From: Gluconacetobacter liquefaciens | Lineage (GTDB): Bacteria; Pseudomonadota; Alphaproteobacteria; Acetobacterales; Acetobacteraceae | Reading direction: 5' to 3' | Length of the DNA: 52,725 nucleotides | Assembly (NCBI RefSeq): GCF_003350405.1 | Contig: NZ_QQAW01000016.1 | Span: 1 to 52,725 of the forward strand | Shown: positions 1-52,725 of the stretch, piece after piece | Layout: the number at the start of each line of letters is the position of its first letter | Numbering within the stretch: position 1 is the first letter of the stretch | The notes under the pieces: generated by a model | Told to the model about the DNA's origin: nothing | The model's input: the letters and a program-made list of their open reading frames with translations, nothing else | The model's database searches: none | Made by a program: the position numbers and the translations under genes

Positions 1-1
1 C

Positions 2-121
2 TATGCCAGCCTGACCTTCAATGTCGGCTGGCGCCTGCGCGGCCTGCCCGCCGACCTCGACCAGAACGGGTTCGGCAACAAGGGCGCTTTCGGCACTCTG
101 TCCCTGACCGTCGGATACTGA
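2..121 (+). CDS. C-terminal end of an outer-membrane beta-barrel protein (partial)
   Basis: Only the last 39 codons are in the window; the gene enters from the left edge and stops at TGA 119-121. The residues alternate polar and hydrophobic (YASLTFNVGWRLRG near the start, LSLTVGY at the end) and finish on an aromatic residue. This is the usual signature of the last strands of an outer-membrane beta barrel recognised by the BAM complex. The family cannot be named from so little sequence. It converges on acs. Confidence 0.55.
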   Translation, partial: YASLTFNVGWRLRGLPADLDQNGFGNKGAFGTLSLTVGY

Positions 122-202
122 CGGAGAGCATGGCCCCTGGACCGTGCGCCGCAAGAGAGCGCCGCGATCCGGGCCACCCCGCTCTCTTGAACGGCAGGGA
201 CC

Positions 203-220
203 GGGCGGCATAAACCGCCC
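203..220. terminator. Hairpin between the convergent barrel gene and acs
   Basis: A 6-bp GC stem (GGGCGG / CCGCCC) with a 6-nt loop lies between the two convergent stop codons. Neither strand has a clear T-run after it, so termination here is a guess from position. Confidence 0.3.
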
Positions 221-242
221 AGTCCTTGCTTACTTAATCTTC

Positions 243-2180
243 TTACTTCGCCGGCCCGACCACCGCGATCAACCGATCGACGATCGTCGCATCGGCCAGC
301 GTCGACAGGTCGCCCAACCCGTCCAGTTCATGGCAGGCGATCTTGCGCAGCAGCCGCCGCACGATCTTGCCCGATCGCGTCTTCGGCAGGTCGGGCACCA
401 GATAGACCCGCTCGGGCACCGCATAGCGCCCGATCCCTTTCGTCACCGCCAGCGACGCGGCGTCGGCCAGGTCCGGCACGGACGCATCGCGCGCCACCGC
501 GAACACAATCAGCCCCTGCCCCTTGATATCGTGCGGCACACCGACCGCCGCACATTCGACGAAGCGATGGTCGGTCGCCACCACATCCTCGACCTCGGCG
601 GTGCCGATCCGATGGCCCGAGACGTTGATCACGTCGTCAATGCGCCCCGTGATCCAGTAATAGCCATCGGCATCGCGCCGCGCCCCGTCACCCGAGAAAT
701 AATAGCCGGGACTGAAGCTGAAATAGGTCTGGCGAAAGCGTTCATGCCCGCCCCAGATTGTACGCGCCTGCCCTGGCCAGGAGCGGGCGATGCACAGGCA
801 GCCCTCCCCTTCGCCTTCGATCACCTCGCCCTTGTCCGTCAGCAGCGTGGCGGCCACGCCGGGCAACGGCAGGGTGGCGGAACCGGGCTTCTGCGGCACC
901 GCACCGGGGATCGGTGCGATCAGGATGCCGCCAGTCTCGGTCTGCCACCAGGTATCGACCACCGGGCAGCGCCCCCGGCCGACCGCCTCATGGAACCAGA
1001 TCCACGCATCGGGGCTGATCGGCTCGCCCACGCTGCCCAGCAGGCGCAGGCTGTCCAGCGCGTAGCCCTTCACCACCGAATCGTCGTCACGCATCAGCGA
1101 GCGGATGGCCGTCGGCGCGGTATAGAAAGTGGTCACCTTGTGGGTGTCGATCACCTCCCACCACCGCCCCGGCGCGGGATAGGACGGCAGGCCCTCGAAC
1201 AGCAGGATCGTGCCGCCATTGGCCAGCGGCCCGTAGACCACATAGGTGTGCCCGGTGATCCAACTGATATCGGCCGTGCACCAGAACACGTCCCCTTCTC
1301 GATGGTCAAAGACCATCTCATGCGTGAACGAGGCCCAGACCATATAGCCGCCGGTGGAATGGACCATGCCCTTCGGCTTGCCGGTGCTGCCCGAGGTATA
1401 GAGCAGGAACAGCGGGTCCTCGGCCTCCATCTCGGCGGGCGGACAGTCCGGCGATGCCTGCGCCAGCAGCGGTGCCAGTGCCAGATCACGCCCCTCCTGC
1501 ATCGGCAGGTCGATGCCCGTCACCGACAGCACCAGCATATGCCGCACGCTGGGCACGCCGCGCGCCAGCGCCTCGTCCATGACGGTCTTCAGCGCGATCC
1601 GCTTGGGGCCGCGCCGCGCCTCGTCGGCGGTGATGATCGCCACCGCCCCGCTGTCGTTCAGCCGGTCGGCCAGCCCCTCGGCCGAAAACCCGCCGAACAG
1701 CACCACATGCAGGGCGCCAATCCGCGCGCAGGCCAGCATCGCCACCACGCCCTCGATCACCATCGGCAAATGAATCGCCACCCGGTCGCCGCGCTCGACC
1801 CCCAGCCCGCGCAGCACGTTGGCCATGCGACACACGCGCTCATGCAATGCGCGATAGGTCAGGCGCTCGACCTGCGACGCCTCCTGCCCCTGCCAGATCA
1901 GGGCGATCTGCTCGCCCCGTTCGGCCAGATGGCGGTCCAGGCAGTTGACGCTGGCATTCAGTTTTCCATCCGCGAACCAGCGGATCGACACGTCATCCGC
2001 GAAGGACGAGCCCGAGGCCAGCGTGGGTCGCCGCGTCCAATCCACACGTCCGGCCTGGTCGAGCCAGAACCGTTCCGGATCATGCGCGGCATCGGCGGTC
2101 ATCCGCCGCAGGTGGGCACCATCAACGCCGGCCTGCGCGGCGAAGGAGGGCGGAATCTGGAAAATTTCTTTGTTTGACAC
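243..2180 (-). CDS. acs: Acetyl-CoA synthetase (AMP-forming)
   Basis: This 645-residue protein should convert acetate, ATP and CoA to acetyl-CoA, AMP and PPi in the cytoplasm, the entry step of acetate assimilation. Visible signatures of the acyl-adenylate family are the P-loop-like YTSGSTGKPKG near residue 260, the WWQTETGG motif, the GHRIGTAEVE hinge region and the C-terminal PKTRSGKI, whose lysine (about residue 606) is the conserved catalytic and acetylation-regulated lysine. Length matches bacterial Acs. The start is a GTG at 2180-2178, with AGGCGG just upstream. The adjacent regulator of the short-chain fatty acyl family and the nearby malate synthase support a role in acetate metabolism. 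An acyl-CoA synthetase of propionate type (PrpE) is the main alternative but less likely. Confidence 0.93.
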   Translation of the reverse strand: MSNKEIFQIPPSFAAQAGVDGAHLRRMTADAAHDPERFWLDQAGRVDWTRRPTLASGSSFADDVSIRWFADGKLNASVNCLDRHLAERGEQIALIWQGQEASQVERLTYRALHERVCRMANVLRGLGVERGDRVAIHLPMVIEGVVAMLACARIGALHVVLFGGFSAEGLADRLNDSGAVAIITADEARRGPKRIALKTVMDEALARGVPSVRHMLVLSVTGIDLPMQEGRDLALAPLLAQASPDCPPAEMEAEDPLFLLYTSGSTGKPKGMVHSTGGYMVWASFTHEMVFDHREGDVFWCTADISWITGHTYVVYGPLANGGTILLFEGLPSYPAPGRWWEVIDTHKVTTFYTAPTAIRSLMRDDDSVVKGYALDSLRLLGSVGEPISPDAWIWFHEAVGRGRCPVVDTWWQTETGGILIAPIPGAVPQKPGSATLPLPGVAATLLTDKGEVIEGEGEGCLCIARSWPGQARTIWGGHERFRQTYFSFSPGYYFSGDGARRDADGYYWITGRIDDVINVSGHRIGTAEVEDVVATDHRFVECAAVGVPHDIKGQGLIVFAVARDASVPDLADAASLAVTKGIGRYAVPERVYLVPDLPKTRSGKIVRRLLRKIACHELDGLGDLSTLADATIVDRLIAVVGPAK

Positions 2181-2363
2181 TGTATTTTCAATCCGCCTAT
2201 GCGACCGGTTCTAATGCCGATTTCTTGGTTGGGGGGATGTACATCTCTCAATATAAGAGCTTTGTCTCCATGACACGAGCCCAATTTCAGATCCGGGTGC
2301 CCTGTTGCTGAAACATCCGAGACCCCCGTTGGTTCATGGCTCCCATCGCGAGCTTCCATTCGA
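2181..2363 (-). promoter_or_regulatory. acs upstream region with 10-bp palindrome
   Basis: This 183-bp gap lies upstream of acs and downstream of the regulator gene. It contains a perfect 10-bp palindrome, GATGTACATC, at 2236-2245, about 56 bp before the acs start. Its position suggests an operator, but no protein can be assigned to it. No convincing -35/-10 pair was identified. Confidence 0.3.
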
Positions 2364-3806
2364 TCATCCGCCGCCACCCAGCCGCTCCGACCCGGTTTCG
2401 AGCGTAAAGGGCAGCGCATCCCGCCGGTTGATATCCAGCGCCAGACGATGATGCAGCGGCGGATGCGCGCGCGACCGGCATTCGGTCCAGTCGCACAGAT
2501 GGCAGGAAATACCGACGGGAATGGCCGGCGCCTGAAGATTCAACCGGTCGGAATAAACGATTTCCGAGGCGCGGGTGATGTCACACCCCATGGCGATGGC
2601 ATGGACCGGTTGCAGGTCGTTCCAGCCGGTCGAAATGCCCGATACCGTCCGCGAGAAGCACAGGAACGTCCGCCCGTCGGTAAACTGGGCGACCTGCGCC
2701 TGCACCACGCCGGGGGTGGCGAAACAGGTATTGGCATTCCATTGCGGGCAGGAATGCCCTTGCCGGGGCACCGGAAAACCGCAGGCAGAGAAACTCTTTG
2801 TCATGTTGCCCGCCGGGTCGGTGCGCACGAAGAAGAACGGCACCCCCCGCTCGCCCGGCTTCTGCAAGGTCGAAAGCCGCTGCGCCGCCTGCTGGTACGA
2901 CACACCGAACCGCGCCGAGAGGATATCCAGATCATAGCGCAGCGCCGTCGCCGCCGCGAGAAACGGCGAATACGGCATCAGCAGCGCGGCGGCGGCATAA
3001 TTCACCAGCCCGATCTGGATCACGATGCGGGCATCCTCGGTGCTGGGCGCGATCTCCTGCAACAGTGCCTCGATGACCTCCCGCCCTTCCAGCAGCATCA
3101 GTTGAAAGGCAAGCTGGAATCCCCGGCTTTCCCGCGGCAGCAGGTCCGACAGCAGCAAGAGCCGACTGTCGGGATCGTAGCGGCGGAACGCCCCGTCCAG
3201 AGCGGTAATGCGCACCACGATGCCGTGATGCTGGCGCAACCGGGTCGCGATCATGTGGTTGCTTTCCGAGGGCGCCGCCGCCTCGCCATCGGGCAGGCGG
3301 GCCGTCCGCGCCATCTCCGCGCGCACCTGCTCGGCGATCTCTTCCAGGGGGGAGAAATGGTTCAGCCGCTCGTCATAGAGCAGCCGCGCCTCGTCCTGCG
3401 GCAGGATGACCCGCGTGCCCGTCGGCAGCATCAACCGGGTCGCGTCATGATGGGCCGCACGGAAGGCCTGATGCAGCGTCAGCACCGCCCGCGCGGCCTC
3501 GGGCTGGGCCGCCAGCGCCGCGATTTCCTGCGCCGGCACGCCATGCGCCCCCAGCAGCGGGTCGGAGAGCGCCTGATGCAGCAGCCCCTCCATCCGCTGC
3601 TCGTCCACGCCCGACAGTGCCTCGATCGAGACATCCAGCGCCCGCGTCAGCTTGATCAGCAGCGACGCCGTCACGCTGCGCTGGTCATGCTCGATCAGGT
3701 TGAGATAGCTGGGCGAAATGCCCAGCCTGACGGCCAACGCCTGCTGCGACAGAGACCGTTCGGTCCGAAGCCTGCGGATAATGCGGCCGATGCGGGTCGG
3801 GGACAT
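2364..3806 (-). CDS. XRE-family short-chain fatty acyl regulator (ScfR/RamB-like)
   Basis: This 480-residue protein has an N-terminal XRE helix-turn-helix (about residues 5-65, with LSQQALAVRLGIS and SYLNLIEHDQ). A central domain follows that resembles the ImmA/IrrE peptidase region, and a C-terminal DUF2083-type segment carries a conserved cysteine cluster (HSCPQWNANTC and ISCHLCDWTEC). This is the architecture of RamB/ScfR-like regulators of acetate and propionate genes. The usual HExxH zinc motif of ImmA is absent; the equivalent stretch reads RGFQLAFQLMLLEG. It is therefore probably a ligand- or acyl-CoA-sensing domain, not a protease. It sits between acs on the same strand and divergent glcB, so control of both and of itself is likely (inference). 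Confidence 0.85.
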   Translation of the reverse strand: MSPTRIGRIIRRLRTERSLSQQALAVRLGISPSYLNLIEHDQRSVTASLLIKLTRALDVSIEALSGVDEQRMEGLLHQALSDPLLGAHGVPAQEIAALAAQPEAARAVLTLHQAFRAAHHDATRLMLPTGTRVILPQDEARLLYDERLNHFSPLEEIAEQVRAEMARTARLPDGEAAAPSESNHMIATRLRQHHGIVVRITALDGAFRRYDPDSRLLLLSDLLPRESRGFQLAFQLMLLEGREVIEALLQEIAPSTEDARIVIQIGLVNYAAAALLMPYSPFLAAATALRYDLDILSARFGVSYQQAAQRLSTLQKPGERGVPFFFVRTDPAGNMTKSFSACGFPVPRQGHSCPQWNANTCFATPGVVQAQVAQFTDGRTFLCFSRTVSGISTGWNDLQPVHAIAMGCDITRASEIVYSDRLNLQAPAIPVGISCHLCDWTECRSRAHPPLHHRLALDINRRDALPFTLETGSERLGGGG

Positions 3807-3810
3807 GCTT

Positions 3811-3859
3811 ATTTACCCGTTTTTACAAATATACAGATCAGTATGTAAATGGTTTTACA
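3811..3859. promoter_or_regulatory. Cluster of TTTACA half-sites between regulator and glcB leader
   Basis: Just upstream of the regulator start there is an inverted repeat TTTACA (3822-3827) / TGTAAA (3844-3849). Inner TAC and GTA triplets are also mirrored. A third TTTACA lies at 3854-3859 and a partial one at 3811-3816. The stretch is AT-rich in otherwise GC-rich DNA. An operator for the adjacent XRE regulator, covering its own promoter and that of glcB, is the simplest reading. Confidence 0.4.
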
Positions 3860-3952
3860 CCATTCATGATTTAACGTCTTCTTTTGTATGGCATCAACTT
3901 CGTGGCTCTCCTTAACTGATCGCACAGGATCATCGAAGAGGAAGGTTCGTCA

Positions 3953-4072
3953 ATGCCCGTCGAATCCATCGCCATCCACAAGGCCGTTCCGCACCTTGCC
4001 CGCCACCCCGCCGGCGTGGATGCACGCCTTGCCCGACGCATGATCATGGACAGCCACCGGACCCGGTTCTGA
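3953..4072 (+). CDS. 39-residue small ORF upstream of malate synthase
   Basis: An ATG at 3953 follows a strong ribosome-binding site (GAGGAAGG, about 6 nt away) and reads 39 codons to TGA 4070-4072. The peptide is basic and histidine/arginine-rich (MPVESIAIHK at the start, DSHRTRF at the end), without a signal peptide or membrane segment. It is followed by 92 bp that contain a hairpin (CGGACC 4121-4126 / GGTCCG 4134-4139), and then the glcB start. It may be a leader peptide, a small protein or the remnant of a lost gene. I do not recognise it, and the strong Shine-Dalgarno sequence is the main evidence. Confidence 0.4.
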   Translation: MPVESIAIHKAVPHLARHPAGVDARLARRMIMDSHRTRF

Positions 4073-4164
4073 ACCCGGCCCCAGCCTGTCCGCTCGACAG
4101 ACCTGCCACCACATACATTCCGGACCCGAACCTGGTCCGCACCATCCTATCAAGGGGAACCGCC

Positions 4165-6375
4165 ATGTCCCGCCGCACGATTGGTCAGATTCAAGTCGAT
4201 CACGCTCTCGATGCCTTCGTCACGAACGAGGTCCTGCCCGGAACCGGCATCGCCGCCGACCGCTTCTGGGCCGGCCTGTCCGACATCGTGTCGCAGTTCG
4301 CGCCCAAGGTTCTGAGCGCGCTGGCGCGGCGTCGGCTGATGCAACAGGCCGTGGACCAGTTGCTGACTGCGCCGGGCTTCGACGCGGCCGATGTCGAGGG
4401 CCAGATCCGGGTGCTGCGCACCACCGGCTATCTCGAACCCCAGCCGTCGCATTTCGAGATCACGACCCGCGATGTGGATGCCGAGATCGCTCATGTCGCC
4501 GGCCCGCAACTGGTGGTCCCCGTCACCAATGCCCGCTACGCGCTCAACGCCGCCAATGCGCGCTGGGGCAGCCTGTACGATGCGTTCTACGGCACGGATG
4601 CCGAGCCCTATGGCCCTTCCGGCGCACCGGCGCGCGGCTATGACGAACAGCGCGGCGCGCAGGTGATCCGCCGCGTGCGCCTGCTGCTGGACGAAATCAC
4701 CCCCCTGACACAGGGCAGCCACGCCGACGCCACCCGCTATCACATCGCGGACGGGCGGCTGTTCGCGACGCTGGAAGGTGTCGCCGAACCGGTCGAGCTG
4801 CGCCGCCCCGCCCAGTTCGCGGGCTTCCAGGGCACCGGCGACGCGCCGGAGGCGATCGTGCTGCGCAATCACGGCCTGCATATCGAGTTGCGCTTCGACC
4901 CCACCGCGCCGATCGGCAGCCGTGACAAGGCCGGCATCGCAGACGTGATCGCGGAATCTGCGCTGACCACCATCATGGATTGCGAGGACAGCGTCTCGGC
5001 GGTCGATGTCGAGGACAAGATTCTGGTCTATCGCAACTGGCTGGGTCTGATGAAGGGCACGCTCGCGGCCTCCTTCCCCAAGGGCGGCCGGATGGTGGAG
5101 CGCCAACTGGCGCCCGACCGCCGCTACACCGCGCCCGACGGCTCGTCGCTGGTGCTGTCGGGGCGCAGCCTGATGCTGGTGCGCAATGTCGGGCACCATA
5201 TGTTCACCGACGCGGTGACGGACAGCACCGGCCACGCCATCCCCGAGGGCGTGCTGGATGCCGCGATTACCGCCGCCATCGCGCTGCACGACCTGCGCGG
5301 CAATTCACCCACCGTCAACAGCCGCACCGGTTCGATCTATATCGTCAAGCCGAAGATGCATGGCGGCGAGGAAGTCGCCCTGTCCAACGCGCTGTTCGAC
5401 CGCGTGGAGCAGATGCTGGACCTGCCGCCCAACACGATCAAGATGGGCATCATGGACGAGGAACGGCGCACCAGCGCTAACCTGGCTTCCTGCATCCATG
5501 CCGCGCGCAACCGCGTGGTGTTCATCAATACCGGTTTCCTCGACCGCACGGGCGACGAGATCCATTACTGCATGCAGGCCGGTCCGGTGGTCCGCAAGGG
5601 CGAGATGCGCGCCGAGCCGTGGATGAGCGCCTACGAACAGCGCAATGTCGCCATCGGCCTGGCCTGCGGCCTGAAAGGCCGCGCGCAGATCGGCAAGGGC
5701 ATGTGGGCGATGCCCGACCGCATGGCCGACATGATGGAACAGAAGATCGCCCACCCCCGGGCGGGCGCGAACACGGCATGGGTGCCCTCCCCCACGGCGG
5801 CGACATTGCATGTCCTGCACTATCATTATGTTGACGTCCGCGCCGTGCAGACCCGCCTGGAGACCACGCCGCCGGCAGCGCTGGAATCGCTGCTCACCCT
5901 GCCGCTGGCCCGGCAGATCACCTGGTCGGCGGCCGAACGCCGGGCGGAACTGGACAACAACCTGCAAGGCATCCTGGGCTATGTCGTGCGCTGGGTGGAT
6001 ATGGGGATCGGCTGCTCCAAGGTGCCGGACATCAACGATGTCGGCCTGATGGAAGACCGTGCGACCCTACGTATCTCCTCGCAGCATGTCGCCAACTGGC
6101 TGCGCCACGGCGTGATCTCGGAAGAGGACGTCCGGACCTCGATGACGCGGATGGCCGCGATCGTCGATGCGCAGAACCAGGGCGAGGAAGGCTACCGTCC
6201 GCTGGCCGAAAACCCCGACGGCCCTGCCTACCGCGCGGCGGCCGAACTGGTCTTCACCGGTGCTACCCAGCCCAACGGCTACACGGAGCCGACCCTGCAT
6301 CGCTGGCGCCGCGTCGCCAAGGCCCAGGCGGCACAGGGCCAGGGCACCCCCGTGCTGGAACAGACGGGCGCCTGA
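4165..6375 (+). CDS. glcB: Malate synthase G
   Basis: The 736-residue length is typical of monomeric malate synthase G, which condenses glyoxylate and acetyl-CoA to malate. Conserved blocks are clear: DCEDSVSAVDVEDK near residue 272 (magnesium-binding acid region), IVKPKMHGGEE and GIMDEERRTSANL in the TIM barrel, and CSKVPDINDVGLMEDRATLRIS near 620-638, which includes the catalytic aspartate region. AAGGGGAA precedes the ATG by about 5 nt. No isocitrate lyase gene is in the window, so glyoxylate may come from glycolate or from a lyase encoded elsewhere. The divergent XRE regulator and nearby acs place it in acetate/C2 metabolism. Confidence 0.97.
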   Translation: MSRRTIGQIQVDHALDAFVTNEVLPGTGIAADRFWAGLSDIVSQFAPKVLSALARRRLMQQAVDQLLTAPGFDAADVEGQIRVLRTTGYLEPQPSHFEITTRDVDAEIAHVAGPQLVVPVTNARYALNAANARWGSLYDAFYGTDAEPYGPSGAPARGYDEQRGAQVIRRVRLLLDEITPLTQGSHADATRYHIADGRLFATLEGVAEPVELRRPAQFAGFQGTGDAPEAIVLRNHGLHIELRFDPTAPIGSRDKAGIADVIAESALTTIMDCEDSVSAVDVEDKILVYRNWLGLMKGTLAASFPKGGRMVERQLAPDRRYTAPDGSSLVLSGRSLMLVRNVGHHMFTDAVTDSTGHAIPEGVLDAAITAAIALHDLRGNSPTVNSRTGSIYIVKPKMHGGEEVALSNALFDRVEQMLDLPPNTIKMGIMDEERRTSANLASCIHAARNRVVFINTGFLDRTGDEIHYCMQAGPVVRKGEMRAEPWMSAYEQRNVAIGLACGLKGRAQIGKGMWAMPDRMADMMEQKIAHPRAGANTAWVPSPTAATLHVLHYHYVDVRAVQTRLETTPPAALESLLTLPLARQITWSAAERRAELDNNLQGILGYVVRWVDMGIGCSKVPDINDVGLMEDRATLRISSQHVANWLRHGVISEEDVRTSMTRMAAIVDAQNQGEEGYRPLAENPDGPAYRAAAELVFTGATQPNGYTEPTLHRWRRVAKAQAAQGQGTPVLEQTGA

Positions 6376-6390
6376 ACCACCATACCTTCC

Positions 6391-6447
6391 CTGCCCCGCC
6401 CCGGATCTGTCACCGGGCGGGGCAGGCCATCGGATGTCGGGTCTTTT
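6391..6447 (+). terminator. Terminator after glcB
   Basis: A long GC stem (CTGCCCCGCCC.. 6391-6404 with its complement 6413-6425, one bulged C) lies 16 nt after the glcB stop. A short T-run follows at 6443-6447. It separates glcB from the convergent L,D-transpeptidase gene and may serve both. Confidence 0.7.
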
Positions 6448-7935
6448 TCAAAAAGATCTGATTGCCGGCGCCCCTGGCCCATCCAGGGCCGCCAGAAGCG
6501 ATGCTGAAGACGCCTGGCGATTATCCGCCTGCGCCGCAGGATGTCGCCCGGATGGCCGTCTCGTCAGATGTTGCCATATGTCGGCATCGCGATTGTAGAA
6601 ATCCGGCTGAAACTGCAACACCCCGTCAGCATCCAGAAACGCCGTCAGATAGACCACGAATACCGGCACGGGCACGGGCAACACATTGCGCGTGGTCGCG
6701 CCCTGCGCGATCCCCTGATTGATCACGTCGATCGGTTGGCGCATCAGCAGGGCGGCAAAGTCGCGGGGATGCTGTACCCGAATGCATCCATGGCTGATGC
6801 GCCGATTATCGCGTTTGAAAAGACCCTGGTCCGGCGTATCGTGCAGATAGACATCGAACCGGTTCGGCATGTCGAACATGATCAGCCCGAGCCCCGCATC
6901 GGGCCCCGCCTGCTGCTGTATCTCGCCATCCGCCAGCACGACCATCCTGTTCCGCGCCAGATAACCGGGGTCACGACGGATCTTCGGCACAATCTCCCGC
7001 TCCGCGATATCCTTGGGAATAACCCATGGCGGATTGTACAGACTTGCCTCGATCTCGGCGCGGAATTCAGGGCTCTGGTTCCGCTCCACATCCTGGCCGA
7101 CAACCACCCGTGTGGAAAAGACCGGACGATCGGCACGATACAGCACCAGCCTCTCCTCGGCGACATTGACCACCACCCGATCAGGCGGCAGCGATCGCGG
7201 CAACCAGCGTTGACGTTCGAGATTCACCGCGAGCCTGCGCACACATGCCGGCTCGCCGCGCTCGCGGCCCGCGGGCAATTGGCGGCATGTGCGCAACGCC
7301 CGACGCAACGCCTGGTAGGTCGGCGTCGATGGTGCCAGCGCTTCGATGACCGCCGCCGGGTCTGAACTGTCGATCGCGGCATCGAGCCTGGCGGCCACAT
7401 CGACCGGTTCGGGCGTCAGCGCCTCGTCGTCCCTCCGGTGTTCCACGGGCACGGCCCCTCGGGCCAGCGCATCGCCGTAAGACAGAAAAGCGTCGGACAG
7501 TAACAATTCGCGATCCAGCGGCGACAGATTTGTCCCCCGTCGCAGCAGAGCGGCATGGAACAATTCCGGGTCGAGACCGTTCTCTCCGGCAAGCAGCACG
7601 GCCTTGAGGAGTGCATTCGCCTCTGTCTGCCGCGTTGTCCATACGGGCTCGAAACCATGACGCGCATAGAAACGCCGCAGCAATGCGCCATTCACCGGCT
7701 CTCCGGAAACGGTCAGTTCCGGCGTGCTATCGATCAGATTACCAAGTTCAGTATTGGCATGTTCCGAATTCGTACCACATGCGGCGAGCACGCATGTGAT
7801 GGCTAAAACCATCAGGCTGCGTGCGGCTGTGCTGCGGGTGGCAACCTGTGACCGAATGACGGGCGTTGCGTTCTGCCGACCTGACCTGACCACACACCAT
7901 GATACCCGCACGAAACATGACTCCCGGATTGTCAC
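6448..7935 (-). CDS. L,D-transpeptidase lipoprotein (YcbB/LdtD-like)
   Basis: The protein carries a YkuD catalytic domain at about residues 260-400. The active-site motif HDTPDQGLF...RRISHGCIRV places the catalytic cysteine near residue 383. Preceding regions resemble the scaffold and peptidoglycan-binding-like part of large LdtD/YcbB enzymes that make 3-3 cross-links or attach proteins to peptidoglycan. A lipobox (CVLAACG) follows a hydrophobic stretch, so it is probably lipid-anchored in the periplasm. The start is uncertain: the GTG at 7935 gives 495 residues with an unusually long N-terminus, and internal GTG codons closer to the signal peptide are possible. No clear ribosome-binding site is seen. 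Confidence 0.85.
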   Translation of the reverse strand: MTIRESCFVRVSWCVVRSGRQNATPVIRSQVATRSTAARSLMVLAITCVLAACGTNSEHANTELGNLIDSTPELTVSGEPVNGALLRRFYARHGFEPVWTTRQTEANALLKAVLLAGENGLDPELFHAALLRRGTNLSPLDRELLLSDAFLSYGDALARGAVPVEHRRDDEALTPEPVDVAARLDAAIDSSDPAAVIEALAPSTPTYQALRRALRTCRQLPAGRERGEPACVRRLAVNLERQRWLPRSLPPDRVVVNVAEERLVLYRADRPVFSTRVVVGQDVERNQSPEFRAEIEASLYNPPWVIPKDIAEREIVPKIRRDPGYLARNRMVVLADGEIQQQAGPDAGLGLIMFDMPNRFDVYLHDTPDQGLFKRDNRRISHGCIRVQHPRDFAALLMRQPIDVINQGIAQGATTRNVLPVPVPVFVVYLTAFLDADGVLQFQPDFYNRDADIWQHLTRRPSGRHPAAQADNRQASSASLLAALDGPGAPAIRSF

Positions 7936-8022
7936 GGATCACGCAAATAGTAGTTTGACTTTTTGTCAAGAGATGCGCCTAATTACCCGCTATCTTCTGA
8001 AATTCCAATTAGGGGGTGCCTG

Positions 8023-8217
8023 ATGTTCTCGGTTTCTGAAACATTGTCCCGTTATAAGCGCCTGCGTGTGGTCACGCTGGTTGCCGCGGCGGTGCCTGTC
8101 ATGCTTCTGGCGGCCTGTGCTGAGGACAAGCCCCCGCCGCCACCGCCCGCGCCGGTCGAGGCTCCGCCGCCTCCCCCGCCGCCGCCGCCTGTTACGGTTC
8201 CGCCGGCACGCGGCTAA
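8023..8217 (+). CDS. Small proline-rich lipoprotein
   Basis: This 64-residue protein starts at the ATG preceded by AGGGGGT. It has a basic n-region (RYKRLR), a hydrophobic core and a lipobox MLLAAC. The predicted mature part is only 33 residues, 18 of them proline in runs of six and nine. The polyproline arm could span into the periplasm or contact peptidoglycan or a partner. No family is recognised. It is a single-gene unit ending in a strong terminator and is divergent from the L,D-transpeptidase gene. Confidence 0.75.
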   Translation: MFSVSETLSRYKRLRVVTLVAAAVPVMLLAACAEDKPPPPPPAPVEAPPPPPPPPPVTVPPARG

Positions 8218-8250
8218 GACTTTCATTTTCAACGATCTGATTGATCCAGG

Positions 8251-8283
8251 CTTCCGCCTCTCCACGGAGAGGCGGAAGTTTTT
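8251..8283 (+). terminator. Strong rho-independent terminator after the small lipoprotein
   Basis: The hairpin CTTCCGCCTCTC / GAGAGGCGGAAG has a 4-nt loop and is followed directly by TTTTT (8279-8283). It lies 33 nt after the lipoprotein stop. Confidence 0.9.
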
Positions 8284-8752
8284 CCTGTCCATCGACAAGT
8301 CGTAATATGTAGCCACAAATCCTTAACAGGGCTGCGGCATCCTGACCCGCGCGCCCTTGGAATATGCTGACGCCATCGGGTGAACACCTCCCTCGCCGGC
8401 AATTCTGGCAAACCTGATCGTCATGCGTCAGCCTTGCTCAAATCCGGCGGGACACCCGACGGCACCTCCCCATGTCGTGAAAAATGACCTCCTTCACGAT
8501 GACAGGGCGCACCCCACTTCCAATGGCGTCGCGCGATTCCGCACATGCCGGGCGCGCGTATTGCAGTGGGGACAACAGCCATGATTGCCGTATCGTCCTT
8601 TCACACGCCAGGCCGCTTCGCGGCACGCTCGCTCGGCAGGCCGCCTTTGCAAGCGGCCTCCAGGACCTTCCGCGCGCTTACCCAGAGCGCCTCCTGAAAC
8701 ATGCCTATTCAGCCTGATGGAACATGAAACCAGTTACCAATGGGAGGGTAAC
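8284..8752. other. Intergenic region without a recognised gene
   Basis: About 470 bp separate the terminator from the phosphoribosyltransferase start. I see no ORF with a good ribosome-binding site. One small inverted repeat, AGGCCGC (8638-8644) / GCGGCCT (8653-8659), is present. The downstream gene's promoter should lie here, and a small RNA cannot be excluded. Confidence 0.4.
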
Positions 8753-9463
8753 ATGCCGTCGGATCGCTCCATACGCTTCGGCAACAGGCAGGAAGCCGGT
8801 CAGGCACTGGCTGCCACCCTTTTACCATTTGCCGCGTCCCATCCCCTGATTCTCGCCCTTCCGCGCGGCGGGGTGCCGGTCGCATTCGAGGTTGCAAAGG
8901 CGCTGGGCGCGGACATGGATCTGCTGTTCGTACGCAAGATCGGCAGCCCCGGTGATGAGGAATATGGTTTCGGCGCGGTCGTGGACGGCGCCATGCCACA
9001 AATCGTTCTCGATGAGGCTTATGTACGAGATTTTGGAATAGATGAAGAGACGATCAAAGGAATCGTGACCCGCCAACTCGCCGAGATCGACCGGCAGCGC
9101 CGCCTGTATGCAAAGGATCGCCGACCCGTTCCAGTCACCGGCCGTGTCGTAATCGTGGTCGATGACGGGGTCGCCACAGGCGGAACAATGCGCGCAGCCC
9201 TGCGCGCACTGCGGAAGAACCGCCCCGCCCGCCTCGTACTGGCCGTGCCCGTCGCAGCACCGGAAAGCGTCGCAACACTCGGTGCCGAGTGCGATCAGGT
9301 CGTCTGCCTGTCGCAACCGCAGCCGCTTCATGCCGTCGGTGCCTATTATCGCGACTTCTCACCAGTCGAGGATGCCGAGGTCATCCGGTTGGTCGCGGAA
9401 GCCCATGATTTGCGTCGCCACCGCACGACTGGCGGCATCAACTGGTATTCCGAGGCTATCTGA
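8753..9463 (+). CDS. Phosphoribosyltransferase-domain protein
   Basis: The protein has 236 residues. The PRPP-binding motif VVIVVDDGVATGGTM (around residues 130-145) is textbook type I phosphoribosyltransferase. Other blocks (LALPRGGVPVAFEVA, FVRKIGSPGDEEYGFGAV) match the free-standing family often found in stress and detoxification clusters, whose substrate is unknown. The start is set by GGGAGGG 5 nt before the ATG at 8753; an upstream in-frame ATG at 8585 has no such signal. It is convergent with the site-2 protease gene, with only 24 bp between them. Confidence 0.85.
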   Translation: MPSDRSIRFGNRQEAGQALAATLLPFAASHPLILALPRGGVPVAFEVAKALGADMDLLFVRKIGSPGDEEYGFGAVVDGAMPQIVLDEAYVRDFGIDEETIKGIVTRQLAEIDRQRRLYAKDRRPVPVTGRVVIVVDDGVATGGTMRAALRALRKNRPARLVLAVPVAAPESVATLGAECDQVVCLSQPQPLHAVGAYYRDFSPVEDAEVIRLVAEAHDLRRHRTTGGINWYSEAI

Positions 9464-9487
9464 TTTTTCGGCCGCGCCCCGTCCCGG

Positions 9488-10606
9488 TCACGTCGTCCGA
9501 CGCGCGGCCGGAAGGGTGGATGGCATGCGTCCTTTGTCACGCAGAATATGAATCGTCATGATTTCCCCGATATTCGTCTGGGAAATCAGGCCGATGAATC
9601 GTCCCTGGTCATCATTCACCCCGACCGCCGGCACCTGGCTTCCCTCCAGCAGGCGCAGGGCCTCATCCACGCTCTGATAGGGATGCAGGCCGGGAATATC
9701 CGGCGTCATCACGTCGGCGGCCATCGTGTCCGTCCGGCCGGCATGCATCGCCTGCAGGATGGCCGCGTGGGTCAGCAGGCCACATAACCTGCCCTGTCCG
9801 TCCACGACCGGAAATTCCTGCTGCGGCGTATGGATCATCCTAAGAACGACCTCGTCGATCCGGCTGTCGGGTGATACGCTTTCCAGATGAGTGGTCATGA
9901 CGTCGGCCACGATCATGCCATGCGCCAATTGCCGAAAAAGCGCACCCTGCGCTTCGCCCGTGGCCCCCAGATAGACGAAAAGGGCGATGAACAGCAGCAG
10001 CGGATTGCCGATCAGACCGAGGAATCCAAAGACAAAAGCAATCCCCTGCCCGATTGATGCGGCAATGCGCGTCGCCTGGGCATATCCCATCCGATAGGCC
10101 AGCAAGGCCCGCAGCACCCGCCCGCCATCCATCGGAAAAGCCGGGATCAGATTGAAGACCGCCAGAAACAGATTGATGTTTGACAGTCTCGACATCGGAC
10201 CTGCGCCAGGCCCCTGGATATCGACGGCGGACAGATGCGGCACGGTCCGCGTGATGCCATACAGGATCGCGGCAATCATGAGGTTCACCGCAGGCCCCGC
10301 CAGCGCGATCACCAGTTCCTGCGTCGGCTGTTCGGGAATGCGCGCCATCCGGGCGACCCCGCCGATCGGCAGCAGCGTGATATCCTGCGTGCGCACCCCA
10401 TAATGCCGCGCGGCGATCACATGGCCGAATTCATGCAGCACGACGCAAGCGAACACGGCCACGACAAGCAGAACGCCGTCAATCGCCGCCTGCGTGCCGG
10501 ACCGCATGCCATAAGCCGCACCGATCCAGATCAGAAAGAACAGGAAGGTGAGGTGAAGGCGAACCGTCGTGCCGCCAAATCTGCCGATCGGGATGGACCA
10601 GGTCAT
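9488..10606 (-). CDS. Site-2-protease-type membrane metallopeptidase with CBS pair
   Basis: This is a 372-residue protein of the M50 Rip1/SpoIVFB-like group. Hydrophobic segments include one around residues 16-34 and one around 42-62. The zinc motif HEFGH lies near residue 58, and the third ligand is in NLIPAFPMDGGR. The C-terminal about 140 residues form two CBS domains (VADVMTTHLESVSPDSRI and AADVMTPDIPGLHPYQSV), probably sensing adenine nucleotides. Such proteins cleave membrane-bound substrates by intramembrane proteolysis; the substrate is unknown here. It ends in a short basic tail. Confidence 0.92.
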   Translation of the reverse strand: MTWSIPIGRFGGTTVRLHLTFLFFLIWIGAAYGMRSGTQAAIDGVLLVVAVFACVVLHEFGHVIAARHYGVRTQDITLLPIGGVARMARIPEQPTQELVIALAGPAVNLMIAAILYGITRTVPHLSAVDIQGPGAGPMSRLSNINLFLAVFNLIPAFPMDGGRVLRALLAYRMGYAQATRIAASIGQGIAFVFGFLGLIGNPLLLFIALFVYLGATGEAQGALFRQLAHGMIVADVMTTHLESVSPDSRIDEVVLRMIHTPQQEFPVVDGQGRLCGLLTHAAILQAMHAGRTDTMAADVMTPDIPGLHPYQSVDEALRLLEGSQVPAVGVNDDQGRFIGLISQTNIGEIMTIHILRDKGRMPSTLPAARRTT

Positions 10607-10812
10607 TGCCGTGCCCTCGATGAACGATGGCCTGCCGCGCGAGCACGGTTAACAGAATTGCACGGCATAAGTTCACCGACGCCCGCACATCCCGCACGAC
10701 AGCGTGCCGCCTTGCCCGATCACAGAGTCCGGAGGCGTATTGTGTCTCGCCGCACCGCACGCATCTCCACAGGAAAGCGAGACAGATCCATTTACAATAA
10801 GGATCAGGAACA

Positions 10813-11250
10813 ATGAGTGCCCGAGACCGCATTCTGATCGTCGTTGCGGACGGAGAGCATGCCCGCTTTGTGCAGCCGGCCGAAAATCGCACGCTGCACA
10901 CCATCGAATCCTTCGATGCCATATCCGCCCATCAACGAACGTCCGACCTCGGAGACGACGCACCAGGAGCGACCTACCACACCGGCTCCACCGCCCATCA
11001 TGCCCTCAACCCACGTCATGACCGCCACAGGCTGGAGATAGCCTCATTCTGCAAATTCGTCGCCGAACAGATCAATGAACAGAACCATGAATACGAAAAG
11101 CTTCTCGTCATTGCGCCATCGTCCAGCAATGCGGGCATCGTCAGTCATCTCAGGCCCGAAGCCAGAACGAAGATGATCGGCAGCATCCGGAAAGATCTTA
11201 CGAAAACGCCAGACCATTTCCTGAAAGATCACATTGAATACGTGATCTGA
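10813..11250 (+). CDS. Host attachment / baeRF-type protein
   Basis: A 145-residue protein beginning RILIVVADGEHARFV, with a central HHALNPRHDRH block and a C-terminal KLLVIAPSSSNAGIVSHLRP stretch. This matches the family named 'protein required for attachment to host cells' (AtsE-like), related to the eRF1 middle domain (baeRF). Cytoplasmic; no signal peptide or membrane segment. The real biochemical role of the family is unsettled, and a ribosome-associated function is as likely as attachment. Its position beside a site-2 protease, a phosphoribosyltransferase and an aldehyde dehydrogenase suggests a stress-response setting. Confidence 0.8.
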   Translation: MSARDRILIVVADGEHARFVQPAENRTLHTIESFDAISAHQRTSDLGDDAPGATYHTGSTAHHALNPRHDRHRLEIASFCKFVAEQINEQNHEYEKLLVIAPSSSNAGIVSHLRPEARTKMIGSIRKDLTKTPDHFLKDHIEYVI

Positions 11251-11301
11251 CCGTACAGACCCGAAGATCGTGCCTCATCTCGCAATAGCCAGGCGGCCGT
11301 A

Positions 11302-12750
11302 TCAACGCAGAAGAAAGCCGGTCAGGATATCGGTCAGCCGGCCGAAGGGCGGGCGCAGCAGCGTCGCGGCATTCCAGCGTCCCTGCCGATAGATGCCCCT
11401 GGGATGGGTCAGCGCCATGAAGCCTTCCCGCCCGTGATAGGCACCCATCCCGCTGGCCCCCACCCCGCCAAACGGCAGGTCGTCCTGTGCATAATGCAGC
11501 AAGGTGCCATTGATCGTAACGTCACCGGATATCGTCCGCTCCAGTACCCTGTCCTGCAAGGACGACTGCGTTCCGAAATAATAGAGCGCCAGCGGCCGGG
11601 GACGATCATTGATGAACGCAATGGCCTCATCAATCGTGCGATAGGTCAGCACCGGCAGCACCGGCCCGAAGATCTCTTCCTGCATCACCGCCATCTGCGG
11701 CGTGACATCCAGCAGCAGAACGGGCGCCATGACGCGCGCCCCCGCGGCTCGGCCACATTGCCCGCGCCCAGGCTCCTCGCGCCCCAACCGGACGATCCGC
11801 GCCCCCCGTTCGCCGGCATCCCGCACCAGACCGGCCAGACGATCGTAATGATGCGCGTTCACCACCCCGGTATAATCGGCCGAGCCGCTGAAGCCGCAGG
11901 GATAGCGTTTCGCCACCACTCTGCCGCAGGCCTCCACGAAGGCATCCCGGTCATCCTCATGGATCAGCACGTAATCCGGCGCGATGCAGGTCTGCCCGCC
12001 ATTGGTCAGCTTGCCGAACACGATCTGCTCCGCCGCCCGCAGGGGCAAAAAGCCGGGCTCGATGACGGCCGGTGACTTGCCGCCCAGTTCCAGCGTCACC
12101 GGCGTCAGATTATGCCCTGCCGCAACCGCGACCTTCCGGCCCACCGCCGTACTGCCGGTGAACAGCAGATGATCGAACGGCAGGGCCGCGAACAGCGCCC
12201 CCACATCGGCATCCCCCGTCACGACAGCGGCCTGATCGGCCGGAAAGACCGCCTCCACGATCGTCCGGATCACAGCCGACGTGGCCGGTGTCAATTCCGA
12301 GGGCTTGATCATCGCCCGGTTGCCGGCCGCGATAGCCGTCGCCAGCGGCACCAGCGCCAGCGACACAGGGTAGTTCCACGGCGCGACGATCCCGACCACG
12401 CCCACCGGCTGGCGCACCACCCATGCCCGCCCGAACAGGAAATAGGGCGAAACCCGCCGCCGCTCCGGCTTCATCCACCCAGGCAGGTGCCGCGACAGGT
12501 AATTGATGGCCCGCACCAGCGGGACCAGTTCCACGATCGCCGTCTCCCGCGCCGAGCGCTGCCCGAAATCGGCATTCAGGGCGCGGGCGATATCCTGGCG
12601 CCGCCGCAGGATCTCGCCCTTCAGGCGCCGCAGGTCCTCCCGCCGCTGCCGCACGCCGGGCGGCCCGTCGCGCAGAAACGCATGGTGCTGACGCGCCAAT
12701 ATCCGGGACAGTTCGGCCTGCCGGTCTTCCAGCGATGCGATGACGGCCAT
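11302..12750 (-). CDS. Aldehyde dehydrogenase (coniferyl aldehyde dehydrogenase type)
   Basis: An NAD(P)-dependent aldehyde dehydrogenase of 482 residues if started at the ATG at 12750, which has GGAGG 5 nt upstream. Starts at 12762 and 12801 are possible but weaker. Visible are the cofactor motif APWNYPVSLAL, GSTAVGRKV, the catalytic glutamate in VTLELGGKSP, the catalytic cysteine in NGGQTCIAPDY and the C-terminal EEIFGPVLPV. The sequence style fits the CalB (coniferyl aldehyde) or fatty-aldehyde group. The C-terminus lacks an obvious membrane anchor. It is divergent from a TetR gene whose product probably controls it. Confidence 0.9.
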   Translation of the reverse strand: MAVIASLEDRQAELSRILARQHHAFLRDGPPGVRQRREDLRRLKGEILRRRQDIARALNADFGQRSARETAIVELVPLVRAINYLSRHLPGWMKPERRRVSPYFLFGRAWVVRQPVGVVGIVAPWNYPVSLALVPLATAIAAGNRAMIKPSELTPATSAVIRTIVEAVFPADQAAVVTGDADVGALFAALPFDHLLFTGSTAVGRKVAVAAGHNLTPVTLELGGKSPAVIEPGFLPLRAAEQIVFGKLTNGGQTCIAPDYVLIHEDDRDAFVEACGRVVAKRYPCGFSGSADYTGVVNAHHYDRLAGLVRDAGERGARIVRLGREEPGRGQCGRAAGARVMAPVLLLDVTPQMAVMQEEIFGPVLPVLTYRTIDEAIAFINDRPRPLALYYFGTQSSLQDRVLERTISGDVTINGTLLHYAQDDLPFGGVGASGMGAYHGREGFMALTHPRGIYRQGRWNAATLLRPPFGRLTDILTGFLLR

Positions 12751-12760
12751 CACGGCCTCC

Positions 12761-12839
12761 ATGTTTACAAAAGAAACTTCCTCATGCCAGATACGCTTCA
12801 CGCCTCTCCGGCGTCAATAAATGTTTCTTCTGTCCACAT
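12761..12839. promoter_or_regulatory. Two inverted operator-like sites between ALDH and TetR genes
   Basis: Two 17-bp sites, ATGTTTACAAAAGAAAC (12761-12777) and, inverted, GTTTCTTCTGTCCACAT (12823-12839), agree at 14 of 17 positions. They flank the divergent promoter region, each next to one of the two start codons. This is where TetR-family operators usually lie. Assignment to this TetR protein is inference. Confidence 0.45.
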
Positions 12840-12850
12840 GGAGCGCACGC

Positions 12851-13453
12851 ATGCGTGAAACCACGGCCCGTTCGTATCACCACGGCGATCTGCGCCGGGT
12901 GCTGATCGAAACGGCCCTGACCATGCTGGCGGCGGACCAGAACTGGAACTTCACCCTGCGGGAGGTCGCACGCCAGGCCGGCGTCAGCCACGGCGCGCCT
13001 TACAAGCATTTTCGCGACAAGGACGCGCTGCTGCGCCATCTGGCGAAAATCGGCTTCGAACGGCTTGCCGCGATCATGACCGACGCGATCGCTCCCCCTG
13101 ATCGCCCCGCCCGGACGAAATTCCTGCACACGGCCGAGGCCTATATCGCATTCGCACAGGACCAGCCCGGCCTCTATCGCCTGATGTTTAGTTCGGACGC
13201 CGACAAGAGCGTCGATCCGGACCTGAATGAAACGGCGTTGAAAGCCTTCGATATCCTGCTGCGCCTTCTCGAAGAGGGCCAGCGCGCTGGCTCTTTCCGC
13301 ACCGCCCCCATCACCGCGCAGGCCGCCGCAAGCTGGGCCCAGGTGCATGGGCTGGCCCTGCTGCTGCTGAATGGACAGTTGACGGAAGAGAAAGTCGGCC
13401 CCGCGCCGGTACCGGCGGCACTGCATATCTTGCTGGAGGGCCTGTCTTCCTGA
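12851..13453 (+). CDS. TetR-family transcriptional regulator (WHG-domain type)
   Basis: A 200-residue protein with an N-terminal TetR helix-turn-helix (YHHGDLRRVLIETAL, TLREVARQAGVSHGAPYKHF) and a C-terminal ligand domain that contains WAQVHGLALLLL, typical of the WHG/TetR_C_33 group. The start chosen is the ATG at 12851 with GGAG at a suitable distance; a start at 12821 would overlap the operator-like site. It probably represses the divergent aldehyde dehydrogenase gene and responds to an aldehyde or fatty-acyl compound (inference). Confidence 0.9.
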   Translation: MRETTARSYHHGDLRRVLIETALTMLAADQNWNFTLREVARQAGVSHGAPYKHFRDKDALLRHLAKIGFERLAAIMTDAIAPPDRPARTKFLHTAEAYIAFAQDQPGLYRLMFSSDADKSVDPDLNETALKAFDILLRLLEEGQRAGSFRTAPITAQAAASWAQVHGLALLLLNGQLTEEKVGPAPVPAALHILLEGLSS

Positions 13454-13523
13454 ACAATGATGACATCTTGAAAAAATGCGCCGCTCCGATGGCGCGTGCT
13501 CTCCTCCAGGAAGGCAGTTCCTC

Positions 13524-14654
13524 ATGCACCGGCGTCGCTTCTGCTCATCCCTGGGGGCGACGTTGGCCCTCACCGCCTCCCCCGCCCTCGCCGCTGCCGA
13601 TGACGGACCGCTGGTCGGGCCGATCCAACTGGTCGGCAGCCGTGTGGTCATGCCGGTCAGCATCGGCAACGCAGGCACCTTCCTGTTCGCCATCGACACG
13701 GGGGGCGCCTTCAGCCTGATTCGCGAAGACCTGGCACGGCAACTGTCCCTCCCGGACGGCGGCACGCTCAATGTCGGAGTCGGAGGGGTAACCGGCTTCC
13801 GCAATACGTTCGTGATCAGCGACGCATCCTTCGCCGGAATCATACGCCAGCAGAATATCCTGCTGATCGGCGTCGGGCCGCATGTGCTGGGCGACCAGAT
13901 CGCGGGGGCGCTGGCCTCCGGCATTCTCGCAACGGTCTTCAGCGAACTGGATTTCGACGCCCTGCAATGGCGGGTCTGGCCGAATGGCCGTCCGAAGCTG
14001 GAAGGCTTCACCAGACTGAATTCCACAATCACGCGCCCGGAAGGCGACCGATGGTCTCCTTTCCTGACCGCCTCGGGCATCGTCAACGGCACGCGCCTGC
14101 GCTTTCTGCTCGATACCGGCGGATTGTCGCTGGTGCGACTGAACCATCATACCGCCCGCATGCTCGGCCTGTGGTCGGACGACCGCCCGTTCGCGCCGGG
14201 GCGAAACGGCGCGCGGATCATCAGGCTTGAGAAGATGGAGTTCGCGGGATACGCCTTCGAAGGGCTGCTGGCCCTGCTGCTGCCCGACAATCAGGAGGTC
14301 GACATTTCCGACGGCCTGATCGGCCTGCCCCTGCTGCGGTGCTTCAATCTGGCCTGCGATCCGGTGCAACGGGTACTCTGGACCCGCCGCAACAGCCTGT
14401 CGCCAGGCCCCTTCACCTACGCGCTCTCCGGTCTCGCCGTCACCCAGGCGGGGGATGCGGCGCGTGTCACGGCCGTCGGCAGAGGGAGCCCCGGAGAACA
14501 GGCCGGCATCCATCCCGGCGATACCATCCTGAGCCCGCCCCCGCAGGCGCTCCAGCAGGCCCTGAACGGCCCGCCGGGCTCGGCGGTATCACTGACGATC
14601 GGCCGCGACTCCGGACGATCCTCCGCAACGCTCACGCTCCGCCCCTATCTCTGA
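13524..14654 (+). CDS. Secreted retropepsin-like aspartyl protease with PDZ domain
   Basis: The start at ATG 13524 (AGGAAGG upstream) gives 376 residues with a clear Sec signal peptide (MHRRRF..., cleavage after PALAA). Two retropepsin-like half domains each carry a DTGG motif (FLFAIDTGGAFSL and LRFLLDTGGLSLV), so the two halves could form a pepsin-like active site within one chain. The C-terminal about 80 residues look like a PDZ domain (GSPGEQAGIHPGDTIL). A periplasmic protease or peptide-binding role is probable; the substrate is unknown. It follows the TetR gene by 70 bp on the same strand and could be co-transcribed. Confidence 0.8.
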   Translation: MHRRRFCSSLGATLALTASPALAAADDGPLVGPIQLVGSRVVMPVSIGNAGTFLFAIDTGGAFSLIREDLARQLSLPDGGTLNVGVGGVTGFRNTFVISDASFAGIIRQQNILLIGVGPHVLGDQIAGALASGILATVFSELDFDALQWRVWPNGRPKLEGFTRLNSTITRPEGDRWSPFLTASGIVNGTRLRFLLDTGGLSLVRLNHHTARMLGLWSDDRPFAPGRNGARIIRLEKMEFAGYAFEGLLALLLPDNQEVDISDGLIGLPLLRCFNLACDPVQRVLWTRRNSLSPGPFTYALSGLAVTQAGDAARVTAVGRGSPGEQAGIHPGDTILSPPPQALQQALNGPPGSAVSLTIGRDSGRSSATLTLRPYL

Positions 14655-14740
14655 AAGCCTGACCAAAAATACGCGCAGGCGGCGATCCGACGCGCGCATT
14701 TTCGGCCAGGCCCCGGAATCAGGGCCGCGTCAGTCGATCC

Positions 14741-14775
14741 CAAACAAAAAAAGCCGGCCCTTTCGGGCCGGCTTT
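14741..14775 (-). terminator. Rho-independent terminator after fusA
   Basis: The stem AGCCGGCCC / GGGCCGGCT (14752-14773) has the loop TTTC. Reading the minus strand it is followed by a T-rich tract (complement of AAACAAAAAAA, 14742-14751). It lies about 26 nt after the fusA stop and may also stop the convergent retropepsin transcript. Confidence 0.92.
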
Positions 14776-14799
14776 CCTGTTCGTGCAATCCGGTCGGGA

Positions 14800-16887
14800 T
14801 CAGGCCGATTTGGCCACGATCTCGTCGGCCACATTGCGCGGCACCGGGTCGTAGTGATGGAACTGCATCGTGAAGGACGCACGGCCCTTCGTGATCGAAC
14901 GCAGATGCGAGATGTAGCCGAACATTTCTTTCAGCGGCACCAGCGCACGCACCATGACGGTCGAGCCCGAGCTTTCCTGGTTCTGGATCATGCCGCGACG
15001 ACGGTTCAGGTCGCCCACCACGTCACCGACATGGTCGTTCGGCGTCGTGACTTCCACGTCCATGATCGGCTCCAGGATCACCGGGCCGGCGCGCTTCATG
15101 CCTTCGCGGAAGCAGGCCTTGGCGGCGATTTCGAACGCCAGCGCCGAGGAGTCGACGTCATGGTACTTGCCGTCCAGCAGCGTGAACTTGAAGTCCACGG
15201 TCGGGAAGCCCGCCAGCACGCCCGTCGTGGACTGCATGCGGATGCCCTTTTCGACCGCCGGAATATATTCCTTCGGCACGGTGCCGCCGACGACCTTGTT
15301 CTCGAACTGAATCTCCTGGTTCCGCTCCAGAGGCGCGAACTCGATCTTCACTTCGGCGAACTGGCCCGAACCACCCGACTGCTTCTTGTGGGTGTAGGTC
15401 TCGACATGCGGCTGGGTGATCGTCTCGCGATAGGCCACCTGCGGCGCGCCGATGTTCGCATCCACGCCATACTCACGACGCAGACGGTCGATGATGATGT
15501 CCAGATGCAGCTCGCCCATGCCCGACAGAATGGTCTGGCCGGTTTCCTGGTCGGTCTTCAGACGCAGCGAGGGGTCTTCGCCCGCCAGCTTCTGCAGTGC
15601 CAGGGTCATCTTCTCGACCCCGTCCTTCGTCTTCGGCTCGACCGAGATGTCGATCACCGGCACCGGGAAGCTCATGCGCTCCAGCACCACCGGATCGGCG
15701 GCGTCGGCCAGCGTATCACCCGTCTGCGTGTCCTTCAGGCCCACGAAGGCGGCGATATCGCCGGCATGCACTTCCTTCACTTCCTGGCGCTTGTCGGCAT
15801 GCATCTGGAAGATACGGCCGATGCGCTCCTTGTGGCCCTTCGTGGTGTTCAGGACGCTGTCGCCCGAACGCAGCACGCCACGATAGACGCGCACGAAGGT
15901 CAGGGTGCCGTATTTGTCGTTGATGATCTTGAACGCCAGGCCGGCGAACTTGCCGTCCGGGTCAACCGGGATGATCGGCAGCGCGTTCTCGTCGACTTCC
16001 TCGTCCTCGGGCGGCGCAATGCGGATGCCCTCAACGTCGTCGGGCGCCGGCAGGTAGTCGATCACCGCGTCCAGCAGCGGCTGCACGCCCTTGTTCTTGA
16101 AGGCGGTGCCGCACAGCACGGGGCGGAACTCGCCCGAGATCGCGCCTTTCTTGATGCAGCGCTTCAGGGTGGCGACGTCGACGTCACCCTTCTCGAAATA
16201 TTCTTCCATCGCCGCGTTGTCGACGGCCAGCGCCGTGTCCAGCAGTTCCTGGCGGGCCTCGGCGGCCTTTTCCTTCAGGTCGTCCGGGATCTCGGCGTAA
16301 TGGAACTTCGCGCCCAGTTCGCCGCCTTCCCAGATGATCGCGCGCATCTCGACCAGATCGACGACACCGATGAAGTTTTCCTCGGCGCCGATCGGCAGCT
16401 GCAGCGGCACCGCGACGATGTCCAGCTTCTCCTTCAGCGTGTCGAACGCGCGGTAGAAGTCGGCGCCGGTGCGGTCCAGCTTGTTGATGAAGATGATGCG
16501 CGGCACGTTGTAACGGTCGGCCAGGCGCCAGTTGGTCTCGGACTGCGGCTGCACGCCGGCCACGCCCTCGATGATGAACACCGCGCCGTCGAGCACGCGC
16601 AGCGAGCGGTTCACTTCGATGTTGAAGTCGATGTGGCCCGGGGTGTCGATGATGTTGATCCGACGCCCGTCCCATTCGCAGGTGACGGCGGCCGAGGTGA
16701 TCGTGATGCCGCGCTCACGCTCCTGGTCCATGTAATCGGTCGTGGTGTTGCCCTCGTGGACCTCACCGATCTTGTGCGACACGCCGGTGTAATACAGGAT
16801 CCGCTCGGTGGTCGTGGTCTTGCCGGCATCGATATGCGCGGTGATGCCGATATTACGGATCAGTGAAAGATCGGACTTTTCAGACAC
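14800..16887 (-). CDS. fusA: Translation elongation factor G
   Basis: A translocation GTPase of 695 residues. GTPase motifs are [12 protein letters not shown] (G1), DTPGHID (G3) and NKLDRTGAD (G4), followed by domains II-V; the C-terminal domain includes [17 protein letters not shown]. The start is the GTG at 16887 with GGAGG 7 nt upstream; an in-frame TTG at 16908 would put the ribosome-binding site inside the coding region. The gene stands alone, not in an rpsL-rpsG-fusA-tuf operon as in many bacteria, and has its own terminator. Whether a second EF-G gene exists elsewhere cannot be seen. Confidence 0.97.
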
Positions 16888-17048
16888 GGGGGAACCTCCA
16901 CAAAACAATTCAGGCGCGAACGGAACCTTTCCCCTCGCGCCCGTCGGAGCCGGAAGCCCCCCACCTCATCACCAGGATCGAGGAAGATGCAGACCGGCTG
17001 AATAGACAGATGGCCCTGACATGCGTCAGGCACCTGAGACATGCAAGC

Positions 17049-17077
17049 CCGGCCCTGCCGAAAAACGGCAGGGCCGG
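17049..17077 (-). terminator. Hairpin after rpmB
   Basis: A perfect 12-bp GC stem (CCGGCCCTGCCG / CGGCAGGGCCGG) with a five-base loop lies 10 nt after the rpmB stop. There is no strong T-run, so it may be a weak or processing-stabilising terminator. Confidence 0.6.
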
Positions 17078-17087
17078 CGCAGGGTCT

Positions 17088-17390
17088 TCAGGCTGCCGCC
17101 GCGGCCTTCTTTTCCTGGGCGCGCAGGATGCGGCGCTTCAGCGCCTGCGCCTCGACCGGCAGCTTGCGGTTCGGCGTCGACAGCAGGAACGCATCGAGGC
17201 CACCATTGTGCTCGACCGTGCGGATGCCGTTGGTGCTCAGGCGCAGGCGCACCGCGCTGCCGAGGATATCGGACAGCAGGGACGTCTCCTGCAGGTTCGG
17301 CAGGTAGCGGCGGCGGCTCTTGTTGTTGGCGTGGCTGACGTTATTTCCCGTCAGCACGCCCTTGCCCGTGATCTGGCAACGGCGAGACAT
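17088..17390 (-). CDS. rpmB: 50S ribosomal protein L28
   Basis: A 100-residue protein. The start [11 protein letters not shown] is typical of alphaproteobacterial L28, with [19 protein letters not shown] and GLDAFLL downstream. The ATG at 17390 has GAGGATG about 7 nt upstream; in-frame upstream codons have no family similarity. An alanine-rich C-terminal tail is normal for this group. It lies between fusA and a small unknown gene on the same strand, each apparently with its own signals. Confidence 0.97.
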
Positions 17391-17541
17391 AGTATCATCC
17401 TCGGATAACTGGGGCCGAGGCATAATGCCCGGCAACGATCGTCAAGATTAGGCGCGGCTTATGGCCAAGCTACCGCGCCCCGTCAAGCCGAAAGGCACGA
17501 TTCGGGGCGTTTTCGCCCGAATCCCCTTCCGGCCCTTCCCC

Positions 17542-17823
17542 TTACTCGGGGCGCGTGACCTTGTCACGGTCGGGATGCAGGTCGCCCGAACGCACGCTGT
17601 GAATGGCGTTTTCCAGCATCGCCAGCATGGTGCCCTGGTCCATGGTACGCGACAGCAGGCCCAGCGAGCCACCCAGCAGCGCCGAGGCAATGGCGATCGG
17701 CGGCAGGTCCTCGCCCAGCATGTATTCGATGGCCTTGTCGACCACGGCGCCGCAATGGCTCAGTTCCTCGGGGACCGATCCATCCTGGCCCAGCGCGGGT
17801 CCCTCGCCTTCCGTCTCCGCCAT
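17542..17823 (-). CDS. Conserved-looking small protein of unknown function
   Basis: 93 residues from the ATG at 17823, preceded by a good AGGAGAGGA site. The N-terminus is acidic and low-complexity (AETEGEGPALGQDG). The middle is amphipathic and helical (SHCGAVVDKAIEYMLGEDL; IAIASALLGGSLGLLS), followed by MDQGTMLAMLENAIHSVR. There is no signal peptide, and the one hydrophobic stretch is glycine-rich and too weak to call a membrane helix with confidence. I do not recognise the family. It follows the Atm1-type transporter gene by 86 bp on the same strand and may be co-transcribed with it. Confidence 0.65.
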   Translation of the reverse strand: MAETEGEGPALGQDGSVPEELSHCGAVVDKAIEYMLGEDLPPIAIASALLGGSLGLLSRTMDQGTMLAMLENAIHSVRSGDLHPDRDKVTRPE

Positions 17824-17909
17824 GTCATCCTCTCCTCGCTGTGCGCGTCTCTCAAGACGGCATTCTGTCCCTGCGCCCCATGGACGCGGCGGGCGCACCG
17901 TGCCCCCGT

Positions 17910-19787
17910 TCAGGCCGGAAGACCAGCCCCCACCGCCGCGTGGCCGGCATCCTCTCCACGCTCCTCGGCCTGGGCGGCCCACATGCCGGCATACAGTCCG
18001 TCGCGGGCCAGAAGGCTGCGATGGGTGCCGCGCTCCTTGATCACGCCATCCCCCATCACAAGGATTTCATCCGCGTCGATCACGGTAGAGAGCCGATGGG
18101 CGATGATCACGGTCGTCCGCTCCGCCGAAACGGTGCGCAGCGCCACCTGGATCTCCTGCTCGGTATGCGTATCCAGCGCGCTGGTCGCCTCGTCGAGGAT
18201 CAGGATGCGCGGATTCTTCAGGATTGTCCGGGCGATGGCCACGCGCTGCTTCTCGCCACCCGAGAGCTTCAGCCCCCGCTCGCCCACCCGGGTCGCATAG
18301 CCGTCGGGCAGGCTGGCGATGAAATCATGGATCTGCGCCAGCCGCGCCGCATGCTCGATCTCGTCCTGCGACGCGCCCAGCCGGCCATAGGCGATGTTGT
18401 AGCCGATCGTGTCATTGAACAGCACCGTATCCTGCGGCACCACGCCGATCGCCGCCCGCAGCGCCGCCTGATGGTAGTCGCGCACGTCATGCCCGTCGAT
18501 CACGACCCGTCCCGAGGTCACGTCATAAAAACGGAACAGCAGCCGGCTGATGGTGGACTTGCCGGCCCCGGTCGGCCCGACGATCGCCACCCGGCCGCCG
18601 GCCGGCACGCTGAAGCTGACATCATGCAGGATCTCGCGGTCGGGCCGATAGCCGAAGCGCACATGCTCGAAGCGGATCGCCGCCGCCGGCGCCTCGTCCA
18701 GCCGCGCCGGCAGGTCGATGGCATCCGGCCGGTCCTTCACGTCCGGCGCTTCCTCCATCAGGCGGAACATCTGCTCCAGATCCACCAGCGAGGTGCGCAG
18801 CGACGAATAGATGCTGCCAAGGAAATTGAGCGGCAGGTAAAGCTGCATCAGATAGGTATTGACCAGCACGAACCGCCCCACCGTCAGGCGCCCCTGCCCC
18901 ACATCATGGGCCGCCAGCAGCATCACCACCGTCAGCGTCACGGCGATGATCGCCGCCTGGCCGAAATTCAGCCCGTTGAGCGAAAGCTGCGTCTTGATCG
19001 CCGCGCGCTCGTACCGGCGCTGCGTCTCCTCATATCGCCGGCTCTCATGCTCCTCATTGCCGAAATACTTCACCGTCTCGTAGTTCAGCAGGCTGTCCAG
19101 CGCCTTCCAGCTCGCCTCACTGTTGATCTCGTTCATCTCGCGACGAATGCCGATCCGCCAGGAGGTGAAGCTGATCGTGAAGGCGACATAAGCCGCCACC
19201 GCCAGCAGCATGATCGCGGCATAGCGCCAGTCGAACAGGCGCCAGATCACGACGATCACCAGCAGCGCCTCGATCAGCGTCGGCACGATGTTGAACACGC
19301 CCACCCGCAGGATGGTCTCGATCGCCTCGGTCCCCCGCGCGATCGCCCGCGTCACGCCGCCCGACTGGCGGTCGAGGTGAAAGCGCAGCGACAGCGCATG
19401 CATGTGGCGGAAACTGCGCATCGCCGCCACGCTGCTGATATGAAAGCGCACGGGGGCAAACAGCGCATCGCGCCATTCCCCCATGCCCGCCGATAGCAGG
19501 CGCAGCGTGCCGTATCCGACGATCAGCGCCATCGGCACCGTCATTTCACGCATGGGGCCGGAAACGCCGCCCCCCTGCCCGCCATGCAGCGCATCGACCA
19601 CCAGGCTGTATACATACGGCACGGCGATGGTCGCGATCTTGGCCGCGACCAGCAGCAGGCAGGCTCCCACCACCCGCGCGCGGGTGCCGAGGTCGTGACG
19701 GGGCCAGAGATAGGGCAGCAGGGCGCGCAGGGTCACAAGCACGGGGCGCTCGCGCGCGGGCCGGGCGGAAGATGAGGGCGGTGTCAT
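17910..19787 (-). CDS. Atm1-type ABC exporter (fused permease and ATPase)
   Basis: A 625-residue half transporter with six membrane helices in the first about 330 residues and an ATPase domain after about 370. The cytosolic-loop signature NYETVKYFGNEEHE is diagnostic of the Atm1/HMT1 branch, which exports glutathione-linked sulfur species or metal-glutathione complexes. ATPase motifs: Walker A GPTGAGKST, Q-loop VVPQDTVLF, signature LSGGEKQR, Walker B ILILDEATS and the switch histidine in IIAHRLST. It should form a homodimer in the inner membrane. It is divergent from the NUDIX gene. Confidence 0.93.
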   Translation of the reverse strand: MTPPSSSARPARERPVLVTLRALLPYLWPRHDLGTRARVVGACLLLVAAKIATIAVPYVYSLVVDALHGGQGGGVSGPMREMTVPMALIVGYGTLRLLSAGMGEWRDALFAPVRFHISSVAAMRSFRHMHALSLRFHLDRQSGGVTRAIARGTEAIETILRVGVFNIVPTLIEALLVIVVIWRLFDWRYAAIMLLAVAAYVAFTISFTSWRIGIRREMNEINSEASWKALDSLLNYETVKYFGNEEHESRRYEETQRRYERAAIKTQLSLNGLNFGQAAIIAVTLTVVMLLAAHDVGQGRLTVGRFVLVNTYLMQLYLPLNFLGSIYSSLRTSLVDLEQMFRLMEEAPDVKDRPDAIDLPARLDEAPAAAIRFEHVRFGYRPDREILHDVSFSVPAGGRVAIVGPTGAGKSTISRLLFRFYDVTSGRVVIDGHDVRDYHQAALRAAIGVVPQDTVLFNDTIGYNIAYGRLGASQDEIEHAARLAQIHDFIASLPDGYATRVGERGLKLSGGEKQRVAIARTILKNPRILILDEATSALDTHTEQEIQVALRTVSAERTTVIIAHRLSTVIDADEILVMGDGVIKERGTHRSLLARDGLYAGMWAAQAEERGEDAGHAAVGAGLPA

Positions 19788-19914
19788 GCCTGTGGATGTG
19801 GCATGCGAGGGCGCATTTGCAAACCGTCATCCCCTGTCCGGCGACAGGCGCGGCAGGATTGTCACACCTTCCCCCACCCGGTATGCCAAGCCCACGCATA
19901 AGGAGCAGACGCGC

Positions 19915-20766
19915 ATGTCAGCGGACGCCGCCCCCTTTCTCCGGCATCTCGATTCCTGCAACACCGCACGCCTGCCCGGCGACCGTACTGCCTTCCGCCT
20001 GGGAACGTCCCCGGCCGGCTGGGTCGCCCCCACCCTGGAGCCCGAACTGGAACGACGCGGCCTGCGCCGGCAGGACGGCGCGCTGGTGCTGGACGACCCG
20101 ACCCGGCTGGAGGCACTCGGCGAGGCCCTGGCCGCCGAGGGGGTCTACCGCTCCCACCACGAACTGTTCGATGTCGCCCCCACGGCCGACGCGCCGCCCC
20201 TCGCACGCATCGACCGGGGCGCGCTGCCGCTCTTCGGACTGATCGCCCACGGCGTGCATATGAACGGGCTGGTCCGCCGTCCGGACGGGCTGCATCTGTG
20301 GATCGGTCGCCGCGCCATGAACAAGCGCCTGGACCCCGGCAAGCTCGACCACCTCGTCGCCGGCGGCATCCCCGCCGGCCACACGCCCCGGCAGGCGCTG
20401 GAGAAGGAAGCGGCCGAGGAGGCCGGCATCCCCCCTGCCCTGATCGCCCAGGCCACACCCACTGGCCGCATCCGCTACGCCATGGAGCGCCCCGAGGGCC
20501 TGCGCCGCGACGTGCTCCATTGCTACGACCTCGATCTGCCGCCCGATTTCGTGCCCGTCCCAACCGATGGCGAGGTCGAGTCCTTCTCGCTGATCCCCCT
20601 GGACGAGGCCTGGCGGATCGTGCGGGCGGGCGACGATTTCAAATTCAACGTCAATCTGGTGCTGATCGACCTGTTCCTCCGTCATGGCTTCATCGACCCC
20701 GACAGTCCCGACGGCCGTCGCCTGCGCACGGGCCTGTCCGGGCTGGACAATCCGGCCTTCGCCTGA
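19915..20766 (+). CDS. NUDIX hydrolase with DUF4743 N-terminal domain
   Basis: A 283-residue protein whose N-terminal half (FLRHLDSCN, GWVAPTLEPELERRG) matches the DUF4743 domain found beside NUDIX domains in Tnr3-like proteins. The NUDIX domain follows, with the box GGIPAGHTPRQALEKEAAEE. The usual REUxEE reads KEAAEE, a conservative Arg-to-Lys change, so activity is still plausible. The fungal relatives hydrolyse oxidised thiamin diphosphate; a similar housecleaning role is inferred. The start is the ATG at 19915 with AGGAG about 9 nt upstream. It overlaps the next gene by one base (TGATG). Confidence 0.85.
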   Translation: MSADAAPFLRHLDSCNTARLPGDRTAFRLGTSPAGWVAPTLEPELERRGLRRQDGALVLDDPTRLEALGEALAAEGVYRSHHELFDVAPTADAPPLARIDRGALPLFGLIAHGVHMNGLVRRPDGLHLWIGRRAMNKRLDPGKLDHLVAGGIPAGHTPRQALEKEAAEEAGIPPALIAQATPTGRIRYAMERPEGLRRDVLHCYDLDLPPDFVPVPTDGEVESFSLIPLDEAWRIVRAGDDFKFNVNLVLIDLFLRHGFIDPDSPDGRRLRTGLSGLDNPAFA

Positions 20767-21203
20767 TGCGCATGGCAGCACATGTTCTGGCGGCGGCATG
20801 CCTGCTGGCCGCCTGCACCCCGGCCTCGCCTGATCGCACTGCGCCCGCAAGCCTGGCCTGCGAACGATTCGGCGCCCATCGCGGCATCGAGATCTCGCTG
20901 CTGTTCGGCCTGACGCGCCCGGACGGCCGGCCGATCACCGACGCGGAGTGGCAGTCTTTCCTGGGCCGCGCGGTCACCCCGCGCTTCCCAGACGGGCTCA
21001 GCGTGTTCCAGGCCAGCGGCCAGTGGCGCGACCGCGCCAGCCTGCAGGTCACCGCCGAACCTTCGCGCATCGTCTGGATCGCCACCGAACCCGACGCCCC
21101 GGACCTGACTACCCGGCTGGACGCCATCCGCGCGGAATACCGCCGCGACTTCCAGCAGCAATCCGTCGGGCTGGTCATTCGGACAGGCTGCCAGGCCTTC
21201 TGA
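20766..21203 (+). CDS. DUF3574 lipoprotein
   Basis: 145 residues, starting at the ATG that shares its A with the NUDIX stop codon (TGATG), so translation is probably coupled. The N-terminus is a lipoprotein signal (AAHVLAAACLLAAC). The mature domain has the DUF3574 pattern: ISLLFGLTRPDGRPITDAEW followed by FLGRAVTPRFPDGLSVF, then GQWRDRASL. It is probably a small periplasmic lipid-anchored domain; function unknown. Confidence 0.8.
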   Translation: MRMAAHVLAAACLLAACTPASPDRTAPASLACERFGAHRGIEISLLFGLTRPDGRPITDAEWQSFLGRAVTPRFPDGLSVFQASGQWRDRASLQVTAEPSRIVWIATEPDAPDLTTRLDAIRAEYRRDFQQQSVGLVIRTGCQAF

Positions 21204-21321
21204 AAACTGCCCGTCAGGTGCGGTCACGCCCTGTGTCGCTCCCCCTCTGTCCCTTCCACAGGCGGTCTTGTATGCTCACGGCTGGTCCCGGCTTCCGGTC
21301 GGACAGCGATGGAGAGAGACG

Positions 21322-23400
21322 ATGACCACCGCCCCGGTCGCCCGCAAGGAGCCGCACACGATCATCCAGTTCGGCCGCACCCGCGTGGACGAATATGGCT
21401 GGATGAAGGACGAGAACTGGCAGGCCGTCCTGCGCGACCCATCGGTGCTGCGCGCGGACATCGCCGCCCATCTGCGGGCCGAAAACGCCTATACCGCCGC
21501 CACCCTGGCGCCGACCGAAGCCTTGCAGGCCATCATCGTCGCCGAGATGCGCGGCCGCATCCGCGAGGACGAAACCTACCCCGCCCTGCCGCACGGCCCC
21601 TGGCGCTATTACATGCGCTACAATACCGGCGCCCAGCACCCCATCCACGCCCGCCATCCGGCCGGCCGGCCGGATGAGGAGACCATCCTGCTGGATGTCG
21701 AACATGCGGCACAGGGCCACGACTATTTCGCGGTCGCCACCGCGACCCACAGCCCCGACCACCGCCTGTTCGCCCACGCGGAAGACAGCCAGGGCTCGGA
21801 AGTCTATCGCGTCATCATCCGCGACATCGCCAGCGGTGCGCCGGTCGGGCCGGCTGTCGAGAATTGCAGCGGCAATTTCACCTTCTCGCCCGACGCGCAG
21901 TACCTGTTCTGGACCTGGCGCGATAGCCACGGCCGCCCGACGCAGATCTTTCGTCGTCGCATCGGCACCGCCGACGATTTGCTGGTCTATCAGGAAGCCG
22001 ACCCCGGTTTCTTCATCGGGGTCGAGGCCAGCCGCTCCGGGCACTGGATCGTCATTTCCGCCAGCAATCAGGACACCTCGGAATCCTGGCTGATCCCCGG
22101 CAGCAGCCCTGAAGCCGAACCCGTCTGCGTCGAGCCGCGCCGCAGCGGCGTGCTCTACACGCTCAGCCATTGGGGCAGCCGGTTCGCGATTCTCACCAAC
22201 GCCGACGACGCGGTCGATTTCAAGCTGATGGAAACGCCCGACTCCGCCCTGTCACGAGAGAACTGGCGCGACCTGGTGCCCCATGAGCCCGGCCGCTATA
22301 TCACCGAGTGCGTGGCCTTCGCCGGGCATCTGGTCTGGCGCGAACGCCGCGACGCCAACACGGCCCTGGTGATCCGCCCCGCCGACGGGGTGGACCATGT
22401 GCTGTCCTCCGACGAGGAGGCCTACGTGCTGTCCTTCTCGTGCTCCTACGAATACGACACGACCGAACTGCGCTACGTCTACCAGTCCCCGACCACGCCC
22501 CGGCAATGGTACGCCTACGACATGCAGGCACGGACCCGCCATCTGGTGAAAAGCCAGGAGGTCCCGTCGGGGCACGACCCCGCGCAGTATCGCTGCTGGC
22601 GCCTCACCGCCCTCGCCCCTGACGGAACCGAGGTGCCGGTCACCGTGCTGGGGCGGCACGACACGCCGCTCGACGGCTCCGCCCCCCTGCTGCTCTACGG
22701 CTACGGGTCCTACGGCCACACCATCGAACCTGCCTTCTCCACCGGCGTTTTCAGTCTGGTGGATCGGGGCTGGTTCTACGCCATCGCCCATGTGCGCGGC
22801 GGGTCGGAAAAAGGCTGGAACTGGTTCCTCGGCGGGCGCGGACGCAACAAGCCCAATAGCTTTACCGATTTCATCGCCTGCGCCGAACATCTGGTCGCCA
22901 CCGGCTTCACCCGTGCCGGCAGAATCGTCAGCGACGGGCGCTCGGCCGGCGGCATGGTCATGGGAGCGATCGCCAACATGCGCCCCGACCTGTTCGCGGG
23001 CATCGTGGCGGTGGTGCCATTCGTGGACGAACTCAACACCATGTCCGACACCAGCCTGCCCCTGACACCGCCCGAATGGCCGGAATGGGGCAACCCGCTG
23101 GAAGACCCGGACGCCTACGACCTGATCGCCAGCTACGCCGCCTACGAACAGGTTGGCCCGCGCCCTTATCCCGCCATCCTCGCCATCGGCGGCCTGTCGG
23201 ACCCGCGCGTCACCTATTGGGAACCGGCGAAATGGGTCGCCCGCCTGCGCGAACACACGCTGTCGGACCGACCGATCATGCTGCGCATCAACATGGAAGC
23301 CGGCCATGGCGGCGCTTCGGGCCGTTTCGATGCCCTGAAGGAAGCCGCACTGATTCAGGCCTTCGCCATCTGGGCCGCGGATGGCACGAACCTGCTGTGA
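21322..23400 (+). CDS. ptrB: Oligopeptidase B (S9A serine peptidase)
   Basis: A 692-residue cytoplasmic peptidase that cuts short peptides after basic residues. An N-terminal beta-propeller region is followed by an alpha/beta-hydrolase domain. The nucleophile lies in SDGRSAGGMVMG, the aspartate in IGGLSDPRVTYWEP and the histidine in EAGHGGASGR, all as in PtrB. RVDEYGWMKDENW near the N-terminus is also typical. No signal peptide. The start is the ATG at 21322 with GGAGAGAG upstream. It lies in a run with the NUDIX, DUF3574 and AI-2E-family genes. Confidence 0.93.
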   Translation: MTTAPVARKEPHTIIQFGRTRVDEYGWMKDENWQAVLRDPSVLRADIAAHLRAENAYTAATLAPTEALQAIIVAEMRGRIREDETYPALPHGPWRYYMRYNTGAQHPIHARHPAGRPDEETILLDVEHAAQGHDYFAVATATHSPDHRLFAHAEDSQGSEVYRVIIRDIASGAPVGPAVENCSGNFTFSPDAQYLFWTWRDSHGRPTQIFRRRIGTADDLLVYQEADPGFFIGVEASRSGHWIVISASNQDTSESWLIPGSSPEAEPVCVEPRRSGVLYTLSHWGSRFAILTNADDAVDFKLMETPDSALSRENWRDLVPHEPGRYITECVAFAGHLVWRERRDANTALVIRPADGVDHVLSSDEEAYVLSFSCSYEYDTTELRYVYQSPTTPRQWYAYDMQARTRHLVKSQEVPSGHDPAQYRCWRLTALAPDGTEVPVTVLGRHDTPLDGSAPLLLYGYGSYGHTIEPAFSTGVFSLVDRGWFYAIAHVRGGSEKGWNWFLGGRGRNKPNSFTDFIACAEHLVATGFTRAGRIVSDGRSAGGMVMGAIANMRPDLFAGIVAVVPFVDELNTMSDTSLPLTPPEWPEWGNPLEDPDAYDLIASYAAYEQVGPRPYPAILAIGGLSDPRVTYWEPAKWVARLREHTLSDRPIMLRINMEAGHGGASGRFDALKEAALIQAFAIWAADGTNLL

Positions 23401-23417
23401 CGCCCGAGCAAAGGATC

Positions 23418-24590
23418 ATGATGACGGACAACGGCAGCCCCGCGATCGTCCCCCCCATGGACCGGTCGCCGTTCCGCCAGATGCGCGAGCGCCACAAGGT
23501 GCAGCGCATCGCACGCGGCCTGCTGGCCACCTCCTTCGTCCTGCTGGGGCTCTATACGGTCCGGGGGTTCCTGCCGTCGCTGATCTGGGGCGCCATCTTC
23601 GCCATCGCGGCCTGGCCGCCCTATGTCGCAGTCCGCGACCGCTGGAAGATCCGACCCGGCAACGTCCTTTTGCCGCTGCTGTTCACTACCGCGATCGCCC
23701 TGATCTTCCTGATTCCGATGGCGCTTTTCGCACTCGAGGCGGGGCGTGAGGCCCAGGGCGTCCTGAGTTGGGCCGACATCGCGCGCCATACCGGCGTGCC
23801 GGTACCGGGCTGGCTCCGCCGCCTGCCCGCCGGTGCCTCGGCCATCACCAACTGGTGGCAACAACACCTGCAGGACCCTGACGACGTGTCGGAACTGCTG
23901 CATTCCTTCAATATCGGCCGCAGCGTGCGCATGACGCAGCAGGTCGGGACACAGGTCTTCCATCGCGGCCTGCTGTTCATCTTCACCATCCTCACCCTGT
24001 TCTTCCTGCTGAAGGATGGCGACACCATCACCCGGCAATGCCTGGTGGTGTCCCGCCGGGCCTTCGGCAAGCGGGGTGAGACCATTGCCGAACAGATCGT
24101 GGCCTCGATCCACGGCACGGTCGCCGGCCTGGTGCTGGTGGGGCTTGGCGAAGGCGCGCTGATGGGCGTCGCCTACCTGATCGCGGGCGCGCAGCACCCG
24201 TTCCTGTTCGGCGTCTTCACCGCAGTGGCGGCCATGATCCCGTTCTGCGCCGTCGTGGCGGTCACGCTGGTGGCGCTGGCACTGCTGGTGAAGGGCACCG
24301 TCATCGCAGCCCTGGTCATCTTCTGCCTGGGCATGGCCGTGATCTTCATCGCCGACCATTTCGTGCGCCCCGCACTGATCGGCGGATCGACCCAGATGCC
24401 CTTCCTATGGGTCCTGGTCAGCATCCTCGGCGGGGTGGAAAGCTGGAGCCTGCTGGGCCTGTTCATCGGGCCGGCCATTATGTCCGTCCTGCACCTGATC
24501 TGGCGCAACTGGACCCGCGACCGCATCCAGGACCCCACGCGCACCGAGCGCGAGGAGATGGACGACCTGCCGGACAGAAGCCCCGTCTGA
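23418..24590 (+). CDS. AI-2E-family membrane permease
   Basis: A 390-residue integral membrane protein with an N-terminal hydrophobic pair (FVLLGLYTVRGFLPSLIWGAIFAIAAW). A central soluble segment follows, then four to five C-terminal helices with the family motifs LTLFFLLKDG, GLGEGALMGVAYLIAG and LGGVESWSLLGLFIGPAIMS. The family (YdgG/TqsA-like) contains putative exporters of varied small molecules and a sodium/proton antiporter; the substrate cannot be predicted. Two adjacent ATGs (23418, 23421) follow AAGGA. The start is 17 bp after the ptrB stop. Confidence 0.88.
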   Translation: MMTDNGSPAIVPPMDRSPFRQMRERHKVQRIARGLLATSFVLLGLYTVRGFLPSLIWGAIFAIAAWPPYVAVRDRWKIRPGNVLLPLLFTTAIALIFLIPMALFALEAGREAQGVLSWADIARHTGVPVPGWLRRLPAGASAITNWWQQHLQDPDDVSELLHSFNIGRSVRMTQQVGTQVFHRGLLFIFTILTLFFLLKDGDTITRQCLVVSRRAFGKRGETIAEQIVASIHGTVAGLVLVGLGEGALMGVAYLIAGAQHPFLFGVFTAVAAMIPFCAVVAVTLVALALLVKGTVIAALVIFCLGMAVIFIADHFVRPALIGGSTQMPFLWVLVSILGGVESWSLLGLFIGPAIMSVLHLIWRNWTRDRIQDPTRTEREEMDDLPDRSPV

Positions 24591-24663
24591 CAGCGGCCTC
24601 GTCGACACTCCGGAGCCGGGTAAACCGGCCCGAGATAGTCTCTTTAAATTTTCAAGGGAATTG

Positions 24664-24765
24664 GTCGCAGACGGGAATATCGGGCAGGCGGGATTCGAAC
24701 CCACGACCCCCAGTCCCCCAGACTGATGCGCTACCAGGCTGCGCTACTGCCCGACCGTCTGCGAC
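24664..24765. repeat. Perfect 11-bp inverted repeat flanking tRNA-Pro
   Basis: GTCGCAGACGG (24664-24674) and CCGTCTGCGAC (24755-24765) sit just outside the two ends of the tRNA gene. In the precursor transcript the 5' leader and 3' trailer would pair, separated from the acceptor stem by one and five unpaired bases. This could guide RNase P / 3' processing or act as part of a terminator. Confidence 0.8.
24680..24753 (-). tRNA. tRNA-Pro (anticodon GGG)
   Basis: Read on the minus strand, the acceptor stem CGGGCAG / CTGCCCG, a D-arm with AGCCTGGTAGCGC, an anticodon loop CTGGGGG (anticodon GGG) and the T-arm GGTTCGAATCC form a complete cloverleaf with discriminator base A. CCA is not encoded. The tRNA follows merR on the same strand, a neighbourhood seen in other alphaproteobacteria. 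Confidence 0.96.
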
Positions 24766-24836
24766 GACACGCCGTGTAGCAGCGTGTGCCATCCTCCGCA
24801 ACCCATGAGTGCCATCAATCTGACACCAAATCCGGT

Positions 24837-25583
24837 TCAGACCGGAATCAACCGCCTCAGGGCCTGCAATTCGACCAGAATCCCACGCAGACTATCCTTC
24901 AGGATCAGGTTCTCGCGATGGATTCGCGCGATTTCCGAGGCGGCTGCATCCGTTTCCTCATCCGAAATCGCAGGAACGGGCGCCGGCGATTCGGCTTCGA
25001 CCGTCATCACGGTCACGGATTCGACCACGCTTTCCACCACGATCTCACCATCGACCGGCTCGACCGACGCGGGTGCGACCATCACGGGCTCGGGCAGTTC
25101 AGGCTCTGTTACCGCAGGCCCGGCTTCCTGAAGCACCGTGTCATCCACCGTTTCGACCGGAACAGGCGAATCGGGCACGACCAGCTCGGATTCTTCTACT
25201 TCGACCGGGTTCTCGGCAGCATGCGCGCCGGAATCCCCACCTTCACGCAGCATGCGCTGCACGCCCTTGATGGTATAACCCTGCACATAAAGCAGGTCCG
25301 AAATCCGCCGCAGCAATTCGATATCGTCGGGGCGATAATAGCGCCGGCCGCCGCCCCGCTTCAGCGGGCGGACTTGGCTGAACCGCGTCTCCCAGAAACG
25401 CAGCACATGCTGCGGAACATGCAGTTCGTCCGCGACCTCGCTGATGGTGCGGAACGCATTGGGCGCCTTTTTCAGGCGACCGGCACCGGCTGCGTCATCA
25501 AGCACGTGGGGATCGGCAGCCTCGCCCGCCTCCGGCATGCCGGCATCCGGCCAGTCTCCCTGCTCCGCGTTGAGCGTGTTCAT
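24837..25583 (-). CDS. MerR-family transcriptional regulator
   Basis: 248 residues. A MerR helix-turn-helix lies at about residues 44-112 ([25 protein letters not shown], then [18 protein letters not shown]), preceded by a short flexible tail. A long acidic, valine/glutamate-rich linker follows, with a C-terminal helix ([22 protein letters not shown]) likely to dimerise. It lacks the metal-binding cysteines of MerR itself. The ATG overlaps the ihfA stop (ATGA), so the two are translationally coupled, as in the conserved alphaproteobacterial plsX-fabH-ihfA-merR block. The effector and targets are unknown. Confidence 0.9.
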
Positions 25584-25897
25584 TCACCGTCGTCCTCGAT
25601 GCCCTCGACCTGCCGCCCATTGACCCGCGCCCGCAGAAGCTGGCTGGGCCGGAAGACCAGGACCGATCGTGGCAGGATCGGCACCTCGACGCCCGTCTTG
25701 GGGTTACGCCCGGTCCGACGCCCCTTCTGACGGACGGAGAACGTCCCGAATCCACTGATTTTAACGGTATTCCCGCCCTCAAGCTCCTTCGCGACGCGCT
25801 CAAGCACGTGTTCGAGAAGGTCAGCCGACTCGTTTCGGGAGAGTCCGACCTGACTGTAAATATGCTCTGCCAGACTGGCGCGGGTCACGGTGCTCAT
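25580..25897 (-). CDS. ihfA: Integration host factor subunit alpha
   Basis: A 105-residue DNA-bending protein of the HU/IHF family. The segments [41 protein letters not shown] and [13 protein letters not shown] contain the beta-arm with the conserved GRNP proline that intercalates in DNA. It pairs with IHF-beta encoded elsewhere. No Shine-Dalgarno sequence is visible before the ATG at 25897, and a weak promoter-like pair lies immediately upstream, so the mRNA may be leaderless. It overlaps merR by 4 nt. Confidence 0.95.
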
Positions 25898-25903
25898 AGT
25901 GCA

Positions 25904-25933
25904 AAGCTATGGCATGCGACGAGGACACGTCAA
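25904..25933 (-). promoter_or_regulatory. Possible ihfA promoter placing the transcript start at the ATG
   Basis: On the minus strand, TTGACG (25933-25928) is followed after 18 nt by TAGCTT (25909-25904), and the ihfA ATG begins 6 nt later. The -35 is good and the -10 weak (three of six consensus bases). No ribosome-binding site separates them from the start codon. Confidence 0.3.
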
Positions 25934-26029
25934 TTCAATGCGTTAACCCGCACTCTTTTTTCACGTTCGATGTCCTACAAGTCACCGCAAGCCCCCGAAA
26001 AACCGTCTTCGAAGGCCCGGCGCCCGCGC

Positions 26030-26998
26030 TTATATGCGCGCCAGGGCCGATCCCCAAGTCAGTCCGCCGCCCAGCGCCTCCATCAGCACAAGGTCGCCCT
26101 TGCGGATGCGACCATCACGCACGGCCTCGTTCATCGCCAGCGGGATCGACGCGGCCGAGGTATTGGCATGCTTGTCGACGGTCACCACCACACGCTCGGG
26201 CGGCAGCTCCAGCTTGCGCGCCACCGCCTCGATGATCCGCAGATTGGCCTGATGCGGCACCAGCCACGAGACATCGGCATAGGTCAGCCCGTTGGCCTGC
26301 AGCACCTCGTCCACCGAAGAGGAAAGCTTGGCCACCGCATGGCGAAACACGTCACGCCCCTGCATGCGCAGGAAGCCGGACTGCTCGCGCAGCCCCACCG
26401 CCCCATCGACATACAGCAGGTCACCCGTCGTGCCGTCCGAATGCAGATGCGTGGAGAGAATGCCGGCCGGCTGCGCGGCATCGCCCGCCTTCAGCAGTAC
26501 GGCCCCGGCGCCATCGCCGAACAGCACGCAGGTGCCGCGATCCGACCAGTCGAGAATGCGCGAATAGACTTCGCTGCCGATCACGAGCGCCGAATCCGTC
26601 TGGCCGCTACGAATCAGCGAGTCGGCCACGGTCAGAGCATAAACGAAGCCCGAACAGGCGGCGGCGATATCGAAGCCGAAGCCACCCCGCATCCCAAGCT
26701 CGGCCTGCACGCGAACAGCGGTGGCCGGAAAAGCCTGGTCCGGCGTGCTTGTCGCGACAATGACCGCGCCCACATCGGCCGGCGCTACGCCGGCATACTC
26801 CAGCGCCCGCGCCGCCGCCGCCGCCGCCATGCTCACGGCGGTGTCGCCAGGCCCGGCGATGTGCCGCTGGCCGATCCCGGTACGGGCTCGGATCCATTCG
26901 TCCGAAGTTTCGAGGCGAGCCGCCAGCTCGTCATTGGTCACGATCCGATCCGGCAGGTACCCGCCAAACCCGACCATCAGCGAACGTCTCGCCATCAT
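26030..26998 (-). CDS. fabH: 3-oxoacyl-ACP synthase III
   Basis: It catalyses the first condensation of fatty acid synthesis (acetyl-CoA plus malonyl-ACP). The catalytic triad is visible: cysteine in DIAAACSGFVYAL, histidine in VPHQANLRI and asparagine in KHANTSAAS; the loop GGGLTWGSALA is at the C-terminus. The start is ambiguous because four ATG codons lie at 27007-26995; 26998 (322 residues) gives the usual family N-terminus. It follows plsX by 59 bp, the standard lipid-synthesis operon order. Confidence 0.95.
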   Translation of the reverse strand: MMARRSLMVGFGGYLPDRIVTNDELAARLETSDEWIRARTGIGQRHIAGPGDTAVSMAAAAAARALEYAGVAPADVGAVIVATSTPDQAFPATAVRVQAELGMRGGFGFDIAAACSGFVYALTVADSLIRSGQTDSALVIGSEVYSRILDWSDRGTCVLFGDGAGAVLLKAGDAAQPAGILSTHLHSDGTTGDLLYVDGAVGLREQSGFLRMQGRDVFRHAVAKLSSSVDEVLQANGLTYADVSWLVPHQANLRIIEAVARKLELPPERVVVTVDKHANTSAASIPLAMNEAVRDGRIRKGDLVLMEALGGGLTWGSALARI

Positions 26999-27057
26999 TC
27001 CCATCATTCCAAGCCCGGCTTCGCCCCCATGGAGACGCACCGCCCCTGCGGAGCGGG

Positions 27058-28155
27058 TCAGCTTACGGCTGCGACCGCCGGCTGTTCCTTTTCCACGCCC
27101 GGACGCATGACGGACAGCGTCTCCAGTCGGGAGATCTGTTCCCTTATGCTTTCATTGAACCGGTGCGATACCATATCCATGGCAACATCCACCGCCGATG
27201 CAAAGCCTTCCGCATCGGTCCCGCCATGCGATTTGACCACAACACCATTGAGGCCGACGAATACGGCGCCATTATAGCGTCGCGGGTCCAACCATTCGCG
27301 CATGCGTTCCAGGCCGGGCCGCACCAACAGGTAACCCAGCTTGGCCAACAGGCCCGAACGGAAAACCTGCCGCAGCAGCACGAACGCCATCTTCAGCGCG
27401 CCCTCGCCGGTCTTCAGCGCGACATTGCCGGTGAAGCCGTCGGTCACCACCACATCGGTCGTGCCGGCGGTAATATCATGCCCTTCGACAAATCCATGGA
27501 ACTGCGCGCTCAGAGCGCTGTTGCGCAGAATCTCGGCCGCCTGGCGCAGCTTTTCGTCACCCTTCACTTCCTCCGACCCGACATTCAGCAGGCCGATGGT
27601 CGGCGCGGGCAAACCCAGCACCGCCTTGGCGAAGGCTTCGCCCATCACCGCAAATTCAACGAGGTTGCGCGCGTCGCAGGCGACATTGGCGCCCAGATCC
27701 AGCATCACGACATCGCCCTTCAATGTCGGGCTGATCGCCGCCATGGCGGGACGGGAGACGCCGGGAAGGGTCTTGATGACGATCTTGGCCAGCGCCAGCA
27801 TCGCACCGCTGTTGCCGGCCGACACCACGCCCAGGGCCTCGCCCTGCGCCACGGCATCCATCGCCAGCCGCATCGACGAATCGCGCACGCGCAATGCGGC
27901 CGTCGGCTTCATGTCCATGGAAATGGCGCTGCCCGCCGGGCGCACCGTGCAGATCGCGGCCGCCTTCGGGTGGCGGGCCAGCGTCTCGGTCAAGCGGCGC
28001 TCGTCCCCGATCAGCAGAACCCGTGTGCCGGGGTGCCTGTCGGCAGCAATCGCCAGGCCGGCCACCACAACTTCCGGACCACCGTCCCCCCCCATGCCGT
28101 CAACCGCCAGCGTGAAGGGCTCAGCCCCGGAAAAAGAGGAACCTGTCTCGCTCAT
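27058..28155 (-). CDS. plsX: Phosphate acyltransferase
   Basis: A 365-residue enzyme that makes acyl-phosphate from acyl-ACP for phospholipid synthesis. Hallmarks: LAVDGMGGDGGPEVV at the N-terminus, GVVSAGNSGAMLALA, MLDLGANVAC, and VTDGFTGNVALKTGEG. The ATG at 28155 (AGAAGGCAGG upstream) is preferred to 28182. It lies between rpmF and fabH on the same strand. It is a peripheral cytoplasmic enzyme. Confidence 0.96.
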   Translation of the reverse strand: MSETGSSFSGAEPFTLAVDGMGGDGGPEVVVAGLAIAADRHPGTRVLLIGDERRLTETLARHPKAAAICTVRPAGSAISMDMKPTAALRVRDSSMRLAMDAVAQGEALGVVSAGNSGAMLALAKIVIKTLPGVSRPAMAAISPTLKGDVVMLDLGANVACDARNLVEFAVMGEAFAKAVLGLPAPTIGLLNVGSEEVKGDEKLRQAAEILRNSALSAQFHGFVEGHDITAGTTDVVVTDGFTGNVALKTGEGALKMAFVLLRQVFRSGLLAKLGYLLVRPGLERMREWLDPRRYNGAVFVGLNGVVVKSHGGTDAEGFASAVDVAMDMVSHRFNESIREQISRLETLSVMRPGVEKEQPAVAAVS

Positions 28156-28276
28156 GCCTGCCTTCTGCCGGGTGAACACCAAATTCGCAAGGTCGTCACG
28201 GAATCGTGTCGCAAAAAAGCATGGCCCGCCACCTGACGGGCCATGTCATCGCGTCCGTGCAGCCATGCGCCGCCGG

Positions 28277-28480
28277 TCAGGCCCGGACGGCGGTCTTCAG
28301 CGTCTTGCCAGCCGCAACGACCTCACGGCCGTCATAATGGCCGCAATGGCTGCAAACATGGTGCGGACGCTTCAGTTCGCCGCAATTCGCGCATTCGGCA
28401 TGTGCCTGCACGCTCAGCGCCTCGTGGCTGCGGCGCATGCCGCGACGGGACGGTGAGGTTTTTCTTTTGGGTACAGCCAT
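28277..28480 (-). CDS. rpmF: 50S ribosomal protein L32
   Basis: 67 residues beginning [19 protein letters not shown], with the zinc-ribbon pairs CANC and CSHC, so this is the zinc-binding form of L32. GGAGGGG precedes the ATG. It is part of the yceD-rpmF-plsX-fabH group, which links ribosome and lipid synthesis. Confidence 0.97.
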
Positions 28481-28619
28481 GGGCCCGGGCCCCTCCGATC
28501 TGAGATCTTAACCGGGCCCTGCTGGAGCCCGATCAGTTATCAATAATGAGGGGGCGCCTCTAGCAGGAAGAAAGCCCATTCGCAAGGCATCTTCTCACCG
28601 CCCCGCCCCCGGCACGCCT

Positions 28620-29171
28620 CTATGTATCATCCTTCCGCAGCGCCGCCAGCCCCGCGAACGGCGACGGACGGCCCTCTTCCGCGTCCTCCGCTCCTTCCGG
28701 ATTCGTCGGCGGCACATCCACATGCCCGATCTCGTCGGGCAGCATGGCCCCCGGTCGACGCGGGTAGAGATCGAGCGCCAGCGACAATTCCTCGGCCGTC
28801 AGTTCGCCCAGGTCGATCGTATCGTTCTCATACGGGATCTCGTCCACCGCCTCGGGGTCCAGTTCCTCATCCTCGCGAAACCGTTCCGCCGGCACCAGGC
28901 GCGCGACGATCTCCGCGGTCAGTACGCTCACGAACGGCTCGGCCGTCAGCACGCATTCCTGCTCCACCTCGGCCGTCATCCAGCCTTCGGCTAGAACCTC
29001 ATCCCGCCGGCCCAGCGTCAGGCGATAACGGCAGGAGAGCGCATGGATCGCCGGCAGGCCGAAACGGCGCGCCAGGGCGGCACGCTCGGCGGCGTCGGCC
29101 TCGATCTCCATCTCCCGGCCCGCCGCTCCGATTCGTCCAACCGCGAGCCTGCGGGAAAATTCCGTCTTCAT
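28620..29171 (-). CDS. YceD/DUF177 family protein
   Basis: A 183-residue protein of the DUF177 family, known in bacteria and plastids as a factor needed for 23S rRNA accumulation. Seen here: GWMTAEVEQECVLTAEPF, the acidic block FREDEELDPEAVDEIPYEND, and TIDLGELTAEELSLALDLYPRRPGA. Its location directly upstream of rpmF, with divergent bamE-like, is the standard alphaproteobacterial arrangement. A 140-bp gap before rpmF shows no gene. Confidence 0.88.
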   Translation of the reverse strand: MKTEFSRRLAVGRIGAAGREMEIEADAAERAALARRFGLPAIHALSCRYRLTLGRRDEVLAEGWMTAEVEQECVLTAEPFVSVLTAEIVARLVPAERFREDEELDPEAVDEIPYENDTIDLGELTAEELSLALDLYPRRPGAMLPDEIGHVDVPPTNPEGAEDAEEGRPSPFAGLAALRKDDT

Positions 29172-29320
29172 CCTGTCCTGCTCCCGCCCGGCGGCGACCC
29201 GGCAAATCCGCCCGCCTCATGCTGATAATGCTCCCTGTATGGCGATGAAGAATTGACTTCGCCACCCCAATCGGGCACCCGACGGAAGAGTTTTCCCCGG
29301 ATCAGGACGCCCCACAGGCC

Positions 29321-29884
29321 ATGCGGTCATCTTCGGACACGACCATCCGCCCCATCGGGCGTCTTCTTCCTTGCGCGATCGTAGGATTCAGCCTGCTGCT
29401 GTCCGGCTGCTCGATCTTCTCGCCCCGCCCCGGACAGCGCGGCTCGCTGATCGAGGCGGATGATTACAAGCAGCTCAAGCCCGGTGTCAGCACGCGCGCC
29501 GAAGCGATGGACCTGCTGGGCTCGCCCACCACCCACGCCACGTTCGACGACAACACATGGATCTACATCTCCATGCGCACCGTACCGGCGCCCATGGACT
29601 TCCCGAGCATCCGCTCCCAGAACGTCGTCGTGCTGAATTTCGACGACAAGGGCGTGCTGCGGACCCTACAGACCCTCGACAAGAACGACGCACGGCCCAC
29701 CAACATGGCCCCCGGCGCAACGCCGACTCCGGGCACCAAGATCAACGTCCTGCAACAGATCCTGGGCAATGTCGGCCGCTACAACCCGCTGAGCAACATG
29801 AACAGCACATTCGGCGGCAGCAGCGGCCCGATGAGTTCCAACAGCGGTCCGGGTCATGCCGGCTCGGGCAACACCCTCCCGTAA
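29321..29884 (+). CDS. bamE: Outer-membrane assembly lipoprotein, BamE/SmpA/OmlA family
   Basis: 187 residues with a lipoprotein signal (FSLLLSGC, cysteine near residue 30) and an SmpA/OmlA domain: DYKQLKPGVSTRAEAMDLLGSPTT, followed by WIYISMRTV and VVVLNFDDKGVL. BamE stabilises the BAM complex that folds outer-membrane proteins. The C-terminal about 60 residues are low-complexity (proline, asparagine, glycine and serine), as often seen in alphaproteobacteria. Divergent from yceD. Confidence 0.88.
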   Translation: MRSSSDTTIRPIGRLLPCAIVGFSLLLSGCSIFSPRPGQRGSLIEADDYKQLKPGVSTRAEAMDLLGSPTTHATFDDNTWIYISMRTVPAPMDFPSIRSQNVVVLNFDDKGVLRTLQTLDKNDARPTNMAPGATPTPGTKINVLQQILGNVGRYNPLSNMNSTFGGSSGPMSSNSGPGHAGSGNTLP

Positions 29885-29954
29885 AAGGGCAGCCTGCAAG
29901 GCGGCCCTGCCTGCGTCATCAGGGCCGCAACGCCTACGCGCGCTCTTTCTACGC

Positions 29955-31349
29955 CTATGCCGGCAATACGATCCGGACCTGCAGACCGCCCAGCCGGCTC
30001 TGCCGCAGCGCGATGTCCCCGCCATGCGCGCGCACGATATCGCGCGCGATGGTCAGGCCCAGCCCGGTCCCCCCGTCCTGCCCACTCTCGAACGGCCGGA
30101 AGACCGCCTCCATCCGGTCTTGCGGAATGCCCGGCCCGTCATCGTCGACGCAGATCACCACCCCCCGCTCGTCATGGCTGGCGCTCAGGGCCACCCGTGC
30201 GCCCTGTCGCCGCGCGTTCTGCAACAGGTTATCCATCACGCGGCGGATCGCGCCCGGCCGCAGAACGGCTTCGACCGGTCGCGGCACCGAGATGGACAGC
30301 ACGGTTCCACCCGCCCGCCGAAAGGCGGATGCCACCTCGTCCAGCATCTGTCCCATATCGACCAGGACCGGCGTCTCCGCCCCCTCTCCTCTGGCGAAGG
30401 AGAGGTAGCTTTCGATCATGCCCTCCATTTCCGCCACGTCGCCAACCATGTCGTTCACCTCGGCATGAAGCTGCGTGGCGTCGATGGTGCCCTGTGGCGG
30501 GATCATCGCCAGTGATAGGCGCAGGCGGGTCAGCGGCGTCCGCAGATCGTGCGAGACGCCCGCCAGCATCGCCGTGCGCTGCGCCACGAACCGGAAAATA
30601 CGCTCCTGCATACGGTTGAACGCAATGGCCGCCTTGCGCACCTCCTGCGCGCCCTCGGGGTGGATGGGCCCGGTATCGCGCCCCAGCCCGAACAGTTCGG
30701 CCGCCCGCGCCAGACGGCGGATCGCGCGGATCTGGTTGCGCATGAACAGGCTGGCGATCAGGAACAGCAGGAACGTGCTGCCCACCACCCAGGCCACGAA
30801 CAGCCAGATGGGCGCCACCGCCAGCCGCTTGCGTGGCGCGCCCACATCGAGCACCCCATCGGGCATCTGGATCCGGATATGCACGGTCTGCGGATCGCCG
30901 ACCCAGTCGACGAAAAACGGACGGCCGATCGAACCATCCAGCGCATCGGCCAGATCTTCATCCATCGGGCCAAGCACATGGGTCGAGCCCGTGCGCGACA
31001 GGCTCTGTCCGGGGGCCCAATCCATGTCCAACTGCGTGCGCACCCTGGCCTGGTTCATGATCCAGACCCTGTCGCCAGGCGCGTGATACCGCTTCAGCAG
31101 GTCCAGCGTCAGGACGATATCCGCCGCCACGGCGCCCGACATGCGGCGCGACACGACCTTGAGATAATTGCCGTAGAACAGCTCCAGCGAAATCCCCTGC
31201 GTGACCAGCAGCGGGATCAGCACGATCAGCAGCATCCGCCCCAGCAGCGAGCGCGGCAGGACCCGGCGCACGGGCCGATCCATCCGGCGATAGAACCCCG
31301 CCATGGCGCGTGGCCGCGTCGACGCGCCCGGCCCCTCACCCTCCGCCAT
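29955..31349 (-). CDS. EnvZ-like sensor histidine kinase
   Basis: A 464-residue membrane kinase. Membrane helices lie at about 38-60 and 180-203 with a periplasmic sensor of about 120 residues between them. A HAMP-like linker (RNQIRAIRRLARAAELFG) is followed by the H-box VSHDLRTPLTRL (histidine near 267), the N-box DNLLQNARR, and the ATP-binding DDDGPGIP and GTGLGLTIARDIV. It begins 24 bp after the response-regulator stop codon. EnvZ-type kinases often sense osmolarity or acid; the signal here is unknown. Starts at 31304 or 31283 are possible. Confidence 0.93.
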   Translation of the reverse strand: MAEGEGPGASTRPRAMAGFYRRMDRPVRRVLPRSLLGRMLLIVLIPLLVTQGISLELFYGNYLKVVSRRMSGAVAADIVLTLDLLKRYHAPGDRVWIMNQARVRTQLDMDWAPGQSLSRTGSTHVLGPMDEDLADALDGSIGRPFFVDWVGDPQTVHIRIQMPDGVLDVGAPRKRLAVAPIWLFVAWVVGSTFLLFLIASLFMRNQIRAIRRLARAAELFGLGRDTGPIHPEGAQEVRKAAIAFNRMQERIFRFVAQRTAMLAGVSHDLRTPLTRLRLSLAMIPPQGTIDATQLHAEVNDMVGDVAEMEGMIESYLSFARGEGAETPVLVDMGQMLDEVASAFRRAGGTVLSISVPRPVEAVLRPGAIRRVMDNLLQNARRQGARVALSASHDERGVVICVDDDGPGIPQDRMEAVFRPFESGQDGGTGLGLTIARDIVRAHGGDIALRQSRLGGLQVRIVLPA

Positions 31350-31373
31350 GGCTGGTCCCTCTCCCGCCCGCCG

Positions 31374-32111
31374 TCACATGCCCGGTTTCAGCACATAGCC
31401 CTTGCCCCGCACGGTCTGGAGAAAACGCGGCTCGCGCGGATCGGGCTCGATCCGGCGACGCAGACGCGTCACCTGAACGTCCACCGCGCGTTCGCCGATT
31501 TCCTCCATGTCCAGCAGGCGGGCGATTTCGTCACGGGCCAGGATCTCGTTGGGGCGGCGCGCCAGCGCGTTCAGCAGCGCGACTTCCCCGCCAGTCAGGT
31601 GAACGCTGCCATCAGGTCCGGACAGCAGGCCGCGCGCCGGGTCGAACTCCAGCCCACCCAGCCGTACGACCCGCAGGTTGTCCGAGGGCGCGGGCGGGGC
31701 GAAACGCCGCAGATGCGCCTTCAGCCGCAGCAGCAGTTCGCGCGGCTCGAACGGCTTGCCGAGATAATCGTCCGCCCCAGCCTCCAGCCCGTCGATCCGG
31801 TCCTCCGGCTCGCCGCGCGCGGTCAGCAGCAGGATCGGCAGGTCCTGCCCCTCCTGCCGCAGGGCGCGGGTCAGCACCAGCCCGTTCTCGCCCGGCATGG
31901 TCACGTCCAGCACCATCGCGTCGGGCTGCATGAAGCCCAGCACCTGCCGCGCCTCGGCGGCCGACGACGCCGCGCTGATGCGAAAGCCATGTTCGGTCAG
32001 GTAGCGTTGCAGCAGGCGACGCAGGCGCGGGTCGTCATCCACCACCAGGATGTGCGCCCCCACCACCGATCCGTCACGCACGCCGTTGTCTCGCCCGTCT
32101 AGTCCCATCAT
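31374..32111 (-). CDS. OmpR-family response regulator
   Basis: 245 residues. The receiver domain contains the acidic pair in ILVVDDDPRLRRLL, the phospho-acceptor aspartate in MVLDVTMPG (near residue 68), the threonine in LLLTARGE and the lysine in YLGKPFEPREL. The C-terminal winged helix has RAVDVQVTRLRRRIEPD and VRGKGYVLKP. It is upstream of, and cotranscribed with, the kinase gene. It is preceded by marR on the same strand across an 82-bp gap that contains an inverted repeat. Confidence 0.95.
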   Translation of the reverse strand: MMGLDGRDNGVRDGSVVGAHILVVDDDPRLRRLLQRYLTEHGFRISAASSAAEARQVLGFMQPDAMVLDVTMPGENGLVLTRALRQEGQDLPILLLTARGEPEDRIDGLEAGADDYLGKPFEPRELLLRLKAHLRRFAPPAPSDNLRVVRLGGLEFDPARGLLSGPDGSVHLTGGEVALLNALARRPNEILARDEIARLLDMEEIGERAVDVQVTRLRRRIEPDPREPRFLQTVRGKGYVLKPGM

Positions 32112-32129
32112 CGTCCGTCCCGGCTCAAA

Positions 32130-32191
32130 GGCTGTTTGAAAAGCCCCGCGGGCGGCGGCCTGCGCTCACCATCGGCGTTTTCCAAACGGCC
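32130..32191. repeat. Intergenic inverted repeat (GGCTGTTTGAAAA type)
   Basis: GGCTGTTTGAAAA (32130-32142) and the near-complement TTTTCCAAACGGCC (32178-32191) enclose a 35-bp GC-rich core between marR and ompR. A related end, TTTTCAAACAGGC, occurs at 38333-38345. This suggests a small dispersed repetitive element. Confidence 0.45.
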
Positions 32192-32193
32192 TC

Positions 32194-32733
32194 TCATGCG
32201 CCGCCACGATGCGCCCGTTCCGCCGCCGTGGCCATGTCCTCAAGCACACAGCGCGTCCGGTCGTCCATCAGTCCCAGCACGACACGCCGGAATCCGTCGA
32301 TCGCGGCGGCGCCCACATCGCGGTATACCCCCATCAGCTTCTCGCGCTGCAGGTCGAAAAGCTGCCGCTCCACCGCCGCCCCGCTCTCGGTCAGTGACAA
32401 CAGGCGCAGCCGTCGGTCCTGCCGCCCCACCTCCTGCACCACATAGCCCCGTGCCTGCAGGTCGGTCAGCGCCCGGCCCAGGCTCTGCTTGGTAATGCCC
32501 AACAGGTCGATCAGCACACCGACGGCGATACCGGGATGATGGCCCACAAGCTGCAATATCCGGTGGTGGGCCCGCCCCAGCCCCAGCGATTCCAGCACCG
32601 GATCGACCACCCCGCCGAAATCCCGCCAGGCCAGCATCATCAGTTCCTGCGCCTGCCGCATCTCCTCCTCGCGGAGAAACAGCAGCCCGGCGCCCGCCCC
32701 CTGCCATCGGCCCGGCGCTTTCTGTTCGCTCAC
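32194..32733 (-). CDS. MarR-family transcriptional regulator
   Basis: 179 residues with a winged helix (LGRAHHRILQLVGHHPGIAV, LLGITKQSLGRALTDLQARGYV, GRQDRRLRLLSLTESG). The GTG start at 32733 overlaps the COQ9 stop codon (GTGA), so it is translationally coupled. The def-coq9-marR-ompR-envZ order suggests a regulatory operon. The ligand is unknown. Confidence 0.9.
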   Translation of the reverse strand: MSEQKAPGRWQGAGAGLLFLREEEMRQAQELMMLAWRDFGGVVDPVLESLGLGRAHHRILQLVGHHPGIAVGVLIDLLGITKQSLGRALTDLQARGYVVQEVGRQDRRLRLLSLTESGAAVERQLFDLQREKLMGVYRDVGAAAIDGFRRVVLGLMDDRTRCVLEDMATAAERAHRGGA

Positions 32734-33392
32734 GCGGCCTGCGCCCGTCCGGGCCGCAGGCGCGTCAGCAGCGCCTGCTTCGCCCGCCCCAGACGCACCA
32801 CGCCGGCCAGTCGCCGATCCAGGAAAGCCGCCACCGCCGCGCTGTCATCCCCCCGCGCCAGCCAGAACAGCAGCACCTGCGCATAGATCGTGCCCAGGCT
32901 CATCCGCTTGGTCTGCCGGGTGATCCCGGTCGCATGATCCCCCGCCGCTTCCCAGATCGCATCCACCGTCCGGGCCATGACCCGCGCCAGCAGCCCCGCA
33001 TGGCCGGGCGAGAGCAGAACCGCCAGCGCCCGACGCACCGCGTCCCGATCCGGCGTCACTGCACCCAGCCGCAACAGGATGACCGCCCGCACCCGCTGCC
33101 CCAGACGCGGCTCGTCCGGCCCCCGCGCGGCATCGATCATGATCCGGTCGGCCAGGTCGAACCACGCCTCGACCAGTTCGGCGGAGCCACCCGGAAACAG
33201 CAGGTCGGCATCCGGGCCGGCGACATCGCGCAGCACGTCCACCCCCCATCCGCGCTCACCGGCCACAGCCCCCAGCCGACATACCGCCTCGTCCCGCGCC
33301 AGGCTACGCTCCGGCCGCGCCGCCACGCCACAGGCGAGAGCGCACCCGGCCAGCCGGCCCGCGAGCCCCGCGACCGCCCCAATCCCGTTCAT
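32730..33392 (-). CDS. COQ9-family protein
   Basis: 220 residues. The C-terminal region (VDAIWEAAGDHATGITRQTKR, TIYAQVLLFWLARGDDSAAVAAFLDRRLAGVV) has the COQ9 pattern of AGD, TKR, L-WL-D and FLDRR. COQ9 binds isoprenoid lipids and assists the ubiquinone-synthesis hydroxylase step. The N-terminal half is more diverged. Overlaps def and marR by 4 nt at each end, so the three are tightly coupled. Confidence 0.8.
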   Translation of the reverse strand: MNGIGAVAGLAGRLAGCALACGVAARPERSLARDEAVCRLGAVAGERGWGVDVLRDVAGPDADLLFPGGSAELVEAWFDLADRIMIDAARGPDEPRLGQRVRAVILLRLGAVTPDRDAVRRALAVLLSPGHAGLLARVMARTVDAIWEAAGDHATGITRQTKRMSLGTIYAQVLLFWLARGDDSAAVAAFLDRRLAGVVRLGRAKQALLTRLRPGRAQAA

Positions 33393-33919
33393 GTCCGCAC
33401 TCCGTAGCGCCCGATTTCCTCGTCGAATCCCATCTGGCCCAGATCCTTCATCCGCATCGGATAAAGAATGCCATCCAGGTGATCGTACTCATGTTGCAAC
33501 ACGTTAGCCAGAAAACCCGTCGCCACGCCTTCCACCGGCGCACCATCCCGATCCAGACCCGAATAGGCAACGCGCACATGGCGCGGCACCATGCCCCGCA
33601 GGCCGGGAATCGATAGGCACCCCTCGGGCCGCAACACCATCTCGTCACCGACCGGCCGCAGCACGGGGTTGATCAGCACGCTGGCCGCGCGCGGCGGGTC
33701 GTCCTCCCCCGCACTGCGCTCAGCCGGCACGCGATAGACGAACAGCCGCAGCGAGACATGCACCTGCGGCGCGGCCAGCCCGGCTCCGCGTGCATCCTCC
33801 ATCGTCTCGATCATATCGTCGATCAGCCGGCCGATCTCCGGCCCGGTGGGGTCCGGCACGTCGTCAGCGCGACGCAACAGCACGGGATGGCCCATCCGGG
33901 CGATCTTGAGCAAGGTCAC
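33389..33919 (-). CDS. def: Peptide deformylase
   Basis: 176 residues from a GTG at 33919 (AAGGA about 9 nt upstream); the annotated family N-terminus is (V)TLLKIARMGHPVL. The three deformylase motifs are present: GAGLAAPQV, EGCLSIPGL (metal-ligand cysteine) and QHEYDHLDG (two metal-ligand histidines and the catalytic glutamate). It removes the formyl group from new proteins. It overlaps coq9 by 4 nt. Confidence 0.95.
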   Translation of the reverse strand: MTLLKIARMGHPVLLRRADDVPDPTGPEIGRLIDDMIETMEDARGAGLAAPQVHVSLRLFVYRVPAERSAGEDDPPRAASVLINPVLRPVGDEMVLRPEGCLSIPGLRGMVPRHVRVAYSGLDRDGAPVEGVATGFLANVLQHEYDHLDGILYPMRMKDLGQMGFDEEIGRYGVRT

Positions 33920-34037
33920 GATATCTAATCCTTCGTCCTGCCGGCGTGGCCGCCCGAAATCATCCACCCCCGCGCCTGACGCGCGGCGGGCCTGTAAAAT
34001 AGTCCGCCCAAAGCCGGCAGAAAACGGGCGGAATGAT

Positions 34038-34067
34038 TTGTATTTCGCGCAGAGCCCATGTTATAGC
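34038..34067 (+). promoter_or_regulatory. Possible rpsU promoter
   Basis: TTGTAT (34038-34043) and TATAGC (34062-34067), 18 nt apart, lie in an AT-rich patch about 105 bp before the rpsU start. Match to the housekeeping consensus is moderate. Confidence 0.4.
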
Positions 34068-34173
34068 TCCGCGCCATTCGGGAATCGCATGCAGGGCCGG
34101 GCCTTGGGCGGTAACCCATCCATGGTTTTCGTGGTTCACCCCAAGGCAGCCACAAACAGGAGTAAGCGACCCA

Positions 34174-34377
34174 GTGCAGGTTCTCGTTCGCGACAACAAT
34201 GTCGACCAGGCTCTCAAGGCACTCAAGAAGAAGATGCAGCGTGAAGGCATCTTCCGTGAGATGAAGCTGCGTCGCCACTACGAAAAGCCCTCCGAGCGCA
34301 AGGCGCGCGAGGCTGCCGAGGCCGTGCGCCGCGCCCGCAAGATGGAGCGCAAGCGTCTGGAGCGCGAAGGGTTCTGA
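34174..34377 (+). CDS. rpsU: 30S ribosomal protein S21
   Basis: 67 residues from the GTG at 34174: [20 protein letters not shown], then [19 protein letters not shown] and a basic C-terminus. AGGAG lies about 10 nt upstream. Single gene with a strong terminator. The start differs from the ATG usual in this family; the in-frame upstream ATG at 34033 lies near the putative -35 and is not credible. Confidence 0.95.
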
Positions 34378-34402
34378 TCCGCCCTCGGGCGTCGATCCCC
34401 GC

Positions 34403-34438
34403 AAAAAAGCCGGCCTCCCTCGGGAGGCCGGCTTTTTT
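34403..34438. terminator. Bidirectional rho-independent terminator after rpsU
   Basis: A perfect stem GCCGGCCTCCC / GGGAGGCCGGC is bounded by A6 on the left and T6 on the right. It should terminate rpsU and the convergent prolyl-oligopeptidase-family gene. Confidence 0.95.
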
Positions 34439-34500
34439 CATGCCCGGAACCATGGGCGTGTGTCTCATGGACCCGCCCAGCGCAGCCCGAAACTGCCCCC

Positions 34501-36630
34501 TCAGCCGCCCGACGTCATGAGACGACTCAGATACACCGCCTCCAGCGCACGCTCGCGCGCGATCTCGTTTGCATTCACCGTCCCGGAATGCCCGCCTTCG
34601 GTATCCTCGTAATACAGGAACGGCACCCCCAGCGTCTGCAATCGCGCGGCGAACAGGCGCGCATGCACCGGCCCCACCCGGTCATCGAGCGTCGAGGTGA
34701 AGATAAACGGCTCGGGGTAGCGCACACCGGGGCGCAGCGCCCGCAGCGGCGAGATCCTCTGCAGGAATGCCCGCTGCGCCGGCACGCTCATGCTGCCATA
34801 CTCCCCGACCCACGAGGCCCCGGCGGCCATCGTCTCGAAATGCTCCATGTCCAGCAGCGGCACGCCGACGATCACCGCTCCCCACAGATCGGGGTGCTGG
34901 GTCAGTTCCACCCCCATCAGCAGGCCGCCATTCGAACGCCCGCGAATCCCCAGATGCGCGGGCGCGGTCACCTTCCGGGCGATCAGGTCCCGCGCCACGG
35001 CGGCGAAATCGTCGAAGACATGCTGCCGTCCGGTCATCCGTCCGGCCTCGTGCCAGGCCGGTCCGAACTCGCCACCACCCCGGATATTGGCCACCACATA
35101 AACCCCGCCGCGATCCAGCCACAGCCGCCCCGCCACCGGGTCATAGTCGGGCAGTGAGGAAGCCTGGAACCCGCCATAGGCGGTGAGCAGCGTCGGATTC
35201 CTGCCATCACGGCGCATATCCGCCCGATGCACGATGAAATAGGGAATGCGCGTCCCGTCGGTCGAAATCGCCCATTCCTGCCCGACCACCAGCCCGGCGG
35301 TGTCGAACTGGGGCGGCAGTTCCATGATCTTCCGCGCGCTGCCATCAGTGCTGTCGGCCAGCCAGAGTTGCTGGGGCGTCAGGAAGCCCGAAACCGAAAG
35401 AAACGCCCGCCCAGAGCGGCGGTCGGCATCCATGACATGGACCGACATCATATCGGGCAGCGCCAGCCGCACACCATGCCAGCCGCCGGCCGCATCGGGC
35501 CGATAGACCCACCCCTGACCACGTACCGAGTCGAGCACCGTCATCACCACACCGGTCCCGGTTACCGCGACCTCGTCGACCGCCTGACGCGCACCGGGCG
35601 CAAACAGCACCCGCACCGGCTTGCGCCCGTCCGGATCGACGGCGATGACGCTGCCGGCCGCAACCCTCACGCCGCCCGACACCCAATCCTCATTGGCCGA
35701 CAAGATCAGCCGCCCCGCCAGCAGGCCACGCAGATCCATGCGCGCGGGCAGATCGAGCGCCCGCACCCCCTGCCCGGTGACCAGACTGTACCGATCCTCG
35801 AAGAACGTGACCGCACGACGGATCAGCACCAGCCGGTGCCCGTCCCCGTCAGACAACGCCACCGGCGACACCGACACATCATCGTGCTGGCCGCGCATCA
35901 CCTCCACGGCCTGGTCCAGCGCCTGCCCCCGGCGCAGGCGCCGCACCACGAACGGATAACCCGAACGGGTCATCGCCCCGCCCATCACGCCGGTCGCGCC
36001 GTCGCCCCAGTCACGCGCCACCAGCAGCGTGTCGCGATCCTGCCAGGCCACATCCTGCTTGGAATGGGGCAACAGGAATCCACCGGGCACGAACCCGCCG
36101 GACAGGGGCGCGAATTCCCTCAGGGTCGTCGCGTCCTCGCCCCCTTCCGAAAGCTGGATCAAACAGGGCGAATCGTCGGGCGCCAGACAGTCGGCCCCCT
36201 GAAACACCCAGTCCCGATGCTCCCGCCGGGCCAGATCGTCCACATCCAGCCGCGTGGTCCACGCCGGCTGCCCGGCCAGGAAGCTTTCCGGCGTGGCATC
36301 GCGCCAGATCCCGCGCGGATGCGCCGCATCCTGCCACAGATTGAAGATCGCCCCGCCAAGGAACGCCGGCACCGGGATGCGATGGGCATCCTGACGGATT
36401 CGCAGCACCGAATCCTGAAACCCGCGATAACGCGGATCGGCCTCCAGCGCGGCGAAGGTGCGCCGGTTCTGCTGGTCCACCCACGACAGCGCCGCCGCAC
36501 CGCGCACCTGGGACAGCAACGCCGCCGATAGCGGCTCGGAAGGATCGGCCGAAGCCATCGCGGCGACCGGAACGGAACCAACGCCGGCCAGCAGCGCGGC
36601 ACCGGCAAGGGCATGACGAAACAGTTTCAT
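34501..36630 (-). CDS. Exported prolyl-oligopeptidase-family (S9A) protein
   Basis: 709 residues from the ATG at 36630, with a Sec signal peptide (MKLFRHALAGAALLAG..., cut near AMASA). A beta-propeller region is followed by an alpha/beta-hydrolase domain with the nucleophile in IRGRSNGGLLMG, the aspartate in TSTLDDRVGP and the histidine in EGGHSGTVN. Hence a periplasmic prolyl endopeptidase-like enzyme, distinct from the cytoplasmic oligopeptidase B at 21-23 kb. Upstream starts (36642, 36687) only lengthen the n-region. The gene lies immediately after the FtsK/WXG100-like operon on the same strand (86 bp), but its function need not be related. Confidence 0.9.
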   Translation of the reverse strand: MKLFRHALAGAALLAGVGSVPVAAMASADPSEPLSAALLSQVRGAAALSWVDQQNRRTFAALEADPRYRGFQDSVLRIRQDAHRIPVPAFLGGAIFNLWQDAAHPRGIWRDATPESFLAGQPAWTTRLDVDDLARREHRDWVFQGADCLAPDDSPCLIQLSEGGEDATTLREFAPLSGGFVPGGFLLPHSKQDVAWQDRDTLLVARDWGDGATGVMGGAMTRSGYPFVVRRLRRGQALDQAVEVMRGQHDDVSVSPVALSDGDGHRLVLIRRAVTFFEDRYSLVTGQGVRALDLPARMDLRGLLAGRLILSANEDWVSGGVRVAAGSVIAVDPDGRKPVRVLFAPGARQAVDEVAVTGTGVVMTVLDSVRGQGWVYRPDAAGGWHGVRLALPDMMSVHVMDADRRSGRAFLSVSGFLTPQQLWLADSTDGSARKIMELPPQFDTAGLVVGQEWAISTDGTRIPYFIVHRADMRRDGRNPTLLTAYGGFQASSLPDYDPVAGRLWLDRGGVYVVANIRGGGEFGPAWHEAGRMTGRQHVFDDFAAVARDLIARKVTAPAHLGIRGRSNGGLLMGVELTQHPDLWGAVIVGVPLLDMEHFETMAAGASWVGEYGSMSVPAQRAFLQRISPLRALRPGVRYPEPFIFTSTLDDRVGPVHARLFAARLQTLGVPFLYYEDTEGGHSGTVNANEIARERALEAVYLSRLMTSGG

Positions 36631-36716
36631 GACCGAAAGCATTCCAGAGCTTTCGCCCCGAGGGAAGCACGAAACGAAACCCGACACGGAATGCCCGAAA
36701 ACGGCCGGCCCGCCTT

Positions 36717-37148
36717 CTATCCCAGGTTCGCGAGGCGCATATTGGCGACGTTGGCCAGCGCCTGTGCCCGCCGCGCCTCCTGCTGTCCCTGGCTCAAATG
36801 GCGTTCGGCCAGAGAGAACGCATCATCGATACCGGCATCGAAATCCTTCGCCGCACTCATCTGTCGGATCGTCTGGTCCATCTCCAGCGTCGCCGCCTGG
36901 CAGCGCCCCGCGACAGTCCTGTTCGATGTCGCAAGAGCGTCCGCGATTCCCAGATGCTCTTTCAATACGTCTTCGTATGGGTCGAACCTGCCGTGAAAAA
37001 GCGATTGCGCCGCCCGGTCCCGCCATTTCTGGCGGCTCTCTTCGGTCGTCTCCAGCCATCGCGTCACGCTGAAGCCGGTCGCGGCACGCTCGTCTTCCGC
37101 ATGTTTCAGAAGCGTCAGCAGATAGGCAGCCTGATCGCCAAAACTCAC
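36717..37148 (-). CDS. Small helical protein of the FtsK/WXG100-like operon
   Basis: 143 residues, predicted all-helical and soluble, without signal peptide or membrane segment. It contains a tryptophan motif W42-R-D44 followed by RAAQSLF, similar in placement to the W43-Q-D45 of the 92-residue protein in the same operon. The ATG overlaps the stop codon of the coiled-coil gene (ATGA), so the two are coupled. It ends the operon. No family recognised. A third WXG100-like component or a chaperone are both possible. Confidence 0.7.
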   Translation of the reverse strand: MSFGDQAAYLLTLLKHAEDERAATGFSVTRWLETTEESRQKWRDRAAQSLFHGRFDPYEDVLKEHLGIADALATSNRTVAGRCQAATLEMDQTIRQMSAAKDFDAGIDDAFSLAERHLSQGQQEARRAQALANVANMRLANLG

Positions 37149-38140
37149 AATCCCGCTCCCCGATCAAACGCTCTCAGGATCTCGATCCTCTCCACCAGCC
37201 CACGCTGTGCCGCGCGCAGGATATCGCCGGCCTTCTCGCAAAGCGCCTTCAGATCAGAGACCATCGGCTTGACCGCATCGATGTCCGCGATCGCGGCGGC
37301 CATCCCGACCCGTGCCGTCTCGATGGCCTCGTCCGCCATCCGCGCATGCGACAGCCTGGAACTTGCCAGATGATGCGCCTTTCTCGCGGCGGTCGCCGCC
37401 TGCTCTCCTTCCCGCAATCCACCAAGCGCGATCTGCTCGGATTGCACGGCCTCCCCCCTGGCCTGCTCGGCCACTTCCAGCCGATTCAGGCAACGCTGTT
37501 CATGCGCTCTCGCCTGCACGAGCCGGTCCTGCGCCAGTTGCATGCGGGCGAACGCTGCATCGCAGGCATTCCGCGCGGCAGCACACTCGCCAGACGCACG
37601 GCTTACGGCGCCGGCTTCCCAGGAACAGTTCGGATAAATCCTGTTCCCTTCGGAATCCGTCCTGATCTGGGCACGGCAGCTACTCAAGGCGGCTTCCGCG
37701 CGTCTCAGCGCATCCGACGCCCGGTCATAGGCGGTCTGGGCTGCCCTGTATTGGCCCTGTGCCGCGTCATACGCCACTTCGGCATGATTACGCTCGGCCC
37801 GCGCGGCATTCAGTTCCACGGTGCATTGGCTGACAGCCCCCACGGCTCTGGCCAGCACGCCACGCGAAAAATCCAGTCCACGTCGGAAGCCGTTCACGGC
37901 CTCGTCGCTGCGCGCGATATCCCTGTTGCCGCGATCGACGCCCACACGCGCCTCCTGCACCAGCAGCGCCACGTCGCCCGACAAGCCCGCAATGACGGCC
38001 GCCAGATTTTCAAACGTCGACCTCAGCGCAAGATGCGCCTTGGCCTCGCTAGCCTGAAGACTGACAATCTGATTATAAGGACGCCGGATTTCATGATCCA
38101 GGTCCTCCATCAATATGATCAGGCCTCTCGGATCAAGCAT
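37145..38140 (-). CDS. Long coiled-coil, cysteine-containing protein of the FtsK/WXG100-like operon
   Basis: 331 residues, alanine-rich and strongly helical, with heptad patterns from about 60 to 320. Seven cysteines lie at 106, 155, 172, 186, 193, 217 and 301; those at 155-193 surround a break in the helices (RTDSEGNRIYPN), as in a hairpin tip held by disulfides. No signal peptide. The C-terminus RIEILRAFDRGAGL matches the tail of the 93-residue WXG100-like protein (IE-x-LRAFDR). An exported structural substrate or needle-like element is an inference; the family is not recognised. GGGAG precedes the ATG. Confidence 0.75.
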   Translation of the reverse strand: MLDPRGLIILMEDLDHEIRRPYNQIVSLQASEAKAHLALRSTFENLAAVIAGLSGDVALLVQEARVGVDRGNRDIARSDEAVNGFRRGLDFSRGVLARAVGAVSQCTVELNAARAERNHAEVAYDAAQGQYRAAQTAYDRASDALRRAEAALSSCRAQIRTDSEGNRIYPNCSWEAGAVSRASGECAAARNACDAAFARMQLAQDRLVQARAHEQRCLNRLEVAEQARGEAVQSEQIALGGLREGEQAATAARKAHHLASSRLSHARMADEAIETARVGMAAAIADIDAVKPMVSDLKALCEKAGDILRAAQRGLVERIEILRAFDRGAGL

Positions 38141-38347
38141 CGCATCGCTCCCGGATCAGGCAACGGGCCAGACATCGTGTCAGGCCCTGCCCAGCCATGT
38201 ACGGCGGCGGCGAACCCGACGCGCGCCTCCTGCGCTTCACGGCGGGCGGGCGTCACGACCGCTCCACTCCGACGCTCGGACACACATGACGGGCGCGCGC
38301 CCCGAAGGGCGGCTTTGCCTCACCCGCTCGCATTTTCAAACAGGCTC
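38141..38347. other. 207-bp gap inside the FtsK operon with a repeat end
   Basis: Unlike the overlapping genes around it, this stretch is non-coding. It holds a 12-bp palindrome (GGGCGCGCGCCC, 38291-38302) and, at 38333-38345, TTTTCAAACAGGC, which resembles one arm of the repeat at 32130-32191. It could weaken or re-start transcription between the WXG100-like pair and the coiled-coil gene. Confidence 0.5.
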
Positions 38348-38629
38348 TCAGGAGATCGACCCCGGCCGATCGAACGCCCGCAGGAACTCGATCTGGCGGC
38401 GCAGCACGTTCTGAAGATGCCGTGTTTCATGCTCGTATTGCCGCATTCTCGTGGTAGCGGCCAGAAAGGCAGCGCGAAACTCCTCGGCGGCAGCGCCCTG
38501 ATAGACATCCGACAGGCCATGCCAGGCGCGCTCCAGATCCTGGAACTCCTCCTGCAGAACCCCGAGGTGAATATCGAGCGCCCGGTCGTATTCAACCAGT
38601 TTCCCGATCAGGCGTGTCGCGTCGGTCAC
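38348..38629 (-). CDS. WXG100-like protein (93 residues)
   Basis: The GTG at 38629 shares bases with the stop of the 92-residue gene (GTGA). The product is 93 residues, two helices with a central turn: LERAWHGLSDVYQGAAAEEFRAAF. W36-H-G38 and Y43-Q-G45 both resemble the WXG turn of EsxA/EsxB-type proteins; the latter lies at the canonical position. There is no signal peptide. The tail RQIEFLRAFDRPGSIS is nearly identical to the end of the 331-residue coiled-coil protein. Its size, motif and location beside an EccC-like ATPase support the WXG100 superfamily; sequence similarity is only at motif level. Confidence 0.7.
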   Translation of the reverse strand: MTDATRLIGKLVEYDRALDIHLGVLQEEFQDLERAWHGLSDVYQGAAAEEFRAAFLAATTRMRQYEHETRHLQNVLRRQIEFLRAFDRPGSIS

Positions 38630-38904
38630 CAGTCGCCATCCAGATAGCGCTGAAGAAGCCGCGCCTTCTCCTCCATGACTGCCAGATACTGGGGGCCTTC
38701 CTTCGTGCACCACTGGCGCAGCCCGCTTTCCAGCGGTGCCCACGCGGCCTCGTAGTCGCGCGCGAACTTGTCCTGCCAGTCGTCGCGAGCGGCATCATGG
38801 CGCTCGGCAAGAAAACGATAGGTTTCGGCCAGCCGGTCGTTGAACCTGCCGAGCGACTGCTCGAACAGCTTCATCCGCTCGAAGGTGGTATCGAGTGACT
38901 CCAT
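38626..38904 (-). CDS. WXG100-sized protein with C-terminal YxxxD (92 residues)
   Basis: 92 residues, all-helical, with W43-Q-D45 at the position of the WXG motif (ARDDWQDKFARDYEAAW) and a C-terminus LLQRYLDGDW. Residues Y87 and D91 form a YxxxD motif like the secretion signal of ESX substrates. The start is 6 nt after the FtsK stop and its own stop overlaps the next WXG100-like gene, so the two probably make a heterodimer, as EsxA and EsxB do. No signal peptide. Glycine of the motif is replaced by aspartate, so membership is inferred from context. Confidence 0.68.
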   Translation of the reverse strand: MESLDTTFERMKLFEQSLGRFNDRLAETYRFLAERHDAARDDWQDKFARDYEAAWAPLESGLRQWCTKEGPQYLAVMEEKARLLQRYLDGDW

Positions 38905-38910
38905 GGCAAC

Positions 38911-41900
38911 TCAGTCCTCGGCTACGTCAGACATGTCCCAGGGCAGGAAACGGGTATAGCGATTGGCGTTGATGTCGGCCAGAAGCGCGGGCCGCGGGCC
39001 ACCGCCACTGGCCTGCAACATGGCGGCATTGCGATTGCCCAGCAGGTTCTGGCTGTCTTCCAGCGACATCTGTGTGCAGGCACGCCAGGCGAAATTCTCC
39101 ACGCGCCCACGCCGACCGAACGCATTTTCGACCATGCGGAATGTCGAGAAGAGAGCAATCGTATGCCGTCCCTTGCCCGGCCCTTCGCGCAGCCTGGCGT
39201 CCAGCGCATCCGGCCCCGGATTACGACTCAACGGATCAGTCGAACGCAGCAGCCCGCTCACGCGCTCCGGTTCGAACAGAACCAGCACGCCTTCGCCGCT
39301 GTCGGATGCCGCCAGATAGGACAGAATCTCGTCCTCTTCCCGCAGCGCCACGATCGCATCCCCGACATCGTCAAGAATCCGCGTGATTTCCGGCGCCGAC
39401 GATCCGTCGATGACGACGATCGTACCCCGCACCTCGGGCGCCAGTTGCAGCAGCGAGGCCAGCACCGCCCCCAGCATGGCGACGCGGGCCGAAAAGACAT
39501 CGCTCACGACCAGCAGGTTCTGCCCCTGTACGCGCCCCAGCACGCACAATGCCTCGCCATGGACGGCGAAAGCCCGCCCCAGAGACACCGGCACGGCGCG
39601 GTCCGAAACGCGCCATTCGCGCATTTCGAAGCCGCCCTCCGCCGCCGGACGGGTCGCGAGGGCAGCCAGATCCTGCGCATCGAGCGCCCCCCCCTTGCTG
39701 GCAAAGGTCCGCGACAGACTCATCTGGTCCATATGCGGCGGCGTATTGCCGTCAAAAAGCTGGGTGCGCGGGAAACGGGCACGCCGCTCCGCCGGCCATT
39801 GCGCGGCAAGCGCCTGCAGATCATCCAGCAGAGCATCACGGTCCTGGGGCGACACCAGAACGGCGCGTCCGAGATGGTTGAAGCCGTTGCGACCGCCATT
39901 GGTGTTCACGACCACCTTGCCGGGCATGTCGCATTTGCCGATCAGGTCTTTCCCTTCCCGCTCGAACTCGGTCATCCCCATCACGGTCGACGCCGGCAGG
40001 TTCATCGCCATGCGCAGATTGATGTTGTTGATGATCGAATCCGCATCCTGCATGCCGCTGACACGATAATTCTGCGAAACAAGCAGCATATGTACGCCCG
40101 CGGCTCGTCCCTGCTTCGAAAGATCCTTCAGGTTCTCCGAAACGGCGGTGCCATCATTATCCTGAAACAGCGCCTGGTATTCATCGATGATCAGCAGAAT
40201 TCTGGGCAGCGTGCCCCTGGGCGATCCGCTCTCGCGATATTGCTGCAGGTTCTGGCAGCCGGCCGGCCGGAAATACATGCTGTACCGGCGGTCGGCTTCC
40301 GCCTTCAGTTCCGCCAGAACCGCCTGCGCGAGTGCCGGATCGGAATTGAACGCCACGACCGCCGCATGCGGCAGCCGCGCATAAGGCTGGAATTCCACCC
40401 CCTGCTTCAGGTCCAGCAGATAGAGCTGCAGATCGTCGGGCGCATAATGCGTCGCCAGCCCCATGATCAGGGCGTGCAGCAGGTTGGATTTGCCCGAGCC
40501 CGCGCTCGCGGCCAGCATGCCATGCACGATCGAGGCCTCACCCGGCGGCTCGCCGAACATGACCGCCACCCCGTCATCACGCCCGCTCAGCGAGGTCTGG
40601 ATATGGGTATCGACATTGCCCTGCCACCGCTGGCCCGCCGGGCTGAGAATATCGCCGAACTGCGCGGAAGGCTGCTGCGAACGGGCATTCTGGATCTGCG
40701 CCAGGATCCGCATCTGCTGCGCCCCGGCCGGCGGAGAATCCGCATGCGGATTGGCGCCTTTCGTCAGGTCAATCACATAATGATCGCCCAGCGCGCCGAA
40801 ATCGACGCTGTGCGGCATGGGCGCATCGATATTGTGGTGCAGGATGATATAGCGGCCCGCCGCCGGCCCCGAATGGCTGATCGCCATCAGTCGGTTCAGA
40901 ACGTCATAATTATACTGCGCCCCCTGCGGGCAATCCGCCGCCACGATAATCTCGTAACGCTCATTCGCACGCTGTTCGGCCGGGATCGACTCGAAATCAC
41001 CATGAAACGCGACGATCCGCGTGATGATCCGCTGGATATCCGCCTGAATGTCCTTCAGGGCACCGGCATAATCTTCCCCCACCTCGCGCACCAGGGGCAG
41101 ATAGCTCATCATCGGGAAATTGCCACCCGAACGCAGCGGATCGAGCAACGTAAAGCGTACCAGATGCGGCAGCAGGCAGGACAGGCGCACGACAAGCGCC
41201 TGCATCAACTGATGCGCCCGCTCCGCATTGGCGTTATCCGACCGGATCACCCAACACCGGTCCCCCAGGAGCGGCAGAGAGGAAAAAGGCAGCAACGAAG
41301 CACCGGCGGCATCATGCCCGCCCCAGCGCAACTGCTGGCCGGCATTATCTCCCAGCGTGAAGGACAGCGTGCCGGCCGGGGCCCACTGCGCCCACTCCGC
41401 CGACCGGTCATATGTCCCCCCGCCCGGCCCGAAAGGCTCGTCCGCCTGAAAGGAGGCAACGAGCGGCAGAGGAAGACCGAAGAATTTATCGAGGAATTTC
41501 TTCTTCTTGTCACGCTCCGGGTCAAGGACGCTCTCAGGCTTGGCCGCTTCCTCAAGAAAGGCAACGCCATCGGCCAGAACCTGTGCGGCGGCCTTGATGG
41601 CAGCACCGTCGGCCGCATGGCTCTCCCGGACCGCCTTCATCACGTCGATCATGGCTTTGCTGATGGCCGCGACCGCCTGCGTTTGCGGCAACGCCTGCAA
41701 GGTTGCAATCAGGTCATTGGTCAACACCGCGATTTTGGTCGTCGCGGCAGCGGCTGTCATGACCGCCTGGGCCTTTTGATAATTGGCCGCCGATACCGCC
41801 GTGTCGCGCGCCCGGGACGCGGCGAACACGGCCTCCTGCGCGGCAATCAGACGATCTGCCATTTTCTCCGGATCGAAACCGTTCCCCGCCGAAAATTTCC

Positions 41901-42156
41901 TCAGCGCGGCGGCAATCGCAGCCGTTCCCTCCGGAGACTGGAAACGATTTTCCTTTACGAGCTTGAGCGCACCCATGAAATCGGCATCGGCATGCAGTGC
42001 CGCAACCATCGCCTGCGCATGTTCGAGTTGCTGTTCGCTCTGCGTCATCGTCAGCAACAGCGCCTTGCCGTCGGGCGTTTCCGGCAGCTTTTCCACCGCC
42101 GCGCGGGCCTGCCGGACCTGGGCGAGCAGTTCGTCGGACTTTGATGTATCAGCCAA
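38911..42156 (-). CDS. FtsK/SpoIIIE (EccC-like) ATPase
   Basis: About 1081 residues from a TTG at 42156 (TGGAG 8-12 nt upstream, overlapping the preceding gene by 8 nt); a longer reading frame to 42177 lacks this signal. Domains: alanine-rich coiled coil (1-230); a degenerate ATPase module (about 295-470, Walker A replaced by VIRSDNANAERA); an intact FtsK/SpoIIIE module (about 540-830) with Walker A AASAGSGKSN near 552 and Walker B ILLIIDEYQALF near 655; a C-terminal degenerate module (about 865-1060, VLGRVQGQNLLVV and TIVVIDGSS). Tandem modules with one active member resemble EccC of type VII secretion. There are no membrane helices, and no DNA-sorting gamma domain of true FtsK was recognised. 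Confidence 0.9.
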   Translation of the reverse strand: MADTSKSDELLAQVRQARAAVEKLPETPDGKALLLTMTQSEQQLEHAQAMVAALHADADFMGALKLVKENRFQSPEGTAAIAAALRKFSAGNGFDPEKMADRLIAAQEAVFAASRARDTAVSAANYQKAQAVMTAAAATTKIAVLTNDLIATLQALPQTQAVAAISKAMIDVMKAVRESHAADGAAIKAAAQVLADGVAFLEEAAKPESVLDPERDKKKKFLDKFFGLPLPLVASFQADEPFGPGGGTYDRSAEWAQWAPAGTLSFTLGDNAGQQLRWGGHDAAGASLLPFSSLPLLGDRCWVIRSDNANAERAHQLMQALVVRLSCLLPHLVRFTLLDPLRSGGNFPMMSYLPLVREVGEDYAGALKDIQADIQRIITRIVAFHGDFESIPAEQRANERYEIIVAADCPQGAQYNYDVLNRLMAISHSGPAAGRYIILHHNIDAPMPHSVDFGALGDHYVIDLTKGANPHADSPPAGAQQMRILAQIQNARSQQPSAQFGDILSPAGQRWQGNVDTHIQTSLSGRDDGVAVMFGEPPGEASIVHGMLAASAGSGKSNLLHALIMGLATHYAPDDLQLYLLDLKQGVEFQPYARLPHAAVVAFNSDPALAQAVLAELKAEADRRYSMYFRPAGCQNLQQYRESGSPRGTLPRILLIIDEYQALFQDNDGTAVSENLKDLSKQGRAAGVHMLLVSQNYRVSGMQDADSIINNINLRMAMNLPASTVMGMTEFEREGKDLIGKCDMPGKVVVNTNGGRNGFNHLGRAVLVSPQDRDALLDDLQALAAQWPAERRARFPRTQLFDGNTPPHMDQMSLSRTFASKGGALDAQDLAALATRPAAEGGFEMREWRVSDRAVPVSLGRAFAVHGEALCVLGRVQGQNLLVVSDVFSARVAMLGAVLASLLQLAPEVRGTIVVIDGSSAPEITRILDDVGDAIVALREEDEILSYLAASDSGEGVLVLFEPERVSGLLRSTDPLSRNPGPDALDARLREGPGKGRHTIALFSTFRMVENAFGRRGRVENFAWRACTQMSLEDSQNLLGNRNAAMLQASGGGPRPALLADINANRYTRFLPWDMSDVAED

Positions 42157-42736
42157 GAAAATATCTCCATACACCAAAAGCGATGAGGCCGATCAGGCCG
42201 AGTTTCACGATCATGCCGCCACACCCGCTCGCGGGTGCCTTGAAAGCGCCGACAAGAGTTTGGGCACGCACCACTACCAATTGCAGGTCCTGCTGGCTGG
42301 ATGCGAGTCCCTGGCCGGTTGCGCCATCCATTCCCAGCAGAAAATCTTTCCCCGCGTTGCGCTCTCTTTGCAGGGTGCCGGTCGCGGTATCGACCGCGTT
42401 CTGCGGCGCGGCGAGAAATTGAGCAATGAGGGTCTTCGCCTGCTCTTCCGTGGGGCTGATCGGCTTGATAGCGTTCATAAAGTCCTGACGGCTCTTTATC
42501 AGCACGTTCAATGCCGTCGTAAGCGCAGTAAAGATCTGCGATGAATCGCGAATAACCGGTTCGCAATCCGGCCAGGATTGCGTATCCTTGCCCTTCATCT
42601 CTATCAGCTTGTCGACGAGGTCTCCAATCCGGGACTGAACCTCAGCAAAATCCTCTTTGGCTCCACGCAGAGCCGCCAAATCATGGGACACCCAGTCAAG
42701 GTCAAATCTTTGGCCAGCCGCCATATCCGTTCCCAT
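42149..42736 (-). CDS. Tail-anchored helical membrane protein of the FtsK operon
   Basis: 195 residues. A soluble, helical, charged N-terminal part (about 1-165) is followed by a single C-terminal hydrophobic helix (MIVKLGLIGLIAFGVWRYF), so the bulk probably faces the cytoplasm. It is the first gene of the operon and overlaps the FtsK start. The FtsK protein lacks membrane helices, unlike EccC, so this protein may dock the ATPase to the membrane (inference). The second in-frame ATG at 42724 is an alternative start. Family not recognised. Confidence 0.75.
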   Translation of the reverse strand: MGTDMAAGQRFDLDWVSHDLAALRGAKEDFAEVQSRIGDLVDKLIEMKGKDTQSWPDCEPVIRDSSQIFTALTTALNVLIKSRQDFMNAIKPISPTEEQAKTLIAQFLAAPQNAVDTATGTLQRERNAGKDFLLGMDGATGQGLASSQQDLQLVVVRAQTLVGAFKAPASGCGGMIVKLGLIGLIAFGVWRYFLG

Positions 42737-43082
42737 TCCAAATAATCATCTCTACAAGGCACCGGAAATTGGCGTCAGACCAGCAGAGACCGCACGCTGG
42801 CCATAGAAGTCGCACATTTTTCTTGAGCGTGCAATTCGCGATCCATTCTCCCATTCAGGGCAACACGCCCCCGCCCGCCGCCGACATATGGGCATCATGC
42901 GCCCTCCCCCGGACCTCGACACGCCTCCATTTTCAATATATTTCTACTTTCCGGTCAATAAGATACTCCTTCAAACGCCGTCGCCGCACGGAAACCCGAC
43001 CCTCCGGGCTTCAAGAGATCATTCCATAATGGGGGCATCCCCTGTCTTGTGTTTTTTCTGATAAAATGGGATCGGTGCCATC
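42737..43082. promoter_or_regulatory. Divergent promoter region between FtsK operon and membrane-protein gene
   Basis: 346 bp with no convincing gene, noticeably more AT-rich than the surroundings at about 42930-42965 and 43040-43070. It must hold the promoters of both the leftward operon and the rightward membrane protein. A small hairpin GGGG-CA-CCCC-like stretch lies near 43031-43042. I cannot assign -35/-10 boxes with confidence. Confidence 0.45.
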
Positions 43083-44114
43083 ATGAATACAATGCAGTTG
43101 TCTCCACAAACGCTTTCGATTGCGCGACAATGGCGCAAATGGAAAGCCGGACCGGTCCTGTTTTTTATTTCAGCCCTATTTTTAGCCGCGAACCTTCTGT
43201 ACCTGGTTGCGCTATCCTATCCGCAGCCATTCAATGAAATAGCCGTCTATCGCATCATTTTCGGCATGGTGCTCACCGGGTTCAGCGGGGCGGCTCTCTG
43301 GTACGGCTGGCGTTTTTTCAGTCGTTTCTTTGACGGGGACAGCCAGTCGAAACGTGGCGTCTTCGGCGGATTATTCCGCTTCCTGGCGCTGGGCGTGCTG
43401 CTCAGTATCGTCTGTTTCGGCATTCAGGCTCTTCTGGTCAGCCAGATGACACGCTCCATGGCGACCAGGGCCGTCGGCAACCCGTCAATGCGCGGAACGG
43501 TCTCCGCCTATATAACGCCAGGCTTGGAAGACCCCCAGAACCCCCATGTCTCCCCGCCATCGGATATTGCGGTCCGCTCGCTGGCGAACCTGCTCTCGGT
43601 TACGAATTTTCCGTTGCCGTTCAACGCATCTCCCGATGAGCCCTGGACTGCATTGCTGTCAGGCCCGCGCTCCGACATCAATATCGGGCCGTTCATTGCG
43701 TTCTGTACGGCGCAGGCAGCGCAAAGGCATGACCGCCACGGATCATGCCTGACCAATGGCTACAACAACGTGCTGGGCGGGATGATTGTCAGTTTCTTTT
43801 TTATACAGGTTGCATGGGTCTGTGCCCTCGCCTGCCTTTTCAGCCTCGTGCGCGCCTGCTTCCTCTGGTTCCGCCCGGTCACCCGCCTGCCCGGCATCAC
43901 GTCGGCTTTGATCGTCTTTGCTATTGGTCTGGCTTTTTACGAAATCCCTGCCCACTCCAACTCTGGCAGCACGATTGACGGCATTCTCGCATCCAGCGTT
44001 TCGGGTGATCATGCTCCGTTTGTCTCACTATTCGTTACGACAATCGGCAGGGCCGAAATTCACGTCATCTCATGGCTGGCACCCCTGGCATCACTGCTGC
44101 CGGGACTGACGTAG
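43083..44114 (+). CDS. Multi-pass membrane protein divergent to the FtsK operon
   Basis: 343 residues. Hydrophobic helices at about 24-45, 55-80 and 97-117 are followed by a periplasmic or cytoplasmic loop of about 110 residues, then helices near 228-255 and 270-287 and a weakly hydrophobic C-terminus. The loop contains two cysteines (AFCTAQ, GSCLTNG) that could form a disulfide if periplasmic. No family recognised. The divergent arrangement suggests, but does not prove, that it works with the FtsK/WXG100-like genes, for example as the channel. Confidence 0.7.
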   Translation: MNTMQLSPQTLSIARQWRKWKAGPVLFFISALFLAANLLYLVALSYPQPFNEIAVYRIIFGMVLTGFSGAALWYGWRFFSRFFDGDSQSKRGVFGGLFRFLALGVLLSIVCFGIQALLVSQMTRSMATRAVGNPSMRGTVSAYITPGLEDPQNPHVSPPSDIAVRSLANLLSVTNFPLPFNASPDEPWTALLSGPRSDINIGPFIAFCTAQAAQRHDRHGSCLTNGYNNVLGGMIVSFFFIQVAWVCALACLFSLVRACFLWFRPVTRLPGITSALIVFAIGLAFYEIPAHSNSGSTIDGILASSVSGDHAPFVSLFVTTIGRAEIHVISWLAPLASLLPGLT

Positions 44115-44152
44115 GCACCCCGCCGGCAAAGCCGCAGGGCGTTACGCACCCC

Positions 44153-44195
44153 AATAAAAAACGCTCTGTGCAAGTCATAAGACTCACACAGAGCG
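44153..44195 (-). terminator. Rho-independent terminator after leuB
   Basis: CGCTCTGTG / CACAGAGCG (44162-44195) with an inner AGTC/GACT extension forms a long stem. On the minus strand it is followed by TTTTTT (complement of 44156-44161). It lies 51 nt after leuB and could also end the convergent membrane-protein transcript. Confidence 0.92.
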
Positions 44196-44245
44196 CAATC
44201 GGGACATGACCTTGCGTGCCGCGCCCCAGAGCGGCACGGCCATTC

Positions 44246-45358
44246 TCAACCGTTCAGCTTGTCCAGTTCGCGCACCACGGCCTCGCCCATCACGGACGTA
44301 CCGACCTGGGCCATGCCCGGGCTCATGATGTCGGCGGTCCGCAGCCCGCTGGCCAGCACGTTGGCCACCGCCTGCTCGATCAGCGCGGCTTCCGCTTCCA
44401 TCGCGAAGGAATAGCGCAGCAGCATCGCGAACGAGAGGATCTGCGCCAGCGGATTGGCGATCCCCTTGCCGGCGATATCCGGCGCACTGCCATGGATCGG
44501 CTCATACAGCGCCGGACGTCGCCCTTCGCCGTCCACCGCACCCAGCGTGGCCGAAGGCAGCATGCCCAGGCTGCCGGTCAGCATCGATGCCAGGTCAGAG
44601 AGCAGGTCGCCGAACAGGTTGCCGGTCACGATCACGTCGAACTGGCGCGGATTGCGCACAAGCTGCATGGCGCAATTATCGGCCAGCATGTGGGTCAGTT
44701 CCACATCGGCATACTCGCGGGCATGCAGCGCGGTCACGACCTCCTTCCACAGCAGGCCGCTTTCCATCACGTTGCATTTCTCGACCGAGCAGACGCGCTT
44801 GCCGCGCTGGCGTGCCAGGTCGAAGGCCACCCGCGCCACACGCTCGATCTCGGACGTGGTGTAGATTTCGGTATTGATGCCGCGCTTCGTGCCGTCCGGC
44901 AGCGTCTCGATGCCGCGCGGCGTGCCGAAATAGATGCCGCCCACCGATTCGCGGACGATCATGATATCCAGCCCGGCGACAACTTCGGGCTTCAGCGTGC
45001 TGGCCTCGGCCAGGGCATCGAACACCTTGGCGGGGCGCAGGTTGGCGAACAGCCCCAGTTCCTGCCGCAATTTCAGGATCGCGACCTCCGGCCGGAGGTC
45101 GAAGCCGACCGACGCCCATTTCGGATCGCCGACCGAGCCGAACAGTACCGCATCCGCCGCGCGGGCTGCCACGATCACCTCATCACGGATCGGCACGCCA
45201 TGCACAGCCAGCGACGCACCACCGACCAGATCCTCGGAAATATCGAAGGCAATCCCACGCGCCCGGCCCATCCACGCCACGACGCGCGCGACCTCGGTCA
45301 TCACCTCGGGGCCGATCCCGTCGCCGGGCAGGACAAGGAGCTTTTTGGTAACGGTCAT
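44246..45358 (-). CDS. leuB: 3-isopropylmalate dehydrogenase
   Basis: A 370-residue NAD-dependent enzyme of leucine synthesis. Visible: [34 protein letters not shown], the catalytic-lysine block [23 protein letters not shown] and [18 protein letters not shown]. The residue after the lysine is cysteine, where alanine is common. Last gene of leuCDB; 43 bp after leuD. Confidence 0.97.
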
Positions 45359-45401
45359 TTCTCGTTTTCCTGTCGTGACAAATAGGCGGCGCGTGCAGCG
45401 G

Positions 45402-46025
45402 TCAGTCTATGACGATCCGCGTCTGCCATGGCTGGGCCTGCCCGCGCGCGGCCTCGAACGTGCTGATCGCCCCTTCGTGCTGCAAGGTCTGGCCGATATC
45501 GTCCAGCCCCTCCAGCAGCAGATGCTTACGCAGCGGGTCGATCTCGAACGCGATCTCCTCGCCATCGGGGCGCACGACCACCTGACGCTCCAGGTCGACC
45601 GTCAGCCGGCCATTCGCCCCCAGCCGCGCATCGTCCATCAGCGCATCGCAGATTTCGCGCGGCAGACGGATCGGCAGGATCCCGTTCTTGAAGCAGTTAT
45701 TGAAGAAGATATCGGCGAAGGACGGCGCGATCACGCAGCGGATACCGAAATCCAGCAGCGCCCAGGGCGCATGCTCGCGCGACGAGCCACAGCCCAGATT
45801 GTCATGGGTAATCAGAATGCCGGCCTTGCGGTACGGCTCCCGATTCAGCACGAAATCCGGCTTTTCCGACCCGTCGGGATTGTAGCGCATGCCGTCGAAG
45901 GCATGCACGCCCAGGCCCGAGCGCTTGGTGGTCTTGAGAAACCGCGCCGGAATGATCTTGTCGGTGTCGATATTCGCTTCGGGCAGCGGTGCCGCAATCG
46001 CGGTCAGGACAGTGAATTTATCCAT
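45402..46025 (-). CDS. leuD: 3-isopropylmalate dehydratase small subunit
   Basis: 207 residues. It carries the swivel domain of the aconitase family: [31 protein letters not shown] and [13 protein letters not shown]. It partners with LeuC to isomerise isopropylmalate. It starts 3 nt after the leuC stop. Confidence 0.97.
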
Positions 46026-46028
46026 GGC

Positions 46029-47432
46029 TCAGATCAGCTCCCGCACGTCCGTCAGATGTCCCGTCACCGCAGCCGCCGCCGCCATCGCGGGCGAGAGCAG
46101 ATGGGTGCGCCCACCCGGCCCCTGGCGACCCTCGAAATTGCGGTTAGAGGTCGAGGCACAGCGCTGCCCCGGCGTCAGCCGGTCGGGATTCATGCCCAGG
46201 CACATCGAGCACCCGGCCTCGCGCCACTCGAAACCGGCATCGAGAAAAACCCGGTCCAGCCCCTCATGCTCGGCCTGCGCCTTCACGATGCCCGACCCCG
46301 GCACCACCATGGCGCGCACGCCCGGTGCCACATGCCGTCCGGCCACGATCCCAGCCGCCGAGCGCAGGTCCTCGATCCGGCTGTTGGTGCAGGAACCGAT
46401 GAACACGACATCGACCGGTACCCCGGCGATCTTCTGTCCCGCTTCCAGCCCCATATAGTCGAGCATGCGCTGCATCTGCGCGCGCTTCGCTTCGTCGCTC
46501 TCAGCCGACGGGTCGGGCACCGTGCCCGACACCGGGATCACCGTCTCGGGACTGGTGCCCCAGGTCAGGACCGGCGGAATATCCTCGGCCCGCAATTCCA
46601 CGATCTTGTCGTAATGGGCACCTGCGTCGGCGGCCAGCGTCTTCCAGTAAGCTACCGCCTGCTCGAACGCCTCGCCCTGCGGAGCGAAGGGGCGGCCGCG
46701 CACGTAGTCGAACGTCGTCTCGTCCGGTGCCACCAGCCCGGCGCGCGCACCAGCCTCGATCGACATGTTGCAGATCGTCATCCGGCCGGCCATGTCCAGC
46801 CCGCGAATGGTCGAGCCAGCGAATTCGATCACATAGCCAGTGCCACCGGCGGTGCCGATGGTGCCGATGATCGCCAGCATCACGTCCTTGGCGGTCACGC
46901 CCGCGCCCAGCGTCCCCTCGACCACTACTTTCATGTTCATGGCGGGCTTCTGCAACAGCGTCTGCGTCGCCATCACATGCTCGACTTCGGACGTGCCGAT
47001 GCCGAATGCCAGCGCGCCCATGGCGCCGTGGGTCGAGGTGTGGCTGTCACCGCACACGATGGTCATGCCGGGCAGCGAAATCCCCTGTTCCGGCCCCACG
47101 ACATGCACGATGCCCTGGCGTTCGGACAGAAGCGGGAAATACGGCACGCCGAATTCGCGCACATTGCGCTCCAGCGTCTCGATCTGGTTGCGGCTTTCCG
47201 GTTCCTCGATCGGCAGGGTGCGGTCGGAGGTCGGCACGTTATGGTCCACCACCGCGATGGTGGCATCGGGCCGGCGCAGGCGGCGGCCGCTGATGCGCAG
47301 CCCCTCGAACGCCTGCGGGCTCGTCACCTCATGCACAAGGTGCCGGTCGATATAGAGAATGGCCGTGCCGTCCTCGAGCCGTTCCACGACATGACTGTCC
47401 CAGATCTTGTCGAACAGCGTACGTGCGGCCAT
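46029..47432 (-). CDS. leuC: 3-isopropylmalate dehydratase large subunit
   Basis: 467 residues. The three cysteines that hold the 4Fe-4S cluster are visible in [13 protein letters not shown] and [10 protein letters not shown]. Other family blocks are [31 protein letters not shown] and [20 protein letters not shown]. First gene of the leu group. About 150 bp separate it from rplS upstream, with a hairpin in between, so it may have its own promoter. Confidence 0.97.
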
Positions 47433-47527
47433 CGGTCTTCCCCCTTCGGAACGGCATGGCAGGGTACGGCCCCGCCGCCCGCGAAACCACGCGGACGGCG
47501 AAGGAACGAAACCCGTAGAATCAGAAC

Positions 47528-47566
47528 GATGCGCCGACCCGCGGCCGTGGCCGTGGGCGGCGCATC
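47528..47566 (-). terminator. Hairpin between rplS and leuC
   Basis: GATGCGCCG (47528-47536) pairs with CGGCGCATC (47558-47566), with further GC pairing inside. It lies 15 nt after the rplS stop. There is no strong T-run, so termination may be partial. Confidence 0.6.
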
Positions 47567-47581
47567 GGTATCAGATGGTGA

Positions 47582-47962
47582 TCAGGCCGTAGCCGTCACC
47601 GTCTCGCGGGCGCGCTCGGCGATACGCGCCGACTTGCCGCGACGGCCGCGCAGATAATACAGCTTCGCACGACGCACGGCGCCGCGACGCACGACCTTGA
47701 TCTCGGCGATCGTGGGCGCATACAGCGGGAACACACGCTCCACGCCTTCGCCGTTCGAAATCTTGCGCACGGTGAAGTTGCTGTTCAGGCCCTTGTTCGA
47801 ACGGGCGATCACCACGCCCTCATAGGCCTGGACGCGCTTGCGCTCGCCTTCGACGACGCGGACCGACACGCGGACCGTGTCGCCGGGACCGAATTCGGGG
47901 ACCGCACGCTCGGCGGAGAGGCGGGCAATCTCACCGGCCTCGTACTGCTGGATAATGTTCAT
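47582..47962 (-). CDS. rplS: 50S ribosomal protein L19
   Basis: 126 residues. L19 signatures are [30 protein letters not shown] and, later, [11 protein letters not shown] plus [18 protein letters not shown]. The protein lies at the 30S/50S interface. Last of the rpsP-rimM-trmD-rplS group. Confidence 0.97.
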
Positions 47963-47991
47963 GGTCGGGTTCCTCGTTTCAAACAGTCTAA

Positions 47992-48738
47992 TCAGTGCAG
48001 CCGGTCGGGATCAGCCGCAGGGCTGACCGGATCGGACGTGTCTTGGCCGGTGCGGCGGCGATACGCGGCCCAGAGATCGGGCCGGCGGACCTGGGTCGCC
48101 GTCTCGGATTCAGTCTGCCGCCAGCGTGCGATGGCGGCGTGATGACCGGACAGCAGGATGTCGGGCACATCGCGCCCTTCCCAGCTCGCCGGCTTGGTGT
48201 AATGCGGATATTCCAGCAACCCGTCGGAGAAACTCTCCTCCGCACCGCTGGCGTCCGAGCCCATGACGCCGGGGATCAGCCGGACGCAGGAATCCAGCAG
48301 CACCAGGGCCGCCATTTCCCCGCCGGAGAGCACATAATCGCCGATCGAGACCTGCTCGACGGCACATGCCTCCAGCACGCGCTCATCCACCCCCTCGTAG
48401 CGCCCGCACAGCACCACCACGCCGGGGCCGCTGCTCAGGCGACGAACGTCCTCCTGACGCAGTTGCCGCCCGCGCGGCGTCGGATAGATCACCGGCCGCC
48501 CACCGGCCGCCACGTCGCGGATCGCGGCAGACACCACATCCGGACGCATGACCATGCCGGCCCCGCCTCCGAAAGGCGTGTCGTCCACCGTACGGTGCCG
48601 CCCCAGGCCATATTCCCGCAGGTCGCGCAGATCGAGCGACCACAGCCCGTCCTCCAGCGCCCGTCCGGCCAGCGACTGGCCGAGCGGACCGGGAAACATG
48701 CCGGGAAACAGCGTCAGGACGGTCGCCTGCCAGGTCAT
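47992..48738 (-). CDS. trmD: tRNA (guanine-N1)-methyltransferase
   Basis: 248 residues. It methylates G37 of tRNAs for Pro, Leu and Arg, including the tRNA-Pro(GGG) in this window. Knotted SPOUT features: [34 protein letters not shown] and [19 protein letters not shown]. Its start overlaps the rimM stop by 4 nt. Confidence 0.97.
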
Positions 48739-49298
48739 GACGCCTCTCCGACGGCAGGGGAAACCTCCCCGGCCTCCGGCGACAGATCGCCCTGAACCTC
48801 GACCTCGTCCGGCAGAACCACTTCGATCCGGCCGGCGGCGATGTCGATCACCGGGAAACAGGCCTGGGTAAAGGGCAGGATCAGGGACGCATGCCCCTGC
48901 CCGCCGATCTCCAGGCTGACCCCGGCACCGTAATCATGGACGACCAGCACCGTCCCCAGGGCGTTGCCGCCCTGTTCGTGGACGGCCAGGCCGATCAGGT
49001 CGGCGAAGTAGAACTCGTCCTGATCCGGCTCCGGCAGGCTGGCCCGCGCGATATACAGACGGCGGTTGACCAGCGCCTGCGCAGCCTCCCGCGAAGCCAC
49101 GGCCTGACCCGCCGCGTCGCGCAGTTCGGCAATGCCGTCCCCACGCCAGCGCAGGGTCCAGACCTGCCCCCGGTCGTCGGTCAGCGTTCCATAGGCCGTC
49201 AGGTCTTCCGGCACGGTGGCGTAGCTGTGCACGCGCACCAGCCCCCGCACGCCATGCGGCCGCCCCACCACACCCATCAGGATACGATCGCGATCCAC
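48735..49298 (-). CDS. rimM: 16S rRNA processing protein RimM
   Basis: 187 residues from a GTG at 49298. The N-terminal motif [15 protein letters not shown] and the PRC-barrel segment [19 protein letters not shown], then [10 protein letters not shown], identify RimM, which helps 30S maturation. An ATG at 49277 is an alternative start. The C-terminal tail is short and acidic. Confidence 0.95.
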
Positions 49299-49335
49299 CG
49301 GTTCAGTCCGCCCGTGTCTCTATCCGTCCGTTGGC

Positions 49336-49686
49336 TCAGGCCGTGGCGGCAGCGGCGGCAGCGGCAGCGGCAGCACGCTCCTGCGCACGCTTCTTCGGCG
49401 CGGACTGCTTCGGCTGCTCGGTGTAGACCGGCTTCGCGATCAGGCCGGCATTGCCCAGGAAGCGCGCAACGCGGTCGGTCGGCAGGGCACCCTGCGACAG
49501 CCAGTACGTGATGCGCTCGCTGGTCAGGCGGATGCGGTCGGCATGGTCGGACGGCAGCATCGGGTTGTAGGCGCCCACCTTCTCGACGAAACGGCCGTCG
49601 CGCGGCGAACGGCTGTCGGCCACCACGATGTGGTAGTAGGGGCGCTTCTTCGCGCCGGCGCGGGCGAGGCGGATCTTCAGGCTCAT
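49336..49686 (-). CDS. rpsP: 30S ribosomal protein S16
   Basis: 116 residues: [25 protein letters not shown]-type start ([10 protein letters not shown]), [11 protein letters not shown] and [17 protein letters not shown]. The C-terminus is extended by an alanine run, common in this class. It lies 68 bp after ffh. Confidence 0.97.
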
Positions 49687-49754
49687 TGAGGCAATTCTCC
49701 GAAATGAAAACGTGCGGAATGCGGTAGAGGGACGAAACGGTCTGCGCGATCGCG

Positions 49755-51140
49755 TCAGCCGAACGGACGGCCGCCGGGCGGTTTCGGCCCCTTGGGCATG
49801 AGAGCGGACATCCCCTGGCGCATGAGACCTTTCATGCCCAGCTTGTTGATCCGCTTCATCATCGTGGACATGTCATCGAACTGCTTCAGCAGCCGGTTGA
49901 CGTCCTGAACAGTGCTGCCCGACCCGGCGGCGATGCGCTTCTTGCGCGACGCCTTGATGATGGCGGGCGTCTTGCGCTCCGCCCGGGTCATGGACGAAAT
50001 GATGGCCTGATGGCGCTTCAGGACCGAAGTATCCAGGTCCTTGTCGCCCAGCGCCTGCTTGACCTTGCCCATGCCGGGCAGCATGTCGAGAATCCCCGAC
50101 AGCGAGCCCATCTTCGCGATCTGGCGAATCTGCGCGGCATAGTCGTCCAGGTCGAACTTGCCCTGCATCATCTTGAGGGCGAGTTTCTCGCTCTCTTCAT
50201 GGTCCAGGGTGTCGGCGGCCTTCTCCACCAGGCCGGCGATGTCGCCCAGCCCGAGGATACGGCCGGCCACGCGCTCGGGATGGAACTCCTCCAGCGCGTC
50301 CAGCTTCTCGCCCGACCCGGTCAGCTTGATCGGCGCGCCGGTCACGGCGCGCATCGACAGCGCGGCACCGCCGCGGGCGTCGCCGTCCATCCGGGTCATG
50401 ACCACGCCGGTCACGCCCACGGCCTCGTTGAAGGCGCGGGCGGTGTTCACGGCATCCTGGCCGGTCATCGCATCGACGACCAGCAGGGTTTCGGCCGGCG
50501 ACGTCTCGGCGCGGATCTCCCGCACCTCGTTCATCAGCGCCTCGTCGATCGACAGGCGGCCGGCGGTATCGAGAATGACGACGTCGAAACCTTCGCGCCG
50601 TCCGGTATCCATCGCCCGCCGCGCGATCTCGACCGGCGTCTGGCCGGGCACGATCGGCAGCGAGGGCACGCCGGCGCGTTCGGCAAGCTGCTGCAACTGC
50701 AACTGGGCGGCGGGGCGCTGGGTATCCAGGCTGGCCAGCAGCACCTTCTTGCGCTCGCGGGTCGCCAGTCGCAGGGCGATCTTGCCCGAGGTCGTGGTCT
50801 TGCCCGAACCCTGGAGACCGACCATCAGGATCGGCACCGGCGGCACCGCATTCAGGTTCAGCGGAACCGCGCCCGCACCGCCCAGCGCGTCGATCAGCGC
50901 GTCATTGACGATCTTGGCGACGGCCTGGCCGGGCGAGATGCTGTCCAGCACCTCATGCCCCACCGCACGCTCGCGCACCTTGTTGACGAAATCCTTGACG
51001 ACCGACAAGGCCACGTCGGCGTCCAGCATCGCCAGGCGCACTTCGCGCATCGCCTCGGCGACATCGGCCTCGGACAGCGCACCGCGCTTGGCGAGGCCGT
51101 CGAATACACCGGAAAGCTTACCTGACAGCGCCTCGAACAA
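49755..51140 (-). CDS. ffh: Signal recognition particle protein Ffh
   Basis: 461 residues when started at the TTG at 51140, which has GGGGTGA 7 nt upstream and gives the family start (L)[12 protein letters not shown]. The N-terminal helical domain is followed by the GTPase motifs [29 protein letters not shown] and [10 protein letters not shown]. The methionine-rich M domain at the end ([15 protein letters not shown]) binds 4.5S RNA and signal sequences. It targets membrane proteins. A non-ATG start is likely and would be missed by ATG-only prediction. Confidence 0.95.
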
Positions 51141-51303
51141 AGGACGTTCACCCCAAAAGATATCGCGCCACTGCGCGAACACTCGCGAGGCGGCGGTCCT
51201 GATTTCGGGGGAGGCTTACCCCTCTCCCCTCCCGATGTCAACGATTCCGGTCCGGGGCCGCCGTCAGCCGGCCACCCCGGGGGAATCGCCGCGACAGAGG
51301 TCC

Positions 51304-51822
51304 TTATTCCGCGTCGTCATCCTTGGGCGCGCCCTTGCCCGGCGGCGGCGGGGGCGGCGCGGTCAGTTCGTCCAGCTGATCGCGCAGCGAACGGATCTTG
51401 TCCTCGCGTACCTTCGCATCGGCGAGCTGCGCCGGGGTCAGGACGTCGTGGATCTTGACCGCCACATCCAGTCGGCTGTCGATATCGGCCTGGTGCAGGG
51501 TCTCGATCTGCTGGGTCAGCGACGTCAGCTTCGCCCGATCGACCGGGCCCGGCGCCAGCAGCAGGTCGCGGATCTGTTGATGCAGCGCTCCTTCCTGCTT
51601 CCAGTCGTCGCGCTTGCCCTTGCGCGCAGCCTGCAGGATCGCATGGATCTGCTTGTGCTGTGCCGGGGTCAGCTTCAGCCCGGCCAGCACCTCCATGCCG
51701 CCGCGCGCGCCCCAGCCACCGTGCATGCCAGGACCAGCCGGCGGCGGCATGTCATGCGCCTGGGCCACGGTCGCCGACAGGCCCGCCATGACCGTCACCG
51801 CCAGGATCGTCTTCTTGAACAT
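51304..51822 (-). CDS. Periplasmic Spy/CpxP-family protein
   Basis: 172 residues from the ATG at 51822 with GAGGC 7 nt upstream. It has a Sec signal peptide (FKKTILAVTVMAGLSATVAQA). The mature protein has a helical LTxxQ-type fold with two LTPAQ repeats (GLKLTPAQHKQI and DVLTPAQLADA), typical of Spy/CpxP chaperones and metal-stress sensors. The C-terminus is proline-rich and acidic. It is 163 bp upstream of ffh but apparently a separate unit. Confidence 0.82.
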   Translation of the reverse strand: MFKKTILAVTVMAGLSATVAQAHDMPPPAGPGMHGGWGARGGMEVLAGLKLTPAQHKQIHAILQAARKGKRDDWKQEGALHQQIRDLLLAPGPVDRAKLTSLTQQIETLHQADIDSRLDVAVKIHDVLTPAQLADAKVREDKIRSLRDQLDELTAPPPPPPGKGAPKDDDAE

Positions 51823-51931
51823 ATGTTGAGCCTCTATTTCCGTAACCGGCACGGGGCCTCCCCCGGTCCAACCAGGAAATCTAACCATGCAAAGCCGGTT
51901 CGAAATCAGGCCTTTGTGCTACGAAATGTAA

Positions 51932-51959
51932 GCATGCCGGCCACCACCGGCCGGCATGC
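51932..51959 (-). terminator. Hairpin after phoU
   Basis: A perfect 11-bp stem GCATGCCGGCC / GGCCGGCATGC with a 6-nt loop lies 15 nt after the phoU stop. On the minus strand it is followed by a mixed T-rich stretch (TTACATTTCG). Confidence 0.65.
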
Positions 51960-51973
51960 CTGCGGGGCATCCA

Positions 51974-52672
51974 TCAGCGGACGGAAGCGCCCCCGCGCGG
52001 CCTCTCCGTCGGCAGCATCTCGCCCGTGGCGGCGTAATAGACCCGCTCGGCGATGTTGGTGGCATGATCGCCGATCCGCTCCAGGTTCTTGGCGATGAAC
52101 AGCAGATGGGTGCAGGACCGGATGGTGCGCGGGTCTTCCATCATGTAGGTCACCAGTTCGCGGAACATGGCGGTATAAAGCTCGTCCACCGCCGCGTCCG
52201 ACTGCCAGACCTCGACCGCGCGCGCGCTGTCGCGCTGGTCCAGCGCATCGATCGCCCGGCGCAGGTTTTCCTGCACCAGCCGCCCCATGCTGCGCAGGGC
52301 TCCGGCTGGAACATCGGTCGGCACGGCCTCGACCTTGAGCGCGCGCTTGGCGACGCTGGCGGCGCAATCGCCGATGCGCTCCAGATCACCCGAGATCTTC
52401 ATCGCCGCCACGATCTCGCGCAGGTCGCCCGCCATCGGCGCCCGCAATGCCAGCACGCGAATCGCCAGCGTCTCGATATCGCGCTCCAGCTGGTCCACCT
52501 GCGGATCGAGCGCCTGCGCCATACGCCCGGCCTCGGTATCGCCGTCCACGACGGCCGCAACCGCCTGTTCGGTCTGCCGGGTGACCAGCCGCCCCATGGC
52601 AACCATCATCCCGCGCAACTGCGAAAGCTGCTGCTCGTAGCTGCTGACGGTGTGCGCCTGTTCCTTCACCAT
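51974..52672 (-). CDS. phoU: Phosphate-signalling regulator PhoU
   Basis: 232 residues with two repeated three-helix bundles. The repeats carry the metal-cluster motifs MKISGDLERIGDCAASVA and LLFIAKNLERIGDHATNIAE. PhoU couples the Pst phosphate transporter to the PhoR/PhoB system. It follows pstB by 26 bp, the standard end of the pst operon. Confidence 0.97.
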   Translation of the reverse strand: MVKEQAHTVSSYEQQLSQLRGMMVAMGRLVTRQTEQAVAAVVDGDTEAGRMAQALDPQVDQLERDIETLAIRVLALRAPMAGDLREIVAAMKISGDLERIGDCAASVAKRALKVEAVPTDVPAGALRSMGRLVQENLRRAIDALDQRDSARAVEVWQSDAAVDELYTAMFRELVTYMMEDPRTIRSCTHLLFIAKNLERIGDHATNIAERVYYAATGEMLPTERPRGGASVR

Positions 52673-52698
52673 GCTGCCTTTCCCCCTGCCCGCCGAAC

Positions 52699-52725
52699 TC
52701 AGCCGAACCGGCCGGTGATGTAATC
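52699..52725 (-). CDS. pstB: C-terminal end of phosphate ABC transporter ATPase (partial)
   Basis: Only eight codons and the stop are in the window, reading DYITGRFG. That is the standard ending of PstB, and the gene directly precedes phoU. It continues beyond the right edge. Confidence 0.85.
   Translation of the reverse strand, partial: DYITGRFG

What the first reader, a model, noticed from the sequence alone, without database searches (positions are those of the whole stretch)
36717..44114. Type VII-like FtsK/WXG100 locus in a Gram-negative background
Sequence: six leftward genes (tail-anchored protein, EccC-like ATPase, two WXG100-sized proteins, a 331-residue coiled-coil protein and a 143-residue helical protein), mostly overlapping by 4-8 nt, plus a divergent multi-pass membrane protein. 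Established: WXG100 dimers and multi-module FtsK/SpoIIIE ATPases (EccC/EssC) are the two invariant parts of type VII secretion in Gram-positive and mycobacterial cells. Inference: this is a reduced or distinct export or assembly system without EccB/D/E, ESX mycosin or YukD-like parts, unless these lie elsewhere. I know of no described function for this arrangement in acetic acid bacteria.
Basis: partly seen in the sequence, partly recalled or inferred. Interest (0 to 1): 0.88.

Follow-up and report, generated by a model that had tools for sequence, protein, structure and literature searches.

The report
Membrane-anchored type VII-like toxin-export operon
A mobile gene cluster in an acetic-acid-type bacterium looks like a pared-down relative of the secretion machine known from tuberculosis-type and other Gram-positive bacteria, with its motor apparently held to the membrane by a separate protein and with some relatives that carry toxin and antidote-type genes; what it exports, if anything, is untested.

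Summary
The operon is real. Six minus-strand genes (36717-42736) encode a tail-anchored protein (TA), a three-domain EccC-like ATPase, two WXG100-like hairpins (s1, s2), a long helical hairpin (cc) and a WxD-motif helical protein (h). With a divergent membrane gene they form a ~7.5 kb insert between leuB and a peptidase gene, whose matches lie 30-140 bp apart in 11 of 13 other genomes of the genus. ATPase-s1-s2-cc recurs in 35 of 35 near-full-length relatives from six phyla, h in 33. Only the central ATPase domain has a P-loop (36 of 36). New here: a TA-type gene adjoins 29 of 35 operons; three others have a membrane segment in the ATPase instead. A few relatives carry toxins: WXG100-like + Tox-REase-2 with a partner gene; in a cousin clade, coiled coil + WHH nuclease, then a SUKH gene. 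Earlier papers already note such ATPase/WXG pairs as "mobile versions of T7SS" and in CoCoNuT operons. Verdict: new variant of a known kind; best guess, a membrane-anchored exporter of toxins. Export is inferred, not shown.

The parts
36688..44245 (.). whole insert between an S9 peptidase gene and leuB (leuB named by me from sequence)
   Evidence: In 11 of 13 other genus genomes the matches of the two flanking genes lie 30-140 bp apart; flank alignments stop between 36474 and 36675 on the left and at 44245-44250 on the right
42149..42736 (-). TA: 195-aa protein with one C-terminal hydrophobic segment (about residues 173-189)
   Evidence: a gene of this kind adjoins 29 of 35 relatives although sequences do not align
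38911..42156 (-). EccC-like three-domain FtsK/SpoIIIE-fold ATPase with N-terminal helical region; only the central domain (GSGKS at 560-564, DEYQ at 665-668 of the 1088-aa ORF 38911-42177) has Walker motifs
   Evidence: start codon choice
38626..38904 (-). s1: 92-aa WXG100-like helical protein (WxD in the turn, C-terminal YL invariant)
   Evidence: profile matches HP0062, 3fx7, E 1e-4
38348..38629 (-). s2: 93-aa WXG100-like helical protein with YxGxAA in place of WxG
   Evidence: (profile matches EsxB 4j41 E 1.1e-4, EsxA 2vs0 6e-4)
37145..38140 (-). cc: 331-aa protein, two ~155-aa helices joined by a loop (158-172) between Cys155 and Cys172
   Evidence: AlphaFold2 pLDDT 92.6, pTM 0.59; in L041 and L044 this protein ends in a GNAT domain
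36717..37148 (-). h: 143-aa protein with invariant WxD motif (W42, D44)
   Evidence: W and D invariant in 24 of 24 aligned
43083..44114 (+). divergent 343-aa multi-pass membrane protein, inside the insert, role unknown
   Evidence: five hydrophobic segments; matched only in the window's own genome among 14 of the genus
42737..43082 (.). intergenic region between the divergent genes, presumed promoter region
   Evidence: promoter-like match at 42958-42929 minus (9 of 12); 4 such sites in the region, 1.7 (sd 1.4) expected by chance, so weak
44161..44196 (-). terminator-like hairpin after leuB that would isolate the insert from leu transcription
   Evidence: 16-pair stem followed by T run; the scan found 4 terminator-like sites against 5.8 expected, so only the stem length speaks for it

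Best explanation
A mobile, stand-alone, type VII-like export module of mostly two-membrane bacteria. Shown by sequence: an EccC-like ATPase with one active domain, a conserved pair of WXG100-like proteins, a long helical hairpin, a WxD protein, and (in most relatives) a single-pass protein with its membrane segment near the C-terminus next to the operon. Inferred: the TA protein and the ATPase N-terminal helices dock to each other and hold an ATPase ring at the inner membrane; s1/s2 (with cc and h) act as substrates or targeting factors, and the ATPase drives them and anything fused to them across the membrane. A few relatives fuse a nuclease or an acetyltransferase to the hairpin or coiled-coil slot, in two cases next to antidote-type genes, so the likely use is toxin delivery in bacterial competition. 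The window copy carries no recognisable toxin domain; its cargo would be cc, h, or something encoded elsewhere. How cargo would pass an outer membrane is unknown.
For: ATPase fold and sequence closest to T7SS EccC (4nh0, Foldseek 6.8e-27 over 963 columns; FtsK 1.8e-14). s1/s2 families match WXG100 and EsxA/EsxB/HP0062 profiles. Order conserved in 35 of 35 for ATPase-s1-s2-cc, 33 of 35 with h. TA-type gene adjoining 29 of 35 operons plus window and Deinococcus; automatic criterion met by 30 of these 31 against 11 of 127 control ORFs; the three ATPases with an N-terminal hydrophobic segment (L050, L052, L053) are ones for which no TA was found. Toxins: L044 s2-like + Tox-REase-2 (39.1 bits, cut-off 27.6) followed by a 125-aa gene that directly follows the same toxin domain in L215 and L216 and a remnant of it in L212; L041 and L044 cc + GNAT above Pfam cut-offs; Helicobacter plasmid L035, cousin clade: WXG100 - coiled coil with C-terminal WHH/colicin DNase - SUKH gene - 77-aa gene - ATPase.
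Against: No channel protein of the EccB/D/E or EssB/EsaA kind was matched in the insert, and no outer-membrane part; the rest of the genome was not searched for them. Enzyme fusions above Pfam cut-offs occur in only 2 of the 35 close relatives (L041, L044); an s2 search of 28 of the relatives' genomes found a second, fused copy only in those two. The Helicobacter and Caballeronia examples belong to a neighbouring ATPase clade, and the coiled-coil part of the Helicobacter nuclease does not match the cc profile significantly (E 0.025). CoCoNuT-type relatives sit in predicted intracellular defence operons, and neighbours of 24 loci gave hits to 28 PADLOC families. Stand-alone toxin/partner pairs (L215, L216) could be toxin-antitoxin modules. 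No secretion experiment is known to me.
Confidence: 0.5

Rival explanations
1. An intracellular conflict (anti-phage or abortive) system: the ATPase remodels or releases the hairpin and coiled-coil proteins inside the same cell on a trigger, and fused enzymes act on the cell itself; TA merely places it at the membrane.
For: The related ATPase/WXG100/coiled-coil-nuclease set is built into Type III-A CoCoNuT operons with VWA, CARF nuclease, kinase and phosphatase genes. The operon is mobile and patchy (4 of 395 genomes of the order). 69 neighbouring proteins of 24 loci hit 28 PADLOC families at E<=1e-5, most through a single protein, some strongly (PDC-S71 4e-198, mad3 in 3, AriA in 3, JAB, E1-E2, TRIP13, a phospholipase effector); no background set was run, so enrichment is undecided.
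Against: The window insert lies between leuB and a peptidase gene with no defence gene in it; the commonest Pfam families of those 69 neighbours are ABC transporters, response regulators and AAA_21, 3 of 69 each. Toxin-partner pairs (L044, L035) fit self-protection from an exported toxin, though not only that. The window ATPase is in a different clade from the CoCoNuT type. PADLOC SspH/mad8 hits of the ATPase cover only the shared FtsK-type domain.
Confidence: 0.29
2. An envelope-only machine: it moves helical proteins to the periplasm or inner membrane for surface maintenance or assembly, with no toxin role in most hosts; toxin fusions are occasional hijackings.
For: Pfam-supported enzyme fusions in only 2 of 35; seven of the 35 (all Vibrionaceae) carry two further genes after h (473-511 and 787-799 aa), in L049 a GDPD-family protein and a protein with five hydrophobic segments; L066 has a PEGA-domain protein with one strong hydrophobic segment after h.
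Against: Patchy mobile distribution is unlike a housekeeping role; antidote-type genes next to toxin-bearing members.
Confidence: 0.13
3. A DNA-handling FtsK/SpoIIIE relative (mobilisation or segregation), with helical proteins as structural partners.
For: FtsK_SpoIIIE Pfam domain; presence on plasmids (L033, and in cousin clades L035, L036).
Against: Fold closer to EccC than FtsK and a separate branch in the tree; conserved WXG100-like partners; no relaxase, integrase or recombinase matched among the genes of the insert.
Confidence: 0.06

Closest known systems
'Mobile versions of T7SS' with a YueA-like ATPase of three FtsK domains, middle one active, and solo WXG domains (Zhang et al. 2012, PMC3482391, Table 1 note 6; passages seen)
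   Same: Three-domain ATPase with only the middle domain active; WXG100-like partners; mobile; Gram-negative phyla
[quoted passage not shown] here e.g. Caballeronia pSBC2-5 L036, L204)
   Same: EssC-like ATPase with one active domain and N-terminal coiled coil, WXG100 proteins, coiled-coil protein (Caballeronia cc matches our cc profile, 4e-15) with nuclease domain
   Different: Window operon stands alone, without VWA, CARF, kinase/phosphatase or McrBC parts; separate ATPase clade; has a TA gene and a WxD h gene
T7SSa/T7SSb (ESX/Ess) of Actinomycetota and Bacillota and T7SSc-j (PMC11217815, abstract and passages seen)
   Same: EccC/EssC-type ATPase plus WXG100 proteins; a long helical hairpin protein recalls LXG toxins (recalled)
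   Different: No membrane helices in the ATPase; no EccB/D/E, EssB, EsaA, YukD or mycosin matched in the insert; separate TA protein; found in two-membrane bacteria
Helicobacter WXG100 clusters (HP0062/HP0066; PMC4978471 passages seen; plasmid pNHP190012_1, L035)
   Same: HP0062 is the best PDB match of the s1 family; EccC-like ATPase, WXG100 (matches s1 2e-8 and s2 2e-9 profiles), coiled coil
   Different: Different ATPase clade; the coiled-coil protein ends in a WHH nuclease and is followed by a SUKH gene on the plasmid

Membership tests
Type VII secretion system (T7SSa-j) | EccC/EssC-type FtsK/SpoIIIE ATPase | tested here: met
   EccCa model 1.6e-28 over the active domain but far below its full-length cut-off; EccC best PDB fold
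Type VII secretion system (T7SSa-j) | ATPase anchored by its own N-terminal membrane helices | tested here: not met
   N-terminal hydropathy maximum 1.45 in the window ATPase and <=1.49 in 29 other complete ones; 2.06-2.62 only in L050, L052, L053 (33 complete N-termini)
Type VII secretion system (T7SSa-j) | WXG100 protein(s) encoded at the locus | tested here: met
   s2 and s1 families match PF06013 in 18 of 23 and 8 of 23 members at E<=0.01; single window proteins below the curated cut-off
Type VII secretion system (T7SSa-j) | Further membrane components (EccB/D/E or EssA/EssB/EsaA) | tested here: inconclusive
   none matched among the seven genes of the insert; not searched genome-wide
Type VII secretion system (T7SSa-j) | Proven export of WXG100 proteins | not testable with these tools
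   needs secretome experiment
Mobile T7SS-like group of Zhang et al. 2012 | Three FtsK domains, only the middle one active | tested here: met
   36 of 36 aligned ATPases have one GxGKS, in the middle domain, and a DE[YFV][QH] Walker B; no other GxxxxGK[ST]
Mobile T7SS-like group of Zhang et al. 2012 | Mobility | tested here: met
   empty site in 11 of 13 genus genomes; plasmid copy in Deinococcus
CoCoNuT Type III-A extension | Flanking VWA genes, CARF nuclease, McrBC-type core | tested here: not met
   none of the seven genes of the insert matches these; flanks are leuB and an S9 peptidase gene
FtsK DNA translocase | closest to the FtsK motor in sequence and fold | tested here: not met
   EccC closer; separate branch in the tree
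Polymorphic toxin system | Conserved N-terminal part with swapped C-terminal toxin domains and adjacent immunity gene | tested here: inconclusive
   seen in relative L044, partly L041, and cousin L035; window copy has no matched toxin domain

The most novel reading that the evidence does not exclude
An autonomous, horizontally moving protein-export machine of two-membrane bacteria, built from an EccC-type motor tethered by a dedicated tail-anchored protein in place of the usual T7SS membrane complex, that delivers swappable hairpin- or coiled-coil-borne toxins with matching antidotes: in effect a Gram-negative branch of type VII secretion with its own anchor and effectors.
Probability: 0.39. 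Interest if true: 0.87.

Novelty: new variant of a known kind. Interest (0 to 1): 0.66.

Why it matters
T7SS is taught as a system of Actinomycetota and Bacillota. A compact, mobile relative with a separate membrane anchor, found here in Pseudomonadota, Cyanobacteriota, Bacteroidota, Gemmatimonadota, Verrucomicrobiota, Chloroflexota and on a Deinococcus plasmid, could show how small a set EccC-driven transport needs, and in culturable non-pathogens. The CoCoNuT authors noted that the ATPase lacks membrane helices and supposed another mechanism; the TA gene offers a concrete, testable answer for the stand-alone form. A toxin plus partner gene in one of these operons makes the export-versus-intracellular question directly testable.

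Tried and rejected
Defence island: PADLOC and Pfam on 69 of 191 neighbouring ORFs (>=150 aa; the nearest, chosen by me; 24 of 35 loci) gave 28 PADLOC families, most by single proteins; without a background set the question stays open. SspH/mad8/LmuB PADLOC hits of the window proteins rejected as FtsK-domain or coiled-coil matches. Viral carriage: the viral-contig scan gave 36 loci matching only around the central ATPase domain, none full length. Ortholog in the genus: none in 13 other genomes; 12 show one generic FtsK hit of about 25-30 bits, G013 none. TA as a sequence family: profile search found only the two seeds; 1 of 299 genomes, the own one. The DNA-mimic role named in the CoCoNuT paper was not tested for h. 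The cc fold search gave generic long coiled coils such as chemoreceptor stalks. Not counted as toxin fusions: L052 (ART-like, E 0.22), the L060 N-terminal HNH-like stretch (by eye, no Pfam match at 0.5), L041's WXG-nuclease (15 bits, cut-off 27). Cross-hits between s1, s2, h and cc profiles may reflect shared helical character and were not used as proof of common descent. s1 in 8 gammaproteobacterial loci was assigned by size and position only. Near-identical loci were kept in the 35 (four Microcystis, and close pairs such as L047/L069, L050/L053, L051/L071, L055/L067, L056/L057), so the 35 are not independent. After checking, I lowered the best-explanation odds slightly (0.52 to 0.50) and the novel case (0.40 to 0.39), and raised the intracellular rival (0.27 to 0.29), because the PADLOC neighbour hits are undecided rather than negative.


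Full report
OBSERVATION. The insert at 36688-44245 holds six minus-strand genes and one divergent gene. TA 42149-42736; ATPase 38911 to probably 42156; s1 38626-38904; s2 38348-38629; cc 37145-38140; h 36717-37148; membrane protein 43083-44114 on plus. Overlaps are 8 nt (TA/ATPase), 4 nt (s1/s2) and 4 nt (cc/h), with gaps of 6 and 207 nt at the other two junctions.

INSERTION. leuB (named by me from sequence, no family search) and an S9 peptidase gene (Pfam) flank the insert. Among 13 other genomes of the genus the matches of both genes lie 30-140 bp apart in 11 (in G013 the peptidase is cut by a contig end; in G001 it has an internal stop); G004 and G012 have leuB but no peptidase ortholog. 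Left-flank alignments end between 36474 and 36675, right-flank ones begin at 44245-44250. The membrane gene was matched only in the window's genome among 14, so it arrived with or beside the operon. No target-site duplication was established.

ATPASE. It matches FtsK_SpoIIIE (1.4e-23), EccCa (1.6e-28 over residues 552-714) and in the PDB EccC (4nh0, 4.9e-30). The AlphaFold2 model (pLDDT 80.8, pTM 0.58) has EccC as top fold match (6.8e-27) ahead of FtsK (1.8e-14) (TM-scores are low, 0.34 by query, as whole multi-domain chains were compared). In 36 of 36 aligned ATPases (window, Deinococcus, 31 of the 35, and L072-L074) there is one GxGKS, in the middle domain, and no other GxxxxGK[ST]. In a tree of the active domain the window, the Deinococcus copy, the included members of L037-L071 and L201-L203 separate with support 1.0 from CoCoNuT-type (Caballeronia, L204), Helicobacter, Rhodococcus, L072-L074, EccC/EssC and FtsK sequences. 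That tree rests on one short domain with few outgroups; several branches inside and outside the clade are weakly supported.

SMALL PROTEINS. s2 has YxGxAA in place of WxG, with G44 and A47 invariant in 23 of 23; 18 of 23 members match PF06013 at E<=0.01; the profile matches EsxB (1.1e-4), EsxA (6e-4) and HP0062 (0.013). s1: 8 of 23 match PF06013; best PDB match HP0062, 1e-4. Unrelated coiled coils also appear in those two lists at nearby E-values (spike HR1 constructs 9e-4, apolipoprotein 0.0025). h keeps W42 and D44 in 24 of 24. cc is modelled as two helices of about 155 residues with a loop between Cys155 and Cys172 (pLDDT 92.6); the Cys pair is common but missing in most gammaproteobacterial members.

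CO-OCCURRENCE. The genome-contig scan returned 46 loci: 35 with long ATPase matches (L037-L071, four of them cut or broken), 3 more distant (L072-L074), 8 with the central domain only. Of the 35, ATPase, s1, s2 and cc are in order in all; h in 33 (contig ends in L040; none found in L044, which has a toxin gene there). In 8 loci s1 was assigned by size and position only; near-identical loci were not removed. The Deinococcus plasmid has the same six-gene order; ATPase, s1, s2 and cc match by BLAST (4e-123, 1e-15, 1e-14, 2e-5), h and TA only by place and size. Frequency: 4 of 395 genomes of the order, own included; 5 of 388 in the class of L044, three of them weak; 15 of 296 in the family of L049 by cc, one of them a CoCoNuT-type locus.

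ANCHOR. TA sequences do not align, but a gene whose one hydrophobic segment lies within 45 residues of the C-terminus adjoins 29 of the 35 operons (upstream of the ATPase, or downstream of h in L043, L045, L063, L070) plus window and Deinococcus; 30 of these 31 pass the automatic test (miss: L041, a second hydrophobic stretch) against 11 of 127 other ORFs of 110-250 aa in these loci and L072-L074. I picked the candidates by position and inspection; the control contains spurious ORFs; in some, such as Microcystis, some 30 residues follow the segment. The other six: L050, L052, L053 have a hydrophobic segment in the ATPase N-terminus (2.06-2.62; the 30 other complete N-termini, window included, <=1.49), L040 and L060 are cut by contig ends, L066 has a PEGA-domain protein with one strong hydrophobic segment after h. 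This either-or pattern is the main new structural inference. Against a universal rule: the more distant family members L201 and L202 have a Sel1-repeat protein upstream instead.

TOXINS. L044: s2-like domain + Tox-REase-2 (39.1 bits, cut-off 27.6), then a 125-aa gene without Pfam match. In L215 and L216 the same toxin domain (68% and 65% identical) and the same partner (58% and 56%) stand side by side without a WXG domain; L212 has a toxin remnant before the partner; in L213 and L214 no such toxin was found beside the partner. L041 and L044 cc proteins end in GNAT domains above Pfam cut-offs. Helicobacter plasmid L035, cousin clade: WXG100 (24 bits, below cut-off 27.3), coiled coil with WHH (44.6 bits, cut-off 25.1) and Colicin-DNase (36.4, cut-off 25), SMI1/KNR4 (29.1, cut-off 25.4), a 77-aa gene, ATPase; that coiled coil does not match the cc profile significantly (0.025). 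SUKH/SMI1 as an immunity family is recalled and also appears in tables seen. An s2-profile search of 28 genomes (of the 35) found a second, fused copy only in those of L041 and L044, and none in the window genome. Stand-alone pairs could also be toxin-antitoxin modules.

PRIOR ART. Zhang et al. 2012 (PMC3482391; passages) says that solo WXG domains with a distinct ATPase whose middle domain alone is active occur in several Gram-negative lineages and 'appear to be mobile versions of T7SS'. PMC11090510 section 10 (read) describes the CoCoNuT version, notes missing membrane helices, and cites Anantharaman et al. 2012 (not read) for a stand-alone form. PMC4978471 (passages) names a WXG100 secretion cluster in H. 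pylori. PMC11217815 (abstract and passages) covers Gram-positive T7SSc-j. PMC7159879 (passages on FtsK) was not relevant. Literature searches. In what I saw, none describes the TA gene or a WXG-toxin/partner fusion in this operon; the library lacks most subscription papers.

JUDGEMENT. Observation confirmed. It works like a T7SS motor-substrate core by its parts; membership in canonical T7SS fails on the ATPase's own membrane anchor, and the other membrane parts were not found in the locus. New variant of a known kind. Export is inferred; the main rival is an intracellular conflict system.

Noticed in passing
L049:13522-17392 and the places after h in L047, L054, L056, L057, L061, L069: Seven Vibrionaceae operons carry a 473-511 aa gene and a 787-799 aa gene after h; in L049 these are a GDPD-domain protein (lipoprotein-like start, by eye) and a protein with five hydrophobic segments, possible extra envelope parts.
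   Followed up: partly
L201:12205-15543 and L202:12243-15995: Two more distant relatives in the window's own family have a Sel1-repeat protein (1112 aa; at least 1250 aa) directly upstream of the ATPase where other operons have the TA gene.
   Followed up: partly
L034:2241-8837 (Rhodococcus plasmid): An EccC-like ATPase stands behind Hsp70, TPR and GrpE genes and before a 203-aa protein that ends in a hydrophobic stretch (by eye).
   Followed up: no
L215:5574-6456, L216:2006-2841, L212:3888-4378: Stand-alone Tox-REase-2 plus 125-aa partner cassettes (a remnant in L212) in cyanobacteria; Zhang et al. 2012 listed this toxin for Actinobacteria only and without an immunity protein.
   Followed up: yes
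L043:7897-10566: A HerA-like ATPase (DUF87) follows the downstream TA gene in an Anaerolineae operon.
   Followed up: no
L042:13552-17945: A Microcystis operon is followed by a 181-aa JAB/MPN-like gene (by eye) and a 1252-aa NTPase-like gene (by eye), suggesting linkage to conflict systems there.
   Followed up: no
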